A DNA stretch of 64,000 bases. It comes from Blautia parvula. GTDB lineage: Bacteria > Bacillota > Clostridia > Lachnospirales > Lachnospiraceae. Positions 1 to 64,000 of this stretch are shown here, piece by piece. The DNA lies in assembly GCF_020215665.1 (NCBI RefSeq), contig NZ_CP084061.1, positions 5,492,501 through 5,556,500 of the forward strand, in the 5' to 3' direction. The position numbers and the translations under genes were made by a program. The notes under the pieces are model-generated. The model made no database searches. It saw nothing but the letters and a program-made list of their open reading frames with translations, and was not told where the DNA came from. Numbering within the stretch: position 1 is the stretch's first letter; each line of letters opens with the position of its first letter.

Positions 1-580
<580 letters not shown>

Positions 581-669
581 AGCACGGAAGTGCAAACGGC
601 GGAGTTGAAAAAAGGTTTTTGAGTTTTGTATATGCGGTTTTGAAGGTACATAAAAGATATGTACATGAT

Positions 670-709
670 ATCCTATGAACATGATTTGATGTTTATAGGA
701 TTTTTTATT
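670..709 (+). terminator. Intrinsic terminator of the rRNA operon
   Basis: ATCCTATGAAC (670-680) pairs with GTTTATAGGAT (691-701) across a 10-nt loop, and a T-rich tail follows. It lies 90 nt after the end of 23S, too close to fit a 5S gene in between. Confidence 0.8.
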
Positions 710-762
710 TTACAGAAATAATGAACAGAAATATATCCGGCAGCAAAGGGCAGAATACGAAA

Positions 763-807
763 AAATCCACAGTACACCAGTATTACAAGTGTACTGTGGA
801 TTTTTTT
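763..807. terminator. Bidirectional intrinsic terminator
   Basis: A perfect 15-bp stem, AAATCCACAGTACAC (763-777) with its complement at 789-803, is flanked by an A-run on the left and a T-run on the right. It can therefore stop transcripts from either side. It ends the minus-strand permease gene whose stop codon is at 826. Confidence 0.85.
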
Positions 808-825
808 GTCTGCTCATAAATCAGA

Positions 826-2094
826 TCAATGTTTTTCCCGCTTCAGATCTTTGGAGAAGGACAGAAGCGCCAGCCCTAAAAGGAAAATACAGATATTGAA
901 ATAGAAGGGATAGGCCGGATTCAGGTCATAGAACCATCCGATCAGGCTGCCGAAGGGAACGGAAAGGGCAATCATCAGCATGTTATAGAGTGCATATATT
1001 CTGGAACGTTCCTTTTCATCTACGAACAGTGCCATAAGCGCGTCTTTCCTGGGAATGACAATAGCGTAAGCGGAGGATTCCAGGATTGTGTACAGCATAA
1101 CCAGCAGGAGGTTTTTCTGCGGACAGAGAATCAGGAGTATATGGCTGGCTATGTAGATAAAAAATCCGATGATCATGGAGTTTCTGATCCTGAGCCGGTG
1201 AAACAGATTCTGCAGGAACACCACGAAGAGGATCATGATCACAGTCCTTATGAGCGGAAATACAGCCACCAGTTCTTCTGAAATATGCAGGCTCTCTGTT
1301 ATGTAGAGTGAAAAAAAGTTAGTAGTCGCAATCAGAAGTATATTGGTTAAAGTCATAATGTAGACCACAAGGCGCATCCTGGATGAGCGCAGGATCTGCA
1401 TGAAGATTTCCTTATATCCGGTCAGCATGGAAAAATAGGACATATTCTTAGTCTCTTCCATTCGCTGCCGGCCAATCTTGGTTTCACCTCCGAATTTGTA
1501 AAGAAGAACAAATTTGGCTGTCATGGATATTCCTGACAGGAAGAAGATCACGCGAAATACAGGTACCAGATCATATATTTTCAGCAGCCAGATGGAAAGT
1601 GGTGCGAAGAATACAGAGAGCATACCGCATATCTGTATCAGGGTAAATGCATTGGTAATATGCTCCGGGGGACAGTCCTCAATAAACAGGCAGTTCCAGG
1701 AAGTATTGGTGATCTGAAAGGAGGCATTGATGGCAGCTGCAATCAGAAAATGCCAGAAATTCTGGGAGAAGGCCCATATAAAACAGGGGATACTCCAGGA
1801 GATGGTGTCAAAGATCACAGTTGCCCTGCGCCGCCCCATTTTGTCAGTCAGGGCGCCTCCGATAAATGCAAAGAAAACCTGCAGCAGAAAACCAAGTGAG
1901 AGGGTAGTCCCGATCTCCAGGCTGGAAAGCCCGATCTTCCGCATATAAAGTGCCTGATACGGGGAAAAGAGAGAATAAGGGATGAACCAAAGAGGCTCTG
2001 TGCAGATAGACCATTTAGGGTTCCCTTTCAGCTGGAGGAAGGTCTGTACCAGAACATGGTTTCGGATTCTGTTTCTTAAGGGGTAAGATTTCAT
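826..2094 (-). CDS. MFS family transporter
   Basis: A 422-residue integral membrane protein of major facilitator size, with about 12 hydrophobic segments. The loop after TM2 carries the MFS motif A form GGALTDKMGRRRAT (around residue 80), which supports the family. The substrate cannot be told; drug or sugar efflux are both possible. It stands alone on the minus strand between two terminator/promoter regions. An AAGGAA ribosome binding site lies about 14 nt before the ATG, and a TATAAT-like -10 (2124-2129, minus) lies 30 bp upstream without a clear -35. Confidence 0.85.
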   Translation of the reverse strand: MKSYPLRNRIRNHVLVQTFLQLKGNPKWSICTEPLWFIPYSLFSPYQALYMRKIGLSSLEIGTTLSLGFLLQVFFAFIGGALTDKMGRRRATVIFDTISWSIPCFIWAFSQNFWHFLIAAAINASFQITNTSWNCLFIEDCPPEHITNAFTLIQICGMLSVFFAPLSIWLLKIYDLVPVFRVIFFLSGISMTAKFVLLYKFGGETKIGRQRMEETKNMSYFSMLTGYKEIFMQILRSSRMRLVVYIMTLTNILLIATTNFFSLYITESLHISEELVAVFPLIRTVIMILFVVFLQNLFHRLRIRNSMIIGFFIYIASHILLILCPQKNLLLVMLYTILESSAYAIVIPRKDALMALFVDEKERSRIYALYNMLMIALSVPFGSLIGWFYDLNPAYPFYFNICIFLLGLALLSFSKDLKREKH

Positions 2095-2278
2095 AATGAG
2101 TAAGCGTTCCTTTTCATCGTAATATTATAGAGAATCTTTTTTCATTATAAGGAAAGGCAGCCTTTAAGTAAAGCAGATAATCTCTTAAAATTCAACAAAA
2201 TTTCACCATGGAAACAGTCGTTATGCTCAGAAAATTAGGCGTTTCTAAAAAAATGACACCAGATTAAAATTTGGGCCA

Positions 2279-2307
2279 TTATGTGAGGAAAAGGCCGGAG
2301 ATATAAT
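2279..2307 (+). promoter_or_regulatory. Possible promoter of the sugar ABC operon
   Basis: TATAAT at 2302-2307 is a perfect -10, with a weak -35 (TTATGT, 2279-2284) 17 bp upstream. It sits 67 bp before the first gene of the operon. The weak -35 suggests dependence on an activator, plausibly the AraC-type response regulator encoded at 9106-10524; that link is inference. Confidence 0.4.
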
Positions 2308-2373
2308 AAAGCCATCTCAAAAGGAAGCAGCACCATAAAGCGTGCAGAATAAAAAACAGGAGGAATGAAAAGT

Positions 2374-3774
2374 ATGAGAATGAAAAGAGCAGCGGCATTT
2401 ACACTGGCTGGTCTGATGGCAGTTTCCATGACGGCATGTGGTTCAGGAAACGGGGGAAGTGCAAAGGGCAGTACATCTGACAGCACAGAGGAGACGAAAA
2501 ATGAGGCGGCGGCTACAGCGGGGAAAAAGGATGCCTCTGAAAAGCTGGTCGTGTGGACACTGGCGGATGACCTGAAACAGTTTGCTGAGCGCTACTGTGA
2601 AAAGAACCCGGATGTACAGATAGAAACTGTGACCATCGCACCTGCAGATTATCCCACAAAGATACAGACAGCCATGCGCGGAAAACAGACCACTCCGGAT
2701 ATCATTGTAGGGGAACCGCAGATGCTGGAGGATATGTACGAGGCGGGATATTTCGAGGATTTGGATCAGGAGCCTTACAATGCCCAGGACTATGCAGATA
2801 AGATCGTAGACTATGTGTGGGATGTGGGAAAAGACGCAGACGGCGTGCAGAGAGCAATCTCCTATCAGATCACTCCCTGCGGTGTTTTTTACAGAAGGGA
2901 TATTGCAGAGAAAGTGTTTGGGACGGATGACCCGGAGGAAATCGGTAACATGTTCCAGGATTATGACACGATTCTCTCAACAGGGGAGACACTCAGGGAT
3001 GCCGGCTACAAAATATTTGCCTCTGACATGGAGATGACATATTTTTCCGGTGACAGCGCCTGGGTGGAGGACGGAAAGCTGAAGATAGATCAGGCCAGAA
3101 TGGACTATCTTGACTCCTGCGTGAAGCTCTACCAGAACGATATGACAGCATACGTTGCCCAGTGGTCCACAACCTGGTATCAGGCTATGGGCGGTTCTGT
3201 GCCGGTGATCGACAAAGAAACAAACGTATGGGATGAGACCGAGATGGAGGAAGCTGCTGAGAACGGAAAGACAACAGAAATCTTTGCCTACGGCCTTCCC
3301 GCCTGGGGTGTGGTGACCATGCGAGACCATGTGGGCGACTTATCAGGAAAATGGGGAGTATGCGCAGGTCCTGCTTACGGATTCAGCGGCGGTACCTACA
3401 TAGGCATCAGCGCTCTCAGTGAAAAGAAAGAGCTGGCCTGGGATTTCCTGAAATTCTGTACCTTGACGGAAGAGACACTGGACTGGTGGATCGAGGCTTC
3501 ACAGGGAGACGTGGTATCTTATCTTCCATGTCTGGAAAAGCATAAAGAGGATGAAAATACGGTATACGGCGGTGAGAAATTATACCAGTTCTTCCTGGAA
3601 CAGGCAGAGGGGATTGACTATTCTAAAGTCACCAAGTACGACAAGAAGATAAATGATGCATGGGCAGCGGCCATCGACTCCATCAAGACAGGAGAAAAGT
3701 CAAAAGAGGATGCAGTGGATGAATTTTACGATGTAGTAGCATCCACATATCCGGAGATTGAAATCCAGCGCTGA
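2374..3774 (+). CDS. Carbohydrate ABC transporter substrate-binding lipoprotein
   Basis: An extracellular solute-binding protein of family 1 (CUT1 type), predicted to capture a sugar or oligosaccharide outside the membrane. The N-terminus is a lipoprotein signal, with the lipobox Cys at residue 22 (SMTAC), then a Ser/Gly/Glu-rich linker and a mature domain beginning LVVWTLADDLKQFAERY. I chose the ATG at 2374 because AGGAGGA (2358-2364) is 9 nt from it. The in-frame ATG at 2365 would touch the binding site. It is the first gene of an operon with two permeases, a second binding protein and a two-component system. The substrate is unknown. Confidence 0.92.
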   Translation: MRMKRAAAFTLAGLMAVSMTACGSGNGGSAKGSTSDSTEETKNEAAATAGKKDASEKLVVWTLADDLKQFAERYCEKNPDVQIETVTIAPADYPTKIQTAMRGKQTTPDIIVGEPQMLEDMYEAGYFEDLDQEPYNAQDYADKIVDYVWDVGKDADGVQRAISYQITPCGVFYRRDIAEKVFGTDDPEEIGNMFQDYDTILSTGETLRDAGYKIFASDMEMTYFSGDSAWVEDGKLKIDQARMDYLDSCVKLYQNDMTAYVAQWSTTWYQAMGGSVPVIDKETNVWDETEMEEAAENGKTTEIFAYGLPAWGVVTMRDHVGDLSGKWGVCAGPAYGFSGGTYIGISALSEKKELAWDFLKFCTLTEETLDWWIEASQGDVVSYLPCLEKHKEDENTVYGGEKLYQFFLEQAEGIDYSKVTKYDKKINDAWAAAIDSIKTGEKSKEDAVDEFYDVVASTYPEIEIQR

Positions 3775-3818
3775 GTGTAACTGTGCAGACAGTTCTGTGT
3801 ATAGAAAAGAGGGAAAAA

Positions 3819-4742
3819 ATGGGAGAAAAGGCTGTGCCCGGAAAAAAGAAAAGAAACATTGAGTCAACCGGTTATTTCTTTGTTGCTCCGTTTGTGATTG
3901 CATTTATCATTTTCAGCGTCTATCCGGTGCTTCGGACATTTTATCTGAGCTTTACCGATTATAAGGGATTCGGGGATGCGGCGCTGACGGGAGGTGTGAA
4001 TTATCTGCGTGTTCTTCAGGATAAATTTTTCTGGAGATCCCTGTGGAACACCGCGAAGATCTGGAGCGTAAATATTGTCCTGCAATTGGGACTGGCTTTG
4101 GCACTGACGATTGTGTTCAGTGATATCAAATATAAGATAAGAGGACTGGCAGTTTTCAGAGCCTTATATTACCTGCCGAATCTGATCGCGGCAACATCTG
4201 TTGCATTTCTCTTCAAAACACTGCTGGACTGGAGATACGGAACCCTGAACCAGATCCTTGTGGGTTCCGGCGCTGTGGGCAGCCCGGTCAACTGGCTTGG
4301 CTCCACGGCCACAGCCCCCTATGTGATCTCCGTCATCAGCGCGTGGATGTGGTTTGGCAACTCCTTTATCATGCTGATGGCAGGGGTACAGGGTATTTCA
4401 AAAGATTATTTTGAAGCAGCGGCCATCGACGGGGCAGGGAGGATGAAAACTTTTACAAGAATTACACTGCCGCTTCTAAAGCCTATTATGCTGTATGTGG
4501 GAATCACATCACTGATCGGCGGACTGCAGATGTTTGACCTTCCGTTCCTTATCAGCGGCGGTACGGCGGGAAATCCAAGCGGCAGTACCCAGACAGTTGT
4601 TATGTATCTCTACAAATTCGGATTTGAGACAAATCAGGTGGGATATGCATCTGCTATTGCCTATGTATTGTTTATCATCATATTCCTGTTTTCCGCACTG
4701 CAGTTTAAAGTGATGTACGGCAGGAAAAAGGGAGGGAACTGA
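3819..4742 (+). CDS. Sugar ABC transporter permease (MalF-like)
   Basis: An inner-membrane permease of the CUT1 importer family, about 307 residues with six predicted membrane segments. The EAA loop that contacts the ATPase is visible as YFEAAAIDGAGRMKTFTRITLP in the second half. I start it at the ATG at 3819, preceded by GAGGG. An upstream in-frame GTG at 3783 has no ribosome binding site. It pairs with the permease that follows one base after its stop. No ATPase gene lies in the locus, so a shared MsmX/UgpC-type ATPase elsewhere is likely. Confidence 0.92.
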   Translation: MGEKAVPGKKKRNIESTGYFFVAPFVIAFIIFSVYPVLRTFYLSFTDYKGFGDAALTGGVNYLRVLQDKFFWRSLWNTAKIWSVNIVLQLGLALALTIVFSDIKYKIRGLAVFRALYYLPNLIAATSVAFLFKTLLDWRYGTLNQILVGSGAVGSPVNWLGSTATAPYVISVISAWMWFGNSFIMLMAGVQGISKDYFEAAAIDGAGRMKTFTRITLPLLKPIMLYVGITSLIGGLQMFDLPFLISGGTAGNPSGSTQTVVMYLYKFGFETNQVGYASAIAYVLFIIIFLFSALQFKVMYGRKKGGN

Positions 4743-4743
4743 T

Positions 4744-5571
4744 ATGGCAGCAAAAGCGAAAAAGAGTATATTGTACATCATTCTGATCCTTCTGGCTGTT
4801 ATATGCCTGATGCCTTTTGCGCTCATGATGGTAAATGCCACCAGAAGCGGTTCCGAGATCGTACATTCCTTTACACTGATCCCAAGCAATGCTCTGGCGC
4901 AGAACTGGGAAACCGTGTCCGGATACTTTGACCTGTTCAAGGGAATCTTAAACAGTCTTATAGTATCTGTTCCGGCCACACTGTTATCTTCTTATTTCTC
5001 TGCCATGGCAGCTTACGGGCTTGTGATGTATAAATTTAAGGGAAACAAATTCATCAGCGGCGTCATCATTATTTTCATGATGATACCGGGCCAGCTCAGT
5101 ATGATAGGATTTTACGACCTGATCACAAAAATGCATATGATCGATACCTACTGGCCGCTCATCCTCCCTGCCATTGCCGCTCCCGGCACCGTGTTTTTCC
5201 TGAGGCAGTATTGTGAGGGCGCTCTGCAGCCTGCCCTTATTGAGGCGGCCAGAATGGATGGGGCGAAGGAAATCTATATTTTCCATAAAATTATCCTTCC
5301 CCTCATGTCACCCGGCATAGCTACTATGGCGATCGGTGCTTTCATCGGAAGCTGGAACAGTTACCTGATACCCCTTATCTTACTGAACACACCGGAAAAA
5401 TTTACGCTTCCTGTCATGATCGCATCCCTGAATGCATCCACGGATATCACGGCAAACCAGGGAGCCATTTATCTGGCGGTTGCTATTTCCGTGATCCCGA
5501 TTCTCATTGTGTTCGCATTCTGTTCCAAATACATCATCGGCAGTATATCAGCCGGAGGTGTCAAAGAGTAG
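4744..5571 (+). CDS. Sugar ABC transporter permease (MalG-like)
   Basis: The second membrane component of the importer, 275 residues with about six membrane helices. Its EAA-type loop reads LIEAARMDGAKEIYIFHKII, as expected for MalG-like permeases. The start is one base after the preceding stop codon, with GGGAGG just upstream, so the two are translationally coupled and presumably form a heterodimer. A possible internal promoter begins at its 3' end. Confidence 0.92.
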   Translation: MAAKAKKSILYIILILLAVICLMPFALMMVNATRSGSEIVHSFTLIPSNALAQNWETVSGYFDLFKGILNSLIVSVPATLLSSYFSAMAAYGLVMYKFKGNKFISGVIIIFMMIPGQLSMIGFYDLITKMHMIDTYWPLILPAIAAPGTVFFLRQYCEGALQPALIEAARMDGAKEIYIFHKIILPLMSPGIATMAIGAFIGSWNSYLIPLILLNTPEKFTLPVMIASLNASTDITANQGAIYLAVAISVIPILIVFAFCSKYIIGSISAGGVKE

Positions 5572-5586
5572 GAACTGTGATATAAT
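5558..5586 (+). promoter_or_regulatory. Probable internal promoter before the second binding protein
   Basis: GTGTCA (5558-5563) is separated by 17 bp from TATAAT (5581-5586). TGA stands immediately before the -10, giving an extended -10 element. It would allow the second lipoprotein and the two-component genes to be made without the permeases. Confidence 0.6.
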
Positions 5587-5611
5587 AAACAAAAGCTTGC
5601 TCATATTTGGA

Positions 5612-5633
5612 GGCTGCGGTTTCTGCCGCAGCC
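5612..5633 (+). other. Hairpin in the leader of the second binding protein gene
   Basis: GGCTGCGG (5612-5619) pairs perfectly with CCGCAGCC (5626-5633) over a 6-nt loop. No T-run follows, so it is not a normal terminator. It may stabilise or partition the mRNA between the permeases and the downstream genes. Confidence 0.5.
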
Positions 5634-5660
5634 CCGGTCAAAAGAGAAGGAGCGGATAAA

Positions 5661-7265
5661 ATGAGAAAGAAAAGGTATCTGCCCATGCTTGCGGCTTCCC
5701 TGGCCCTTGCAGGTCTTATGGGCGGCTGCGGCGATACCGGCCTTATGCCGGCCGGACGGGAAGAGGAGAAGACAGAGAGCAAAACGGCGGATCTGGACTG
5801 GTATATTAATTTTTCCTGGTTTACCACCACCTGGGGGAAGAGTGAGGTTTCCAAAGCTGTCACGGATCTTACAGGGGTCAATGTCCATTTTCTCTCCCCA
5901 AAAGGGGACGAGTCTGAAAAATTAAATGCCATGATCGCCGCTGATACCCTGCCGGATCTGGTCACTCTTGAATGGTCAGCAGCGCAGAACAGTGAAATGA
6001 TAAAAAACGGACAGGTATATGCCCTGAATGAGCTTGCGGATCAATATGACCCGGGCTTTTATGACGTTCTGGATCAGGATGTACTGGATTGGTACAAACA
6101 GTCGGACGGAAATCTGTATGCCTATTACAACTCTTTCTATACCCCGCAGGATTATGAGGAGAACGAAGAGATTCCGTCCAATCAGGTATTTCTTGTGAGA
6201 AAGGATATCTACGAGGCATTGGGAGAACCGGATATGACAACGCCGGAGGGCTTTTCGGAAGCTGTAAAAAGAGCGGCGGAATTATTTCCGGAAGTAAACG
6301 GGGAACCTCTGATTCCCATCGGTGCGGATGAATTTACAGACAGGGGAAACGTTTCTTTTGGTCTGTATCTGCAGTCATTTCTGGCGGTACCTTATGAAAA
6401 AGACGGAATATATTATGACAGGAACACTGACCCGGATTATCTGGCATGGCTGAAGACGTTCCGGGAGCTTGCCGGTGAAGGGTATCTAAAGGACGAGATA
6501 TTTGTGGACAAAAGGCTGCAGCTAAAAGAAAAATTTGAAAAGGGGCAGTATTTCTGTCTGCTTTACCAGTCTACAGATATTATTGACCAGCAGAGGAAGC
6601 TGGGAGAGACGAACCCGGACTGTGTGTATATTGCGGTGGAGGGACCGCGCAATCTGGCAGGGGATGATCCGCAGCTTCCGGTGGGCGGGATCTACGGATG
6701 GACAGCCACCTATATACCCAAAAACTGCAGTGATCCAAAGAAAGCACTGGAGTTATTAAAATACCTGATCAGCGAGGAAGGCCAGAAAATGACTTTCCTG
6801 GGTGTTGAGGGGAGTATGTACGATATGAAGGATGGCGTGCCTGTGGTGAGGCCGGAAGTAAAAGAACTGCTGTCCTCTGACAGGCAGGCCTATGACGAGC
6901 GCTACGGGGCAGACAATACCTACTGGATGATGCAGAATAATGTGATGCAGATGAAGTGGAAAAATGAGACAGATCCTGTGATCCGCCAGCTTCAGGAGTG
7001 GACCTATCCTTATACGATATATACATCCCAGTACAGTACCAATTTTAACGGGGACGCCGTGTTGGCTGCGCTGGAGGAAAAGCAGCAGAAAATATGGGGA
7101 GATACCCTGCCAAAACTGCTTCTTGCGGACAGTGATCAGGAATTTGACAGGATACTGCAGGACTATCTGGAGCTGAGAGCGGAAAACGGATATGACACCT
7201 ATGCGGAGAACATGACGGAGGCTTACAGACAGAACAAGGAAAAACTGGGATTTTCAGAGGATTAG
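5661..7265 (+). CDS. Extracellular solute-binding lipoprotein (LplA/YtcQ-like)
   Basis: A long family 1 binding protein, 534 residues from the start used here. The signal peptide ends in the lipobox LMGGC (Cys 23), so the protein is membrane anchored. Large binding proteins of this kind commonly stand beside YesMN-type two-component systems. I chose the ATG at 5661 because AAGGAG lies 10-15 nt upstream; an in-frame ATG at 5607 has no such site and would add a non-hydrophobic extension before the signal peptide. It is 4 bp before the sensor kinase gene, so it could serve either as a second importer receptor or as a ligand-presenting partner of the kinase. Confidence 0.9.
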   Translation: MRKKRYLPMLAASLALAGLMGGCGDTGLMPAGREEEKTESKTADLDWYINFSWFTTTWGKSEVSKAVTDLTGVNVHFLSPKGDESEKLNAMIAADTLPDLVTLEWSAAQNSEMIKNGQVYALNELADQYDPGFYDVLDQDVLDWYKQSDGNLYAYYNSFYTPQDYEENEEIPSNQVFLVRKDIYEALGEPDMTTPEGFSEAVKRAAELFPEVNGEPLIPIGADEFTDRGNVSFGLYLQSFLAVPYEKDGIYYDRNTDPDYLAWLKTFRELAGEGYLKDEIFVDKRLQLKEKFEKGQYFCLLYQSTDIIDQQRKLGETNPDCVYIAVEGPRNLAGDDPQLPVGGIYGWTATYIPKNCSDPKKALELLKYLISEEGQKMTFLGVEGSMYDMKDGVPVVRPEVKELLSSDRQAYDERYGADNTYWMMQNNVMQMKWKNETDPVIRQLQEWTYPYTIYTSQYSTNFNGDAVLAALEEKQQKIWGDTLPKLLLADSDQEFDRILQDYLELRAENGYDTYAENMTEAYRQNKEKLGFSED

Positions 7266-7268
7266 GCT

Positions 7269-9134
7269 ATGGATAGAGTGGGGAATGTATTTGCGAATCT
7301 GAAACTGAATCAAAAGTTTACACTTGCCATCATGCTGATCGTTGTCATGCCCATGGTGGGCTTTTCCATTTTTCTGTATCAGAACATATCCAAGAATACC
7401 TTGCAGCAGTCTGCCTCGGAGCTGGGCAATCAGGTGAAAGAGGATTATGGAACCATGCAGAGTATTGTGGAGTTCTCTAATATGTCTGCTCAGTCCTTTT
7501 TGGGAAACCAGGCATTAAAGGATATGCTGCTGCGCTTAAAAGACCATGAGGAGATCAGAACAGAAGATTACATAGCATTCAACAGGGATGATATCGCCCT
7601 GCTGGAACGCCTGGTGAACAGCAACCCCTATCTGTATCAGGTGCGTGTCTATGCGGACAACAATACATTTCCGGAGATGATACCCATCCTCTATCACGGG
7701 GACAGAGTCTATGATTTTCCCTGGGGAGAGGATTACGAACCCGGCAAATGGCAGATCGACTATGCAGACGATTCCGTCACACATCTGATGGCGCTGATCA
7801 ATGACGCGGAGGATGATTACGGGAACAAAATAGGGACCATTGAGACAGCGGTTTCCATGGATGAATTTTTTCCTGACATGTACCGGGGCGGTGAGCGCGT
7901 CTGGTCTTGTTTTGTGTCTGCGGACGGACAGGTAGCTGCGGATGACAGGGCAGCTTCAGAGAGCCCCTGGAAAGAGGCGGCAGCTAGAATGGCCGCCCGG
8001 ACAGAGCAGCCCCCAAAGGAGATGGAGATGAAGAACATTACCCTTGAGGGGGAACCCGTCATATGGGTGAGCCAGCCTGTAAAGGAGCTGTCAGGAACCT
8101 ATATCCGGGTTGCCAGCATTAAAGACCAGATGAATCGGCTTGCAGCTTATAAAAACCAGCTTCTGCTTATCCTGCTGGTTATTTTTCTATGTCTGGCGCT
8201 GGTCGTGAACAGCGTTGTGAAGGTACTTCTGCGGAAATTCTATCACATGCTCCTGGTGGTTCGGAAGGTACAGGAGGGGGACCTGGCACAGCGTGTATCC
8301 AACCCCGGCAGTGATGAGATGGGGGAGATGAGTACTCAGTTCAATAAGATGCTGGACCACATCCAGATTCTGATGAAGGAGAACATAAACAGGGAGGTCC
8401 TGATCAAGAACACAGAGATCAAGGCACTTCAAAACCAGATCAATGCGCATTTTATCTACAATGTTCTGGAGGCTGTCAAAATGATGGCTGAGATCAACGA
8501 GGAATATGAGATCTCGGACTCTGTGACAGCACTGGGCGAACTGCTCCGGTACGGTATGAAATGGACATCCAGCGATGTGACGATCCGCCAGGAGGTGGAG
8601 TATATAAAGAACTATATACAGCTTATGAACCTCCGTTATGACTACACCATCGGACTTTCCATCAATATACCGGATCATATCTATGAGCAGCAGATACCGA
8701 AGATGTCCCTGCAGCCCATTGTGGAAAATGCCATCTGCCATGGAATTGAGGAGACGGAAGAGGACTCTGTTATCTATATCAAAGCAGTCTGTCATGAGAA
8801 GGACTATGATATAGAGATCACAGATTCCGGAAAGGGAATGGATGAGCAGCAGATCGCGCTGCTGAAACGTAAGGTGAGTGGGGAGATTGAAGTGAGCGGC
8901 GGCTCAGGAAACGGAATCGGGCTTAAAAATGTACAGGACAGAATCCATATCCGTTTCGGGGAAAGCTATGGCCTGCATTTTGCATCCAGGGAGGGGTGCT
9001 ATACAAAGGTGAGCGTGCGCCTGCCGTATTCGGCGGCTCACATTCCGGAGGACAGCGGTACGTTTGGCGGTACAGAGAAAGAAAAGGGGATTGAGGAAAA
9101 AAGAGATGAAGACGCTGTTGATTGTGGAAGATGA
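7269..9134 (+). CDS. Sensor histidine kinase, YesM/LytS type
   Basis: A 621-residue membrane kinase that should sense a carbohydrate signal and phosphorylate the adjacent regulator. There is a TM helix near residues 18-40, a ~250-residue extracellular sensor, a second TM helix near 295-315 and a HAMP region. The His_kinase core follows, with the phospho-acceptor in QINAHFIYNVLE (His 394). The ATPase domain shows the N box QPIVENAICHG, DSGKGM and GNGIGLKNVQDR. Its 3' end overlaps the response regulator by 29 nt, which indicates coupled translation. Confidence 0.94.
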   Translation: MDRVGNVFANLKLNQKFTLAIMLIVVMPMVGFSIFLYQNISKNTLQQSASELGNQVKEDYGTMQSIVEFSNMSAQSFLGNQALKDMLLRLKDHEEIRTEDYIAFNRDDIALLERLVNSNPYLYQVRVYADNNTFPEMIPILYHGDRVYDFPWGEDYEPGKWQIDYADDSVTHLMALINDAEDDYGNKIGTIETAVSMDEFFPDMYRGGERVWSCFVSADGQVAADDRAASESPWKEAAARMAARTEQPPKEMEMKNITLEGEPVIWVSQPVKELSGTYIRVASIKDQMNRLAAYKNQLLLILLVIFLCLALVVNSVVKVLLRKFYHMLLVVRKVQEGDLAQRVSNPGSDEMGEMSTQFNKMLDHIQILMKENINREVLIKNTEIKALQNQINAHFIYNVLEAVKMMAEINEEYEISDSVTALGELLRYGMKWTSSDVTIRQEVEYIKNYIQLMNLRYDYTIGLSINIPDHIYEQQIPKMSLQPIVENAICHGIEETEEDSVIYIKAVCHEKDYDIEITDSGKGMDEQQIALLKRKVSGEIEVSGGSGNGIGLKNVQDRIHIRFGESYGLHFASREGCYTKVSVRLPYSAAHIPEDSGTFGGTEKEKGIEEKRDEDAVDCGR

Positions 9135-10524
9135 AAAAATGATCCGCCAGGGAATCGCTGTTATGTCAAAGCGCAGCAAGGTGGAGATTCAGGAGATCCT
9201 TGAGTGCAGAAACGGCCTGGAGGCAATGAAGCTTCTGGAGGAGCGGGACATAGATGTAATGTTCACAGACATCCGCATGCCGAAGATGGATGGGATCGAC
9301 CTGGTAAAGGAGACGGAGAAATTAAGCCGCAGGCCCAAAATAGTGGTCATCAGCGGATATGATGATTTTAATTACGCGGTGGAAATGCTGAAGCACGGTG
9401 TCCAGGACTATATCCTGAAACCTGTGAAAAGAGATAAAATAGAGGAGCTGCTGCAGAAGCTGGACGCGCAGATCATGGAGGAAAAGAAATGCGCGGGATT
9501 TGACAGACAGGCGTTTTCCAGGCAGATGATGTACTATCTGGAAAATCCCCAGGTTTCAGAGGAGGACCTGGCAGCGCTTAAGTGGAAATTTGAGCAGTAT
9601 ATGGGGCAGGAGTCCTATTACGCGGTGGCAGCGGGCAGAACCGGAGGGAGAAGACCCACCGGTGCTCTGTGTATGGAAAACGAGGGGCAGTGTATATTCT
9701 TCTGCCCCGGCAGTGCTGTCTATGAGGAGGAGCCGGATATGTGCGCGGGGATAAGCGGCCCGCATATCTCCTTTGAGGAGGCTGCAGATGCTTACAGGGA
9801 AGCCATGGAGGCCAGAATACAGGCCTTTTTGTACGGCAGCTCCCGGCGCTGCCGGTGCGGGGAGGAGAGCGGGAAAATTCCCGGTGATTTTGTGGAACGT
9901 TTTGTTCAGCAGTTTCCGACAGAACATTTAGACCAGGCATTGATTTCCTTTCAGAATTATTTTTTTGAGGCAGAGCATGGGAAGATAGACGGGAGAGATA
10001 TGACAGACACTGCCCGGAATCTGCAGAGAGCGCTGGAGGAGACCTATAAAAAGCTGCTCCCGGAAGAAGAACAGGATATTTTTCAAAGGGAACACCCCCT
10101 GGCATGGAGATGCGCAGAGGAATACCTGGAGGATTTTGTATCCTGGGTCAGACAGGCAGGGAGCTGCCTTGACCGGGTCTGTGACAGCAACCTGAACCAC
10201 AGCAGAATCAGGGCAGCAGTGCGCTTTGTGGAGGAGAATTTCAGGAAGGATGTGAATATGGCTATGGTTTCCAATCACGTCTCCATGAACTATTCCCTGT
10301 TCTCCATTGCTTTCAAAGAATATACAGGCGTGAATTTTGTCAGCTATCTGAAAAAACTGAGGATTGAGGAGGCGAAACGTCTTCTGGAGACTACAGAGGA
10401 AAAGGTCCAGGATATCGGCCGGATGGCCGGATTTGAGAATGATAAGAATTTCCTGAAGTGTTTCAAGGCAGCCTGTGGGGTCTCGCCTTCAGAATACAGG
10501 AAAAATACGGCAATGAGAAAGTAA
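9106..10524 (+). CDS. Response regulator with AraC-type DNA-binding domain (YesN-like)
   Basis: A cytoplasmic transcription regulator of 472 residues. The N-terminal receiver domain has the acidic pocket EDE, the phospho-acceptor Asp 55 (MFTDIRMPKMDG) and the Lys of LKPVKRDK. The C-terminus holds two AraC helix-turn-helix units, ending in the typical GFENDKNFLKCFKAACGVSPSEYR. I take the ATG at 9106, with GAGGA upstream; an in-frame TTG at 9064 would add 14 residues that do not belong to a receiver fold. It most likely activates the sugar importer operon it ends. A strong terminator follows. Confidence 0.94.
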   Translation: MKTLLIVEDEKMIRQGIAVMSKRSKVEIQEILECRNGLEAMKLLEERDIDVMFTDIRMPKMDGIDLVKETEKLSRRPKIVVISGYDDFNYAVEMLKHGVQDYILKPVKRDKIEELLQKLDAQIMEEKKCAGFDRQAFSRQMMYYLENPQVSEEDLAALKWKFEQYMGQESYYAVAAGRTGGRRPTGALCMENEGQCIFFCPGSAVYEEEPDMCAGISGPHISFEEAADAYREAMEARIQAFLYGSSRRCRCGEESGKIPGDFVERFVQQFPTEHLDQALISFQNYFFEAEHGKIDGRDMTDTARNLQRALEETYKKLLPEEEQDIFQREHPLAWRCAEEYLEDFVSWVRQAGSCLDRVCDSNLNHSRIRAAVRFVEENFRKDVNMAMVSNHVSMNYSLFSIAFKEYTGVNFVSYLKKLRIEEAKRLLETTEEKVQDIGRMAGFENDKNFLKCFKAACGVSPSEYRKNTAMRK

Positions 10525-10545
10525 AAGTCAAAAGTCCGGGGACAT

Positions 10546-10589
10546 AAAAAGCCGCACGTTCGATCATAAGATCGTCTGTGCGGCTTTTT
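10546..10589. terminator. Bidirectional intrinsic terminator
   Basis: AAAAAGCCGCAC (10546-10557) pairs with GTGCGGCTTTTT (10578-10589), with a smaller GATC-containing hairpin inside the loop. It separates the convergent two-component operon and the zinc-ribbon gene. Confidence 0.88.
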
Positions 10590-10598
10590 CTATTGCTC

Positions 10599-11303
10599 TT
10601 AGATATGCATCCTTTTTCTGACCTCATTTCTCAGGCCGCTTCTTCTCAGGATGGTGATCAGTGCCCCGTCAATTATAACAGAACAGGTTAGCACTACAGC
10701 AGACCAGGACAGGGCCAGGGGTTCCTGATAGTAGTGCTGGATCAGCAGCTCAATACAGATTGTCAGAACCGCGATCTCCGCCAGAACCACTGCAGCCAGG
10801 GACAATATGGAGCGGTGCCTGTACCTGAGGCAGAAAGCAAAGATGAGGAAGAGCACTGTGATAATACCGATTATGGGAACGGCAAGCTGCACGTACCATC
10901 CTCTGCCCGGATGCAGCCAGGCAATGATGCCGAAATACATGGCAATGCTCAGACCGTCCAGAAAAAGGCTCACATAAGGATTTAATTTCGCCGAAAAAAA
11001 CAGGGGCAGGAAAAAAATCCACAGAACTACACAGATCCCGATCACATACAGGGACCAGCTTCCGAACTGAAAGAAAAACAAATTTAACAGACCGCAGACC
11101 ACCGCAGTGGTGGCCAGTATAACGGTCATGAGAATGGTGATATCACGCCGCGGCACCTGCTCGGCATGGCCTTCTAAGGAGGGGAAGGGTTTGGGCGCGG
11201 CAGTATCCGGCGGCTGTTTTGGATTGATGACTTTTGTATTGCACAGGGGACAGACTTTACAGGTCTTGTCAAGTTCCACCCCGCAGTTCACACAGTATGA
11301 CAT
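10599..11303 (-). CDS. Zinc-ribbon membrane protein (DUF6320-like)
   Basis: A 234-residue protein of unknown function. The first 25 residues form a zinc ribbon with two CxxC knuckles (CVNCG and CPLCN). A proline-rich linker and about six hydrophobic helices (residues ~55-225) follow. I recall the family as DUF6320 in Lachnospiraceae, but cannot verify that here. It is the second gene of a minus-strand pair, 21 bp after the acyltransferase gene, with a GGAGGA binding site. The pairing suggests a role in the same membrane or lipid process. Confidence 0.8.
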   Translation of the reverse strand: MSYCVNCGVELDKTCKVCPLCNTKVINPKQPPDTAAPKPFPSLEGHAEQVPRRDITILMTVILATTAVVCGLLNLFFFQFGSWSLYVIGICVVLWIFFLPLFFSAKLNPYVSLFLDGLSIAMYFGIIAWLHPGRGWYVQLAVPIIGIITVLFLIFAFCLRYRHRSILSLAAVVLAEIAVLTICIELLIQHYYQEPLALSWSAVVLTCSVIIDGALITILRRSGLRNEVRKRMHI

Positions 11304-11324
11304 AAAGGATTCCTCCGAATTTAT

Positions 11325-12623
11325 TTAATCCTCGGTTTCTCGGTTGCTCTCTATTTTGACCGAAATTCCGTCTGATACCAGTTTGCGGAAGAATATGCGT
11401 TCCACATCGGCTTCCACAATACTGCTGGCAAAACTTATGGTCAGGGTATTCTCGTAGCTGACTACCGCACAGTTGGTCCTGGCTGAAAACGGCTGGCCCA
11501 TGAGAACATCAAAGCGCTCCACATAGGGTTTCATCTCCTCCGGGACCTGTACAATGCCAAGGTTGGTAAGCCCTGCCGTGGACTGCCGGTCCTGTACCCG
11601 GATGTAGAACTGTCTGACCACAAAATCCTTTAAAAAAAGAGGGACAATGCGGATGAAAGGGCTTTGCTGGGTGGCGGCATTGGTGGTGATGTCAGCATTT
11701 AAGAATTTGTTGTTGATATAATACCGCATATAGTGGTGTACCTGCACCAGGATTTCCTCAAAGGTGTATTCCCCCATTCTGGGATCAATGGAAGGATAGA
11801 CCATGGTGATAAAATTCCGCAGCGTGATGGATGGAAAGAATTTGCGCAGGTTCACAGGCAGCGCAAGCTTCACGGGTTTTTCGCGGAATACGTGGTCAGC
11901 CTTTTGTTTTTCCAGAAGGGAGTAGAGAAGCACGGCATTTAAATATTCGGTTATGGATGCCTTATAGCTTCTGGCAACCTTAAGGATTTTATCCACGGGC
12001 ATGATGCCGCTGATAATATTCAGGGTATAGAAGGGTTCCTTGGTTCCCCTGACCCGGTAGGCACTGCCCTGTGTGCGGGCCGGCTTTACCCTTGAGGAGG
12101 CATAGCGGATATAGGCGTCTTCCAGTTCCTCGGGGTCCGGCTCCTCATGGATATCCAGAACGCCGTCCCGGTTTGGTATCTCATGGCCCTGCAGGCGCAG
12201 ATATACGGCTGTGATGGTCCGCAGCAGGTACAGGGCGCCGTTACCGTCGGAAAGGGAATGGAACATTTCCAGGGATATCTTGTTATGGTAATAGTATATC
12301 CGGATCAGATACCGGTTATTGGCCTTAAAGGACATAGGCATACAGGGATTCACAATGTCAGGCTGGACGAAGGGCCCGGGTCTGTCATTGGGCTCCAGAT
12401 ATCTCCAAAACAGCCCTTTTCTCAGTGCCACCTTGAAGGCAGGGAAACGGGGCAGTGCCAGGTCCACGGCTTTCTGCAGAAGGGGAGGGTCCACCTCCTC
12501 TTTCATGATAATGGTGATCCGATACACGCTGGAAAAGTTTTTTCGCTGCAGCGTGGGATATACATTTGCGGATAGATCTAATTTGTACCATGTAGCACGG
12601 TTTTTGTTTGTTTTTTTCTCCAT
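11325..12623 (-). CDS. Alcohol acetyltransferase / condensation-domain-like protein
   Basis: A 432-residue cytoplasmic protein of the CoA-dependent acyltransferase superfamily. The active-site motif HxxxDG appears as MFHSLSDGNGA about a third of the way in, and the sequence resembles alcohol acetyltransferase and condensation proteins. It would transfer an acyl group from a thioester to an alcohol or amine; the substrate is unknown. It lies upstream of the zinc-ribbon membrane protein and divergent from an alpha/beta hydrolase, which could hydrolyse a related ester. There is no ribosome binding site before its ATG. The promoter places the transcript start at or next to the ATG. Confidence 0.82.
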   Translation of the reverse strand: MEKKTNKNRATWYKLDLSANVYPTLQRKNFSSVYRITIIMKEEVDPPLLQKAVDLALPRFPAFKVALRKGLFWRYLEPNDRPGPFVQPDIVNPCMPMSFKANNRYLIRIYYYHNKISLEMFHSLSDGNGALYLLRTITAVYLRLQGHEIPNRDGVLDIHEEPDPEELEDAYIRYASSRVKPARTQGSAYRVRGTKEPFYTLNIISGIMPVDKILKVARSYKASITEYLNAVLLYSLLEKQKADHVFREKPVKLALPVNLRKFFPSITLRNFITMVYPSIDPRMGEYTFEEILVQVHHYMRYYINNKFLNADITTNAATQQSPFIRIVPLFLKDFVVRQFYIRVQDRQSTAGLTNLGIVQVPEEMKPYVERFDVLMGQPFSARTNCAVVSYENTLTISFASSIVEADVERIFFRKLVSDGISVKIESNRETED

Positions 12624-12629
12624 AGGTTT

Positions 12630-12658
12630 ATTATAAGGGGATGCGGGAAAATTATCAA
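12630..12658 (-). promoter_or_regulatory. Promoter predicting a leaderless mRNA
   Basis: On the minus strand TTGATA (12658-12653) is 17 bp from a perfect TATAAT (12635-12630). Six bases then separate the -10 from the ATG of the acyltransferase gene at 12623, so transcription should begin at or beside the A of the start codon. Confidence 0.7.
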
Positions 12659-12682
12659 TAAAAACAGAAAAGAAACCGGAAT

Positions 12683-12709
12683 GTTACTGTTCACGCAGTG
12701 AACAGTAAC
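12683..12709. mobile_element. Minimal palindromic insertion element with 8-bp target duplication
   Basis: The 12-bp arm GTTACTGTTCAC (12683-12694), a GCA loop and the exact reverse complement (12698-12709) make a 27-bp palindrome. It is flanked by a perfect 8-bp direct repeat ACCGGAAT (12675-12682 and 12710-12717). This looks like the joined terminal repeats of the longer element at 41210-41372, inserted here between two divergent genes. Confidence 0.75.
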
Positions 12710-12716
12710 ACCGGAA

Positions 12717-12745
12717 TAGACGGATGGGAGGGACTGTGTTAGAAT
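12717..12745 (+). promoter_or_regulatory. Possible promoter of the alpha/beta hydrolase gene
   Basis: TAGACG (12717-12722) and TAGAAT (12740-12745) are separated by 17 bp, 42 bp before the ATG. The -35 begins on the last base of the right target duplication of the small palindromic insertion, so that insertion may have altered this promoter. Confidence 0.4.
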
Positions 12746-12787
12746 GAAACTATATTGCCAGGCCACTAAAAGCAGAAGGAGAATCCT

Positions 12788-13684
12788 ATGGAAATAAATC
12801 TAAAGAGCAGCCAGAGCCTCATGAAAGCCATCAAAAAGATGCATACACTGGTAGAAAGCCCCGATGTGGAGAAGCAGAGGGCATCACAGGAAAATATAAG
12901 CGGCATTTTCTCAAAGAGCAAAGACATGAAATATGAAAATTTTGAGATAGAGGGAATTCCCGCCGAATGGGTCAGTGTGGACCGAAGGCATATGAAAAAA
13001 TATGTGATCCTCTACTGCCACGGCGGCGGCTACAACACGGGGAGCTTCCGCTATGCCAGAAGTGTTACCAACAAGCTGGCCAGCACCACATCCATGGATG
13101 TACTCAGCTTTGATTACCGCCTTGCGCCGGAGTGTCCTTATCCGGCGGCTTTGGAGGACGCGGTCAAGGTCTGGGATCACCTCATGCATGTAGGTTATGG
13201 GGCCAGGGACGTGATCGTGGCAGGTGACTCCGCCGGGGGGAATCTGGCGCTTACCCTTGTGCAGAAATTAAAGGAACAGGGCCGCATTCTTCCAAGGGGC
13301 ATCATCCTCTTCTCTCCCTGGACGGACCTTACAAAGAGCGGAAGATCCCATGAATTGAAAGCGGAGATCGACCCGATCCTTTCCGAGGAATATATCGATA
13401 AAGCAATCCGTGACTATGCGGACGGACAGGATCTGAGAAATCCCTTTATCTCCCCGCTTTTTGCGGATTTCACGGGATTTCCGCCCACCTATATCCAGGT
13501 GGGTGAGAATGAGATCCTGCTCTCCGATTCCCTGAATCTGCAGAAACGGCTGAGAAAGTTTCATGTGCAGGTACAGCTTGATTATTACAGCGGCATGTGG
13601 CATGTGTTTCAGATGTCACCTTTTAAGGCTGCTTATGATGCCATGGACCAGATGGCAGAATTTATCTTTGACATCTGCAGATAG
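12788..13684 (+). CDS. Alpha/beta hydrolase, HSL-like esterase
   Basis: A 298-residue cytoplasmic hydrolase of the hormone-sensitive-lipase-like family. The oxyanion-hole motif HGGG is at residues 78-81. The nucleophile is Ser 148 in GDSAGGN, and a C-terminal His in GMWHVFQ probably completes the triad. It should hydrolyse short acyl esters. The start has AAGGAG about 7 nt upstream. It is divergent from the acyltransferase gene, and a make-and-break pair for the same ester is possible but unproven. Its stop lies 5 bp from the end of the convergent PucR-like gene. Confidence 0.9.
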   Translation: MEINLKSSQSLMKAIKKMHTLVESPDVEKQRASQENISGIFSKSKDMKYENFEIEGIPAEWVSVDRRHMKKYVILYCHGGGYNTGSFRYARSVTNKLASTTSMDVLSFDYRLAPECPYPAALEDAVKVWDHLMHVGYGARDVIVAGDSAGGNLALTLVQKLKEQGRILPRGIILFSPWTDLTKSGRSHELKAEIDPILSEEYIDKAIRDYADGQDLRNPFISPLFADFTGFPPTYIQVGENEILLSDSLNLQKRLRKFHVQVQLDYYSGMWHVFQMSPFKAAYDAMDQMAEFIFDICR

Positions 13685-13689
13685 TGTGG

Positions 13690-15246
13690 TCAGATGTAGT
13701 CCAGGATATAGAAGCCCATCATCAGGTAAAGCCGGGTCATAAAATCATCCAGGTTTGCCCCTGTAAGCTGGGTGATGCGGTTCAGCCGGTGGGGTAGGGT
13801 GCTTCTGTTTATTTTGAGGAGCTGAGCGGTGAGTGTGCTGTTCCGCTCATTCATGAGATAAGTCTTCAGGGTCTCGTACAGCTCCGTGCCGTGCTCTTTG
13901 TCGTAGTGGAGAAGCTGGTGCAGGGTATCCGGGGCAATGCTCTCCTTTGTGAACTCGCCTATGCCCTCCAGCAGCCAGTATTTCAGCACATAGTCCTGGA
14001 ATTCATTATACCAGTGGGGGACACGCTCCATCTGGCTGTAGCTCAGGGCGATCTGGGCCTGTTTTAAGTGGATGGGCAGTGTTGAGAAGCCGTGGAAGGG
14101 AAAGGATACGCCCATGCGCAGAAGCCCCTCCCTTATGATATAGGACATCTTCATGCGCAGGTCCTGAGGGGTGATCCGGCTTTTGCTGAGGTTGACCAGC
14201 AGATAAATATGGCCTTTATAGTAGCATGCATGGCATGCCTGGATGCGCTCCTCGATCTCATTGCAGATGCTGTACACGGACAGCTTCGTCACGTCTGTGC
14301 TCTCAAAAGAGATGATACCGCACAGGTACCGGTCTTCCTCCTCCCAACCCAGAATCTCCAGTTTGCGGCTGATATCAAGCCGGTCGGTCTCTGTGCCGCT
14401 TATAGTGTCTATGATCAGCTTTTCCAGCGGATGACGCTCGTCGTCCCCGGTATCGTTGCGCCGCAGAAGCGCCAGCTTAATGATCTCCGCAAAATAGGAA
14501 GCTATATAGAGCTGGCCGCGTGTCAGCGGTGTCTCCATCTCTGAGATGATAAATCTTCCCCTGTAACTCCCGTTCATCCACAGATTCACATAGATACAGC
14601 GGTCATTGTTGAAGTCGCTGTCCCAGAACTGTCCCCCAATGGTACTCAGTGTCTTTTTGTACGCCGGACTTGTCCGGAAGAAATTGATGGTGTTCAGATC
14701 CTGCATATACCGTTTGGTCTGTTCATTATAGGTAAAATTAAGTGCTCCCTCAAAATGGCGGGGACAGGCGAGAATATGGAAATACTCGTCGTGGATAAAC
14801 ACCGGATTGTGAAAATGCTCCAGCGCGGCAACGGTTATATCATACAGGCTTCCGTCCCGGTTCAAAATGTCGTTTAATTTTCGCTCAAGAAGGGCAAAGC
14901 ACGCAAATATCTGCTGCAGAGTATTGAAGATTTCCGGCAGGGACATGGCATCGGGAAATATAAGGAGGCTGCAGGATGCGTGGAAGGTTCCTTTTTCGGG
15001 TTCCCCGGCCACGGCCAGAAAACCGTCAGGCAGCAAAAAAGGATGGGCGGACAGGGTTTTACAGTCAGCAAGATAAAGAAAGGCCCGGGACAGATCCTGC
15101 TGTCCGGTATAGAACTGTATGCCGGTCAGACATGGTTCCTCGCTTGGCGGCAGCAGGGAAACCGGTATTTCACGTTCCTTCAGTTTTTCATATAAGATCT
15201 GCATGCTCAGCAGAAGGCCTGCGGACGCGTTGTAGTTTTCACTCAT
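13690..15246 (-). CDS. PucR-family transcriptional regulator
   Basis: A 518-residue regulator. The long N-terminal and middle parts resemble the sensory and GGDEF-like regions of PucR/CdaR proteins. The C-terminal ~55 residues form the PucR helix-turn-helix (LTAQLLKINRSTLPHRLNRI, then LDDFMTRLYLMMGFYILD). I start it at the ATG at 15246, where GGAGGGAA is correctly spaced; an in-frame ATG at 15300 lacks a site. PucR proteins usually control neighbouring catabolic genes, so the GPH transporter and URO-D family genes just upstream on the same strand are the likely targets. Confidence 0.88.
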   Translation of the reverse strand: MSENYNASAGLLLSMQILYEKLKEREIPVSLLPPSEEPCLTGIQFYTGQQDLSRAFLYLADCKTLSAHPFLLPDGFLAVAGEPEKGTFHASCSLLIFPDAMSLPEIFNTLQQIFACFALLERKLNDILNRDGSLYDITVAALEHFHNPVFIHDEYFHILACPRHFEGALNFTYNEQTKRYMQDLNTINFFRTSPAYKKTLSTIGGQFWDSDFNNDRCIYVNLWMNGSYRGRFIISEMETPLTRGQLYIASYFAEIIKLALLRRNDTGDDERHPLEKLIIDTISGTETDRLDISRKLEILGWEEEDRYLCGIISFESTDVTKLSVYSICNEIEERIQACHACYYKGHIYLLVNLSKSRITPQDLRMKMSYIIREGLLRMGVSFPFHGFSTLPIHLKQAQIALSYSQMERVPHWYNEFQDYVLKYWLLEGIGEFTKESIAPDTLHQLLHYDKEHGTELYETLKTYLMNERNSTLTAQLLKINRSTLPHRLNRITQLTGANLDDFMTRLYLMMGFYILDYI

Positions 15247-15394
15247 GGTATTCCCTCCAAATCTCAGATAACATGGCAAAATCCATCCGGATTCCGGCAA
15301 AGGCTGCGCAGCCCGCCGGAAAATGGACGGATTTTGAAAATCTTTACTTGATTCTTATTTTATCGTATGGGAGGGCATTTTACCAGTGCTGATT

Positions 15395-16765
15395 TCACGT
15401 ATCCTGGTCTAATTTGTAGCCAAACGCCAGAATTACGGCACCCAGCAGGATCACAACAGCCGGAATGATCATAAATCCCATGCTGATGCCTCTCTGAAGC
15501 TGCAAAGAAGCCATGGAGGGGTCTGTCTCTGAACTGAACTGCGCAAGCGCCAGACAGGCAGAAATCAAAATGCCTCTTGACACAATACCGATTTTGATCG
15601 GTACCGTTAAAAGTCCCATGACCGTTCCGGTCACATCGTAGCCCAGTTTTTTTCCGCTGTAGGCCGCGCAGTTGGAGAAGAGTTCCGGGTCACAGGCATT
15701 GGTCAGTACAAGTATGAACATGACTGCACACATGGCGGCCATGACCACCCAGGTCTGACTGTAAGCAAAGAACGCGCCTGTGGCGATAACTGCCATCAGA
15801 AAGTAGGAACAGACCACGGTCTTCTTCGCGGTGAATCTGGCAACGATGAATTTTGATATGTAGGAAGCCACAACGCCAAGCAGGTTGGCGGCAAATACAA
15901 AGGTGGTCAGCAGCGCGGCATTCTGGCCCACATATGTAAAATAGTAGATAGCCAGCCCGTTCACCAGGAAGAGCACAATGTATTTTGTGATGCAGGACAG
16001 GAACAGCCACAGCAGGTGCGGATTACACCGGATGGCATCCAGCGCCCGGACTTTCTGGGCATTTGGTGCCGTTTGGGCAGAACGGGCCTGTCCGGCCATC
16101 CTCTGCAGTTCTTCCTCTTTGGTCATCTCATAGCCCTTGAACATGTTGAAATGGGCGTAAAATCCCGCTGCCATCAATGCGGAAAAAGCAAATGCAGTGG
16201 CAGCATAGGCATTCTTCTCCCCAAGCCACGCGGCAAAGACAGAGACAGCGGCAGGCCCGGCGTAGGAATATACCACAGAGGCCAGGGATGTCCACACCAT
16301 CCTGGTAGAGGACAGGGTCATTCTCTCTTTTGGAGTCTTACCTGCAATGTTGATCATGGAAACATTGGCAATGAATGGAATGTTCCAGGCAATTCGGCTG
16401 GTGATCATAGCCACCGTGACGAAGATGGCGGCAGCCAGCCCGTTGCCTATTTTTATAAACTGCATGGCATACAGGAAGGGGACCATCCAGGGCGTCAGGA
16501 TCAGCCAGGAGCGGTAGCGCCCCCATCTCTTGGGTTTTATCTTGTTCAGAAATGGACCATACAAGCAGGAGAGGATAGCATCCACCACTGCGGAGATGGT
16601 CGTCATCACAGTGATGACACCCAGGGAAAACTTTGCAATATTCGTAAAGAAGTAGGTTGCGTAAAACGTATCAATATTGGACATCAGCGTAAAGCCGAAA
16701 TCGCCCACGCCGAAGAACCGTTTTAAGGGGGTACTCAGACCGTTTCGCTCTTTTTTATCCGGCAT
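15395..16765 (-). CDS. GPH/MelB-like cation symporter (MFS superfamily)
   Basis: A 456-residue permease with about 12 membrane helices. The family signature is in the first cytoplasmic loop, where WGRYRSWLILTP follows an early Asp-containing helix, as in glycoside-pentoside-hexuronide symporters. The exact substrate cannot be read from sequence. AAAGGAG lies before the ATG. It follows the URO-D family gene by 32 bp and is probably co-transcribed with it, so it may import the compound that gene acts on. Confidence 0.88.
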   Translation of the reverse strand: MPDKKERNGLSTPLKRFFGVGDFGFTLMSNIDTFYATYFFTNIAKFSLGVITVMTTISAVVDAILSCLYGPFLNKIKPKRWGRYRSWLILTPWMVPFLYAMQFIKIGNGLAAAIFVTVAMITSRIAWNIPFIANVSMINIAGKTPKERMTLSSTRMVWTSLASVVYSYAGPAAVSVFAAWLGEKNAYAATAFAFSALMAAGFYAHFNMFKGYEMTKEEELQRMAGQARSAQTAPNAQKVRALDAIRCNPHLLWLFLSCITKYIVLFLVNGLAIYYFTYVGQNAALLTTFVFAANLLGVVASYISKFIVARFTAKKTVVCSYFLMAVIATGAFFAYSQTWVVMAAMCAVMFILVLTNACDPELFSNCAAYSGKKLGYDVTGTVMGLLTVPIKIGIVSRGILISACLALAQFSSETDPSMASLQLQRGISMGFMIIPAVVILLGAVILAFGYKLDQDT

Positions 16766-16797
16766 AAATCTGTCTCCTTTTCGGGGGTGTATTTATG

Positions 16798-17787
16798 TCA
16801 GAAGAGTTTAGCGCTGACTTTGGCGATCTCTTCCGTGATCGTGTCATATACGCCCGGGAAGATAGATTCCGGGCCGCCCATGGTATTGCAGGGGATAAAG
16901 AATTTTGTGCCGTTTTCTCTGCAGACACGTTCTACTTCCTGAGCAATGTGTTCTCTGCTCCAGTCTTCCCTGTCCACTTCGCCGCTGTCAATGCCGCCCA
17001 TGAATGTGATCTGTCCGCCGTATTTTTCAATCAGCTCGGGGATATTGTTTGTACTCATAACGCCCTGCCAGATATCTATGCCCATCTCGATCATAGAAGG
17101 AACCAGATTGGCTGCATAGGAATCGGAGTGATGGATCACAACCTCAACACCGTGCTCCTTGTAATATCCGTAAACCTTCTTATAAGCCGGTTCATAGAAT
17201 TCCTTGAACATCTGCGGGGAGATGAAGGAGCTGCTCCTGGAACCCCAGTCGTCGTGATGGAAGAGGGCATTCGGTTTTAAGTATTTGCAGATTTCTTCCG
17301 CGTATGCCAGCTCCCAGTCTGTGATGTAGTCGATTAGCTCATGCATATATTCCGGTTCTTCATAGAACTGGATCAGACAGTTCTGGATCTCCAGAAGATA
17401 ATGGCACTGCTCAAAGATACCCGGTGCTACAAAGGGAGCTACAAAATATTCGTCACGGTCAATTTTTTCAGCCTCTGCGACAAAAGGGGCCCATTCTTCT
17501 GCGGAGAATTTTACGTTAGGTGCTTTCACATAATCTCTCCAGTGTGTGATGTCCTTGCAGACAATATGCTCCTCATCGTGAACCGGGAAAGGCCCCGGCA
17601 TTCCTTCCGGGAAGGAAATGGTGACACCCCATGCGTTTTTAACATTGGGGCCGCCCTTTGTGGGCATGGCATTCCTTACGGAGTAAGGGGTACCGAAAAG
17701 AAGGGCGATGGCTTCGTACTGATTCACATATCTGTCAGGATGGCCTCCGCGGATGGTTTCTAATAAATTCTGTCTTTTTGATAACAT
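16798..17787 (-). CDS. Uroporphyrinogen decarboxylase family protein (methyltransferase-like)
   Basis: A 329-residue TIM-barrel protein of the URO-D superfamily. In acetogens and methanogens such stand-alone members are often methyltransferases acting with corrinoid proteins rather than heme enzymes. The MtaA zinc motif HxC is not present; the matching region reads VVIHHSDSY, and a late Cys is found in FIPCNTMGG. True haem biosynthesis is unlikely, as no other hem gene is near. I start it at the ATG at 17787 (AAAGGAG upstream). It lies before the GPH transporter and near a PucR-type regulator, suggesting catabolism of an imported, possibly methylated compound. Confidence 0.82.
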   Translation of the reverse strand: MLSKRQNLLETIRGGHPDRYVNQYEAIALLFGTPYSVRNAMPTKGGPNVKNAWGVTISFPEGMPGPFPVHDEEHIVCKDITHWRDYVKAPNVKFSAEEWAPFVAEAEKIDRDEYFVAPFVAPGIFEQCHYLLEIQNCLIQFYEEPEYMHELIDYITDWELAYAEEICKYLKPNALFHHDDWGSRSSSFISPQMFKEFYEPAYKKVYGYYKEHGVEVVIHHSDSYAANLVPSMIEMGIDIWQGVMSTNNIPELIEKYGGQITFMGGIDSGEVDREDWSREHIAQEVERVCRENGTKFFIPCNTMGGPESIFPGVYDTITEEIAKVSAKLF

Positions 17788-17835
17788 AGTATAAACTCCT
17801 TTCTCTATTTTGTATGTCCGTTGGTTTATACTAAT

Positions 17836-17864
17836 ATTATAGGGGATGGGGCTTATGTGCACAA
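17836..17864 (-). promoter_or_regulatory. Promoter of the URO-D / GPH transporter operon
   Basis: Minus-strand TTGTGC (17864-17859) lies 17 bp from a perfect TATAAT (17841-17836), 48 bp before the start codon. The weak -35 fits an activated promoter. Confidence 0.5.
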
Positions 17865-17914
17865 TTAATCAAATATGGGAAATTATGAGGCAAATATTAG
17901 ACATAATGGTGGTT

Positions 17915-20515
17915 TTACTTTATAAGAAGTTTCTCCTTTATCGTCTGATATAACTGATCAAAGTCAACTGGTTTTGCCAGATGACCGTTCATTCCGGCTT
18001 CATAAGATTTCACCACATCTTCGTGGAAGGCATTGGCTGTCATTGCTATGATGGGTATGGTTTTTGCCATGGGGTGACCTGATTTTCTTATAATTTCAGT
18101 GGCCTGATAACCATTCAATACAGGCATCTGTACATCCATTAGAATAATATCGAAGGCATCGGGAGCAGACAGGAAATTGTCTACAGCCTCCTGTCCGTTG
18201 CAGGCACAGGTGACATCCAGCTTCATTATGTTTAACAGTTCCACTGCGATCTCCCTGTTGAGCTCATTATCCTCTGCCAGCAGCACGCGGCGGCCTTCTG
18301 TTTCAGGATTTTTGAAATCATGTTTCTTATGGCAGGGAGCTTTGCCGGCGCCTGTGACAGACAGCAGTGTATTGTAGAGTGTGGAGGAGAAAATTGGTTT
18401 GGAAAGGAAGGCATTGGCACCGGCCTCACGTGCACTTTTCTCAATGGAGCTCCAGTCATAGGCTGTGATTATGATGATCGTGGTTTCCGGGCCTACATAT
18501 TCCCTTACCCGGCGTGTTACTTCTATGCCGTCCATATCAGGCATTCTCCAGTCAATGAGACATACATCATAATCATCACCAATTTTATGGGCAGCGATCA
18601 CCTTGTCCACACACTCTGTGCCGCTCAGTACCCAGCAGGATGATATACCCAGATTTTTCAGCGTCAGTGAGGTATGAAGACAGCTGTCCTGGTCATCGTC
18701 TGCAATGAGGACATGCAGAGATTGAATGGCCTGGGGAGAGTGGCTGACCCGGTTCGTTTCCGCGGGAGTATCAAAATCCAGTTCCACCCGAAAGGTGCTT
18801 CCTTTACCCGGTTCACTTTCTACGGCAATCGTGCCTCCCATTAATGTGATCAGATTTTTGGTGATAGACATGCCCAGGCCTGTACCTTTGTATGTCTGTC
18901 CTGCAGATACATTTTCCTGTTCAAATGGCAGAAACAGACGGTCCAGGAATTCTCTGTTCATGCCAATACCTGTATCACGCACAGTGAAACGGAGACGGAC
19001 CCGGCCTTTCTTTTTCTGAAGCTGCCGGATCTCCAGGGTAATGGTCCCGCCTTCCGGTGTGAACTTAAGTGAATTGGAAAGGAGGTTGATCAGTATTTGA
19101 TTTAACCGCAGAGAATCACCAATCAGATCCGTGTCAGAGAGATCTGCCAGAGGGATACTGAAATTCAGGTGTTTTTCCACAGCCTGGGGATATATGATGG
19201 AAGTAATGGATTCCACCACGCTTTCCAGATTAAAGGGTTCCTTTGTCAGGGTCATTTTACCCTCGTCGATCTTGGACATGTCCAGAATATCATTGATGAG
19301 GGTCATCAGATGTTTGGAAGCGTAGCCTATTTTTTCAAGGCAGCTCTCCACACGGCTGCGGTCTGTTATATAGGTGGCGGCAATGGTGGTCATGCCGATA
19401 ATAGCGTTCATTGGAGTACGGATCTCATGGCTCATTCTGGAAAGAAAATTCTGTTTGGCAGCATTGGCATTCTGGGCATTTACCAGGGCATCGTTTAAGG
19501 TCTGCCTGATACGCATATCTTCAGAACGGTCGAAAACAGTTACAATGCAGCGGATGGTCTTGCCATGAACTGTCTCCGGGAATATCTGAAGGCGCATCCA
19601 GTGTATTTCTCCGTTAGGAAACTGCATCCTAAAGTCTATACTCCTTCCGTCTGCATGTTCCTTCAGATGTACAAATTCATCGAATGAGACCTTATCTTCC
19701 TCCAGGACCCGTTCACGAAGCGCATCCAGTTCTTTTGTAAATGCATCTTCTTTTATTCCCAGTACACGCTCACAATTTGTACTGATATACTCCAGTGAAT
19801 CATTGTTCAGATTGTGAATCAGAAAGACTTCATCTACGTTTGCTGAAAGTATATTAAACAGATGTTCCCGGTAATGAATCTCCCTTACATTTTTCTTCTC
19901 ACGCCAGAATGCAATTAAAAAATAGGAAGGAAGAAATACAGTGAGGAGAACTGATGAAACCGTTGCTTTGACAGCCATAATCCTTGAGTTTTTTTCCAGA
20001 CTCTGTACCTTTTGGTCCGCAAAGGCAATGACTGCGGTAAGGGCGTCATTCACGGCATCGTATTTGGGATACAGAATTTTTTCCACATATTCTGAAATGG
20101 CGGCATTGTCTAATGTGATAACAATGGGCAGTGCTTCGTTCTGTGTCGTTTCCAGATCCTGCATAGCTTTCAGGAGATTTTCACTGTCTTCTTTCGGTCC
20201 AAGGTATTGTCTGGTGATCACCTGAATGGCATCATACTGCATAGTATAACGTTCCTGCAGCGTCTGCTGCAGATCATCCATATCCAGGTCATCCTGCGAA
20301 AACATGCTCATGATAAAGAAACGCATATCCAAAAGACGTGAACGTGTGGCTCTTGCTTCGTTGGAGACTGAGTAGGGATGTTCGTATATCTCAGACGCCA
20401 TTTTCTGCATATGAAGGGTCGTAAATATGCTGGAACCAGATACAATGACAGCCAGTATACAAACTACAAGTATCCCTATCTCGGAAAGTGCAGGGCGTTT
20501 TTTTCCTGTTTTCAT
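17915..20515 (-). CDS. Hybrid sensor histidine kinase with two receiver domains
   Basis: An 866-residue membrane sensor. An N-terminal TM helix (~12-34) and a second near 175-197 enclose a helical extracellular domain. They are followed by a PAS-like domain (~215-340) and a HisKA domain with the acceptor His 363 in SRMSHEIRTPMNAIIG. The ATPase domain shows DTGIGM and GTGLGMSI. Two receiver domains follow, with Asp residues in CLIDWRMPDMDG and ILMDVQMPVLNG. There is no DNA-binding output, so it probably passes phosphate to a separate partner or acts by protein contact. It is 48 bp behind a chemoreceptor gene on the same strand. Confidence 0.93.
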   Translation of the reverse strand: MKTGKKRPALSEIGILVVCILAVIVSGSSIFTTLHMQKMASEIYEHPYSVSNEARATRSRLLDMRFFIMSMFSQDDLDMDDLQQTLQERYTMQYDAIQVITRQYLGPKEDSENLLKAMQDLETTQNEALPIVITLDNAAISEYVEKILYPKYDAVNDALTAVIAFADQKVQSLEKNSRIMAVKATVSSVLLTVFLPSYFLIAFWREKKNVREIHYREHLFNILSANVDEVFLIHNLNNDSLEYISTNCERVLGIKEDAFTKELDALRERVLEEDKVSFDEFVHLKEHADGRSIDFRMQFPNGEIHWMRLQIFPETVHGKTIRCIVTVFDRSEDMRIRQTLNDALVNAQNANAAKQNFLSRMSHEIRTPMNAIIGMTTIAATYITDRSRVESCLEKIGYASKHLMTLINDILDMSKIDEGKMTLTKEPFNLESVVESITSIIYPQAVEKHLNFSIPLADLSDTDLIGDSLRLNQILINLLSNSLKFTPEGGTITLEIRQLQKKKGRVRLRFTVRDTGIGMNREFLDRLFLPFEQENVSAGQTYKGTGLGMSITKNLITLMGGTIAVESEPGKGSTFRVELDFDTPAETNRVSHSPQAIQSLHVLIADDDQDSCLHTSLTLKNLGISSCWVLSGTECVDKVIAAHKIGDDYDVCLIDWRMPDMDGIEVTRRVREYVGPETTIIIITAYDWSSIEKSAREAGANAFLSKPIFSSTLYNTLLSVTGAGKAPCHKKHDFKNPETEGRRVLLAEDNELNREIAVELLNIMKLDVTCACNGQEAVDNFLSAPDAFDIILMDVQMPVLNGYQATEIIRKSGHPMAKTIPIIAMTANAFHEDVVKSYEAGMNGHLAKPVDFDQLYQTIKEKLLIK

Positions 20516-20563
20516 TGGTTCTTTCTCCTTTTGACATGAATGATACGGAAACGGAAAGGTCTT

Positions 20564-22252
20564 CTATTCTGCAGGGCTTCTTAATCTGAAATGAGCAACA
20601 AGCTGGCTCAGGAGTTGTGCCTGAGAGGAAAGTTCCTCACTGGCAGCAGCGCTTTCTTCAGCAGTAGCGGAATTTGACTGCACCACATCTGAAATCTGAT
20701 TCATTTCCTGGGTGATCTGATGGACGGATTCTTCCTGTTTGACAGAAGCTTCTGTTATGTAATTGATAGATTCTGTTATACTCCCAACACCCCTTACGAC
20801 TTCCTGCAGAGAATCCGCGGTAAGGTCAGCGCTCTTTATTCCCCGCTCGATGTTTTCCAGAGATTTTTTGATCAGCACTGCTGTATTTTTGGAAGCATCA
20901 GCGGAATTGTTTGCCAGATTACGAATCTCTTTGGCGACAACAGCAAACCCTTTTCCATGTTCGCCTGCCCGTGCGGCTTCGACTCCGGCGTTCAATGCAA
21001 GGATGTTTGTTTGAAAGGCAATGTCTTCAATGGTCTTGATGATCATCTCAATGGCTTTTGAACTTTCACCAATATCCGCCATGACAGAAAGCATATCCTG
21101 CATTTGCTGTTGGCTTGCCTCAGCGCTTTTCCTCACTGTTTTTATATTTTCATGGACAGCTTTTGCACTTTTAACATTATTTTCAACCTGATCATATATG
21201 TCATGGATCGCAGATACAAGAGTATCTATAGAGGCTGTTTGTTCGGCGGCTCCCTGTGCCTGTATCTGTGCCCCGGATGATACCTGCTCAGAACCGGCGG
21301 CAACCTGCTCTGCAGACTGATTGATCTGCAGTAAGGTCTCACTCAGACTGGTGTTGATCTTAAGCAAAGAGGAGAGTACCGAATCTAATTCCCCCACATA
21401 GCTGTCCCCTGCCCGGCTGCTGACGTCAAAATTCCCCTCTGCCATTTCATTCAGCAGATAGGTTTCGTCCCGGATCACCGCTGTCAGCGTCATCACCATG
21501 CTGCGCATATCTTCTGCAAGGCATCCCATCTCATCTTTGGAATAGTAATTGATCTTGGTGGATGAAAGCTTTCCTTGTGCAATGTTTCTGGCTGCCTGTT
21601 CCAGCTCGCGGATGCCGGAGGATATCCCTTTTGAAATGTAAATACCAAAAAGAATGCTGATCACTAAGCTTGCAGCCCCCAAAAATACCAGCATCTCAAT
21701 GGCAAATCTCTGTTTTTCCTGTAAATCGTTTATCAGTTGCTTTCCTGTGGAATTACCGCTTTCTATCAGTTTGTCCAGCTCTTTCTGGGCTTCTTTGATC
21801 ACAAGAATATTATTATTTTCCATGTAAGTGGCGGCTTCTTCCGTTTTGTTTTCTGCAGCCAGGGACAGAACGTGTTCCCGCATGGGCGTAAGTCTTGTGA
21901 GGCAGTCTTCCAATCGTTCTATGATCTGGCTGTCCCCCTGAAAGTGTTCTTTGATAACAGGAAGCTCGTTCTGGATGAGGTTTGCGGAATCCAGAGAATT
22001 GGCAGTAGCTTCGCGGGTGATCTTGGTGTCTGAATTTGCTATAGAACGATAGGTAGCTTTCTGCATTCTCTCGAAATTAGCGTTGATCAGACTGGCACTG
22101 TCGTTAACAATAAACGGTCCATTGTAAAAAACTTTGACCTTAGAGTTCAGATTAACCAGATTTACAATGCTGACAGAAAATCCTATGACCATAAAAATTA
22201 AAATTACCGCATAGGAAATTAATAATTTTTTCCTTATTTTGATATTTTTCAT
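20564..22252 (-). CDS. Methyl-accepting chemotaxis protein
   Basis: A 562-residue transducer. A TM helix (~12-32), a four-helix-bundle periplasmic-type sensor, a second TM (~190-210) and a HAMP domain precede a long coiled-coil signalling domain. The hairpin tip is intact (FQTNILALNAGVEAARAG and then FAVVAKEIRNLANNSADASK). GGAGG lies 8 nt before the ATG. The downstream gene is a hybrid kinase with a similar sensor layout, so the two may respond to related cues. No cheA, cheW or flagellar gene is in the window. Confidence 0.93.
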   Translation of the reverse strand: MKNIKIRKKLLISYAVILIFMVIGFSVSIVNLVNLNSKVKVFYNGPFIVNDSASLINANFERMQKATYRSIANSDTKITREATANSLDSANLIQNELPVIKEHFQGDSQIIERLEDCLTRLTPMREHVLSLAAENKTEEAATYMENNNILVIKEAQKELDKLIESGNSTGKQLINDLQEKQRFAIEMLVFLGAASLVISILFGIYISKGISSGIRELEQAARNIAQGKLSSTKINYYSKDEMGCLAEDMRSMVMTLTAVIRDETYLLNEMAEGNFDVSSRAGDSYVGELDSVLSSLLKINTSLSETLLQINQSAEQVAAGSEQVSSGAQIQAQGAAEQTASIDTLVSAIHDIYDQVENNVKSAKAVHENIKTVRKSAEASQQQMQDMLSVMADIGESSKAIEMIIKTIEDIAFQTNILALNAGVEAARAGEHGKGFAVVAKEIRNLANNSADASKNTAVLIKKSLENIERGIKSADLTADSLQEVVRGVGSITESINYITEASVKQEESVHQITQEMNQISDVVQSNSATAEESAAASEELSSQAQLLSQLVAHFRLRSPAE

Positions 22253-22330
22253 CCCCCAACCTCCATTGTTTTATGTTTTTGCTTTTTCCCCTGTAATGTG
22301 TGAATTTAACTCTGCTCACATACTTATTGT

Positions 22331-22359
22331 ATTTTACCATACCCTTAATTTATAAGCAA
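22331..22359 (-). promoter_or_regulatory. Promoter of the chemoreceptor / hybrid kinase operon
   Basis: The minus strand carries TTGCTT (22359-22354), a 17-bp spacer and TAAAAT (22336-22331) with TGG directly before it, giving an extended -10. It is about 80 bp before the chemoreceptor ATG. Confidence 0.5.
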
Positions 22360-22417
22360 TTGATTTATTCAGTCTTATGCGGGAAAGCCAAAATCAGTAG
22401 CAGGTATACACAAAATG

Positions 22418-22426
22418 TGGTAGAAT
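22418..22426 (+). promoter_or_regulatory. Possible extended -10 of the tandem GntR gene
   Basis: TGGTAGAAT is an extended -10 form, 27 bp before the ATG at 22454. No convincing -35 is seen. AAGAGGTG precedes the start codon. Confidence 0.4.
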
Positions 22427-22453
22427 AAATTGATAAAATTAAGAGGTGAATGA

Positions 22454-23887
22454 ATGAAAACCCAAAGTGAACTGAACTGTCTTGTTTATGATTTCTATGT
22501 AACCAGAATTCTCTTTGGTTATTATTCCTACGGGGATAGCCTTCCGCCTATGCAGAAGATCAGTGAGTATTTTCGGCTGGCTGTGCCAACTGTCAGGACT
22601 GCGCTGAAGCTTCTGGAGAAAGAAGGATATATTGAGATTTCCGCTCCGAAAGCGGCCAGAGTGATTTATCAGGCTTCCGGAAAGGACTATCTCAGGAATA
22701 TCGCACGCTATCGGTCTGCCCGCAAGGAAGGACTCCTGGATATGCGGCAGGTGAACCGGCTGCTGCTTGCTCCATTGTTAAATGCGGGAATATCGGCAGG
22801 AGACGAGTCTTCCCTAAAGGACCGCTGGAAGAAAATGAAAGATAATGAATTTGACGGAATGTCCGTCTCCATAGGGTTATATACGTCTGCACTTGCCAAT
22901 CTGGATAATAATATGGTCATGAATTTTTACTGGGAAATGAACCGCTATACTCGTATTCCATATATGTTAGGTAAACTTGAGGCATTGGAAGAGATTATTG
23001 AAAAGTTAGATACACTGCCAAAGGAGGAGATGGGAGCATTTCTCACAGAGGAATTAGAGTCTGTTTATGTGAATGTAGATAAGATATTGAATAAGAAGAT
23101 TCAGAGCGAATATCCCAAACTCCTGGACGGCCAGTATCCGGGGATTCCCTTTGAATGGAATTTTTATTATAAGCGTTCCCAGATTCGCTATACACTTGGG
23201 GCTAAAATGATACAGGAAATATTGTATGGATATTATCCCATCGGAAGTTATCTGCCGTCTCTGCCGAAACTGGCAGAACATTATGGAGTATCGGTTGCCA
23301 CTATCCGTCGTACAATTGACTTTGTGGCAGGTTACAATATAGTGAAAAGTTTCCAGGGAAAGGGCACACAGGTTTGTCTGGGAAAAGAGGATGTAACGGC
23401 ATCACAGGAGGTGGTCCGGCTTGCACTGAAATATTTTCTGGACGGTATGCAGTTTGTGGCGCTGACGCTTCGTCCGGTCTGCCGGTATACATTAAAGCGT
23501 ATTTCCGCTGAGGAGTTAGATAAGCTGGGACGGTTTCTTTTGACGATCTGTGAAAGGAAAAAGGAGTATCTGCTTTTGGATATCTTTTTAACATTCATTG
23601 CGGAGCGCTGTCCATCCCCCGCTGTCGGACATTGTTATCTCAAGATATTGAAATGCCTGGTCATGGCGTATCCGTTTACATTGTTTCAAATGGAACAGGC
23701 AGAATTTGACAGAATCTATGGTGAGATGATCCGGCAGACCATTCATAATATAGAAGGAAGAGAGATTGATAAGATCACAGATGGATGGGGTGTTTTTTTT
23801 GAGGAGCAGGAGCGGTATTTCAGGGAGGCTGCCCGTAATCTGACATATGACAGATATAACTGGAAAGTAAAGCTGCCAATCCATTGA
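22454..23887 (+). CDS. Regulator with two GntR-type winged-helix domains
   Basis: A 477-residue cytoplasmic protein with a GntR-like winged helix at both residues ~1-75 and ~245-315. Each shows the usual pattern of an initial helix, LPP or LPS, a recognition segment (VPTVRTALKLLEKEGYI; VSVATIRRTIDFVAGYNI) and a wing ending in an aliphatic strand. Between and after them are ~170-residue helical regions that do not look like the usual FCD, UTRA or MocR aminotransferase effector domains. GntR regulators normally have one such domain. It is divergent from the chemoreceptor operon, a possible target. A shared bidirectional terminator follows. Confidence 0.82.
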   Translation: MKTQSELNCLVYDFYVTRILFGYYSYGDSLPPMQKISEYFRLAVPTVRTALKLLEKEGYIEISAPKAARVIYQASGKDYLRNIARYRSARKEGLLDMRQVNRLLLAPLLNAGISAGDESSLKDRWKKMKDNEFDGMSVSIGLYTSALANLDNNMVMNFYWEMNRYTRIPYMLGKLEALEEIIEKLDTLPKEEMGAFLTEELESVYVNVDKILNKKIQSEYPKLLDGQYPGIPFEWNFYYKRSQIRYTLGAKMIQEILYGYYPIGSYLPSLPKLAEHYGVSVATIRRTIDFVAGYNIVKSFQGKGTQVCLGKEDVTASQEVVRLALKYFLDGMQFVALTLRPVCRYTLKRISAEELDKLGRFLLTICERKKEYLLLDIFLTFIAERCPSPAVGHCYLKILKCLVMAYPFTLFQMEQAEFDRIYGEMIRQTIHNIEGREIDKITDGWGVFFEEQERYFREAARNLTYDRYNWKVKLPIH

Positions 23888-23908
23888 TCCTCAGGTATAT
23901 GACAAGAA

Positions 23909-23942
23909 AAAAGTCCTGGAAAAATGAATTTCCAGGACTTTT
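23909..23942. terminator. Bidirectional intrinsic terminator
   Basis: AAAAGTCCTGGAAA (23909-23922) pairs with TTTCCAGGACTTTT (23929-23942). It ends the tandem-GntR gene on the plus strand and the tRNA cluster on the minus strand. Confidence 0.88.
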
Positions 23943-23945
23943 CAG

Positions 23946-24016
23946 AGGCGCCAACCAGATTTGAACTGGTGATAGAGGTGTTGCAGACCTTTGCCTTACC
24001 ACTTGGCTATGGCGCC
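23946..24016 (-). tRNA. tRNA-Cys (GCA), copy 1
   Basis: A 71-nt cloverleaf read on the minus strand. The acceptor arm GGCGCCA pairs perfectly with TGGCGCC, the anticodon is GCA and the T loop is TTCAAAT. CCA is not encoded. The sequence is identical to copy 2 (24187-24257). Confidence 0.97.
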
Positions 24017-24093
24017 ATATCTATATTATTCTGTTTGAAGAAGTGTTACACTATATTATATTACCACATTTTCAAAAATATGCAAGTAAAAAA

Positions 24094-24165
24094 TGACTCC
24101 AAGGGGATTTGAACCCCTGTTACCGCCGTGAAAGGGCGGTGTCTTAACCGCTTGACCATGGAGCC
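24094..24165 (-). tRNA. tRNA-Glu (TTC), copy 1
   Basis: A 72-nt minus-strand cloverleaf. The acceptor arm is GGCTCCA/TGGAGTC with one G-U pair, and the anticodon stem-loop is CCGCCCTTTCACGGCGG with anticodon TTC. CCA is not encoded. Confidence 0.97.
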
Positions 24166-24186
24166 GTTAAGATAAATAAATAAAAG

Positions 24187-24257
24187 AGGCGCCAACCAGA
24201 TTTGAACTGGTGATAGAGGTGTTGCAGACCTTTGCCTTACCACTTGGCTATGGCGCC
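24187..24257 (-). tRNA. tRNA-Cys (GCA), copy 2
   Basis: Same 71-nt sequence as copy 1, with anticodon GCA. It lies 4 nt downstream of the second tRNA-Glu in transcript order, so one precursor probably carries all four tRNAs. Confidence 0.97.
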
Positions 24258-24261
24258 TGAG

Positions 24262-24333
24262 TGACTCCAAGGGGATTTGAACCCCTGTTACCGCCGTGAA
24301 AGGGCGGTGTCTTAACCGCTTGACCATGGAGCC
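24262..24333 (-). tRNA. tRNA-Glu (TTC), copy 2
   Basis: Same 72-nt sequence as copy 1, with anticodon TTC. It is the first tRNA of the minus-strand cluster Glu-Cys-Glu-Cys. Confidence 0.97.
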
Positions 24334-24530
24334 GTGTTTTATCGGAGCGACCATGGACTATAATAGCATAAGGAAATACAAATTGCAAGCATTTTTTTCA
24401 AAAATTTACACTACTTACATTGTTTCCATGGGTTGTATGGTGTATACTGAAATTGACTGTAGTACACTGCATAGGAAAAGCACTTTTTATGGCACATGTT
24501 GACGGGAATGCATGAGAAAGGTGGTTTTAT

Positions 24531-24926
24531 ATGAAATTTAAGGGGAAAATAGCAGTATGGTTCTGGATGATACTTCTGGCGGGAAATGCTGCGATGGCTT
24601 ACGGACTGCTGGTATCCAGCGATGTATCCGCTGAGATCGTGGCTGCCCTGGTCGTCTACAATGCCATATTCATTCCCATTGTTGTGAGGAATTATGTAGT
24701 GGTTGACGGAGACAGGATGGCAATTTACTTTGGGATCATGAAGGATTCCATGGAAATTTCAGAGATCAGGGAGATACGCAGGACCTGTAACCCCATTTCT
24801 GCCACAGCGGCGTCACTGGACAGGATTGAGATCAGGGGCAGAAGGCAGGAAATGATATGTGCGGTCCGGGACAGGGAGCGGCTGATCGAGGAGCTGGTAA
24901 AGTGCAATCCGCAGATAAAGGTGTGA
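24531..24926 (+). CDS. Small membrane protein with bacterial PH-like domain
   Basis: A 131-residue protein. Two hydrophobic segments fill residues ~8-50, and a soluble C-terminal half follows with the pattern of the bPH_4 family (DISEIREIRR-type start, Ser/Ala-rich middle, DRERLIEELVKCNP end). The role is unknown. AAAGGTGG precedes the ATG. It has its own terminator and no obvious partner; the ECF sigma gene downstream has a separate promoter region. Confidence 0.72.
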   Translation: MKFKGKIAVWFWMILLAGNAAMAYGLLVSSDVSAEIVAALVVYNAIFIPIVVRNYVVVDGDRMAIYFGIMKDSMEISEIREIRRTCNPISATAASLDRIEIRGRRQEMICAVRDRERLIEELVKCNPQIKV

Positions 24927-24941
24927 AAAGAGAGCGGGAGA

Positions 24942-24978
24942 AAAAGTTCTGAATCTAAAGGTTCAGGGCTTTTTTCTA
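24942..24978 (+). terminator. Intrinsic terminator
   Basis: AAAAGTTCTGAA (24942-24953) pairs with TTCAGGGCTTTT (24962-24973) with G-U pairs, and a T-run follows. It ends the PH-like gene. Confidence 0.75.
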
Positions 24979-25011
24979 TTTTTTTGCAGATAAGTGTAAC
25001 TTTTGGATGAT

Positions 25012-25035
25012 ACTTTCGATTAATAATCAGAAAGT
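25012..25035. promoter_or_regulatory. Inverted repeat upstream of the ECF sigma gene
   Basis: ACTTTC (25012-25017) and GAAAGT (25030-25035) enclose an AT-rich core that is itself nearly symmetric (ATTA...TAAT). ACTTTCGG recurs at about 25111, close to the start codon. It could be an operator or part of an autoregulated ECF promoter. Confidence 0.35.
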
Positions 25036-25136
25036 AAACGATTTCGCGGCTGTGAGGGTATTGAAGAGGGTATTGAATGTTTCATTATTTCGTGCACACT
25101 TAGTATATTTACTTTCGGAAACAGAAAGGAAACCAT

Positions 25137-25706
25137 ATGACCCGGGAAGCGCTCAGCAGTATGACAGATGACCAGCTCATGGAATTGGTCAGGGATAAAA
25201 ATTTAAGACAGGCTTATGACGTGCTGGTTCTCAGGCATTACCGGGAGGCTGTGCGCTTCTGCATGAAAATGTTGGGGGATGAGCAGGCTGTCCTTGATAT
25301 TGTACAGGACAGTTTTGCGGATATCTATGTGCATAGATCCAGGGTTTCTCTGTCCTGTGCATTCAGAACGTATCTTTTGGCTGTGGTGAAGCACAAGGCA
25401 CTGGATGAGATCAGAAAAAATGCCAGACATAGGACAGAGGAGCTGGTCGCATCCAGGATTGAGGTGCCGGGGCAGTCAGAGCAGTCGCCGGAGGAACTTT
25501 ATGTGAAAAAGGAAGAATACACAGAAATTCTCCAATGGATCGAAGAATTGCCGAGGGATTACAGACAGGCGCTTATATTATTCTGTGTGGAGGGAATGTC
25601 TTATCAGGAAATAGCGGCAGCCATGGGGAAAAATCTTGCCCAGGTCAGGATAATACTGTACAGGGCAAGGAAAAAATTGCAGAGGCAGAGGAGGGAACAG
25701 GAATGA
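25137..25706 (+). CDS. ECF-type RNA polymerase sigma factor
   Basis: A 189-residue sigma factor. Region 2 spans residues ~25-95 (AVLDIVQDSFADIYVH, then FRTYLLAVVKHKALDEIR). Region 4 spans ~130-185 and includes LPRDYRQALILFCVEGMSYQEI with its helix-turn-helix. Regions 1.1 and 3 are absent, as in ECF factors. AAAGGA lies 6 nt before the ATG. The next gene overlaps its stop codon (ATGA) and encodes a membrane protein, the usual place for an anti-sigma factor. Confidence 0.93.
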   Translation: MTREALSSMTDDQLMELVRDKNLRQAYDVLVLRHYREAVRFCMKMLGDEQAVLDIVQDSFADIYVHRSRVSLSCAFRTYLLAVVKHKALDEIRKNARHRTEELVASRIEVPGQSEQSPEELYVKKEEYTEILQWIEELPRDYRQALILFCVEGMSYQEIAAAMGKNLAQVRIILYRARKKLQRQRREQE

Positions 25707-26449
25707 TGCAGCCGGAAAACGAACTTTTAGAAGCTGTGTGGGAAAAAGCAGAGCGAAAAGAAGAGAATCTGAAACTGGCAGGGGAACTGAGCCGGATGCC
25801 CAGGCAGGAGGGACTGGATTCTTTTTTGTGGGAGATGTTCTGCGGAACCGGTATCCGGCATCTGTATGCGCATATGACGGATATTTTATTGCTGTCCTTT
25901 ATCCTTATGGTGCTCTTTTTCTATATCGGGCTGAAGATGGTGGGGATTGGCGCTGTGACTGCTTCAGGCGCTGTTTTTGCTGCAGCCCCGGTTCTCTATG
26001 CAGCCATTTTTTATCTCTCTTTGGTGAAGGAAAAGCAGCAGCAGACCTGTGAACAGCATATGAGCTGCGAATATACTTCTTTTTATCCGATGGCTGCGCG
26101 TATGTTTTTCAACAGCCTGATGGGGCTTGGATTTGATCTGGGGTATGCATGCATTCTGGCTATCAGATTTCAGGCGGATGTTCCCAGGCTGCTGGCAATG
26201 GCCTTTGCCTCCCTGATGATCTTTTCCCTTCTTCTGGTTCTCGGAATTGTGAGGGGGAAGAAAATCGCGTGGGGGTCGGCAGTGAGCAGTGTCTGGATCA
26301 TCGGGAACCTTCTTCTTATGGGGCTGGTAGCGAGCTGGTATCGAACGCTGTTGGAACAGGTTCCGGTGGTTCTGTTAGAAGCGGCAGGTGTGGCAGCCGC
26401 GTTCATTTATATCCGTCATCTGCTTCTGTTATGCGGGCAGCGGCAGTGA
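25703..26449 (+). CDS. Membrane protein coupled to the sigma factor, possible anti-sigma
   Basis: A 248-residue protein with a ~50-residue charged N-terminal cytoplasmic segment followed by about six hydrophobic helices. The start is the ATG at 25703, which overlaps the sigma stop codon by four bases; a GGAGGGAACAGG site lies upstream. I do not recognise a named domain and see no zinc-binding anti-sigma motif (HxxxCxxC). Position and coupling suggest it binds and restrains the ECF sigma factor, but that is inference. Confidence 0.75.
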   Translation: MMQPENELLEAVWEKAERKEENLKLAGELSRMPRQEGLDSFLWEMFCGTGIRHLYAHMTDILLLSFILMVLFFYIGLKMVGIGAVTASGAVFAAAPVLYAAIFYLSLVKEKQQQTCEQHMSCEYTSFYPMAARMFFNSLMGLGFDLGYACILAIRFQADVPRLLAMAFASLMIFSLLLVLGIVRGKKIAWGSAVSSVWIIGNLLLMGLVASWYRTLLEQVPVVLLEAAGVAAAFIYIRHLLLLCGQRQ

Positions 26450-26651
26450 TAGTTCTGGGAAGCGAAATAGTGACAGCGGACCTGCAGTTTGCCGCGGAGA
26501 GAAGGTGTAACATCCGCCAGAGAGGTTTTAAGATGTATGAACCGGTTAAAATATGTTAAAAATGGAACTGTACGGTAACTTTGCAGCAACGTGTAAAAAT
26601 CCATACAGAACCGCTTTAAATGCGAATACGCGGCAGCAAGGAGGAAGAAAA

Positions 26652-27815
26652 ATGCTGGAAGAAAACATGATGATACAATTTTTAAAAAAATTTGATGAAT
26701 ATCCGTTTCTGGTGAAAGCATCAGGGAAGGAGTATCTGATCGGAGAGGGAAGTCCCCTGTTTACGGTAAACTGCCATAAAATGATTCCCATGAAGGAGCT
26801 GGTCACGAGCACCTCCCTGGCATTGGGAGAGGCGTACATGAACGATGATCTGGAAATAGAAGGGGATTTATACGAGGCGCTGGATCATTTTCTGGGGCAG
26901 ATGGATAAGTTCTCCACGGATCGAAAGGTTCTGAAAAAGCTCATTTTCTCCTCCACAACGAAAAAGAACCAGCAGAAAGAAGTCAGGAGCCATTATGATA
27001 TAGGAAACGACTTTTACAAGCTCTGGCTGGATGAGACTATGAGCTATTCCTGCGGATATTTTCTTCATGAGGATGATACACTGTACCAGGCACAGGTCAA
27101 TAAGGTGGACTATATTTTACAGAAACTGTATCTGAAAGAGGGGATGAGCCTGCTGGATATCGGATGCGGCTGGGGATTTCTTCTCATAGAGGCAGCTAAA
27201 AAATATAAGGTCAAAGGCACAGGAATCACTCTGAGCAAAGAACAGTATAAAGTATTCCGGAAACGAATCCAGGAGGAAGGGCTGGAGGACCTGCTCACAG
27301 TGGAGCTTATGGATTACAGGGAGCTTGAGAAAAGTGAGTGGAGATTTGACCGGGTTGTGAGTGTGGGCATGGCGGAACATGTGGGACGTGAGAACTACAA
27401 GCTGTTTACAGACTGTATCAGCCACGTTCTGCAGCCGGGAGGTCTGCTTCTTCTGCATTTTATCAGTGAGTTAAAAGAGCATCCCGGGGACCCCTGGATC
27501 AAGAAATATATCTTTCCCGGCGGTGTTGTGCCGAGCCTCAGGGAAATGGTCTCCTATCTGGCGGAGGACGGCTTTCATGTGATGGATGTAGAGAACCTGC
27601 GGAATCACTATAACCGCACACTTCTGTGCTGGGAGAAGAATTTTAAAGAACACGCAGATGAAGTGAGAGAAATGTTTGATGAGAAATTTGTCCGCATGTG
27701 GGACTTATATCTTGCATCCTGTGCAGCCACTTTTCACAACGGTGTGATAGATATCCATCAGATACTGGCGTCAAAGGGAATCAATAATGAACTGCCGCTG
27801 GTTCGGTGGTACTGA
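26652..27815 (+). CDS. cfa: Cyclopropane-fatty-acid-phospholipid synthase
   Basis: A 387-residue SAM-dependent enzyme. It adds a methylene bridge across the double bond of unsaturated acyl chains in membrane phospholipids. The SAM site is SLLDIGCGWGFLLIEAA (~residue 165), preceded by the family motif HYDIGNDFYKLWLDETMSYSCGYF and followed by VSVGMAEHVGRENY. Length matches the family. I start it at the ATG at 26652, with AAGGAGG upstream; an in-frame ATG at 26553 has no site. It follows the sigma/membrane pair by 200 bp and could be a target of that sigma factor. Confidence 0.94.
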   Translation: MLEENMMIQFLKKFDEYPFLVKASGKEYLIGEGSPLFTVNCHKMIPMKELVTSTSLALGEAYMNDDLEIEGDLYEALDHFLGQMDKFSTDRKVLKKLIFSSTTKKNQQKEVRSHYDIGNDFYKLWLDETMSYSCGYFLHEDDTLYQAQVNKVDYILQKLYLKEGMSLLDIGCGWGFLLIEAAKKYKVKGTGITLSKEQYKVFRKRIQEEGLEDLLTVELMDYRELEKSEWRFDRVVSVGMAEHVGRENYKLFTDCISHVLQPGGLLLLHFISELKEHPGDPWIKKYIFPGGVVPSLREMVSYLAEDGFHVMDVENLRNHYNRTLLCWEKNFKEHADEVREMFDEKFVRMWDLYLASCAATFHNGVIDIHQILASKGINNELPLVRWY

Positions 27816-27830
27816 GAAGAAGAAAAAAGA

Positions 27831-27885
27831 CTGCGGCAGCAGAAGGGGATGGTTTCGATGTCCCGTTTCTGCTGCCGCAGTTATT
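27831..27885. terminator. Bidirectional terminator hairpin
   Basis: CTGCGGCAGCAGAA (27831-27844) pairs with TTCTGCTGCCGCAG (27867-27880). An A-rich tract on its left gives a good T-run for the minus strand; on the plus strand the tail is TTATTT. It separates the convergent cfa and YczE-like genes. Confidence 0.75.
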
Positions 27886-28631
27886 TACATACATGTCTCT
27901 GCCATCCCTGCCAGTGACAGCATCTTTTCCTGAGTAAGGTGATTGAACACAGCGATTACCCGCCCCACACCGATCACAGCGATCACGGTGCCCAGACCGA
28001 TGCCTGTGAGATGTCCGGCAAACAGCAGGCTGACCGCAATGGTGAAGGAGATATTCAGAAGGTCAAAACAGTTTTTGGTAAATCCCACTTTCCAGCCGGT
28101 GCAGTCCGCGATGGCCTGGACGATGCCGTCCCCCGGGTTGGGGATCACGCGCATGTTCAGGGACATGGCAGCCCCGGCTCCGGTCAGCGCTATGGCAAAG
28201 AGTAAAATAAGGATCCTTCCGGCAAAACTGCCCAAAAAGCTACCTGCGTAAGCCGTCTCAAATTCCGGGATCCTGTCTGAGAAAAGATTGAGAAACCGGG
28301 TAAAGACAAGGCTCAGGGGAAGCTGCAGCACATCCATCAGAAGTACCAGCTTCAGATTCGTCCGGTTGGCATGAGCCAGGACCTGCCCTCCTCTGGCAGA
28401 GTATTTTTTATTGCGGACAATGTGGAGGCACATTTCCACCAGGACAAAAATACTGTAAAGGATAAATGTCATGTCTCCGAAGTTCAGATTCCAGATGGAG
28501 GAGATGCTGTAAGAGACGGATATGATGGGAGAGACACCAAGTCCGGATTTGGTGTTCAGGGAAATCCCCAGGGCCAGCAGCAAAAGTCCTGCTGCGTAAT
28601 ACAGCCCCCGGTAAAAAAATGGTTTTTTCAT
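27885..28631 (-). CDS. YczE/YitT-like membrane protein (DUF6198)
   Basis: A 248-residue integral membrane protein with about five hydrophobic helices. The conserved family opening SLNTKSGLGVSPI follows TM1, and a later loop reads MRVIPNPGDGIVQAI, as in YczE/YyaS/YitT proteins. The function is unknown. I prefer the ATG at 28631; a GTG at 28646 would overlap the AGGAAG binding site. It is transcribed alone, away from the surface-protein gene at 28774. Confidence 0.85.
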   Translation of the reverse strand: MKKPFFYRGLYYAAGLLLLALGISLNTKSGLGVSPIISVSYSISSIWNLNFGDMTFILYSIFVLVEMCLHIVRNKKYSARGGQVLAHANRTNLKLVLLMDVLQLPLSLVFTRFLNLFSDRIPEFETAYAGSFLGSFAGRILILLFAIALTGAGAAMSLNMRVIPNPGDGIVQAIADCTGWKVGFTKNCFDLLNISFTIAVSLLFAGHLTGIGLGTVIAVIGVGRVIAVFNHLTQEKMLSLAGMAETCM

Positions 28632-28773
28632 AATGCTTATGTACACTTCCTGTTTTCTTTTATTTACACGTTCTTATCTTACCACACAATAAAATAAAAA
28701 TGAAGAACATTTCGTCCCACTTCCGAATATGTTATAGGAGGCAAAAACCGAAACATAAGCGGGAGGTATGAGG

Positions 28774-31700
28774 ATGGCAGAAAAAAACAGCGGTGCAGAG
28801 GGGCGGACAGCACTCGGTGCGCCGTTTCCATGTGATTCTAAAATGATATTGTTTTCCGGGAGGCCTACAAGCTGGTATGAAGTAGAGATGGTGACAGGCA
28901 GGGCAAAGCTTCGGGGAACCCTGGTTCCTGAGAGAGAGGTAAACGCCATTGGCTACAATGTGCTGGATTCTTATATTTACGGATATGACCAGAAAAGCGG
29001 CCAGTTTGTCCGGGTGGACAGCAGCGGCGCGGCGGAGGTCCTGACACCCAGGCCCCGGGGACTGCCTGCGGCTTTTTATGATGTGGGGACCCTGGATCTG
29101 AACGGGTATTATTATCTGTATGCGTCAGGAGAGCAGAGATTTTATACCGTGGATCTGAGGCCGGGTTCCCCCACGTATTTAAGACTGGTGGACCCGGCTG
29201 CCGGTTATGGGGAGCAGACGGAGAACTACGGCACAGCGCTCACACAGCCCCTTAAGATCGGAGACTGGGTGTGGCAGTCACAGGAAAATGTTCTGTATGG
29301 GGTAGCGGATGACGGAACCGTGTACCGGATTTTTACTGACGGTCAGGTGACAGCCCTTGATACTACAGGGCCTGATCCGGGCAGTACTTTCGGGGCAGCG
29401 GTCATGGACCGGAATGGGGTGCTCTATGCGGTGGCAGGCGGGGACGGAACCATTTACCGGTACCTGATCGAACAGGACAGGGCGCAGGCAGCCCGGTTTT
29501 CCGCAACCGTGCAGAATGCATACCAGGATGGTACCATGTGTCCGTATGCGGCTTTAGAGGTAGATTTTGGTGATGCGCCTGATATCGGAGGCACAGCGGG
29601 AAGCGGGAATTATAATACGCTGCTTGCCAGTGACGGGCCGCGCCACAGAATTGTTGACGGGCTGACTCTGGGACTTCTGGTAACCGGGGAGACAGAAGCA
29701 CATCAGAATGCCGCAGCGGATGGGGATGATCTGGAGCGCCGGATACAGGATGATGCCCTGACTGTTCCTCTGGCTTCCCTGCATGTGACAGACAGCACAT
29801 ATCATGTACTTGCGGGGGTCAGAAACCTTACGGGCACCCCTGCGAATCTGTACGGGTGGATCGATTTTAACAACAACGGGCTTTTTGAGGAGGAGGAATC
29901 GGTACACCTGGTCGTGCCGGCCAGTTCCCAGACCCAGATGATCTCCCTGGATTTTACGGTTCCGCCTTCCGCCAGGCTTCGGCCGGGGCATACATTTTTA
30001 AGACTCCGCCTGACCACGGATGATCTGCCGGAGGGGACATTGCTGGGACAGGACACGAGAAGCGTAGGGCCTGCGTCTGACGGGGAGGTGGAGGACTATA
30101 TCATAGAAATCCATGCGCTGGCAGATCTATCTGTGGAGAAAACGGCTGAACCGGATTCTCTCAATGAGGGGGAACGGATCACCTACCGCATTGTGATCAG
30201 AAACCAGGGTCCTCATCCTGCTCTTGCAGTGCGTCTGACGGATGATATCCCGGAAGAGATTTTTGAGCCTGAATACAGCACAGACAACGGAGGAACATGG
30301 AATCCGTGGACGGGAAGCCTGGAGATTGGGGAGATGCAGGCCGGCGAGGAGCGGGTGGTTCTTATTCGCGGCATCTTCCGCAGCGGCACAGCCACTGAGG
30401 TGGAGAACACGGCCCGCATCACAACAGGCTCCCAGGATGACAATCTGGATAACAACACGTCCACAGTGGTAACTCCGGTTAACCGTTCGGCTGATCTGTC
30501 TGTCACTAAGAAAGCAATCCCTTCTCCGGCTGTTGCAGGGGAACAGGTGGAATTCCTGATAGAAGTCACAAATCATGGGCCGGATGACGCGCTGAATGCC
30601 AGGATGACGGATGATATTCCGGCGGTACTGGAAAGACCTGAGATATCTTATGACCAGGGCGCGTCCTGGCAGGTATTCAGCGGGCAGACCGATGTATTTC
30701 GTGTGCCTTCCGGCAGCAGTGTGACATTCCATATAAGAGGAATGCTTTCGGCGTCGGCCGCAGGCAGTTTTTCCAACAGGGCTGAGGTGCAGTCTGAGAC
30801 ACCGGACCCGGACCTTTCTAACAATACAGATACCATAGAAGTTCCCATTGACCGGTCCGCAGACCTATCCGTGATAAAAAGGGCAGTCCAGGCTGCAGTA
30901 TACGAAGGACAGAGAATCGAATTTACCATAGTGCTTGAAAACAAAGGGCCATCGGATGCGGAAAATGTCACACTGACGGATGCAGTGCCGGCGGAGATCG
31001 TGAACGCTGAATTTTCCCTGAATGGGGGAGGCGTGTGGAATATCTGGAGCGGCTCCTATACCTGGCCCGATTTCCCGGTGGGAAGCAGTGTGACGGTACA
31101 GCTTCGCGGTACGGCAGCCCCCGGATTTACCGGAACAGTGACGAATACGGCGGTGGTGACTTCATCCGTACCGGACCCGAACCCGGATAATAATTCATCC
31201 GAGGATACAGTCACAGTGGAACCGGGCGCAGATCTGACAGTGAGCAAGACAGCAGAGCCGGACAGCATCACAGCAGGACAGAGAGTTGTGTACACCATAA
31301 CAGCCGGCAACCTGGGACCCGGCAGGGCTGAAAATGTTATCATCCGGGATGCAGCGTCCCCGTATCTGATGGAGACAGAGTATTCCATAGACGACGGAAG
31401 GACCTGGCTTCCCTGGAGCGGTTCCTATGCCGTCACATCTCTGGAAGCAGGGGAAAGTGCGGAAATCTCCCTGAGAGGCAGGACAGAGCCGTCCTTTACG
31501 GGCACACTTCGCAACACAGTGTCTGTCAGTTCGGATACACCGGACCCGAACCCGGGGAATAACACAGATGAGACGGAAGTGGTGGTGGATGTGTCGGCAG
31601 ACCTGTCTGTGAGAAAGACGGCAAAACCGAATCCCGCCAAACCCGGCGTACCGGTCACCTATGAAGTTACGGTAAAGAATCTGGGACCGTCGGATGCCGT

Positions 31701-32409
31701 GCAGGTGATTCTGGAGGATGCCATGCCGGCCGTTTTGGTGAACCTGGAGGTCTCCGCAGATGACGGGGAGAACTGGGAACCCTTCAGCGGCTCATGGACA
31801 ACGGAATTTCTGGCTGCGGGTACTTTTGTAAGGCTGCTGCTCAGGGGATTTGTGCCCCATAATGCCACGGGACAGTTGGTAAATACCGTGGAGGTAAGCA
31901 GCAGTACCAGGGACCCCTATCCTGACAACAACAGGTTCGAGCTTGTGACCCCCATCGCGCCCATGCCGGAGTTATTTATCACCAAGACCGCGTATCCGGA
32001 CTGCGCCATACCCTGTGAATATCTGATCTACACCATCCTGGTGGAGAACAGCGGTTCCGCAGACGCGGAAGAGGTGGTGCTCACGGATTACGTTCCGCGG
32101 GAACTTTGTAATCTGCAGTTTTCCGCAGACGGAGGCAGGACCTGGTCAGAGTGGAATGGGTCAGAAGCGATCGGAACGATCAGCAAGGGAGAAACTGTGA
32201 CCATACTCATTGCGGGGATGGTCCGTGGCAGAGCCTGCGGGGTTATCACCAACACCGCATCCGTATTCCGCGCAGGCTCGGAGGAATACTATCCGGATGA
32301 CAGTGTTACCATAACCACGCCGGTAAAACAGTGCTGCTGTTGTGAACCGGGAAGGCCGATCCCTCTGGAAAATAGCAGGGTGTACCGGGATTTCTTCCAT
32401 AACATGTGA
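28774..32409 (+). CDS. Giant DUF11-repeat protein with GEVED domain
   Basis: A 1211-residue surface-type protein. Residues ~1-260 resemble a beta-propeller-like DUF6923 region. A GEVED domain follows around 350-445 (LYGWIDFNNNGLFEEEE). Then come six DUF11 Ig-like repeats, each ~122 residues, opening with ADLSV-K-A-P at about 450, 573, 695, 818, 940 and 1064. A CCCC run lies ~25 residues from the end. There is no signal peptide, LPXTG or C-terminal membrane anchor. The start at 28774 has GGGAGG 7 nt upstream; the ATG at 28768 is too close. The repeats probably form a rod. See the neighbouring ABC transporter and the related DUF11 protein at 36433. Confidence 0.88.
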   Translation: MAEKNSGAEGRTALGAPFPCDSKMILFSGRPTSWYEVEMVTGRAKLRGTLVPEREVNAIGYNVLDSYIYGYDQKSGQFVRVDSSGAAEVLTPRPRGLPAAFYDVGTLDLNGYYYLYASGEQRFYTVDLRPGSPTYLRLVDPAAGYGEQTENYGTALTQPLKIGDWVWQSQENVLYGVADDGTVYRIFTDGQVTALDTTGPDPGSTFGAAVMDRNGVLYAVAGGDGTIYRYLIEQDRAQAARFSATVQNAYQDGTMCPYAALEVDFGDAPDIGGTAGSGNYNTLLASDGPRHRIVDGLTLGLLVTGETEAHQNAAADGDDLERRIQDDALTVPLASLHVTDSTYHVLAGVRNLTGTPANLYGWIDFNNNGLFEEEESVHLVVPASSQTQMISLDFTVPPSARLRPGHTFLRLRLTTDDLPEGTLLGQDTRSVGPASDGEVEDYIIEIHALADLSVEKTAEPDSLNEGERITYRIVIRNQGPHPALAVRLTDDIPEEIFEPEYSTDNGGTWNPWTGSLEIGEMQAGEERVVLIRGIFRSGTATEVENTARITTGSQDDNLDNNTSTVVTPVNRSADLSVTKKAIPSPAVAGEQVEFLIEVTNHGPDDALNARMTDDIPAVLERPEISYDQGASWQVFSGQTDVFRVPSGSSVTFHIRGMLSASAAGSFSNRAEVQSETPDPDLSNNTDTIEVPIDRSADLSVIKRAVQAAVYEGQRIEFTIVLENKGPSDAENVTLTDAVPAEIVNAEFSLNGGGVWNIWSGSYTWPDFPVGSSVTVQLRGTAAPGFTGTVTNTAVVTSSVPDPNPDNNSSEDTVTVEPGADLTVSKTAEPDSITAGQRVVYTITAGNLGPGRAENVIIRDAASPYLMETEYSIDDGRTWLPWSGSYAVTSLEAGESAEISLRGRTEPSFTGTLRNTVSVSSDTPDPNPGNNTDETEVVVDVSADLSVRKTAKPNPAKPGVPVTYEVTVKNLGPSDAVQVILEDAMPAVLVNLEVSADDGENWEPFSGSWTTEFLAAGTFVRLLLRGFVPHNATGQLVNTVEVSSSTRDPYPDNNRFELVTPIAPMPELFITKTAYPDCAIPCEYLIYTILVENSGSADAEEVVLTDYVPRELCNLQFSADGGRTWSEWNGSEAIGTISKGETVTILIAGMVRGRACGVITNTASVFRAGSEEYYPDDSVTITTPVKQCCCCEPGRPIPLENSRVYRDFFHNM

Positions 32410-32424
32410 TTAATGACACATCCC

Positions 32425-32471
32425 CCGGGCTGTCCGGCATATCCCTGTGCGGGGAATACCGGGCAGCCCGG
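32425..32471 (+). terminator. Strong hairpin after the DUF11 gene
   Basis: CCGGGCTGTCCGG (32425-32437) pairs with CCGGGCAGCCCGG (32459-32471) with one G-U pair. The following sequence is only moderately T-rich, so it may act as a weak terminator or mRNA 3' end stabiliser. Confidence 0.55.
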
Positions 32472-32493
32472 CATAATGTAACAAAATGTTCAC

Positions 32494-32521
32494 GTGACAG
32501 AATGGGAAGTTCTGGTATAAT
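32494..32521 (+). promoter_or_regulatory. Promoter of the ABC transporter pair
   Basis: GTGACA (32494-32499), a 16-bp spacer and TATAAT (32516-32521), with TGG directly before the -10. It is about 70 bp before the ATPase start codon. Confidence 0.65.
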
Positions 32522-32588
32522 AGACATATCACTTTATAATTGTCTATTATTTCAAGGCATAAGGGCAGAGCAGGAGAGGAGAAACAGC

Positions 32589-33296
32589 ATGAATTTTGTC
32601 ATAGAACATCTTTCAAAAGCCTTTGAGAAAAAGCAGGTACTAAAGGATATTACATTTACTTTTGACAGTGGAAAGATCTACGGACTTCTGGGAAGAAACG
32701 GGGCAGGCAAGACCACACTTTTTAACTGTCTGAACCGGGACCTGAAGACGGACGGAGGGGATTTCTTCCTGCAGGAGAACGGGGAGAGAGCGGAGTTAGC
32801 GGCGGAGGATATCGGTTATGTCCTGTCAACGCCCACTGTCCCGGAATTTCTCACAGGAAGGGAATTTCTGAAATTTTTTATTGATATCAATGAAAAGAGT
32901 ATTGCGGATATAAAAGATTTGGATGAGTATTTTTCCATTATGAACATTGATGAGGAGGACAGGGATAGGCTTCTCAAAGACTATTCTCATGGTATGAAAA
33001 ATAAGATGCAGATGCTGATCAATATCATCGCACAGCCAAAGCTTCTGCTTCTGGATGAGCCGCTCACATCCCTGGATGTGGTGGTGGCTGAGGAGATGAA
33101 GCAGCTTCTGCGCTCATTGAAAAAGGACAGGATCATTATTTTTTCCACACATATTATGGAGCTGGCTCTTGACCTGTGTGATGAGATCGTGATCCTCAAC
33201 CATGGAGAGCTGGAAGTGGTAGATCCGTCTAATCTGGATAATGGCGGATTTAAGGACAAGATCATACGGGCACTGAAGGAGGAAGAGAATGATTAG
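32589..33296 (+). CDS. ABC transporter ATP-binding protein
   Basis: A 235-residue ATPase of the ABC-2/drug-resistance type. Walker A is GRNGAGKTT, the signature is DYSHGMKNK, Walker B is LLLLDEP and the switch His is in FSTHIMEL. The ATG at 32589 has AGGAG upstream; an earlier in-frame start at 32406 would add 61 residues covering the promoter and hairpin. Its stop overlaps the start of the membrane partner by 8 bp. It lies between two surface-type genes, so export related to that assembly is possible but unproven. Confidence 0.93.
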   Translation: MNFVIEHLSKAFEKKQVLKDITFTFDSGKIYGLLGRNGAGKTTLFNCLNRDLKTDGGDFFLQENGERAELAAEDIGYVLSTPTVPEFLTGREFLKFFIDINEKSIADIKDLDEYFSIMNIDEEDRDRLLKDYSHGMKNKMQMLINIIAQPKLLLLDEPLTSLDVVVAEEMKQLLRSLKKDRIIIFSTHIMELALDLCDEIVILNHGELEVVDPSNLDNGGFKDKIIRALKEEEND

Positions 33297-34869
33297 GACG
33301 TTTCGTATTTCTTTTTCGCTGAAAAATACATACCGTGTGAACACGATCCTCTATTCCCTGAAGCAGATTCCCCTTATCAGGAAGATTCTGCCCCAGAGCC
33401 TCTACAGGAGCCAGGGGCTGAAGATATTTGCCAATATACTGTCCGGCCTGTGGGAAATCGCGGGAACTTTTCTGGGGAAGGTTTTATATCTTCTGATCAT
33501 GGTATTCGGGTTGGGGATGCTCTATGAGAACACAGGGGACGGAAGAATGTTTGTACATATTTTGTTCTTTCTGAGTCTGGTTGGGTCTTATATGAATACC
33601 TATATGTTCAATCCCAGTAATGATAAGTATTATGCCATGATCTTAATGCGTATGGATGCAAGGTCCTATACACTGACGAACTATGCCTATGCGGTGGGAA
33701 AGTGCATCCTGGGATTTCTGCCTTTTACCATTTGGTTTGGGGTGGAGAGAAATATTCCGCTGTGGTGCTGCCTGCTGTTTCCGTTCTTTATCGCGTCAGT
33801 GAAGATGCTGATAGCCTGGAACTATCTGGTTGATTTTAAAAGGACAGGGGAGAGCAGGGATGAGAATCTTCCCGGTAAGCTGGGATGGATACTGACAGCA
33901 GTCCTGCTTGCGGCGGCTTATGGGCTTCCTTATCTGGGAGTGCTTCTGCCTATGTGGCTTATGGCAGCGTTCATGGTGCTTTCCGTGGCGGCGGCCTGCG
34001 GGGCAGCAGTTTATATGGGGCGGTTCGATGAGTACAGAACCCTGTATCAGCAGCTTCTGGCAAAATTCAGAAACGGTATGGATTATAAAGCAACAGTAAA
34101 GGCCGCGGTTGAGGAGCAGAACCGTAAGCTTATCAGCCAGGACACCGGAATTACCAGCAGCAGAAAGGGATTTGAGTATTTTAATGAGCTTTTTGTGCGC
34201 AGGCATCAGAAAATCCTCTGGAAATCGGTGAAGAGGCAGGCGGTTATCTGTCTGTTTCTGTTTGTGGGGATTCTGTTCCTGTTTCAGGTAAACGAGGATA
34301 TCAGGAAACAGATCAACAGGATGCTTATGGTGTTTCTGCCGTACTTTGTGTTTATTATGTATATGATAAACCGGGGGACAAGTTTTACGCAGGCGCTGTT
34401 TATGAATTGTGACCACAGTATGCTCACATACTCTTTTTATAAGAAGCCGGAATTTATTCTGAAGCTGTTCCGCATCCGGCTCAGAGAGATCGTGAAGGTG
34501 AATCTGCTGCCCGCGTCGGTGATCGGTGTGGGGCTGCCGGTGCTGCTGTACTTCTCCGGGGGGACGGATAATCCTGTGAATTATTTGCTGCTGTTTGTGT
34601 CAGTGATGGCTATGAGTGCGTTCTTTTCCGTGCATTACCTGACCTGTTATTATCTGCTGCAGCCTTATAATGCGGGGACAGAGGTGGTCGGGGGGACTTA
34701 CAAAATTGTCACCTGGGCGACCTATATTGTCTGCTTTCTGTTCATGAACTTAAGGATGAGTACACTGGTGTTTGGAACGGTCGTTACCTGCTTTTGTCTG
34801 ATTTACTGTGTGGTGGCCTGTATTGTGGTTTACCGGGTAGCCGGGAGGACATTTCGGATTAGGAATTAG
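33289..34869 (+). CDS. ABC transporter membrane component (ABC-2 like)
   Basis: A 526-residue membrane protein with about ten hydrophobic helices in two groups, separated by a ~100-residue charged region near 235-310. It resembles clostridial ABC-2 permease-like proteins; no catalytic motif is seen. It overlaps the ATPase gene by 8 bp, so the two form one transporter. Its stop is 5 bp from the stop of the convergent Cys-rich gene, with no terminator between them. Confidence 0.82.
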   Translation: MIRTFRISFSLKNTYRVNTILYSLKQIPLIRKILPQSLYRSQGLKIFANILSGLWEIAGTFLGKVLYLLIMVFGLGMLYENTGDGRMFVHILFFLSLVGSYMNTYMFNPSNDKYYAMILMRMDARSYTLTNYAYAVGKCILGFLPFTIWFGVERNIPLWCCLLFPFFIASVKMLIAWNYLVDFKRTGESRDENLPGKLGWILTAVLLAAAYGLPYLGVLLPMWLMAAFMVLSVAAACGAAVYMGRFDEYRTLYQQLLAKFRNGMDYKATVKAAVEEQNRKLISQDTGITSSRKGFEYFNELFVRRHQKILWKSVKRQAVICLFLFVGILFLFQVNEDIRKQINRMLMVFLPYFVFIMYMINRGTSFTQALFMNCDHSMLTYSFYKKPEFILKLFRIRLREIVKVNLLPASVIGVGLPVLLYFSGGTDNPVNYLLLFVSVMAMSAFFSVHYLTCYYLLQPYNAGTEVVGGTYKIVTWATYIVCFLFMNLRMSTLVFGTVVTCFCLIYCVVACIVVYRVAGRTFRIRN

Positions 34870-34874
34870 GGTGT

Positions 34875-35801
34875 TTATGACTCCGGTTCGCTGTTGTCTG
34901 TGGGACAATCAAAGCGGCAGCACTCCAGCGCTTCCAGCTTGGCATAGAGTACCTGTTCCAGGAAAGTGACTTTGGTGACAGTCTGTTGGACGGATTGATT
35001 GACTTTCAGAAGGTCACAGATGTTGTCGGCCAGTTCGATGGCTTTCTGTAGTTTTTCACCTTCTGCATTCAGGATGTGGGCCAAAGCATTTTCCGTCCTG
35101 GCGATTGACTTCAGGATGGCACAGGCAGCGTCGGAACAGGAATTGCAGTTGCAGTCACAGTCGGAATCACAGTCACAGCTGGAATCACAGTCACAGTTAC
35201 AATCACAGTCGGGTCTGCAGGAGCATTTGGAACTGCAGTCACAGTCAGGGTTGCAGGAGCATTTGGAACTGCAGTTACAGTCAGGGTTGCAGCAGCATTT
35301 GGAACTGCAGCCGCAGTCGGGTCTGCAGGAGCATTTGGAACTGCAGCAGCAGTCAGGGTTGCAGCAGCATTTGGAATTGCAGTCACAGTCAGGGTTGCAG
35401 GAGCATTTGGAATTGCAGTCACAGTCAGGGTTGCAGCAGCATTTGGAATTGCAGTCGCAGCCGGGTTTGCAGCAACACCCGGGTTCACAATCACATTTGG
35501 AACTGCAGCACTTGGGGTAGCAATCGCAGTCACAGTCGGTTTTGCAATTGCTGCCTGATTTGCAGCAACCCTTAGAATCACAGTCACAGTCGGGCTTGCA
35601 GCATACTTTAGAATCACAATTGCAGTCAGATTTGCAGCAGCCCTTAGAATTACAGTTCCGATCGGTTTTGCACCTGCAATTCATTTCAGAAATATTCATT
35701 TCACTTATATTCATTTTACAGATATCTGCAGCGGATATATCCGTGCCATATATTTCCTCAGCCAAACTGGCTATAGTTAGAGGTTCTATTTTTTGATTCA
35801 T
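34875..35801 (-). CDS. Cysteine-rich repeat protein with NAEGEK-type C-terminal domain
   Basis: A 308-residue protein of unknown function with about 70 cysteines. Residues ~1-40 are ordinary and lack a signal peptide. Residues ~41-230 are Cys, Asp, Asn, Ser and Lys in units such as CDCNSKCSCNPD (12 residues). Residues ~231-300 are a helical domain with ALAHILNAEGEKLQ, then a leucine-rich stretch ending KLEALECC. The same domain occurs in the proteins at 36125 and 36433. GGGAGAA precedes the ATG. The Cys array could bind metals or be cross-linked by disulfides, as in insoluble spore-coat proteins. The repeats suggest copy number may vary between strains. Confidence 0.85.
   Translation of the reverse strand: MNQKIEPLTIASLAEEIYGTDISAADICKMNISEMNISEMNCRCKTDRNCNSKGCCKSDCNCDSKVCCKPDCDCDSKGCCKSGSNCKTDCDCDCYPKCCSSKCDCEPGCCCKPGCDCNSKCCCNPDCDCNSKCSCNPDCDCNSKCCCNPDCCCSSKCSCRPDCGCSSKCCCNPDCNCSSKCSCNPDCDCSSKCSCRPDCDCNCDCDSSCDCDSDCDCNCNSCSDAACAILKSIARTENALAHILNAEGEKLQKAIELADNICDLLKVNQSVQQTVTKVTFLEQVLYAKLEALECCRFDCPTDNSEPES
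35221..35472 (-). repeat. Seven 36-bp tandem repeats coding Cys-rich 12-mers
   Basis: Seven 36-bp units begin at 35221, 35257, 35293, 35329, 35365, 35401 and 35437 (plus-strand coordinates). Each starts with GAGCATTTGG or CAGCATTTGG and ends in TGCAG. They encode the 12-residue Cys motif in frame. More divergent units continue on both sides (about 35140-35690). Confidence 0.9.
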
Positions 35802-36010
35802 ATATTTCTCCCTGATTAAAAAAAGCCAGAGCGTATTAGAAAATCATTCTCCGCAGACAGTGATAAACTGCGGGCAGGATTAAAGTTTCAAATTCACTCT
35901 AAAGTCCGTTTCCATGCAGATGCACATCGGAAAACAGCAGGACAGTTACCGGACAGCACCGGAATGGCAGCATATTTGTATTTAATATATGCGGGTTTTC
36001 GGATGACGGT

Positions 36011-36039
36011 ACAGGATGTTTTATTGTCCAATATCCTGT
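36011..36039. promoter_or_regulatory. Inverted repeat in the intergenic region 35802-36124
   Basis: ACAGGAT (36011-36017) and ATCCTGT (36033-36039) form an inverted repeat just upstream of the -35 at 36044, a fitting place for an activator. The rest of the 323-bp interval between the divergent Cys-rich and NAEGEK-domain genes holds no open frame I can support. A small GAGCA/TGCTC hairpin lies at 36081-36096. Confidence 0.4.
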
Positions 36040-36043
36040 CCTA

Positions 36044-36072
36044 TTAACTGGAGGCAAGTACCTGCATATATA
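36044..36072 (+). promoter_or_regulatory. Promoter of the NAEGEK-domain / DUF11 operon
   Basis: TTAACT (36044-36049), a 17-bp spacer and TATATA (36067-36072), about 50 bp before the start codon at 36125. Confidence 0.55.
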
Positions 36073-36124
36073 TAAATAATGAGCAGATATTTGCTCAGAA
36101 TATGAATATTTAGGGGGATATTTT

Positions 36125-36433
36125 ATGGGTATGCCCATTATTATGCCGGGGGACACTACGCTGGACCAGGCTGTAACAGATTTGATAATATCAGTTGCTA
36201 TGCAGGAAACTTCACTTTCCCACATTCTGAACGCGGAGGGGGAAAAGATGGAGGCAATTATTTCCATGGAGGGAACATCTCCGGAAGACCTGATGAGGAT
36301 GAACCAGTCTGCGGAACTCATAACAGGCGCGGTCACAAGGCTGGAGCTGATACTCCAGAGTAAATTAGAGCTGTTTGTCCGTTGTCCTTCTGTGACGAGC
36401 AGCAGTATGAATGGAACAGGAGGGGAAAGCTGA
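36125..36433 (+). CDS. Small stand-alone NAEGEK-domain protein
   Basis: A 102-residue protein made almost wholly of the ~70-residue helical domain shared with its neighbours: ISVAMQETSLSHILNAEGEK, a short acidic link, then MNQSAELITGAVTRLELILQSKLE and a Cys. There is no signal peptide or membrane segment. GGGGG lies 7 nt before the ATG. The stop codon overlaps the ATG of the next gene by one base (TGATG), so it is co-translated with the large DUF11 protein, which ends in the same domain. That suggests the copies oligomerise with each other. Confidence 0.85.
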   Translation: MGMPIIMPGDTTLDQAVTDLIISVAMQETSLSHILNAEGEKMEAIISMEGTSPEDLMRMNQSAELITGAVTRLELILQSKLELFVRCPSVTSSSMNGTGGES

Positions 36434-38520
36434 TGGCAGTAGTAGCAGGCAGAGTGATATTTGACCGGGACAGAAGTGCAACTGTCAACAGCGGAGATTC
36501 CGGAATTGCCAATATTCCGGTTGTTTTGCAGAATGTAGACACCAATGAAAGGCTTACCGTTCTCACGGATGCAAATGGAAATTATTCTTTTATCAATGTA
36601 CCCCCGGGAAATTACAGGGTGGTAGAATCCTACGGAACACAGGGAGGCGTTCCATCACCGGGGAATTTTGCCGATGCGGAGACAGGAAGCATACCGCAGG
36701 GTGTGAACCCGCCCATCAGTACGGTGACGAATCCGCCTGTCGGTTCAACCAATCTTGACTCAGTGACGCCGGATACTCTGTTTGTGACAGTGGACATGGC
36801 AGATGTGATGAATCAGAACTTTCTGAACGGCCCGGTGATCTATACGCCTATTGGGGCACTTGTAGATTTGTGTGCGGTGGTATCAGGGGAAAATCTCATT
36901 GAAGCCGCGGATAACGGCACTTTCGGCAGTTTTCCGGCGGGGACGCCTGCCAATACAGGAGTACCGGTTGAGCCATATCCTGATGTGACGCCGGATTTCA
37001 CTTATGTGCTGCCGAATCCGGATGTTTTTGCGCCTATGGGCGGGGAATATACAGTAGAAAATATTATGAATGATGCCAGAAGTGAGCAGATTGGCGCATG
37101 GTGGCGGATCGCAGACCATACGGAAGGCAATGAAACAGGACGAATGATGGTGGTAAACGGATACAACCCCGGCGCTGTATTTTTCCGTGCCGCGGTGGAT
37201 GTTGAGGAAAACACCAGCTATCTGTTTACTGCATGGATACTGAATCTGTTCAGGGTTACAGGTTATCCCAATCCGGAATTGGGCGTGCGGGTTCTGGACA
37301 GAAACGGTAATATCTTATACAGCGCAACGCTGGGCCTGCTGATTCCGCCAAATGTAAATGCACCGGAATGGAAGCAGTTCGGTACAGTCCTCAACTCCGG
37401 GAACAATACCAGTCTCACAGTGGAATTTTTGAGTGAAGGCCCCGAGGTGATCGGGAATGATTATGCCATTGATGATGTAGCATTCCAGGAAATAGAGGTA
37501 CGCCAATTTGTTCCGGTGAAGACTGCCAGTACCTCGGCTGCAGGTATCGGAGAAATTTTTGATTATACCGTCACATTGACAAATACCTGTGAGAATCCGC
37601 TTACAGATGTATTCTTCCGTGATTTGGTACCCCAGGGACTGACATTCGTTCCGGGCAGTGTGACCATCAATGGGACCACATTTCCGCAGGCAGACCCGGC
37701 GGAGGGATTTTCACTGCCCGATATTGCCGGCGGCCAGACCACAGCGGTCAGATTTTCTGTAGTGGCCAATGCGGTACCGGAAGAGAATCCCACGATCAAC
37801 CGGGCAACTATTAATTACTCTTATACGCCTGTGGAGGGCGGAATCCCTGCTGCTTTCCAGGTGGAATCCAATGAGGTCCCGGTATTGATATCGGGGGCGC
37901 TGGCGGATCTGTCTGTGGTAAAGACAGCCAGTGAAAGCACTGCGGGACAGGGGGCACAGCTAACCTATACCATTACTGTGTCAAATGCAGGCCCGTCTCC
38001 GGCTGAAGATGTTCTTTTAACAGATGCAGTACCCCCATCCCTTACAGATGCGGAATATTCTGTAAATGGTGGTACTGTTTTCAATCCGTGGAGCGGAAGA
38101 CTGAGTCTTGGCACCCTTGAAGCGGGAGAAAACCGGATTATCCTCATCCGGGGAATCGTAAGCCCTCAGGCAGCGGGAACTATTGTTAACACCGCTGTTG
38201 TGACCTCTTCCACACCGGACCCCAATCCGGACAATAACTCATCCACCGTAACGATAAGCATTCTGACACCCAGATGCCGGGCCCTTGTAGATTTGGTAGA
38301 ATCCGTTGCGCTGCAGGAAGCCGCCCTTGCCCGCATTCTAAATGCAGAGGGACAGAAAATGCAGGCGTTTATCAATTTGGAAGACGTGACCAATGAGGAA
38401 TTATTCAAGCTCAATAGCTCTGTGACAAGTATGATCGGGACGGTTTCCAGACTGGAGATCGTACTTCAGGCAAAATTACAGAATGTGTCCTGTCAGCTTA
38501 ATGACTGCCTGGATGCATAA
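36433..38520 (+). CDS. SdrD-B-like / DUF11 protein ending in a NAEGEK domain
   Basis: A 695-residue surface-type protein. Residues ~1-75 form an SdrD-B/Cna-B-like fold (GIANIPVVLQNVDTNERLTV, then TDANGNYSFINVPPGNYRVV). Residues ~140-355 look like a jelly-roll carbohydrate-binding or MAM-like domain. Two DUF11 units follow (VPVKTASTSAAGIGE; ADLSVVKTASESTAG). The last ~75 residues are the helical domain (SVALQEAALARILNAEGQKM, ending SCQLNDC). No signal peptide or sortase motif is seen. The ATG overlaps the previous stop by one base, with AGGAGGGG upstream. The N-terminal fold may undergo isopeptide bonding, but I did not confirm the residues. Confidence 0.87.
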   Translation: MAVVAGRVIFDRDRSATVNSGDSGIANIPVVLQNVDTNERLTVLTDANGNYSFINVPPGNYRVVESYGTQGGVPSPGNFADAETGSIPQGVNPPISTVTNPPVGSTNLDSVTPDTLFVTVDMADVMNQNFLNGPVIYTPIGALVDLCAVVSGENLIEAADNGTFGSFPAGTPANTGVPVEPYPDVTPDFTYVLPNPDVFAPMGGEYTVENIMNDARSEQIGAWWRIADHTEGNETGRMMVVNGYNPGAVFFRAAVDVEENTSYLFTAWILNLFRVTGYPNPELGVRVLDRNGNILYSATLGLLIPPNVNAPEWKQFGTVLNSGNNTSLTVEFLSEGPEVIGNDYAIDDVAFQEIEVRQFVPVKTASTSAAGIGEIFDYTVTLTNTCENPLTDVFFRDLVPQGLTFVPGSVTINGTTFPQADPAEGFSLPDIAGGQTTAVRFSVVANAVPEENPTINRATINYSYTPVEGGIPAAFQVESNEVPVLISGALADLSVVKTASESTAGQGAQLTYTITVSNAGPSPAEDVLLTDAVPPSLTDAEYSVNGGTVFNPWSGRLSLGTLEAGENRIILIRGIVSPQAAGTIVNTAVVTSSTPDPNPDNNSSTVTISILTPRCRALVDLVESVALQEAALARILNAEGQKMQAFINLEDVTNEELFKLNSSVTSMIGTVSRLEIVLQAKLQNVSCQLNDCLDA

Positions 38521-38546
38521 ACGATGTTGGCTTTGATGTAAAGACC

Positions 38547-38572
38547 GGGGCAGAAAGTATTTTTTCTGCCCC
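38547..38572 (+). terminator. Terminator hairpin after the DUF11 operon
   Basis: GGGGCAGAAA (38547-38556) pairs with TTTCTGCCCC (38563-38572). Only a short T-rich tail (ATGTTTTCT) follows. A second hairpin, AAAATCGTGCC (38631-38641) with GGCATGATTTT (38648-38658) and a T-run, lies closer to the next gene. Confidence 0.6.
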
Positions 38573-38704
38573 CTCATGTTTTCTATTGACTTTGAGGCCA
38601 TATAAGTGTAAGCTTTAGACAAGCATCCAGAAAATCGTGCCGGAAAAGGCATGATTTTTCTTTGGATTCTAATCTTACAAATGTAATAATAAGGAGGATA
38701 GTAT

Positions 38705-39883
38705 ATGAGAAACAGAACAACCGAAGGGCGCCGGATGTTTTTCATTCTTATTTTATGCGTAAGTTTGGCGGGGTGCGGGAAGCTTTTGGTGGATGACAAT
38801 GTCAGGGGGCAGAAGAATGAGAAGGCTGAATTTCTCCCTGAAAACGTACTGGAAGAGTATAGGGAAATATACACAGAGGCAGAAAACGCAGATGAATGGA
38901 TGGAGATAGGGACAAGAGAGAAGATGGCAGCGTGTATAGGAAGCGCAGGATTTGCAGTCGTGGATATGGAGAATCAGATCAATATGGAGAATCCGGAAAT
39001 TATGGAAGAATTTTGTGAGAAGGCAGAGAATGGGGAAAAGGTGTCTGCTTTTTTGATCCAGATCCGGAAAAGCGGAGAACTGCTGCGTATAGATTTTGCC
39101 GCGGAGGAGAAAAAGCTTGAAGTGAGAAAGACAGCACTCGACTGGCAGGGGGAGAAGCCGGAGATAAAAGAAGCGGATTCTTATGAGGCGGCATTTTGGG
39201 CGTATACACAGAAGGGATATCTGCTCTATGAAAAAGATCTTCCGGAGGGGTATGACGGTCCCCTGGGACACGATGCGGTACGGATAAAGCCGCTGGATGA
39301 AAAATGCAGGGCATACGGTCTGAAATATCTGATGCCCATAGGATATAAGGGAAATAATATGTTCCTGACAGAATGGAGTGAGGAGGACTATGGGGAGCTG
39401 GATTTTTTTGATTTGTATGAGCCGCTGTATCAGTTGAAATATGGAGAGCTGTTGAATGTCTCACTGGATACCCGCAGGGTACCGGCGGAGTCATTGGAAA
39501 ATGTGATTGTGTCTTATTTCAGGATACCGGCGGATGTGCTCAGGGAGAGGGAACCGTTTGACCGTGAGACAGAGGAATATTTATGGCATAAGAGGGGATG
39601 GTATGAGTATTCTTTCAGCGATATGCCATATCCTGAGGTGACAGCGTATCGGGAAAATGAGGACGGGACGCTGACGCTTGTGACGGACGCGGTATGGGCA
39701 GAAGAGAACCTGGACCGGGCCTATTCCCATGAAGTCACTGTGCGGCTGCTGGAAGACGGGCAGTGGCAGTATGTATCCAATCATATTCTTCCGTCAGAGG
39801 AGAATAGGATTCCCGCATATACGGCTAGGTTTACGGAGGAGGAATGGGAGAAGTATTATGGGGATGTGCAGAAGGGGCAGTAA
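38705..39883 (+). CDS. Putative lipoprotein (DUF6070-like)
   Basis: A 392-residue protein with a lipoprotein signal: a charged start, a hydrophobic core FFILILCVSL and the lipobox SLAGC (Cys 24). The mature part is acidic and rich in Trp and Tyr, with no enzyme motif I recognise. It recalls the DUF6070 lipoproteins of Lachnospiraceae, but I cannot verify that. AAGGAGG is 8 nt before the ATG. It stands alone; no function can be assigned. Confidence 0.82.
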   Translation: MRNRTTEGRRMFFILILCVSLAGCGKLLVDDNVRGQKNEKAEFLPENVLEEYREIYTEAENADEWMEIGTREKMAACIGSAGFAVVDMENQINMENPEIMEEFCEKAENGEKVSAFLIQIRKSGELLRIDFAAEEKKLEVRKTALDWQGEKPEIKEADSYEAAFWAYTQKGYLLYEKDLPEGYDGPLGHDAVRIKPLDEKCRAYGLKYLMPIGYKGNNMFLTEWSEEDYGELDFFDLYEPLYQLKYGELLNVSLDTRRVPAESLENVIVSYFRIPADVLREREPFDRETEEYLWHKRGWYEYSFSDMPYPEVTAYRENEDGTLTLVTDAVWAEENLDRAYSHEVTVRLLEDGQWQYVSNHILPSEENRIPAYTARFTEEEWEKYYGDVQKGQ

Positions 39884-40015
39884 AATGCAGCGGTCTTTTT
39901 GAACATGACAGATAGATGTCGCGTTTGCGTGCTATACTTGTAATATAGATGCAGGAAACAGAAAAAGGCAGCCGGACAACCGGCAGAACGCAGAAGCAGT
40001 CCAGGAGGAAAAGTT

Positions 40016-40651
40016 ATGAAATATGATTGGAGAAAACAGGAAAAGAAATTATACAGCCCGGGGGAAATGCCGGAGGAAGTTTGTGTTCCGGCACAGAGAT
40101 TCCTTATGATAAGCGGAAAAGGAAATCCGAACCATGAGGACTTTTCAAATCGTGTGGGAGCTCTTTATTCTCTGGCTTACAGTATAAAAATGCGGTATAA
40201 GGCAGAGCGAAAAGGTATGGGAAACAGGGATGCAGATATGGAAGAATTTGCCGTATACCCGCTTGAGGGAGTCTGGGATATGGAGGAAGAGACGGGAGCG
40301 GACGCACATGTGCTGGAGGACAAGGAGCATTTGCGCTACACGATCATGATACGGCAGCCGGACTGCATTACAGAGGAGATGTATGAGGCGGCTCTTGCAG
40401 CGGTGAAAAAGAAGAAACCAAATCCGCTGCTGGATGAGATCACCTGGGAAATCTGTGAGGAGGGCAGGTGCGTACAGATCCTTCACACGGGTTTGTTTGA
40501 TGATGAGCCGGAGTCTTTCCGAAAGATGGACCTTTTTCTGGAGGAAATGCATTTAAAAAGGCGCAGTAAGACACACAGGGAAATCTATTTGAAAGATATG
40601 AGCCGTACAGCGCCGAAAAAAATGAAAACAATTCTGCGGTATACGGTATAA
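40016..40651 (+). CDS. GyrI-like small-molecule-binding protein
   Basis: A 211-residue cytoplasmic protein of the GyrI-like/SHV fold. It begins with the typical KYDWRKQEKKLYSP and has the RYTIMIRQPDCITEEM strand and the end segment HREIYLKDMSRT. Such proteins bind drugs or other hydrophobic ligands, or hydrolyse cyclopropanoids; no DNA-binding domain is attached here. CAGGAGG lies before the ATG. It is followed after 68 bp by the MGMT-fold gene. Confidence 0.85.
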   Translation: MKYDWRKQEKKLYSPGEMPEEVCVPAQRFLMISGKGNPNHEDFSNRVGALYSLAYSIKMRYKAERKGMGNRDADMEEFAVYPLEGVWDMEEETGADAHVLEDKEHLRYTIMIRQPDCITEEMYEAALAAVKKKKPNPLLDEITWEICEEGRCVQILHTGLFDDEPESFRKMDLFLEEMHLKRRSKTHREIYLKDMSRTAPKKMKTILRYTV

Positions 40652-40719
40652 ATCAAAACCGTCTCATTGCATATTTATCCGGAAGCGGGTATCCTTAGAG
40701 CATAAAGGAGGTGTTTTAT

Positions 40720-41199
40720 ATGGCGAATGAAGACAAGAAGGATTTCAATGCCATGCTTCACAAAGACACAGATATGCCGAAGGTACAGATTGTGACGGAT
40801 GAAAAAACCATACAGAAGTACGGAGGCAGCAGAATGTATTTTGCACCGCCGGTTCATTACGATGAAATTATGAAACGGATACCGGGGGGAAGGCTGACCA
40901 CAGTGGGGGAGATCCGCAGTTACTTTGCGAGGAGCAATGGTGCTGATTTTACAGACCCTATCACAGCCGGCATCTTCGTATCCATAGCGGCCTGGGCCAG
41001 CCATCAGAGAACAGAGGATATCACGCCTTACTGGCGGACTCTGAAGGCAGGCGGTGAACTGAATCCCAAGTATCCGGGAGGCGTGGAGGCACAGAAAATA
41101 AAACTGGAGGCGGAAGGGCATGTCATTGCCCGGAAGGGGAGAACGAACATAAAATATTATGTGAGAGACTTTGAAAAGTCATTGTTTCCCCTGACATAG
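40720..41199 (+). CDS. Alkyltransferase-like protein (MGMT fold, no active-site Cys)
   Basis: A 159-residue protein with the DNA-binding fold of O6-alkylguanine-DNA methyltransferase. The helix-turn-helix region reads RLTTVGEIRSYFAR, and the part matching the active site PCHR is TPYWRTLKAGG, with Tyr in place of the catalytic Cys. The family's C-terminal GG and Leu-Glu-X-Glu-Gly features are kept. Proteins lacking the Cys (Atl type) bind alkylated bases and recruit nucleotide excision repair instead of repairing directly. I start it at the ATG at 40720, with AAAGGAGG 8 nt upstream. A small element is inserted between its stop and its terminator. Confidence 0.84.
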   Translation: MANEDKKDFNAMLHKDTDMPKVQIVTDEKTIQKYGGSRMYFAPPVHYDEIMKRIPGGRLTTVGEIRSYFARSNGADFTDPITAGIFVSIAAWASHQRTEDITPYWRTLKAGGELNPKYPGGVEAQKIKLEAEGHVIARKGRTNIKYYVRDFEKSLFPLT

Positions 41200-41209
41200 A
41201 AGAATCGAA

Positions 41210-41372
41210 GTTACTATTCACGGCCACTGTTCCGCGAGGTGTTTTCAGGCCAAAGGCATGAAAAGCCCGAGGCAGCCAGCGCGATATGGGGCAGAATGCT
41301 CCATATCTGTGCATCGCGAAGCGTGTTACTGTTCACAGAACTGCGCTTTTTGCAGGGCTGTGAATAAGTAAC
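41210..41372. mobile_element. 163-bp MITE-like element with 8-bp target duplication
   Basis: The left end GTTACTATTCAC (41210-41221) and right end GTGAATAAGTAAC (41360-41372) are inverted repeats with one extra base. Exact direct repeats GAATCGAA flank them (41202-41209 and 41373-41380). Inside, GTTACTGTTCAC (41325-41336) makes a second hairpin with the right end and is identical to the arm of the small palindrome at 12683. There is no coding capacity. It is inserted between the MGMT-fold gene and its terminator. Confidence 0.8.
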
Positions 41373-41382
41373 GAATCGAAAG

Positions 41383-41407
41383 ACGCACCCTCTGCGGTGC
41401 GTTTTTT
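41383..41407 (+). terminator. Intrinsic terminator
   Basis: ACGCACC (41383-41389) pairs with GGTGCGT (41396-41402), followed by TTTTT. It was presumably the terminator of the MGMT-fold gene before the insertion element separated them. Confidence 0.8.
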
Positions 41408-41410
41408 GTG

Positions 41411-41439
41411 TTGACAAATCTCCGGAAGTGTATTATTAT
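41411..41439 (+). promoter_or_regulatory. Strong promoter of the regulator / ABC operon
   Basis: A perfect TTGACA (41411-41416) is 17 bp from TATTAT (41434-41439), about 70 bp before the regulator start codon. Confidence 0.8.
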
Positions 41440-41507
41440 CAAAAATGAGAATATTATATAAATTGAAAACGTTAAGCCGCAGTATAGAATAACAGGAGGT
41501 GTGGCAA

Positions 41508-42044
41508 ATGGAAGGAACAGACCTGGCGAAGATCGTCATGAATCCGGTGAGAATACGGATCGCCCAGTACCTCATTCTTCATGAGCAGGGGACGACAGCG
41601 CAGATTGGGGAGGAACTGAGTGATGTGCCGAAGGCCAGCCTGTACAGGCATATGAAAATGTTGGAGGACGCGGGCCTGATACAGGTAGTGCAGGAAAATA
41701 AAAAACGGGGAACCGTGGAGAAGGTCTATAAGCTCAATCAGGAGAATCCCATGGGCGGCAGAGAGCCGGGGAAAGAGGAGATAGCGCAGCTCATACACAG
41801 CTCTCTTCTGAGTATTATGGGAGAATTTCAGCGGTATCTGAAGCGGGAGGATGCGGACCCGCAGAAGGATATGGTATCACTGACATCCGCGGTTTTTCTC
41901 CTGTCAGACGAAGAATTTCAGGAGTTTTTCGGGAAACTGGGTGAGCTGTACAGCAGCGTCATGAATAACCAGCCGGATGGAAAAAGGAAGCCGAGAAAGC
42001 TCACCCTGATTTCATCCCCGGTAACAGAGGAAAAGAAAAAGTAA
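41508..42044 (+). CDS. ArsR-like winged-helix regulator
   Basis: A 178-residue cytoplasmic regulator. Residues ~5-85 are a winged helix of the ArsR/HTH_20 type (MNPVRIRIAQYLILHEQG, recognition segment PKASLYRHMKMLEDAGLI, wing TVEKVYKL). The remaining part is helical and acidic and may bind an effector. The ATG at 41508 has AGGAGG upstream; a GTG at 41499 overlaps that site. It is the first gene of an operon with an ABC transporter and probably represses it. Confidence 0.9.
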   Translation: MEGTDLAKIVMNPVRIRIAQYLILHEQGTTAQIGEELSDVPKASLYRHMKMLEDAGLIQVVQENKKRGTVEKVYKLNQENPMGGREPGKEEIAQLIHSSLLSIMGEFQRYLKREDADPQKDMVSLTSAVFLLSDEEFQEFFGKLGELYSSVMNNQPDGKRKPRKLTLISSPVTEEKKK

Positions 42045-42070
42045 GAAGGCTCAGGCCGGGAGGAAAGAAA

Positions 42071-42790
42071 ATGTTAGAGATCAGAAATTTTACAAAAACC
42101 TACAAAGGCGGAAAACGTGCAGTCAGCGGTCTGAATCTGCATGTGGAAGCCGGAGATATCTATGGATTTATCGGCCATAACGGAGCCGGCAAGAGTACCA
42201 CTATAAAAGCAGTCGTAGGGGTTCTGGAGTTTGAGGAAGGGGAGATCCTCATTGACGGCAGGGATATCAGAAAGTCTCCGGTGGAGTGTAAGCAGATATT
42301 GGCATATATTCCGGATAATCCGGATCTGTACGAACACCTGACAGGCATCCAGTATCTGAATTTCATCGGTGATATCTACGGGGTCCCTGCAGCAGAGAGG
42401 AAGGAACTGATCCAGAAATACGGTGATATGCTGGAGATCACCAGCAGCCTGGGGGATTTGATCTCTTCCTATTCCCATGGTATGAAACAGAAGACTGCCA
42501 TCATCTCCGCTCTGATCCACAAACCAAAGCTTATGGTACTGGATGAGCCTTTCGTAGGGCTTGACCCCAAGGCAACCCATACATTAAAGGAAGTCATGCA
42601 TGAGATGTGTGAGAACGGCAGTGCCATCTTTTTCTCCACCCATGTCCTGGATGTGGCGGAAAAACTCTGTAATAAGATCGCTATCATCAAAAACGGAAAT
42701 CTGATGGTTGCAGGCAGCACTGCCGAGCTGACCCAGGATGAATCTCTGGAAAGCCTGTTCCTGGAGGTGATCGACCATGACAAAGAGTAA
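42071..42790 (+). CDS. ABC transporter ATP-binding protein
   Basis: A 239-residue ATPase. Walker A is GHNGAGKSTT, the signature is SYSHGMKQK, Walker B is LMVLDEP and the switch region is FFSTHVLDV. It resembles YxlF/EcsA-type ABC-2 exporter ATPases. AGGAAAG precedes the ATG. It overlaps the following membrane gene by 14 bp, giving a two-gene transporter controlled by the upstream regulator. Confidence 0.94.
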   Translation: MLEIRNFTKTYKGGKRAVSGLNLHVEAGDIYGFIGHNGAGKSTTIKAVVGVLEFEEGEILIDGRDIRKSPVECKQILAYIPDNPDLYEHLTGIQYLNFIGDIYGVPAAERKELIQKYGDMLEITSSLGDLISSYSHGMKQKTAIISALIHKPKLMVLDEPFVGLDPKATHTLKEVMHEMCENGSAIFFSTHVLDVAEKLCNKIAIIKNGNLMVAGSTAELTQDESLESLFLEVIDHDKE

Positions 42791-44342
42791 ATGCTGGCTG
42801 CTTTTTAAGACGCAGATGAGAAATGAGTTCGGAAGGAGCCTGAAGTCCAGAGGAAGAAAAATGACTTCCTTTGCCATTGGGATTGTCCTGCTCATGCTTG
42901 TCTTCTATGCCTATATGCTTTCCTACGGGTTGGGAAGCATGGGAATGGCTGAGGTGATCCCAAGCTACGGCCTTGCCATTACCGGGCTGATCACTCTGTT
43001 TTTTACGGCACTCAAGACAAACGGCGTACTGTTTGCCTATAAAGAATATGATATGGTGATGTCCCTGCCGGTTAAGACCAGCACGGTGATCGCCAGCCGG
43101 TTTATGACCATGTATGTCCTGAATCTGATGCTGACAGCCGTTATTCTGATTCCCATGGGGATTGGGTATGCGGTTTGGGCAGCACCGGGGATAATCTTTT
43201 ATCCGGAGTGGATACTGGGAATCCTGGCGGCTCCGCTGATCCCCACCACACTTGCGGCTCTTTTGGGAACGCTCATCATACTTTTTTCATCCAGGTTTAA
43301 GTATGCAAATGCCGTGGTCACGGTGGTTTCCGTGATCGGAACACTGGCAGTGCTGGTGCTGTCTGTGGGAATGGGACAGTTTGCAGAGACTATTGATATG
43401 CCTGAAATACATTCCATCAGTGAAATGATACTTACGCAGGTGCACAGGATTTACCCACCGGCAGCCCTGTTTTTCCAGGGCATAGCCAGGGGAAATGCGG
43501 CAGCCATGGCAGCTTTTCTGGCGGGGTCCCTGTTATGGTTTTATCTCTTTGTAAAGCTCATATCCCCGGTTTACAAAAAGCTGAACACCTCACTGGTGAC
43601 ATACCATACCCGTTCCAATTATAAACTGACGGAGCTGAAGGCATCATCTCAGATCCACGCCCTCTATAAAAAAGAGCTGAAACGCTTCTTTTCCTCCACG
43701 ATCTACTGCCTGAATATGGGGATGGGGTGCCTGATGACTCTTGTTTTGGCCATTGCCCTGATCTTTGTAAGGTTTGACCAGCTTGACCAGATGACGGGAA
43801 TTCCCAACATGGCAGAAATGGCAGCCAGGATTCTGCCCTTTGCCATCAGTGCCCTGATATCCATGAGCTGTACTACCTGTGTTTCTCTTTCACTGGAAGG
43901 GAAAAATCTATGGATACTGAAATCCATGCCCATTGAGGATATCACCATATGCAAGAGCAAGATCCTGATGAACCTTACACTGCAGATTCCGGCAGCGCTT
44001 CTGGCAGCACTGATCATCAATATCCGCTTCCCCATGGCATTATCCATGAGGATTCTGATGTTTGTCACCCCTGTGGTGTGCGCGCTTTTTAATTCCCTCT
44101 GGGGAATGTTCATCAATCTGAAGATGCCGGATTATAACTGGACATCCGAGACCGCACTGGTGAAGCAGAGCCTGCCGGCCATGGCGGGAACGCTGGGCGG
44201 CCTTGTGGGAGGCATGATCCCTATTCTGGCTGTTCTGGCACTGCATCAGATAGACGCAGGCCTGCTTACCGGTGTTATGACTGCGGTGATCCTGCTGGGA
44301 GCCTGGGGGCTCTGGGGACAGATCAGGAAAGCAAAGATTTAG
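42777..44342 (+). CDS. ABC transporter permease (ABC-2 like)
   Basis: A 521-residue membrane protein with about 12 predicted helices, long for an ABC-2 permease and possibly a fused double unit. The halves are separated by a charged region near residues 265-310 (TYHTRSNYKLTELKASSQIH). The substrate is unknown. Its stop is 3 bp from the stop of a convergent second ABC system, with no visible terminator between. Confidence 0.85.
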   Translation: MTKSKCWLLFKTQMRNEFGRSLKSRGRKMTSFAIGIVLLMLVFYAYMLSYGLGSMGMAEVIPSYGLAITGLITLFFTALKTNGVLFAYKEYDMVMSLPVKTSTVIASRFMTMYVLNLMLTAVILIPMGIGYAVWAAPGIIFYPEWILGILAAPLIPTTLAALLGTLIILFSSRFKYANAVVTVVSVIGTLAVLVLSVGMGQFAETIDMPEIHSISEMILTQVHRIYPPAALFFQGIARGNAAAMAAFLAGSLLWFYLFVKLISPVYKKLNTSLVTYHTRSNYKLTELKASSQIHALYKKELKRFFSSTIYCLNMGMGCLMTLVLAIALIFVRFDQLDQMTGIPNMAEMAARILPFAISALISMSCTTCVSLSLEGKNLWILKSMPIEDITICKSKILMNLTLQIPAALLAALIINIRFPMALSMRILMFVTPVVCALFNSLWGMFINLKMPDYNWTSETALVKQSLPAMAGTLGGLVGGMIPILAVLALHQIDAGLLTGVMTAVILLGAWGLWGQIRKAKI

Positions 44343-44345
44343 CGG

Positions 44346-45077
44346 TTATGCTTTTACATCTCTCTTTTTCAGCAGCAGAATGCTGATGCCGGAAAAGGCC
44401 AGGAAAAAGAGAAGGACGCTCAGGAAGAAGGAGAGGGAATGACCTGCCAGTGTATCTTCATTTTTATTGGAGTTCATTCCCATGAGCATCAGGGCATACG
44501 GCCAGTACAGACCAAGCCCCTTGTTGCTGATCACAAGTCCTGCCACGCCTCCTGCCAAGGCAATCCCGATGGGGACCGAGAAGCTTCGGATACACATGGA
44601 AAGCAGCAGCTGCAGAGCGCCGATCGCCATAGCCGCCAGAGTTCCGCGCAGGATCCAGACGAGGATCTGGGAGGGAACCCACCCGGGAAGCCCGATAAGT
44701 TTTCCGCAGAGAAGAAAGAGCACAGCCAGCCATATCTGGGTGATGAGTGTCACCTTAAAGATGACTGCCAGCTTGGAAAAAAAGATATTGGGAATGGAAA
44801 CCGGCGCGGTCATCAGTACATTCCAGTTGTGATTCAGGTGTTCCAGACGCCAGAGATAGGAACAGTACAGGGCAATCAGGGGCGCATAGAAGAAACTGGC
44901 ATAAAACAGGGAAAGCTGGGACCACAGGGAATACCATTTTCCGGTGAGGATGCCCAGGTTCTGCTGATAATTGAAGGTTCCCATAATAGCCGGAATGATG
45001 GGAATCAGAATACAGGCTGCCCATATAACAGAATGGCGCAGCTTTTTATTTTCCGCTTTGACGCACAATCGTAACAT
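44346..45077 (-). CDS. Lantibiotic-immunity-like ABC permease (MutG/SpaG type)
   Basis: A 243-residue permease with six hydrophobic helices, similar in size and layout to the G subunits of lantibiotic immunity transporters. AGGAGG lies 8 nt before the ATG. It is the last of three minus-strand genes (ATPase, first permease, second permease). The unit is divergent from a two-component system, the usual arrangement for peptide-antibiotic sensing and defence. No lantibiotic precursor gene is seen nearby, so it may confer resistance to peptides of other strains. Confidence 0.8.
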   Translation of the reverse strand: MLRLCVKAENKKLRHSVIWAACILIPIIPAIMGTFNYQQNLGILTGKWYSLWSQLSLFYASFFYAPLIALYCSYLWRLEHLNHNWNVLMTAPVSIPNIFFSKLAVIFKVTLITQIWLAVLFLLCGKLIGLPGWVPSQILVWILRGTLAAMAIGALQLLLSMCIRSFSVPIGIALAGGVAGLVISNKGLGLYWPYALMLMGMNSNKNEDTLAGHSLSFFLSVLLFFLAFSGISILLLKKRDVKA

Positions 45078-45080
45078 ATC

Positions 45081-45854
45081 TTACACCTCCTTTTTTACAA
45101 AGACAGTCCGGCAGACCACAAAGAATAACAGGCCGAACAATATAAACAGCACAAAGGTTTCCGTCGGAAAGGGAATTCTGTAAAAAGACATCACACGGGT
45201 CTGGCTGTCGTAATCCATGCCGTAGGGGGAAAAGGCCGAGAAATACCCCCAGAGGATAAACCGCGCCGCTCTGGGCGGAAAAAACATGGAGAACAGCCCC
45301 AGAAACGATCCGATAAGCCCCACAAGCAGGGGTAAAATCTGGTTGGACGACATCAGGGACAGAAAATGCTGCAGCGTCAGAAGTACAAGGCTCACCAGTG
45401 TGGTGGTTCCCACATGCAGAAATACCAGGGGCAGAGGCAGTTTCTGTGTAAAATGGCAGAACATGCCTATGAGGGGAACCAGGATTCCTTCGCCTATGGT
45501 GAAGATCAGCAGATATTTCAGTTCGTGGATGAATTTCCAGTCGTAAAAGCTGCTTCGCTTCTGAAGGGTGCAGAGCAGTTTCAGTGTATTTCCCTTGATC
45601 TCCATATCACACAGCCGGCTGGCAATAACGGCTGTCATAACCGGTACCAGCACTACATTCAGCAGCGGAAACTGATACAGGGTATAGGAATACCCCCTAG
45701 CCAGGTCTTCTGCGGATAAAGAGCGTTTCCCTATAAAGGCCCATAGAAACAGAATGACAAGAAAACCCAGGGGGACAATCCAGATTCTGCGGCGGCGCTG
45801 TTTTTGCTGTTCAGCAGTAAAGGAACTGCTGATACCACTTTTTATTTTACTCAT
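45081..45854 (-). CDS. Lantibiotic-immunity-like ABC permease (MutE/SpaE type)
   Basis: A 257-residue permease with six hydrophobic helices and a basic N-terminal segment (QQKQRRRRIW) before the first. It overlaps the ATPase gene by four bases and is 3 bp before the second permease, so it belongs to one operon. The general ABC-2 class is clear; the lantibiotic assignment rests on the two-permease layout and the neighbouring two-component system. Confidence 0.8.
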   Translation of the reverse strand: MSKIKSGISSSFTAEQQKQRRRRIWIVPLGFLVILFLWAFIGKRSLSAEDLARGYSYTLYQFPLLNVVLVPVMTAVIASRLCDMEIKGNTLKLLCTLQKRSSFYDWKFIHELKYLLIFTIGEGILVPLIGMFCHFTQKLPLPLVFLHVGTTTLVSLVLLTLQHFLSLMSSNQILPLLVGLIGSFLGLFSMFFPPRAARFILWGYFSAFSPYGMDYDSQTRVMSFYRIPFPTETFVLFILFGLLFFVVCRTVFVKKEV

Positions 45855-46765
45855 AGACTGATGCTCCTTCCCGTAAGATTGAGGAAAATATCCTCCAGGC
45901 TTTTCTGCTGCTCCTCCAGACGAAGAATCCCCAGTTTGTTTTCAGACAGAATAGTTCCGGCGTGAAGAATATCCTCGTCTCTGTCAGATAAGAGATACAG
46001 ATTCTCTTTTTCAATCTCCACCGGAAGTCCGGAATGCTTCAGGGACAGGAAGGACTGCCGGTCATCTGTGGTGCGCAGCTTCATGCGGGCCTTGCTGTGT
46101 TCATGGAGGCTGGCCAGTTTATCCTGAAAGACCAGGGAGCCTTTGCTGATGATACCCACATAGGTTGCCATCTGGTCAATTTCCGAGAGGAGATGGCTGG
46201 ATACAAGGACGGTCATGCCGTAACGTGACGGGAGGGTACAGATCAGCTCACGCATCTCCTGGATGCCGGCCGGGTCAAGGCCGTTCGTGGGTTCATCCAG
46301 AAGCAGGATGCGGGGATGGCCCAGCAGGGCGGCTGCCAGTCCCAGACGCTGTTTCATGCCCAGGGAATACTGACCCACTTTTTTGTTCTGCTGTTTTTCC
46401 ATGCGCACTGTCTGCAGAACCTCGTCGATGGCACTTTCCGGGACCTGTTTCAGAGTGCAGATGACCTGCAGATTTTCCCTGCCGCTCAGATGTCCGTAAT
46501 AGGAAGGGGATTCTATGAGGGAGCCTGTATCCTTCAGGATTGAGAGGCGGTTCCTGCTGTTCACCGTTTTTCCAAGGACTGTGACCGTGCCGGATGTGGG
46601 CTTTGCCAGGCCCAGGATCATTTTCATGGTGGTGGATTTGCCGGCGCCGTTTGGGCCGAGGAATCCGTAGATACTGCCCCCGGGGACTTTTAAGTCCAGG
46701 TCTTTTACCACCTGTTTTTTACCATATTGTTTTGTAAGGGATGATGTTTCAATGACAATTCCCAT
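45851..46765 (-). CDS. Lantibiotic-immunity-like ABC ATPase
   Basis: A 304-residue ATPase of the BcrA/SpaF kind. Walker A is GPNGAGKSTT, the signature is QYSLGMKQR, Walker B is ILLLDEPTNGLDP and the switch His is in VSSHLLSE. The ~90-residue C-terminal extension ending SLEDIFLNLTGR is typical of this group. GGAGG lies before the ATG. It is the first gene of its operon, divergent from the response regulator across a 160-bp shared promoter region. Confidence 0.92.
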   Translation of the reverse strand: MGIVIETSSLTKQYGKKQVVKDLDLKVPGGSIYGFLGPNGAGKSTTMKMILGLAKPTSGTVTVLGKTVNSRNRLSILKDTGSLIESPSYYGHLSGRENLQVICTLKQVPESAIDEVLQTVRMEKQQNKKVGQYSLGMKQRLGLAAALLGHPRILLLDEPTNGLDPAGIQEMRELICTLPSRYGMTVLVSSHLLSEIDQMATYVGIISKGSLVFQDKLASLHEHSKARMKLRTTDDRQSFLSLKHSGLPVEIEKENLYLLSDRDEDILHAGTILSENKLGILRLEEQQKSLEDIFLNLTGRSISL

Positions 46766-46925
46766 ATTTCTGCCTCCTTTTTATCTTTTCTGATTTCTGC
46801 ATTCATGTTACAGCAGGGAACTTAATCAGGACTGAAGGCTGCCTTATTTTTACCTTAAATTTTCCGGTCTCTGTGGATATCAGGCGGGAAATGTTTTATC
46901 ATAAAGGCAGAAGGAGGGAAGACGG

Positions 46926-47645
46926 ATGAATTTGTATGACTGTAAAATTTTATTGATAGATGACAACGCAGAGCTGGTATCCATGATCAGCGGAATCCTG
47001 ACAAAGAGCGGGTTTGAGAGCATATATACAGCAGGAAGCTGCAGCAGCGGGCTGGAGGTTTTCTTAAAGGAGGAGCCGCAGCTTGTGATCCTGGATATCA
47101 TGCTTCCGGACGGGGACGGATTTACCCTGTTCCGCAGACTCAGGGAGCAGTCCCAGGTGCCCATTCTGTTTCTCTCCGCCAGGGATGAGGACAATGACCG
47201 CCTGTTCGGGCTGGGCCTGGGGGCGGATGATTATATCACCAAACCCTTTCTGCCCCAGGAACTGCTATTGAGGATACATGCCATCTTAAAGCGTGTCTAT
47301 TTCTCTTCGGTACAGCTTCCGAAAGAGGAAAAGGTTCTGATTATGGGAAAACGTGAAGTTTCTTTTGAAAATGCCCAGGTGACGGCAGAAGGAATAAGCG
47401 TCTCCCTCACGGCAAAGGAACTGCTTCTGCTGAAAAAGCTGAATCAGAATCGGGGGAAGATTGTAACATTTGACGCGATCTGCCAGGCTGTATGGGAGGA
47501 TTCCTATTACGGATATGAAAATACGCTGATGGTGCATATCCGCCATCTGCGGGAGAAGATAGAGGAAGACCCGTCCCATCCTGTCTGGATCCAGACAGCC
47601 AGGGGCCTTGGTTACAGGCTGAAAAAGGAGGAGGGGCAGAGATGA
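46926..47645 (+). CDS. OmpR/PhoB-family response regulator
   Basis: A 239-residue regulator. The receiver domain has acidic residues DDN, the phospho-acceptor Asp in LVILDIMLPDGDG (~residue 58) and the Lys of ITKPFLPQELL. The C-terminal winged helix begins with SLTAKELLLLKKLNQN and ends with the wing SHPVWIQTARGLGYRL. GGAGGGAA lies 6 nt before the ATG. It overlaps the kinase gene by four bases and probably controls the divergent ABC exporter. Confidence 0.95.
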   Translation: MNLYDCKILLIDDNAELVSMISGILTKSGFESIYTAGSCSSGLEVFLKEEPQLVILDIMLPDGDGFTLFRRLREQSQVPILFLSARDEDNDRLFGLGLGADDYITKPFLPQELLLRIHAILKRVYFSSVQLPKEEKVLIMGKREVSFENAQVTAEGISVSLTAKELLLLKKLNQNRGKIVTFDAICQAVWEDSYYGYENTLMVHIRHLREKIEEDPSHPVWIQTARGLGYRLKKEEGQR

Positions 47646-49024
47646 AAAGTCTATGGAAAATCAGCCGCAGGTATATCCTGACGGCTGTATTTATTACCGT
47701 GTTTGTCGTTTTTGTCAATCTGGCAGTGTTTATATATATGGCATATACCAGTATAACAGAGGGGGAGAACCAAAACAGCGGAATGACCGTACGGCAGAAT
47801 ATGGAGAAGATAAGCAGCCGGATCCACAGGCAGGGGGAGGGTTACGGGCTGTCACAGGAGGGGTATGACATATTAAAAGAGACATCGTTTCAGTGGGCAA
47901 TGCTTCTTGACCGGGACGGGAAAGCCGTGTGGGAGTATGCACTTCCGAAAGAAATACCAAGGCAGTTCGGCATACCGGATGTGGCCTCATTCAGCCGCTG
48001 GTATCTGGAAGATTATCCGGTCTATGTCTGGCGGCATGGGGACGGACTTCTGGTATTTGGCTGCAGCAAGGGCAGCATTGTGAGGCTGAGCACAATCTGG
48101 GACGGCACGCTGATGAGAAATGCAAAATGGAATGCAGGGATATTCTGTATTTTGAATCTGCTGCTGCTTCTTTGCCTGGCACTGGCATTCGGGTACCGTT
48201 TTTACAAAGCCTTAAAACCTGTTGCGGGAGGGATTGAGGCGCTTTCCAAGAAAGAGAAGGTGGAGATTCCGGAAAAAGGGATGATTGATGAGCTGGCGGC
48301 GAAACTGAATCAGGCGTCAGAGATACTCTGTCTGCAGAACAGCAAGCTGGAGCAGAGGGACAATGCCAGAACGGATTGGATCGCAGGGGTTTCCCATGAT
48401 ATCAGGACACCGCTTGCACTGATCGTGGGTTATGCGGATGAACTGGAGAAGGAAGAAGGGCTGTCGGATGCGCAGCGGGAGAAAGCGGCCGTGATACAGC
48501 AGCAGAGCCTTGTGATACGGCAGCTCATATCAGACCTGAACCTGACCTCCAAGCTGGAATACCATGCCCAGCCGCTGTCTGTCACAGAATATGCACCGGC
48601 AGAGCTATTGCGGGAATGTGCGGCGGATTATTATAATCAGGGACTGGATGATATATACGAGATAGAACTGCAGATCGGGCCAAAGGAGGAGCGCCTGCGG
48701 CTGACCGGAGACAGGGGGCTTCTCATGCGCGCCTTTCGGAATCTGGTGGGAAACAGCATCCGGCATAACCCGGGGGGATGTACCGTCTATGTGAAAATGA
48801 AAATTGCGGGGGACAGGGCCGGTATTTTATTTTCAGACAGCGGCCCCGGGATTCCGGAATCCATCCTCCGGGCGCTGAAACATCCGGATTCACCGGAAAG
48901 TTCCCGTGTGCATATTATGGGACTGCGCATTGTGAGACAGATCGTGGAGGCCCATAACGGCAGGGTGGAATTTGTGAAAAAGGAATGGGAAGAGGGGTAT
49001 GCCGTGCGGATTTATCTCGGGTAA
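47642..49024 (+). CDS. Sensor histidine kinase
   Basis: A 460-residue membrane kinase. A TM helix (~13-36), an extracellular domain of ~125 residues and a second TM (~163-183) precede the kinase core. The acceptor His lies in DWIAGVSHDIRTPLALIVGY. The ATPase domain has RNLVGNSIRHNPGG and FSDSGPGIP, and ends in a glycine-poor G2 region (HIMGLRIVRQIVEAH). It is the partner of the overlapping response regulator. Its 3' end overlaps by 13 bp a small gene on the other strand. Confidence 0.94.
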   Translation: MKSLWKISRRYILTAVFITVFVVFVNLAVFIYMAYTSITEGENQNSGMTVRQNMEKISSRIHRQGEGYGLSQEGYDILKETSFQWAMLLDRDGKAVWEYALPKEIPRQFGIPDVASFSRWYLEDYPVYVWRHGDGLLVFGCSKGSIVRLSTIWDGTLMRNAKWNAGIFCILNLLLLLCLALAFGYRFYKALKPVAGGIEALSKKEKVEIPEKGMIDELAAKLNQASEILCLQNSKLEQRDNARTDWIAGVSHDIRTPLALIVGYADELEKEEGLSDAQREKAAVIQQQSLVIRQLISDLNLTSKLEYHAQPLSVTEYAPAELLRECAADYYNQGLDDIYEIELQIGPKEERLRLTGDRGLLMRAFRNLVGNSIRHNPGGCTVYVKMKIAGDRAGILFSDSGPGIPESILRALKHPDSPESSRVHIMGLRIVRQIVEAHNGRVEFVKKEWEEGYAVRIYLG

Positions 49025-49179
49025 TTGTTCCCGTTGTTGTTGCCGCAGCTGACACCCTTTTTTATGGGAGCTAACAGGAATCCTTTGATAATGCCCAGAT
49101 AAAAGAAACAGAGAAGGATGAGGAGCTTCTCCGCAAGTGACCAGTCCCTTTTGAAAAATTCTTTGATTTTTTCTAACAT
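49012..49179 (-). CDS. Small membrane protein, 55 residues
   Basis: A short gene on the minus strand. It starts at the ATG at 49179 with AAAGGAG about 7 nt upstream and ends with TAA at 49014-49012. It begins MLEKIKEFFKRDW, continues with a hydrophobic helix (LLILLCFFYLGIIKGFL) and ends in a positively charged, Asn/Gly-rich tail with GVSCGNNNGNN. I do not know its function. The good binding site and the positively charged helix ends argue for a real gene. It overlaps the 3' end of the kinase gene. Confidence 0.72.
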   Translation of the reverse strand: MLEKIKEFFKRDWSLAEKLLILLCFFYLGIIKGFLLAPIKKGVSCGNNNGNNYPR

Positions 49180-49280
49180 GGCATCTCCTTTGCTGAGTTT
49201 TTTGTTGTGACAGGGTTTTTCTATTCATTAATATAGCTTTGGGGACTGGAAGTACAGGACCTTGGACTTGAATTTTCCAT

Positions 49281-49779
49281 GCTTTACAGATAAATTGAAA
49301 GAACAAGTTGGGATTCCCAGGTAAAATTAAGGGGTTGGGGTATGGTCTTTACTTGCATTACAGATAAATTGAAAGAACATGCTGGGTTTCGTATGTAAAA
49401 TTAAGGGGTTGGAGTGTGGTATTTACTTGCATTACAGATAAATTAAAAGAACATGTTGGGTTTCGTATGTAAAATTAAGGGGTTGGAGTGTGGTATTTAC
49501 TTGCATTACAGGTAAATTAAAAGAACATGTTGGGTTTCGTATGTAAATTTAAGGAGTTGGAGTGTGGTATTTACTTGCATTACAGATAAATTAAAAGAAC
49601 ATGTTGGGTTTCGTATGTAAAATCAAGGAGTTAGAGTGTGGTATTTACTTGCATTACAGATAAAATGAAAGAACATGCTGGGTTTGGTATGTAAAATTAA
49701 GGGGTTGGAGTGTGGTATTTACTTGCATTACAGATAAAATTAAAAAAACGCTGGATTTTATATGTAATCTTATGGATTT
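49281..49779. repeat. Seven-copy 74-bp tandem repeat
   Basis: Units start at 49281, 49355, 49429, 49503, 49577, 49651 and 49725, exactly 74 bp apart. Each begins GC(A/T)TTACAG(A/G)TAAA and contains GTATGTAAA-TTAAGG and GTGGTATTTACTT. The first copy is the most diverged and the last is truncated. The period is not a multiple of three and stops occur in all frames, so it is non-coding. From 49780 to 49960 I see nothing else. Confidence 0.93.
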
Positions 49780-49963
49780 TACCGATTGCTGCTTCTGTTT
49801 TTACAGATAAATAATGGAAAAAAATTTAAATTTATACGTACATCCCAAAATATAACGGGCAGGCATCCTTGCTTTGCAGCTCATCTGAAACGCTGGTGCA
49901 TTCCGGATGATGTGTGAACACTAACTCCAAATGGTCTTCAAAATACTAAACGGTCATCAAAAC

Positions 49964-49992
49964 TTGATTTATAAATTTCGGCAGGTTATAAT
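49964..49992 (+). promoter_or_regulatory. Promoter of the LacI-type regulator gene
   Basis: TTGATT (49964-49969), a 17-bp spacer and a perfect TATAAT (49987-49992), 33 bp before the TTG start codon. Confidence 0.65.
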
Positions 49993-50025
49993 CATGATAA
50001 AATAAGCCTTTCAGGAGGATGAGCG

Positions 50026-51006
50026 TTGAATATCAATGAGATTGCAAAGTTGTCGGGGGTTTCCAGGGCCACGGTTTCCCGTTATCTCAATGACGGCTAT
50101 GTAAGTGAAGAGAAAAAAGAAAAGATCAGGAAGGTGATTGAGGAGACAGGATATCAGCCCTCCAGCCAGGCACAGATGCTCCGCACGAAGAAGACCAGGC
50201 TTGTGGGCGTCATCCTTCCGAAAATCAATTCCGACACGGTGAGCCGCATGGTGGCAGGTATCAGTGACGTGCTGGCGAAGAACGGATATCAGCTTCTTCT
50301 GGCAAATACCAACAACAGTGTGGAGGAGGAACTGAAATACCTGAACCTGTTTAAAGATAACCAGGTGGACGGCATTGTGTTTATTGCCACTATATTTACC
50401 GCCAGGCATAAGAAGCTTCTGAAGGAGTGCAGGGTTCCGGTTGTGATCCTGGGACAGCATCTGGATGGCTATTCCTGTGTCTATCATGATGATTTCCATG
50501 CATCCAGGGAAGTGACACAGTTACTGCTGGAAAAGGGCAGGACCGTGGGCTTTATCGGCGTGACCACAAAGGATGAGGCTGCGGGACTCGGCAGGAAGAA
50601 GGGCTTTGAGGCAGCTATGAAAAAAGCGGGGAATGTCTGCAGGCCGGAGCAGATGGCTGAGGCAAAGTTCAGTATTGAATCCGGGTATGAGAAGATGAAA
50701 GAACTTCTGGAAGCTGTGCCTCAGGTAGATTCCGTCTTCTGTGCCACAGATAATATTGCCATCGGAGCTATGTCCTATTTAAAAGAAATTGGGAAATCGA
50801 TTCCACAGGATATCCAGCTTGTCGGAATAGGTGACACACCGCTTGGCAAGCTTGTGACGCCCAGCCTGACAACCGTGCATTTTTATTATAAGACAAGCGG
50901 GATGGAGGCTGCGTCCATGCTGGTGGACATACTTGAGACAGACAGAACGGTGAACAAAGAGCTGAAGATGGGCTTTGAGGTGATCAGGAAGAACTCCACT
51001 CGTTAA
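50026..51006 (+). CDS. scrR: LacI-family regulator of the sucrose genes
   Basis: A 326-residue repressor. The N-terminal helix-turn-helix (IAKLSGVSRATVSRYLNDGY) and hinge are followed by a periplasmic-binding-protein-like effector domain, which should bind a sugar or sugar phosphate. The start is TTG at 50026, with AGGAGG 7 nt upstream; no ATG in this frame is better placed. It precedes the sucrose PTS gene, whose promoter carries two CG-centred palindromes it could bind. The gene name rests on this neighbourhood. Confidence 0.87.
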   Translation: MNINEIAKLSGVSRATVSRYLNDGYVSEEKKEKIRKVIEETGYQPSSQAQMLRTKKTRLVGVILPKINSDTVSRMVAGISDVLAKNGYQLLLANTNNSVEEELKYLNLFKDNQVDGIVFIATIFTARHKKLLKECRVPVVILGQHLDGYSCVYHDDFHASREVTQLLLEKGRTVGFIGVTTKDEAAGLGRKKGFEAAMKKAGNVCRPEQMAEAKFSIESGYEKMKELLEAVPQVDSVFCATDNIAIGAMSYLKEIGKSIPQDIQLVGIGDTPLGKLVTPSLTTVHFYYKTSGMEAASMLVDILETDRTVNKELKMGFEVIRKNSTR

Positions 51007-51054
51007 TGGGAGAAGCAGAAAAAGACAGCGAAAAACAGTAAATGGAACAAAGTG

Positions 51055-51092
51055 ACCGGGATATCCCATATATGGGGTATTCCGGTTTTTTT
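51055..51092 (+). terminator. Intrinsic terminator after the LacI-type gene
   Basis: ACCGGGATATCCC (51055-51067) pairs with GGGGTATTCCGGT (51074-51086) with G-U pairs, followed by a run of T. The 324-bp interval to 51330 also holds a smaller hairpin at 51142-51164, the sucrose promoter and two operators. Confidence 0.82.
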
Positions 51093-51188
51093 CAATTTAT
51101 TGGACGGGGAAAGCAGTCCTACAGGCGGGAGGAGGTTCTTTGGTAAAAATGCATGATTTTTGCCTTTCAGTTTTGTGAGGATTATCAA

Positions 51189-51217
51189 TTTACAAAGACG
51201 GATATCTCGGATATAAT
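51189..51217 (+). promoter_or_regulatory. Promoter of the sucrose PTS operon
   Basis: TTTACA (51189-51194), a 17-bp spacer and a perfect TATAAT (51212-51217). The first operator-like palindrome begins 12 bp after the -10. Confidence 0.75.
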
Positions 51218-51229
51218 GAAAACAATATA

Positions 51230-51243
51230 TGAGAACGATTCCA
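51230..51243. promoter_or_regulatory. Operator 1, LacI/CcpA-like
   Basis: TGAGAACGATTCCA matches the Gram-positive cre pattern TGWAANCGNTNWCA at all but two fixed positions. It overlaps the expected transcript start of the sucrose operon, so binding would block initiation. Confidence 0.6.
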
Positions 51244-51297
51244 TATAATAAAAGCGTGAATACAAAAGGATAAATAAAAGAATACTAGATATGTATA

Positions 51298-51311
51298 TGG
51301 GAACGATAACA
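51298..51311. promoter_or_regulatory. Operator 2, LacI/CcpA-like
   Basis: TGGGAACGATAACA shares GGAACGAT-type symmetry with operator 1, 68 bp away, and lies just before the ribosome binding site of the PTS gene. Two sites at this spacing could support looping by a tetramer. Confidence 0.55.
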
Positions 51312-51330
51312 TGAAAAGGAGAGAAAAGGC

Positions 51331-53238
51331 ATGGATTACAGAAGCATTGCACAGCAGATCTATGACAACATCGGCGGCAGGCAGAATATTGTATCCGCTG
51401 CACACTGCGCCACCAGGCTTCGTCTGGTTATCGGCGACAATGAAAAATGCAGCAAAGAGGCTCTGGAGAATGTGGAGGGAGTAAAGGGGGTTTTTGAGGC
51501 CTCCGGGCAGCTCCAGATCATTCTGGGAACGGGAACAGTGAACAAGGTCTATGATGAGTTCATTGCCATTGCCGGGATTTCCGCTGCCAGTAAAGAGGAA
51601 GTGAAGCAGGCGGCGGCTTCTAAACAGAATGTTTTCCAGCGGCTGATCAAAACCCTGGGGGATGTCTTTGTTCCCATTATTCCGGCCATTGTGGCCAGCG
51701 GTCTTTTGATGGGGCTTCTGGAAGGGCTTGGCAAAGTATTCCCGGCTATGACACAGTCGGGGACTTACACGATCATTCATCTGTTCAGCAATGCGGCCTT
51801 TGTATTTCTTCCAATCCTGATAGCGATCAGTGCGGCGAAGGTCTTCGGAGGCAACATTTTCCTTGGAGCTGTCATCGGTATGATCATGATCCATACCGAT
51901 TTGATGAATGCCTGGTCTGTGGCCTCCGCGGAGACAATTCCGACAGCAGATGCCTGGTTTGGCCTGTATCAGATCAACCTGGTAGGATATCAGGGGCATG
52001 TGATTCCTGTGGTGATCGCCGTATGGTTTATGTCCATGCTGGAGAAGAAGCTGCATAAGATTGTCCCTGAGATCATTGACCTTTTCGTGACGCCCCTGGT
52101 GACTGTTCTGGCCACAGGATATCTGACGCTTACCGTGTTTGGTCCTGTCTTTTCCTGGATTGAGAACGGAGTTCTGGACGGTGTGCAGTTCCTGATCACG
52201 CTGCCTCTGGGCATTGGTTCCGCTCTGGCCGGCGCTGTATACGCGCCCACAGTGGTTGCAGGTGTGCACCACATGTATAACGCTCTGGAGGCCGGACTTT
52301 TAAGTTCAAAAGGGCTGAATATCTGGATGCCTATTGCCACAGCGGCCAATGTGGCACAGGGGGCCGCGGCTCTTGCCATGGCTCTCAAGACAAAGAACCA
52401 GAAGCTGAAAGCACTGGCACTTCCCTCCTCCCTCTCCGCTTTTTTGGGAATTACGGAGCCGGTCATCTTTGGTGTCAATCTGCGTTATATGAAGTGTTTT
52501 ATCGCCGGATGCGTGGGCGGAGCTGTGGGCGGCCTGATGGCCGGACTTACCGGCGTGGGCGCCTCCGCATACGGAATCACAGGGCTGTTCGGCTATCTGA
52601 TTACCACGGATTATACAGTACAGTATACTATGGTGGTTGCGGCTTCGGTGATAACAGCATTTGTGATTTCCTGGGTTTTATACAGAGAAGAACAGATACC
52701 CGCGGCAGAGAGTATAGAGCAGAAATCTGAGACAGAAAACAGCAGTGAGACGGAAAACAGCAGCGCACAGGCAGAATTTAGATGCGAAAAAAATACGGTT
52801 TACAGCCCGCTCAAAGGAAATGCAATTCCTCTGACAGAGGTAAAAGACTCCACATTTGCCGGTGAGATTCTGGGAAAAGGAATGGCTGTGATCCCGTCTG
52901 AGGGAACGGTATACGCACCTTTTGACGGTACTGTGGAGACTGTCTTTGATACAAAACACGCCGTGGGACTTACCAGCACAGATGGGGTAGAAATCCTGAT
53001 TCATGTAGGAATCAACACTGTGGAGCTGGGCGGAAAATATTACGAAACTCATGTCAGTGAGGGCGATAGTGTACATGCCGGTCAGCCCCTTGTTACTTTC
53101 TCCATAGAGGATATTAAGAAGGCTGGATATGATATCACCACACCGGTTATTGTCACCAACACAGATGATTACCAGGAGGTTGTCATGGAGGCAGCCGGAG
53201 AGATTCAGGTACTTGACAGGGCAATCACAGTAAAGTAG
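51331..53238 (+). CDS. scrA: Sucrose/beta-glucoside PTS transporter, EIIBCA
   Basis: A 635-residue permease of the glucose superfamily that imports and phosphorylates a sugar. The EIIB domain is N-terminal, with the phospho-Cys 26 in SAAHCATRLRL. EIIC (~100-450) has about ten helices and the GITEPVIFGVNLRY motif. EIIA is C-terminal (~480-630), with its phospho-His in ILIHVGINTVELGG. Sucrose is the likely substrate because a GH32 sucrose-6-phosphate hydrolase follows 12 bp later. AAAGGAG precedes the ATG. Confidence 0.92.
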   Translation: MDYRSIAQQIYDNIGGRQNIVSAAHCATRLRLVIGDNEKCSKEALENVEGVKGVFEASGQLQIILGTGTVNKVYDEFIAIAGISAASKEEVKQAAASKQNVFQRLIKTLGDVFVPIIPAIVASGLLMGLLEGLGKVFPAMTQSGTYTIIHLFSNAAFVFLPILIAISAAKVFGGNIFLGAVIGMIMIHTDLMNAWSVASAETIPTADAWFGLYQINLVGYQGHVIPVVIAVWFMSMLEKKLHKIVPEIIDLFVTPLVTVLATGYLTLTVFGPVFSWIENGVLDGVQFLITLPLGIGSALAGAVYAPTVVAGVHHMYNALEAGLLSSKGLNIWMPIATAANVAQGAAALAMALKTKNQKLKALALPSSLSAFLGITEPVIFGVNLRYMKCFIAGCVGGAVGGLMAGLTGVGASAYGITGLFGYLITTDYTVQYTMVVAASVITAFVISWVLYREEQIPAAESIEQKSETENSSETENSSAQAEFRCEKNTVYSPLKGNAIPLTEVKDSTFAGEILGKGMAVIPSEGTVYAPFDGTVETVFDTKHAVGLTSTDGVEILIHVGINTVELGGKYYETHVSEGDSVHAGQPLVTFSIEDIKKAGYDITTPVIVTNTDDYQEVVMEAAGEIQVLDRAITVK

Positions 53239-53250
53239 AGGCGGTAAGAT

Positions 53251-54714
53251 ATGAATGTGATGAGAGATACGCTGCTGCGGGTGATACGCCGCAGGGAGAC
53301 GGAATATCAGAACCGGCCGGGCCAGGATAAGTGGAGGCTTCGCTTCCACATCATGCCCCCGGCAGGGTGGCTCAATGACCCGAACGGACTTTGTTTTTAC
53401 AGGGGAAAATACCATTTCTTTTTCCAGTATTCCCCTTTTGACCCGGAAGGCGGGCTGAAAGTGTGGGGAGAATATACCGGCACAGATCTGGTGCACTGGC
53501 AGTATGAGGGAACACCGCTTCTGCCGGACAGCCCCTGGGACTGCCATGGAGTATACTCCGGCTGCGCATTTACGGAGGACGGGCTGCTGGACATCTTTTA
53601 CACGGGAAATGTAAAGCTGGATGGGGATTATGACTATGTGAACAGCGGCAGAGAGGCCAATACGATATATACATGCAGTGAGGATGGCATTCATTTCCGG
53701 GAAAAGGAATGTCTGCTGGAAATGAAAGACTACCCGACAGGATATACCAACCATATCCGTGACCCGAAAGTATGGAAAGCAGGGGATACCTGTTATATGG
53801 TACTGGGCGGCAGGAAAAAGGACAACCGGGGAGCCGTGCTCTTATATGCATCCAAAGATAAAAAACACTGGGAATTTGTAAGAGAAGTGACTACCAGGGA
53901 GCCTTTTGGTTACATGTGGGAGTGTCCGGATGCCTTCTGTCTGGATGGGCAGTGGCTGCTCTCTGTATCGCCCCAGGGGCTGAAAAGAGAAGAGTTTTGC
54001 CGGCAGAATATTTACCAGTCCGGATACTTTATACTACCTGAAAAATGGATGGAAGAAGGGGAGCCGAAAGAGTTCCGGGAATGGGATATGGGATTTGATT
54101 TTTATGCCCCACAGACATTCAGGGATGAAAAGGGAAGACGGATCCTTGTAGGCTGGGCTGGCCTGCCTGATATCAAAGAAGAATACAACAATCCAACGGT
54201 GGAACAGGGGTGGCAGCACGCCTTTACTATACCGAGGGAGCTTAAATGGAAGAATGGAAAAGTGTATCAGTATCCTGTGAAAGAGGCAGAAATGCTGCGG
54301 GAAAAAGAGCTTTTTTCAAGCAGCAGACAGGACCGGGATCCGGAAAAAACACAGGGGATTCTGGTTGAGGATTCCTGCTTTGACTGGGAGATCAAGGAGA
54401 CAGATTCCAGGTCTTTTATCATAATAATAGAAGAGGAATGTGTACTCAAATATGAGGACGGCGTCTTTTTCCTGTCTTTTGAAGGGGCCATGGGAGCCGG
54501 AAGAAAGGTACGAAAAGCGCTTGTACCAAAGCTTTACAGTATCCGTATCCTGGCGGATACCTCACTTATGGAAATTTACCTGAACGAGGGAGAATATGTA
54601 TTCACCTCCAGATATTATACAGAGAGTGACGTAAGGCAGCTTTCGGTCCGGGGCCTGCAAAATGCGGGAAATATCTGGACGATGAAGAAGCAGACATGCT
54701 TAACGGGCTTATGA
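53251..54714 (+). CDS. scrB: Sucrose-6-phosphate hydrolase (GH32)
   Basis: A 487-residue cytoplasmic enzyme that splits sucrose-6-phosphate, the PTS product, into glucose-6-phosphate and fructose. The GH32 motifs are complete: WLNDPNG with the nucleophile Asp 43, FRDP-like IRDPKVW, and the acid/base Glu in MWECPDAF. A beta-sandwich C-terminal domain fills the last ~150 residues. The ribosome binding site is weak (GAGGCGG); the in-frame ATG at 53260 is an alternative start. It is co-transcribed with scrA. Confidence 0.93.
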   Translation: MNVMRDTLLRVIRRRETEYQNRPGQDKWRLRFHIMPPAGWLNDPNGLCFYRGKYHFFFQYSPFDPEGGLKVWGEYTGTDLVHWQYEGTPLLPDSPWDCHGVYSGCAFTEDGLLDIFYTGNVKLDGDYDYVNSGREANTIYTCSEDGIHFREKECLLEMKDYPTGYTNHIRDPKVWKAGDTCYMVLGGRKKDNRGAVLLYASKDKKHWEFVREVTTREPFGYMWECPDAFCLDGQWLLSVSPQGLKREEFCRQNIYQSGYFILPEKWMEEGEPKEFREWDMGFDFYAPQTFRDEKGRRILVGWAGLPDIKEEYNNPTVEQGWQHAFTIPRELKWKNGKVYQYPVKEAEMLREKELFSSSRQDRDPEKTQGILVEDSCFDWEIKETDSRSFIIIIEEECVLKYEDGVFFLSFEGAMGAGRKVRKALVPKLYSIRILADTSLMEIYLNEGEYVFTSRYYTESDVRQLSVRGLQNAGNIWTMKKQTCLTGL

Positions 54715-54731
54715 TAAATGAAACAATAGGT

Positions 54732-54767
54732 GCATGTGCCATTTCACAATAATTATGGCTGACATGC
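54732..54767 (+). other. Imperfect hairpin between scrB and ptsH
   Basis: GCATGTGCCAT (54732-54742) pairs with ATGGC-TG-ACATGC (54755-54767), with a 2-nt bulge. No T-run follows. It may mark an mRNA processing or attenuation point between the sucrose genes and the general PTS genes. Confidence 0.4.
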
Positions 54768-54798
54768 AGCATCAAACCAAAGAAAAGGAGAAAAAAAT

Positions 54799-55047
54799 AT
54801 GGGATCTTTTCATTATGTAATCAAGGACGAAATCGGAATTCACGCAAGACCTGCAGGAATGCTGGCTAAGATGGCAAAAGGTTTTGACAGCGCTGTCACG
54901 ATCACGAAAGGTGAGAAGACTGTGGATGCCTCAAAGCTCATGGCAGTTATGGGACTGGGAGTGAAAAAAGGCGATGAGATCGTCATTTCCACAGACAATA
55001 CAGAGGATTTGGAAATACTCAAAAAGTTCTTTGAGGAGAACCTGTAA
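54799..55047 (+). CDS. ptsH: Phosphocarrier protein HPr
   Basis: An 82-residue phosphocarrier that moves phosphate from Enzyme I to sugar-specific EII proteins. The active His 15 is in GIHARPAGML. At the regulatory site the sequence is DASKLMAVMGLG. By counting from the Met, position 46 is Lys and the Ser is at 45, whereas B. subtilis HPr has Lys 45-Ser 46. Phosphorylation by HPr kinase at the usual place may therefore be lost or shifted. AAAGGAG lies before the ATG. ptsI follows after 40 bp. Confidence 0.94.
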   Translation: MGSFHYVIKDEIGIHARPAGMLAKMAKGFDSAVTITKGEKTVDASKLMAVMGLGVKKGDEIVISTDNTEDLEILKKFFEENL

Positions 55048-55087
55048 ATAAAGGCGCAAAGCATAGGGAAAAGAAAGGAAAGCTATC

Positions 55088-56701
55088 ATGGAGCAGTATA
55101 CCGGAAAATCAATTTATAAAAGTGTTGCGATCGGTCCAGTTTATTTCTATTCCAGAGGTGAACAGCAGGTAAAACGCTGCAAAGCGGAGGACAGCCAGGC
55201 ACAGCTTGAACGCTATGAAACAGCCAGAGACCGTGCGGTGGAGGAACTGCAGCAACTTTACCAAAAGGCGCTGAAGGAAGTCGGGGAAGTCAATGCGGCG
55301 ATTTTTGAGGTACATGCCATGATGCTGGAGGATGAGGATTACAATGATTCTGTAAAGAACATCATCTTTTCCCAGCAGGTCAACGCTGAGTATGCTGTGG
55401 CTGTGACCGGCGATAACTTTGCCCAGATGTTTGCTGAGATGGATGACGAATATTTCAAGGCAAGGGCAGCGGATGTAAAGGACATTTCCGAGCGTGTGGT
55501 GGGTATCCTGTCAAATAAAAGGGCAGGAAGCAGCATAGGCCGGGAGCCGGTCATTGTGATCGCAAAAGACCTGGCGCCCAGTGAGACCGTACAGATGGAC
55601 AAATCCAGGCTGCTGGGCTTTGTGACGGAACTGGGGTCTTCCAATTCCCACACGGCGATCCTTGCCAGGACTATGAATCTTCCCGCACTCATCGGCGTTC
55701 CGGTTAAGGAGGAGTGGAGCGGAAAACTGGCCATAGTGGATGGGTACCAGGGAATTCTCTACATTGATCCGGATGAGGAGACACTGGAAAAAATGCGGAA
55801 AAAACAGCAGGAGGACAGGGAGAGATCCAGACTTCTGCAGCAGTTAAAAGGCAGGCTGACCGTAACCCCGGACGGCAGAAAGATCAATCTCTACGCCAAC
55901 ATCGGCAGTGTATCGGATGTGGCGGCGGTACTGGAAAATGACGCGGAGGGTATCGGACTTTTCCGAAGTGAATTCCTTTACCTGGAAAAGGATACATACC
56001 CCACTGAGGAGGAGCAGTTCCAGAGCTATAAGCTGGCAGCAGAAATGATGGCCGGAAAGAAAGTGATCATCAGGACGCTGGATATCGGTGCGGATAAGCA
56101 GGTAGAGTATTTCCATCTCGGGCAGGAGGAAAACCCTGCTATGGGTTACCGGGCCATCCGTATCTGTCTGGAGGAGCCGGAGGTGTTCAAGACCCAGCTT
56201 CGGGCTATTTTCCGGGCCAGTGCTTACGGAGAGATCGCGGTCATGTATCCCATGATCACCTCTGTGGAGGAAGTGCGCAGGATCAAGGCAATAGTAGAAG
56301 AAGTAAAAGAGGAGCTGGATGCCAGAAATATCCCCTACAAAAATGTGGAACAGGGAATCATGATCGAGACGCCCGCAGCAGCTGTCATCAGCGATATGCT
56401 GGCAAAAGAGGTGGACTTTTTCAGCATTGGGACGAATGATCTGAGTCAGTACACCATGGCGATCGACAGACAGAACCCAAGGCTTGACGCCTTTTATGAC
56501 CCCCATCATCCGGCACTTCTGCGGCTGATACGCATGGTCATTGACAATGGACATGCTCATGGATGCTGGGTCGGAATCTGTGGGGAACTGGGAGCAGACC
56601 TGTCCCTGACAAAAGAGTTTCTGCAGATGGGGATTGATGAACTTTCCGTAGCTCCCGGCATGGTGCTGCAGGTCCGTGAGGCAGTCAGAAAAGCAGAATG
56701 A
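55088..56701 (+). CDS. ptsI: PTS Enzyme I (phosphoenolpyruvate-protein phosphotransferase)
   Basis: A 537-residue cytoplasmic enzyme that takes phosphate from PEP and passes it to HPr. The phospho-His is in GSSNSHTAILARTMNLPA. The PEP-binding barrel has EGIGLFRSEFLYL, IMIETPAAAV and the C-terminal catalytic Cys in VGICGELGAD. Length is close to the usual ~570. It is downstream of ptsH, both placed after the sucrose operon. A terminator follows. Confidence 0.95.
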   Translation: MEQYTGKSIYKSVAIGPVYFYSRGEQQVKRCKAEDSQAQLERYETARDRAVEELQQLYQKALKEVGEVNAAIFEVHAMMLEDEDYNDSVKNIIFSQQVNAEYAVAVTGDNFAQMFAEMDDEYFKARAADVKDISERVVGILSNKRAGSSIGREPVIVIAKDLAPSETVQMDKSRLLGFVTELGSSNSHTAILARTMNLPALIGVPVKEEWSGKLAIVDGYQGILYIDPDEETLEKMRKKQQEDRERSRLLQQLKGRLTVTPDGRKINLYANIGSVSDVAAVLENDAEGIGLFRSEFLYLEKDTYPTEEEQFQSYKLAAEMMAGKKVIIRTLDIGADKQVEYFHLGQEENPAMGYRAIRICLEEPEVFKTQLRAIFRASAYGEIAVMYPMITSVEEVRRIKAIVEEVKEELDARNIPYKNVEQGIMIETPAAAVISDMLAKEVDFFSIGTNDLSQYTMAIDRQNPRLDAFYDPHHPALLRLIRMVIDNGHAHGCWVGICGELGADLSLTKEFLQMGIDELSVAPGMVLQVREAVRKAE

Positions 56702-56749
56702 CAGGCCCATAATACAGCAGGGGAACTGAGAAAATATATGAGAATGTGG

Positions 56750-56787
56750 AGGCGCATATGGTCCGGGACTGTATGCGCCTTTAATTT
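56750..56787 (+). terminator. Intrinsic terminator of the pts genes
   Basis: AGGCGCATA (56750-56758) pairs with TATGCGCCT (56772-56780), followed by TTAATTT. Confidence 0.72.
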
Positions 56788-56800
56788 ATTGCAGGGCATC

Positions 56801-56829
56801 TTGACACCTGTTTGCCTGAGTGCTACACT
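56801..56829 (+). promoter_or_regulatory. Promoter of the ABC-2 exporter operon
   Basis: A perfect TTGACA (56801-56806), a 17-bp spacer ending in TGC, and TACACT (56824-56829), which makes an extended -10. The start site would give a leader of about 90 nt. Confidence 0.78.
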
Positions 56830-56835
56830 AAAGTT

Positions 56836-56899
56836 CCTTTCCCGGTAAAGGGAAGGCTCTGCCACGGGTTTCCCCGGCAAAATCCAGGGATATCGTGGC
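56836..56899 (+). other. Structured 5' leader of the ABC-2 exporter operon
   Basis: The leader can fold into a hairpin (CCTTTCCC 56836-56843 with GGGAAGG 56850-56856) and a longer stem (GCCACG 56861-56866 with CGTGGC 56894-56899) enclosing a GGG/CCC-containing loop. It does not match a riboswitch class I can recognise. The ribosome binding site follows the second stem, at about 56911. Confidence 0.35.
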
Positions 56900-56925
56900 T
56901 TGCCAAAACCAGGAGGAAAAACAAA

Positions 56926-57714
56926 ATGATCGAAGTGCAGCACCTGTGCAAGACGTTCCGTGTGGCCAGACGCGGAGCCGGTTTTGGGCAGGCAGTGAAG
57001 ACTCTGTTCCATCGGGAATACGAGGAAGTGAAAGCGCTGGATGACGTCTCCTTTTCCATCAGCGAGGGAGAAATGGTTGGGTATATCGGACCAAACGGCG
57101 CGGGAAAGTCATCCACCATCAAAATCCTCAGCGGAATCCTCACACCGGACAGCGGTGTGTGCAGCATCAACGGGAGGATTCCATGGAAGAACCGGACTGC
57201 CCATGTAAAGGATATCGGGGTTGTCTTCGGGCAGCGGACGCAGCTTTGGTGGGACGTGCCGGTTATTGATTCTTATGAGCTTCTGAAAGATATTTACAGT
57301 ATATCCGAAGATACATATCAGGCCAATCTGGAGGAGCTTACATCTCTGCTGAATTTGTCGGAACTATTGAAAACACCGGCCAGACAGTTGTCACTTGGCC
57401 AGAGAATGCGCTGTGAGATCGCGGCGTCTCTGCTTCACAGCCCTAAAATCCTGTTTCTGGATGAGCCAACTATTGGTTTGGACGCAGTTTCAAAACTGGC
57501 AGTACGGGATTTCATCGTCAAATGCAATGAAAAATACCGAACAACGGTGATACTGACCACCCACGACATGCAGGACATTGAGGCGCTGACAGACAGGATC
57601 ATTCTCATCGGAAAGGGAAAAATCCTGCTGGATGGTACGCTGGATGACATACCGGGGGCGGACAGGGGGCTGGACCAGGCAGTGGCGGATCTGTACCGCC
57701 GTTTCCGGATATAA
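56926..57714 (+). CDS. ABC-2 exporter ATP-binding protein
   Basis: A 262-residue ATPase of the DUF990-associated exporter group. The N-terminal segment FRVARRGAGFGQAVKTLFHR before Walker A is usual for this group. Walker A is GPNGAGKSST, the signature is QLSLGQRMR and Walker B is ILFLDEPTIGLDA. The ATG at 56926 has AGGAGG upstream; an earlier in-frame start at 56812 overlaps the promoter. It is followed by two membrane partners. Confidence 0.93.
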   Translation: MIEVQHLCKTFRVARRGAGFGQAVKTLFHREYEEVKALDDVSFSISEGEMVGYIGPNGAGKSSTIKILSGILTPDSGVCSINGRIPWKNRTAHVKDIGVVFGQRTQLWWDVPVIDSYELLKDIYSISEDTYQANLEELTSLLNLSELLKTPARQLSLGQRMRCEIAASLLHSPKILFLDEPTIGLDAVSKLAVRDFIVKCNEKYRTTVILTTHDMQDIEALTDRIILIGKGKILLDGTLDDIPGADRGLDQAVADLYRRFRI

Positions 57715-57727
57715 GGAGGCGGTGTGT

Positions 57728-58531
57728 ATGAGAAAATATCTGTCCTTTTTCAGAATCCGTTTCTCCATGGGCCTTCAGTACCGGGCAGCGGCGGCAGCGG
57801 GAATCGTGACGCAGTTTGTATGGGGTGGGATGGAGGTGCTGGTGTTTCGGGCCTTTTACCGGGCAGACCCGGGAGCATTTCCCATGACACTGCAGGCGAC
57901 CTGTTCCTACATATGGCTTCAGCAGGCTTTTCTGGCCCTGTTCATGGCCTGGCTTATGGAGAATGAGATTTTTGACTGCATTAAAAACGGAAATGTGTCC
58001 TACGAAATGTGCCGTCCCATGGATATCTATACCATGTGGTTTACAAGGAGTGCTGCCAACCGGATATCCAAGGCGGTTCTGCGGTGTATGCCAATCCTTT
58101 TGGCTGCGGGATTCCTGCCTGCCCCTTATGGAATGACACTGCCGGTCTCCCCAAAAGCAGCGGTTCTGTTTTTGACGGGAATGCTTCTGGGCTTTTTGGT
58201 GGTTGTAGCTTTTTGTATGTTAGTCTATGTGGTCACATTTTTTACGATTTCACCGGACGGAGTACGGATGGTGGCTGTCTCCGCAGTAGAGCTGCTGGCG
58301 GGGAGCATCATTCCCCTTCCGTTTTTTCCTGACTCTGTGAGAACGGTTCTGGAGCTTCTGCCTTTTGCCTCCATGCAGAATGTGCCGCTGCGCATTTACA
58401 GCGGCGATCTGGCAGGCGAAGCCGCGGTTTTGGCGCTGGCGCTGCAGGTGTTCTGGCTGGCAGTTCTGGTCCTCTTAGGCAAACTTCTGATGCGCAGGGC
58501 AGAGAAGAAGATCACAGTGCAGGGAGGATGA
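57728..58531 (+). CDS. ABC-2 exporter permease (DUF990 type), first
   Basis: A 267-residue membrane protein with six hydrophobic helices. Its YLSFFRIRFSMGLQYRAA start and LMENEIFDCIKNGNVSYEMCRP segment fit the DUF990/ABC-2 family. AGGAGG lies 10 nt before the ATG at 57728; the frame extends upstream but without a site. It sits 13 bp after the ATPase and 4 bp before the second permease, so the three genes form one exporter. The substrate is unknown. Confidence 0.88.
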   Translation: MRKYLSFFRIRFSMGLQYRAAAAAGIVTQFVWGGMEVLVFRAFYRADPGAFPMTLQATCSYIWLQQAFLALFMAWLMENEIFDCIKNGNVSYEMCRPMDIYTMWFTRSAANRISKAVLRCMPILLAAGFLPAPYGMTLPVSPKAAVLFLTGMLLGFLVVVAFCMLVYVVTFFTISPDGVRMVAVSAVELLAGSIIPLPFFPDSVRTVLELLPFASMQNVPLRIYSGDLAGEAAVLALALQVFWLAVLVLLGKLLMRRAEKKITVQGG

Positions 58532-58535
58532 GAGG

Positions 58536-59321
58536 ATGGGATATCTACGGTTATATAAGAAGTATCTGCAGATTCAGATACAGAGTATGATGCAGTATAA
58601 AGCGTCCTTCTGCCTGACGGCTGTGGGGCAGTTTCTGGTGTCCTTTAATGTGTTTCTGGGCGTGTATTTTATGTTTCAGAGGTTTCATGAGGTGGAGGGA
58701 TTTACATACAGTCAGGTGCTTCTGTGCTTTGCTGTCACACTGATGGAATTTTCCCTGGCGGAGGCATTTGCCAGAGGGTTTGATACGTTTTCTTCTATTA
58801 TCAGCAATGGGGAATTTGACAGGATCATGGTGCGTCCGAGGAATGAAATATTTCAGGTGCTGGCAAGTAAGATCGAGCTTACCAGAATCGGAAGAATGCT
58901 GCAGGCTGTGGTGATGTTTGCCTATGGAATTGCCAAAAGCCATGTGGAATGGACCTGGGATAAAGTGCTGACTGTGGTGTTTATGCTGCTTGGCGGAACG
59001 GCTGTCTTTACAGGGATTTTTCTGATATATGCTGCGATCTGCTTTTTTACCATTGAAGGGCTGGAATTCATGAATGTGCTTACGGACGGGGCGCGTGAGT
59101 ATGGGAAATATCCGGTTGCCATTTATGGGAAAAGGGTGCTGCAGTTCTGTACTTTTGTTGTGCCCTATGCACTGATTCAGTATTATCCGATCTGCTATAT
59201 CCTTGACAAGGACAGCAGGGGATTTTACATGTTTCTGCCGCTTTTGGGAGGCGTATTTTTGCTGCCGTGCTTCGGGCTGTGGAAACTGGGGGTGAGGCAT
59301 TATAAATCGGTTGGAAGCTGA
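58536..59321 (+). CDS. ABC-2 exporter permease (DUF990 type), second
   Basis: A 261-residue membrane protein with six hydrophobic helices, related in layout to the preceding permease (SIISNGEFDRIMVRPRNEIF matches its KNGNVSYEMCRP region). GGAGG lies before the ATG. It is the last gene of the exporter operon; the convergent LysR gene and a shared hairpin follow. Confidence 0.88.
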   Translation: MGYLRLYKKYLQIQIQSMMQYKASFCLTAVGQFLVSFNVFLGVYFMFQRFHEVEGFTYSQVLLCFAVTLMEFSLAEAFARGFDTFSSIISNGEFDRIMVRPRNEIFQVLASKIELTRIGRMLQAVVMFAYGIAKSHVEWTWDKVLTVVFMLLGGTAVFTGIFLIYAAICFFTIEGLEFMNVLTDGAREYGKYPVAIYGKRVLQFCTFVVPYALIQYYPICYILDKDSRGFYMFLPLLGGVFLLPCFGLWKLGVRHYKSVGS

Positions 59322-59333
59322 GAATAAAACGAA

Positions 59334-59370
59334 CCCCTCCCGGCAGCATGGGATGCTGTGCCAGGAGGGG
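59334..59370 (-). terminator. Terminator between the exporter and LysR genes
   Basis: CCCCTCC (59334-59340) pairs with GGAGGGG (59364-59370), extended inward by GGCAGCAT with ATGCTGTGCC. The minus-strand tail is T-rich (TTCGTTTTATTC), so it mainly stops the LysR transcript. Confidence 0.7.
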
Positions 59371-59382
59371 CAGTGATGCAGC

Positions 59383-60288
59383 TTACATATCTCCGACGAT
59401 ATCCTGCAGCGCCTCTAAAAAGCGAAGCGCCAGCTTGCTGATCATCATATGTTCATTGCGTATCTGTCCCACAGTAAGTTTTTCCTGGCCGTATATGGGA
59501 ATATAGACCCAGCTCTCATCATGCAGGGTGCCAGGATAAGGGCCTGCTGTGATACAGTAGGCGTCACTGTTAAGCATCAGACTGGTGGCGCTGGACCGGT
59601 CTGACACGATCAGATGTTTTTTGATGTGAAAGGGCTCCAGTATAATTTCCGACATGGAATAAGTATTACTGTGGCTCTGATTATAGGAAAGAAAAGGATA
59701 CGGAGCCAGATCCGGCAGGGTAAGGCCCGTCCTCTTTCCCAGGGGATGATCTCTCCGCATACAGGCATAAGGCAATGTTTCAAATATGGGTTCAAAGATC
59801 AGATGCGCCTCTTTGAGGACACGTCTTATGACCGTGCTGTTTAACGGGCTCAGATACAAAAGCCCCACCTCACTTTTCAATGAATGTACATTATCAATGA
59901 TGTCCTGAGTCTGTGTCTCAATGTACATAAATTCATATAATTCGTCTTTTACGGAATCAACTACCTTTGAAAACGCCTCAGAGGCAAAGGGATAGTGCTG
60001 GGAACTGACCGTAAAATAGTGTTTGTTCACACTTCCGATCTCGTATCTCTTTTCCAATGTATCCATCTGCTGAAGTACCTGTCTGGCATAAGCCAGAAAC
60101 TCAGTGCCTTCGTCTGTAAACAATACACCCCGGGGTGTGCGGACAAATAATGATTTTTGAATTTCTTTCTCCAATTCGGCAATGGCCTTTGAGAGGCTGG
60201 GCTGGGCAATATATAATTCCCGGGCGGCTTTGCTCAGCGAGCCGCATTCGGCTATAGAAGCCACATATCTTAATTGTTGTAGTGTCAT
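59383..60288 (-). CDS. LysR-family transcriptional regulator
   Basis: A 301-residue regulator. The N-terminal winged helix is standard (LRYVASIAECGSLSKAARE, then QPSLSKAIAELEKEI), and a two-lobed effector-binding domain follows from about residue 90. It is divergent from the BCCT transporter and aconitase X genes, the classic arrangement for a LysR activator of a catabolic operon induced by its substrate. Confidence 0.93.
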   Translation of the reverse strand: MTLQQLRYVASIAECGSLSKAARELYIAQPSLSKAIAELEKEIQKSLFVRTPRGVLFTDEGTEFLAYARQVLQQMDTLEKRYEIGSVNKHYFTVSSQHYPFASEAFSKVVDSVKDELYEFMYIETQTQDIIDNVHSLKSEVGLLYLSPLNSTVIRRVLKEAHLIFEPIFETLPYACMRRDHPLGKRTGLTLPDLAPYPFLSYNQSHSNTYSMSEIILEPFHIKKHLIVSDRSSATSLMLNSDAYCITAGPYPGTLHDESWVYIPIYGQEKLTVGQIRNEHMMISKLALRFLEALQDIVGDM

Positions 60289-60646
60289 AGAAACCTTCCT
60301 TCAGCATATCGCTGATAATATCACGAAAAATACACACTCTAAACACAAGATGACTGTAAACTTGATGGATTGGAAATTAGTTTGAATCATTCTATCATAG
60401 AGTACCTATAGTTTCAAGTTATGGCTGGTAAATCCTTTTAACTATTTGAATTTTTGCTAGTTTCATTTTATCATAAGTTTAATCAGAAAAACATAAAACT
60501 ATTTCAAAAAACAAAAAAATATTTCATAGAATTACAAAAGTGAAACAAAGTTCTTATGAAAGAAGGGTGTCCGGAAACTTTTCTATTATGAGAATGGAAA
60601 AGTTTATGTTTTTTTGCGCCGGTTGGGTAAACAGAATCACAATGTT

Positions 60647-60664
60647 ATATCAGCGCTGATATAG
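60647..60664. promoter_or_regulatory. Perfect 18-bp palindrome in the LysR/BCCT intergenic region
   Basis: TATATCAGCGCTGATATA is fully symmetric and lies 54 bp before the transporter start codon, overlapping possible -10 sequences (TATAGT, TATAAC). It is a good candidate binding site for the divergent LysR protein. The rest of the 430-bp region (60289-60718) is AT-rich and holds no gene I can support. Confidence 0.55.
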
Positions 60665-60718
60665 TATAACGGCAAGGGCTCACCGTGAAGGTGTTTGACA
60701 AAAGTAGGGAGGTAAAAG

Positions 60719-62287
60719 ATGAAGAATGTAGAAACAAAAAAACACAAAAAGGGTTCGATCAACAGTCTGGCGTTCTGGCCCGCTTTTGCAGGCTTAATAC
60801 TATTACTGCTTATAGGAATCTTTTTTAAAGAACAGTTAGCTTCTGTTCTGAATACCATGCTGTACAGTATGGCGGATAAAATAGGGTGGGTCATTAACCT
60901 GTTCGCCCTGGTATGTTTTTTGATCGTCATGTATATCATGATAAGTAAATTTGGCGATATCAAGATCGGAGGAAAAGACGCGAAGCCGGAATTTACCAAA
61001 TTTCACTGGATCGCCATGACTATCTGCGGAAGCATTGGCACAGGGCTGTTGTTCTGGGCCATGGGAGAACCGCTTTATAACTTTTTTGAGCCGCCGGCAT
61101 ATGCCGGCTGCCAGCCTGGAACTCGTGATGCTGCGATCTTCTCGATCTCTCAGGTTATGTGGCAGTGGTCTTTTGTTGAATTTGCGCTGTATGGAGCCTG
61201 TTCTGTGGCCTTTACGGTTGCTGTTTATAACCGCCGTAAAAAACTTCAGTTCAACTCCGTATTAGACCCGGTTTTCGGCCGCCGTCAATGGCTGGAGACA
61301 CTGATTCATGGAGTCATGATATTTGCCATGGTCGGAGGATGCGCTAACTCCATGGGTGTTGGTCTGATGCAGATCGGTGCCGGACTGGAATCTGCATTTG
61401 GAATCAGCCAGTCAAATTTTGTGTATTTTTTAGTAGCTGCCTTTATCGGTGTGATGTTTGTCATTATGAGTGTTTCCGGTATTCATAAAGGACTGAAATA
61501 TGTATCTACAATCACATTTTTCATTTTCTGCGCCCTGCTGGTTTATGTATTTATCTGTGGTGATACTGCATTTATCGGCAAACTTACCACAGAGTCCTTT
61601 GGTAAGATACTGGATAACTGGGGGTCTAAGACGTTAGTCAACAATACCCTTTCAGATGATACCTGGTATGCCAACTGGATCGTCCAGTATTGGTCTTCTT
61701 TTATTTTGTACTGCCCGGTATTTGGTATGTTTTTCTGCAGGATGGCAAAAGGACGTACCCTTCGGGAGTTCCTGGTAGTCAATGTTATTATCCCTGCGAT
61801 CTTCTGTATCACCTGGATAGGTATCTTCGGCGGACAGACCATCAGTCTGCAGACCAGCGGTACCATGGATGTATGGGGAATGGTGCAGGATTACGGAATG
61901 CAGGCAACGGTATTCCAGATCATCAAGTCACTGCCGATTGGAAATATCGTGCAGATTGTATTTATCATAGCGATCATTGGTTCCTTCACAACAATGGCAG
62001 ACCCCATTGCTTCCGTGCTTGCCACCATGTCTGTACATAATCTGACCGTGGATGATGAAGCACCGAAAAAATTCAAGATCATCATGGGTCTGCTGATCAC
62101 AGCTACCGCCTATACGACCGTTGCAACAGATGGTGTCAATGCGGTAAAAGCCATGTATGTTATCCTGGGGGCGCCGATTATGCTGATTGTGGGAATCTGT
62201 ATTTTTTCCTTCTTTAAGCAGGCAAAAGAGATCCAAAAATATCCCAATGACATGCTGCCGGAATCAGAAAAAAGTGATGAAGAATAA
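60719..62287 (+). CDS. BCCT-family transporter
   Basis: A 522-residue permease with 12 helices, related to betaine/carnitine/choline transporters. GSIGTGLLFWAMGEPLYNF and FGMFFCRMAKGRTLREF match family landmarks. The signature normally rich in Trp (WTxFYWAWW) reads WIVQYWSSF here, and the usual FHWG segment reads MWQWSFVEFALYG. The substrate site is therefore probably altered. GGGAGG lies 7 nt before the ATG. It starts an operon with aconitase X 29 bp downstream. Confidence 0.9.
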   Translation: MKNVETKKHKKGSINSLAFWPAFAGLILLLLIGIFFKEQLASVLNTMLYSMADKIGWVINLFALVCFLIVMYIMISKFGDIKIGGKDAKPEFTKFHWIAMTICGSIGTGLLFWAMGEPLYNFFEPPAYAGCQPGTRDAAIFSISQVMWQWSFVEFALYGACSVAFTVAVYNRRKKLQFNSVLDPVFGRRQWLETLIHGVMIFAMVGGCANSMGVGLMQIGAGLESAFGISQSNFVYFLVAAFIGVMFVIMSVSGIHKGLKYVSTITFFIFCALLVYVFICGDTAFIGKLTTESFGKILDNWGSKTLVNNTLSDDTWYANWIVQYWSSFILYCPVFGMFFCRMAKGRTLREFLVVNVIIPAIFCITWIGIFGGQTISLQTSGTMDVWGMVQDYGMQATVFQIIKSLPIGNIVQIVFIIAIIGSFTTMADPIASVLATMSVHNLTVDDEAPKKFKIIMGLLITATAYTTVATDGVNAVKAMYVILGAPIMLIVGICIFSFFKQAKEIQKYPNDMLPESEKSDEE

Positions 62288-62316
62288 AAATAGTATGAGA
62301 AAAGAGAGGTATTCCT

Positions 62317-63609
62317 ATGAAATTAACACCATATGAACAGGACATGCTGGATGGAAAATTCGGCCGTTTTAAACAAATCGCATTGGAAAATGTTTTAAAA
62401 TATGCCCGTGTCGTGGGCGCGGAAGAACTGGTTGAGATTACAAAATCCACACTGTATTTCGGGGCACATTCCTATCTGGAGACCTGCGATGCAGATACAT
62501 ATGATGAGATATTTGCCAAAATGTATCTCTGTACAGATGAAAAAGTGGAATTAGGCGAATTTGAGAAGACCTGTTACTGTCAGACCTGTGTTGCGCCCTG
62601 CGATCAATATGATTATAAAGTGACACATCTTCCGAAAGAATTGTTTGACAGAAATACAGAATATTTAGGACGTACACTGAAGGCAGGCTGCTGCATCGCC
62701 GGTTCCTGCACGCCGTATCTGAACGGCTGGGTGCCGTTATTCGGAGAACATGTGGTGACATCTGAATCCAGCAATATCACCATGAGCAATTCTGCATTCG
62801 GCGCAAGATGCAACGCAGACGGAGAAGAGGCGATCACATGGATATCCATCTGCGGCCGTGCTCCTAAATGGGGATTTTATCTTCAGGAAAACCGTTACGC
62901 GGATACGGTATACCACATTGAGTGTAAATCAGAGACAAGATTTGACTGGGATATCATTGGCTACACAGTAGGGCGTATGCTGCCCTCCGCCGGAGTTCCT
63001 GTTTTGACCGGAGATTTCCACAGACCTACCCTGACCATGTTGAAACAGTGCTTTACCGCAATGGCTACTACGAGCGCATGTGAAATGTGCCATATTGTCG
63101 GTGTGACTCCCGAGGCGCGTTCCCTGGAAGATGCCCGAGGAAACAAACCGCTCAGAGGCGAATTTACCATCACACAGGAGGATTATGAGGAATCCCGCCG
63201 CCAGATCTGCAGTGCGGGAGAAGGCAAGATCAACTTTGTACTGATGGGATGCCCGCACTACAGCCTGGAGGATATCCAGCAGGTAGCAAATTATATAGAA
63301 GGGAAAAAGGTAGCGGAAGGTGTAGAACTCCATGTCTGGACAGATATGTCTACGCTTGCCATGGCAAAAGCAAGCGGTTTTGTAAAAACAATTGAGGAGG
63401 CAGGCGGAAATGTATTGTCAAGCAGCTGTGCTATGGTCATGGATCCTGCAGCTTTTGCGCATGTCACTGCCATGGTGACGGATTCCGGTAAACAGGGACA
63501 TTATATGCACTCCTGCTTTGGAGCAGGCAAGCATGTCCCGATCTATTATGGCGATATCTATCAATGTATTGACGCCGCTGCAGCAGGCTATTGGAAAGGA
63601 GAAGCATAA
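62317..63609 (+). CDS. Aconitase X, large (catalytic) subunit
   Basis: A 430-residue dehydratase subunit of the AcnX (DUF521) family. Known members dehydrate cis-3-hydroxy-L-proline in bacteria or mevalonate 5-phosphate in archaea. The family block ESSNITMSNSAFGARCNADG is present, as are the cysteine motifs AGCCIAGSCTPY, SSSCAMVMD and HSCFGAGKH, likely ligands of an iron-sulfur cluster. AGAGAGG precedes the ATG. Its stop overlaps the start of the small subunit by one base. The operon with a betaine-type transporter suggests a hydroxylated imino acid or its betaine as the substrate. Confidence 0.9.
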   Translation: MKLTPYEQDMLDGKFGRFKQIALENVLKYARVVGAEELVEITKSTLYFGAHSYLETCDADTYDEIFAKMYLCTDEKVELGEFEKTCYCQTCVAPCDQYDYKVTHLPKELFDRNTEYLGRTLKAGCCIAGSCTPYLNGWVPLFGEHVVTSESSNITMSNSAFGARCNADGEEAITWISICGRAPKWGFYLQENRYADTVYHIECKSETRFDWDIIGYTVGRMLPSAGVPVLTGDFHRPTLTMLKQCFTAMATTSACEMCHIVGVTPEARSLEDARGNKPLRGEFTITQEDYEESRRQICSAGEGKINFVLMGCPHYSLEDIQQVANYIEGKKVAEGVELHVWTDMSTLAMAKASGFVKTIEEAGGNVLSSSCAMVMDPAAFAHVTAMVTDSGKQGHYMHSCFGAGKHVPIYYGDIYQCIDAAAAGYWKGEA

Positions 63610-64000
63610 TGGAAAATACGATGATCAAAGGACGCGGAGCCTATGAAGGAGTCATGGAAGGAGAAGCGCTTGTTCTTCCTGACAGTGTACAGGGATGGGC
63701 CGGTTTAGATGAAAAAACGGGTATCATCATAGAGGAAGCAAACAGCAAATTCGGCGCGTATATCGGGGGAAAGATCCTGATCCTTCCCTGTGCTAAGGGA
63801 AGCAACGGGTGGGCCAGCCATTTTTATTCTGCCTCTGTGGCAGGCCACAAGCCCATCGCATGGGTCATTGAAAAACTGGATTCCCGCTGTGCTGCCTGTA
63901 TTGTGGAACTGGGAATACCCGCAGTTGTGGAGACTGAAACAGAGGCCTGCAAGATCATTCATGACGGAGACTACATTCGCGTGGACGGCAACAAGGGAAC
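63609..64000 (+). CDS. Aconitase X, small (swivel) subunit, partial
   Basis: The first 130 residues of the DUF126 swivel domain, cut by the window edge. It starts MENTMIKGRGAYEGVMEGEA, and the central GGKILILPCAKGSNGWASH segment is the family's active-site loop. It lies one base inside the large-subunit gene, so the two subunits are made together; fused and split forms of AcnX are both known. Only a few residues at the C-terminus are missing, judging by family size. Confidence 0.9.
   Translation, partial: MENTMIKGRGAYEGVMEGEALVLPDSVQGWAGLDEKTGIIIEEANSKFGAYIGGKILILPCAKGSNGWASHFYSASVAGHKPIAWVIEKLDSRCAACIVELGIPAVVETETEACKIIHDGDYIRVDGNKG

Follow-up and report, generated by a model that had tools for sequence, protein, structure and literature searches.

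A candidate sporulation gene cluster for an A-ENA-type endospore appendage in Blautia parvula

The window, which is the whole stretch of 64,000 nucleotides of Blautia parvula DNA analysed here, contains three adjacent genes whose products share one helical domain. The open reading frames lie where the preliminary description had placed them, the plus strand carrying B (36125-36433) and C (36433-38520) and the minus strand A (34875-35801), and the last base of the stop codon of B is the first base of the ATG of C (a one-base overlap). A, a putative anchor, is a protein of 308 amino acids, 72 of which (23%) are cysteines. Its Cys-rich repeat with 65 Cys in residues 41-220 (35142-35681, minus strand) shows, at the DNA level, repeats 36 and 72 bp long, and its A-ENA-like domain (residues 218-295; 34917-35150, minus strand; family profile E 2e-30) is hookless. 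B is a candidate A-ENA-like fibre subunit (pilin) of 102 amino acids. C, a putative adhesin of 695 amino acids, combines according to Pfam an SdrD_B-like head domain (residues 7-67; 36451-36633, plus strand; 39.6 bits) with two DUF11 repeats (residues about 363-608; 37519-38256, plus strand; 127.1 bits), the number of which varies among relatives. It ends in an A-ENA-like domain without a free hook (residues 604-687; 38242-38493, plus strand; family profile E 4e-33), and the structure model predicts C-terminal helices at 613-647 and 654-694. A fold search with the whole of C returned generic Ig-like matches only (TM 0.12-0.29).

The homology of the three segments, claimed in the preliminary description, is borne out by local alignments compared with 2000 shuffles per pair, with z-values of 18-27. 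The scores were 122 for A and B (shuffle maximum 46; z 21.8), 131 for A and C (65; z 18.4) and 176 for B and C (56; z 27.4). The common segment is about 70-85 residues long, and all elements of the motif described earlier were found in A, B and C alike, in the order S-I/V-A..E..L..ILNAEG-E/Q-K, V/M/L-N-x-S, LE.[IV]L[QY][SA]KL and Cys. At E ≤ 0.001 exactly these three copies were found in the genome. A fourth match with E 0.56 and internal stops was taken as chance. Chance or low-complexity similarity among A, B and C is ruled out by the shuffles, the profile and the fold. We judge that a domain occurring alone or as a tail had rightly been described as having the look of an assembly module. 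It has no model in Pfam or NCBIfam, but it is not undescribed as had been supposed, since sequence, profile and fold all match PDB entry 9ihh, "Ex vivo spore-silk A-ENA fibers", released on 2026-03-04.

In phmmer, residues 1-83 of B align with residues 1-87 of 9ihh_A (E 9.2e-12), and a profile search gave the match with E 1.1e-14. AlphaFold2 predicts B as a two-helix hairpin (mean pLDDT 83.6) with long helices at residues 13-47 and 53-85 (36161-36379, plus strand). In Foldseek, 9ihh_A ranks first among PDB folds (E 2.6e-3, probability 1.00, TM 0.66/0.71) and the second-best match has E 0.82, with no match below 0.001. The helices are preceded by an N-terminal hook, MGMPIIMP (36125-36148, plus strand), corresponding to the start MGMPTIP of 9ihh. 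In 52 relatives M1 and P4 of this hook are invariant, which is in part selected for because these relatives were chosen by the hook pattern. From its match in sequence and in predicted structure, B looks like the fibre subunit of an A-ENA-type spore appendage, and by analogy with 9ihh it may polymerise head to tail. A phage origin of B was rejected, since it had no match among 50,697 phage records and PHROGs yielded no convincing one. Plasmid carriage was seen in a single record, an 807-kb plasmid of Bacillus velezensis.

The stretch MGMPIIMPG of B is absent from A, and in C its place is taken by the terminal portion of the DUF11 region. A hook before the domain was also absent in 19 of 19 Cys proteins and in 35 of 36 adhesins scored. 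Because their domain copies are C-terminal and hookless, we do not class A and C as fibre subunits. In a tree of only 74 columns the A-type domains form one group (SH-aLRT 88; 3 of the 22 A-type rows were assigned by gene position and length, not by Cys content), while B and C types are intermixed. For the N-terminus of A relatives the label "propeller" is a guess from repeats, and Pfam gave no beta-propeller match in the two tested. C-like proteins carry adhesive or Ig-like heads of widely differing kinds, including pAdhesive_15, SdrD_B/DUF11, VWA and DUF6923/DUF11. Collagen-like proteins with related domains, mentioned in the preliminary description, were indeed seen in loci L016, where long Gly-X-Y runs are directly visible, and L034, with a Pfam collagen score of 25.4 just below the cut-off of 27.2, as well as in a Bacillus velezensis record (L024). 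A, B and C themselves gave no Pfam Collagen match at E up to 1, of the kind that the Gly-X-Y repeats of a BclA-type collagen-like spore filament would give.

Several observations suggest a link of the genes with sporulation. A sigma-K-like promoter, AC-N16-CATATATATA (36047-36074, plus strand), lies 78 nt upstream of B and fits the relaxed pattern but fails the strict form CATANNNTA, and another one towards A, AC-N17-CATATATTA (35980-36010, minus strand), fits the strict pattern 209 nt upstream, outside the 160 nt used for the following counts. The sigma-K-type pattern AC-N15-17-CATA precedes 38 of 54 B relatives, compared with 49 of 638 genes in the neighbourhood and 33 of 319 intergenic controls (Fisher 5e-20), and is absent from the other 16; the strict form precedes 21 of 54, compared with 6 of 319 intergenic controls. 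The two elements are most often 16 or 17 bp apart (18 and 19 cases; 1-6 for any other distance between 10 and 23), a peak not found in the controls. The pattern was also present upstream of 9 of 19 A relatives and 14 of 41 C-like proteins. Full sigma-A and sigma-E patterns were each found in none of the 54 B relatives; the sigma-E -10 element alone was enriched (10 of 54 versus 2.4 in shuffles, maximum 7), which is expected because of its resemblance to sigma-K. The best sigma-K protein match in the genome scored 294.5 bits, slightly below the curated cut-off of 298.65. Among genomes bearing the domain, SpoIVA was detected in all 13 of the class-level set and in 37 of 38 of the phylum-level set, the exception being a good-quality genome (G514). 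Of 50 genomes with a locus, 43 had SpoIVA, and the seven misses were all MAGs. Within the genus, only 1 of 20 genomes has the domain.

A domain-bearing partner was present within 4 kb of 28 of the 40 B relatives that had 3.5 kb on both sides, and the remaining 12 had none. The partner was a Cys/propeller protein in 13, an adhesin with the domain at its C-terminus in 22 and both in 10. The preliminary description had also drawn in the giant DUF11 protein (28768-32409) and the ABC transporter, which lies with its permease next to A (32406-34869). Among 77 loci, compared with flanks of unequal length, relatives of the permease were found near the domain in none, and the ATPase had generic matches in seven, with about 26% identity in two of these; the transporter therefore looks like an unrelated neighbour. 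Participation of the giant DUF11 protein is unsupported, as it lacks the domain, and no sigma-K site was found upstream of its gene.

We consider it likely that A, B and C are clustered sporulation genes that build an A-ENA-type endospore appendage, with the following roles. Under sigma-K control, the mother cell would produce B late in sporulation; as a helical hairpin that is not secreted and whose N-terminal hook is free, B would polymerise head to tail, as 9ihh suggests. By analogy with F-ENA, A is probably the anchor of the fibre: its Cys-rich part would be fixed by cross-links in the coat or exosporium of the spore, and its hookless subunit copy would be presented for docking of the first B. 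C may be an adhesin attached to the fibre, again by analogy with F-ENA; translated directly after B, it would plug into the same fibre by its hookless copy and thereby display its SdrD_B/DUF11 part to the surroundings. C might sit at the tip, shaft or base. Because a hookless copy can only take a hook, a base or side position fits better than the tip, if the hook points sporeward as in F-ENA. We see an even chance for the more general reading that spore-forming Clostridia have here a modular fibre for display: a hooked helical subunit would polymerise on a hookless copy in a Cys-rich anchor, and unrelated sticky heads (SdrD_B/DUF11, pAdhesive_15, VWA, DUF6923/DUF11 and collagen-like) would have been repeatedly swapped onto the same plug, under sigma-K and without secretion signals.

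The preliminary description had proposed a multi-component surface assembly. The multi-component and exposed nature of the assembly is upheld, but the surface is very probably that of the spore and not that of the vegetative cell. DUF11 and SdrD_B domains are frequent in secreted wall proteins, and with an ABC transporter and permease next to A one could think of a DUF11 adhesin, a Cys-rich protein and a small adaptor held on the cell wall with the help of the transporter. Such a complex is highly improbable: a hydropathy scan, used in place of a trained predictor, found nothing resembling a signal peptide in A, B or C (0.83, 1.52 and 1.22, compared with 2.97 for a lipoprotein in the window), and LPxTG and strong membrane segments are absent from all three. 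The sigma-K-type promoters before relatives, the origin of 9ihh from a spore fibre, the co-occurrence of SpoIVA and the permease, without relatives near the domain in 77 loci, likewise stand against it, and we rejected it on the locus comparison, the scan and the promoters.

Within the spore, the domain might oligomerise only locally and act as a glue of the coat or exosporium, with B as a small cross-linking coat protein, A as a scaffold rich in cysteine and C decorating the surface. Cysteines occur in 39 of 54 B relatives (in the C-terminal tail in 36), which, like the Cys content of A, would suit such a glue, and fibre formation by B is itself a prediction; yet B matches a solved fibre protein nearly end to end, hook included, and we hold the glue to be quite improbable. 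The roles of A and C could also be exchanged, with C as the spore-side anchor, or both starting fibres, and the Cys protein capping or sheathing the fibre. Either protein, having no free hook, could receive the hook of the first B, and next to B relatives C-like partners outnumber A-like ones (22 versus 13 of 40). The diversity of the adhesive or Ig-like heads is what is expected of exposed parts, however, and Cys-rich tethers are better suited to a position in the coat, which makes this exchange unlikely.

Spores are the means by which gut anaerobes pass between hosts, and to our knowledge the adhesion of clostridial spores is poorly known. If the appendage model is right, a domain absent from Pfam and NCBIfam gains names, promoters and likely roles, the sole solved A-ENA structure is connected with anchors and adhesins across many gut species, and spore adhesion of commensals becomes directly testable. 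If the modular reading is also true, the exchange of one domain would re-equip the adhesive coat of a spore.

Among known systems, MSCRAMM-type wall adhesins share the SdrD_B and DUF11 domains with C, which differs from them in lacking a signal-peptide-like stretch and LPxTG. The A-ENA protein 9ihh resembles B in length (101 versus 102 amino acids), MGMP start and helical hairpin (E 9e-12) but has 37% identity in the Foldseek alignment, and A and C differ from it by their extra domains. Our search of the journal literature found no published account of A-ENA, although a preprint may exist. The S-ENA and L-ENA of the Bacillus cereus group (Ena1A/B, Ena1C, Ena3A, L-BclA and ExsL) are likewise highly resilient spore fibres of late sporulation with dedicated anchors, but belong to protein family PF13157 (PMC12921279). 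PF13157 had no match in A, B, C or the genome, and control genomes gave none either. The F-ENA of Bacillus thuringiensis combines a small N-terminally hooked pilin, a neighbouring F-Anchor with a hookless C-terminal copy of that pilin and a separate adhesive protein (PMC11952670). It differs in that the pilin is DUF4183, without a match in the genome analysed here, the anchor is collagen-like whereas A is Cys-rich, and F-BclA has only a hook motif whereas C has a pilin-like domain (PMC11952670). If the appendage model holds, a helical fibre joins the F-ENA build plan of hooked pilin, hookless anchor and adhesive partner.

Three neighbouring genes of the window, A, B and C, encode proteins with a common helical domain of about 70-85 residues. 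A (34875-35801, minus strand) encodes 308 amino acids with 72 Cys, B (36125-36433) 102 amino acids, and C (36433-38520) 695 amino acids that comprise two DUF11 repeats and, at the head, an SdrD_B-like domain. The motif that the preliminary description had written for this domain is indeed common to the three copies. Alignment of these copies with one another gave z-scores between 18.4 and 27.4 relative to 2000 shuffles, and at E ≤ 0.001 they are the only ones in the 6.25-Mb genome containing the window (G000:C1:5492501-5556500). No Pfam or NCBIfam model covers the domain. Among solved structures B had one clear match, PDB 9ihh “Ex vivo spore-silk A-ENA fibers” (E 9.2e-12), spanning residues 1-83 from the first Met on, and the three-copy profile matched the same entry with E 1.1e-14. 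AlphaFold2, given B together with 52 relatives, modelled it as two long helices folded into a hairpin (mean pLDDT 83.6); in a Foldseek search with this model 9ihh ranked first (probability 1.00, TM 0.66/0.71, E 2.6e-3), the runner-up had E 0.82 and no hit fell below 0.001. The sequence match, followed by the fold match, thus identifies B as an A-ENA-like subunit. The fibre type is not categorically new, because its structure is already solved. In the literature searched we found no paper on the A-ENA fibre type, and one covering parts of the present findings may exist; the present analysis adds the cluster of three components, the separate lineage of anchors, the exchange of heads and the link to sigma-K.

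Scanning 84,980 species genomes yielded at least 370 relatives, and 77 loci were kept. With the domain profile, these loci and the window hold 143 copies, 58 standing alone, 58 C-terminal, 25 N-terminal and 2 internal. In the putative fibre subunits (pilins), the domain fills the whole protein, which starts with M[GS]MP as part of an N-terminal hook (MGMPIIMP in B). The Cys-rich proteins carry it at the C-terminal end, most aligned relatives having a 200-residue repeat-like region where A has its pure Cys repeat. A third group comprises large proteins (putative adhesins) in which the C-terminal domain is joined to widely differing heads: SdrD_B/DUF11, the type of C, in which the number of DUF11 repeats varies, pAdhesive_15, VWA (L032 9670-11988, with a C-terminal A-ENA-like plug, the hookless copy of the domain), DUF6923 with DUF11, or SdrD_B with Ig-like domains. 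Ser/Thr-rich linkers (TSTTSTTTT) between pAdhesive_15-type heads and plug, in L037, L045, L054, L089 and others, look like glycosylation targets. In a fourth kind, hook and domain are N-terminal and lead into long extensions, which are of collagen-like type in L016, L034 and one Bacillus velezensis record. Untyped extensions follow in the long proteins L030 7007-9451 (one Pfam match, below cut-off), L035 5310-7928 and L057 6300-7943 and 8001-9128, which have the hook that the tip of a fibre would require. An 807-kb B. velezensis plasmid (L024, NZ_CP083716.1 145432-161680) carries two copies, one N-terminal in a collagen-like protein, and a glycosyltransferase gene adjoins. In the window, 28768-32409 encodes a 1213-aa protein with DUF6923, GEVED, six DUF11 repeats and a CCCC tail. 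Since the same DUF6923-DUF11 head occurs in L068 together with the A-ENA-like domain, adjoining a pilin, the protein of the window may be one more component of the spore surface, lacking the plug.

Among 40 pilins with 3.5 kb on either side, 28 lie within 4 kb of a partner that bears the domain and 12 have none; a Cys-type partner accompanies 13, a C-terminal adhesin 22 and both 10. The Cys-type partner is divergent and upstream of the pilin in 10 of 13 cases. The hook pattern MPxI precedes the domain in 0/19 Cys proteins and 1/36 adhesins scored, the exception, L042, probably being a pilin whose reading frame was drawn too long; the hook occurs in 54 of all 63 domain ORFs of ≤150 aa, a count that includes every such ORF, the pilin set itself being picked partly by hook. 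The RxQA-like start of helix 1 is kept in 30/36 adhesins versus 0/19 Cys proteins. In a tree of 109 domains, resting on 74 columns and with many forks open, the Cys type forms one group (SH-aLRT 88), three of its rows being classed from gene position and length, and pilins and adhesins are interleaved, five adhesin-list rows with no clear anchor motif being left out. We read these results as pointing to an anchor (Cys-type) lineage that is old and separate, and to adhesin plugs that arose from pilins more than once.

The organisms named for the 77 loci belong for the most part to Lachnospiraceae, Oscillospiraceae and uncultured Clostridia, with some Bacilli MAGs, Longibaculum and Holdemania. 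Among the matches listed, the closest trio is that of Faecalicatena faecalis (identity 73% for B, 74% for C, 70% for the domain of A). The domain is present in 1/20 genomes of the own genus, 7/61 relatives, 13/343 genomes of the class sample and 39/398 of the phylum sample, and this patchiness makes gain by transfer or repeated loss likely. At the edge of the window, 1-578 is 88-89% identical to sequence that lacks annotation in the records of several distant bacteria, and it may be where an rRNA gene ends.

Sigma-K promoters follow the pattern CATANNNTA. For C. difficile and B. subtilis, an excerpt of PMC3789822 gives AC at -35 and CATATAAT at -10. Within 160 nt upstream, the relaxed form of this sigma-K pattern, AC-N15-17-CATA, precedes 38/54 pilins (35/51 once similar upstream regions are removed) versus 49/638 other genes and 33/319 intergenic regions, and the strict form 21/54 versus 9/638 and 6/319. 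Resampled sequences (100 runs) gave 0.9 strict (maximum 3) and 5.9 relaxed hits (maximum 12). The spacing distribution at pilins has its maxima at 16 and 17 bp, that of the controls has no peak, and the pattern is also enriched at Cys proteins (9/19) and adhesins (14/41). B has a relaxed site at 36047-36074; a strict site pointing to A (35980-36010) lies 209 nt from its start, outside the count. The sporulation ATPase SpoIVA was found in 13/13 domain-bearing genomes of the class sample (background 255/343, P 0.02), in 37/38 other phylum matches versus 9/12 non-matches, the latter being the non-random head of the list, and in 43/50 genomes behind the loci (50 of 77 loci covered), all misses being MAGs. 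The genome of the window encodes SpoIVA and a sigma-K-like protein scoring just under the curated cut-off.

Neither a hydrophobic N-terminal stretch nor LPxTG was detected in the three proteins A, B and C or in the 1213-aa DUF11 protein (hydrophobicity 0.83, 1.52, 1.22 and 0.72, versus 2.97 for the window's lipoprotein); 1/19 Cys-protein relatives passed the hydrophobic-stretch threshold and 1/41 adhesin relatives has LPxTG. Proteins that the mother cell puts on the spore need no signal peptide.

Beyond the observed homology, fold, gene order and promoter enrichment, we propose that the mother cell would produce A, B and C after engulfment and that the Cys-rich part of A would be incorporated into coat or exosporium. 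The hook of the first B would dock in the hookless domain of A, and more B would then stack. C would enter via its own hookless domain and display its adhesive part. This model is least secure in where it puts C: lacking a hook, C could not attach to the end of a fibre in the manner of F-ENA. The proposed anchoring resembles F-ENA, the DUF4183 spore fibre, where, according to an excerpt of PMC11952670 and partly by prediction there, a C-terminal hookless pilin-like domain of F-Anchor takes the pilin hook; S-ENA of the Bacillus cereus group is anchored by Ena1C, as stated in an excerpt of PMC12921279.
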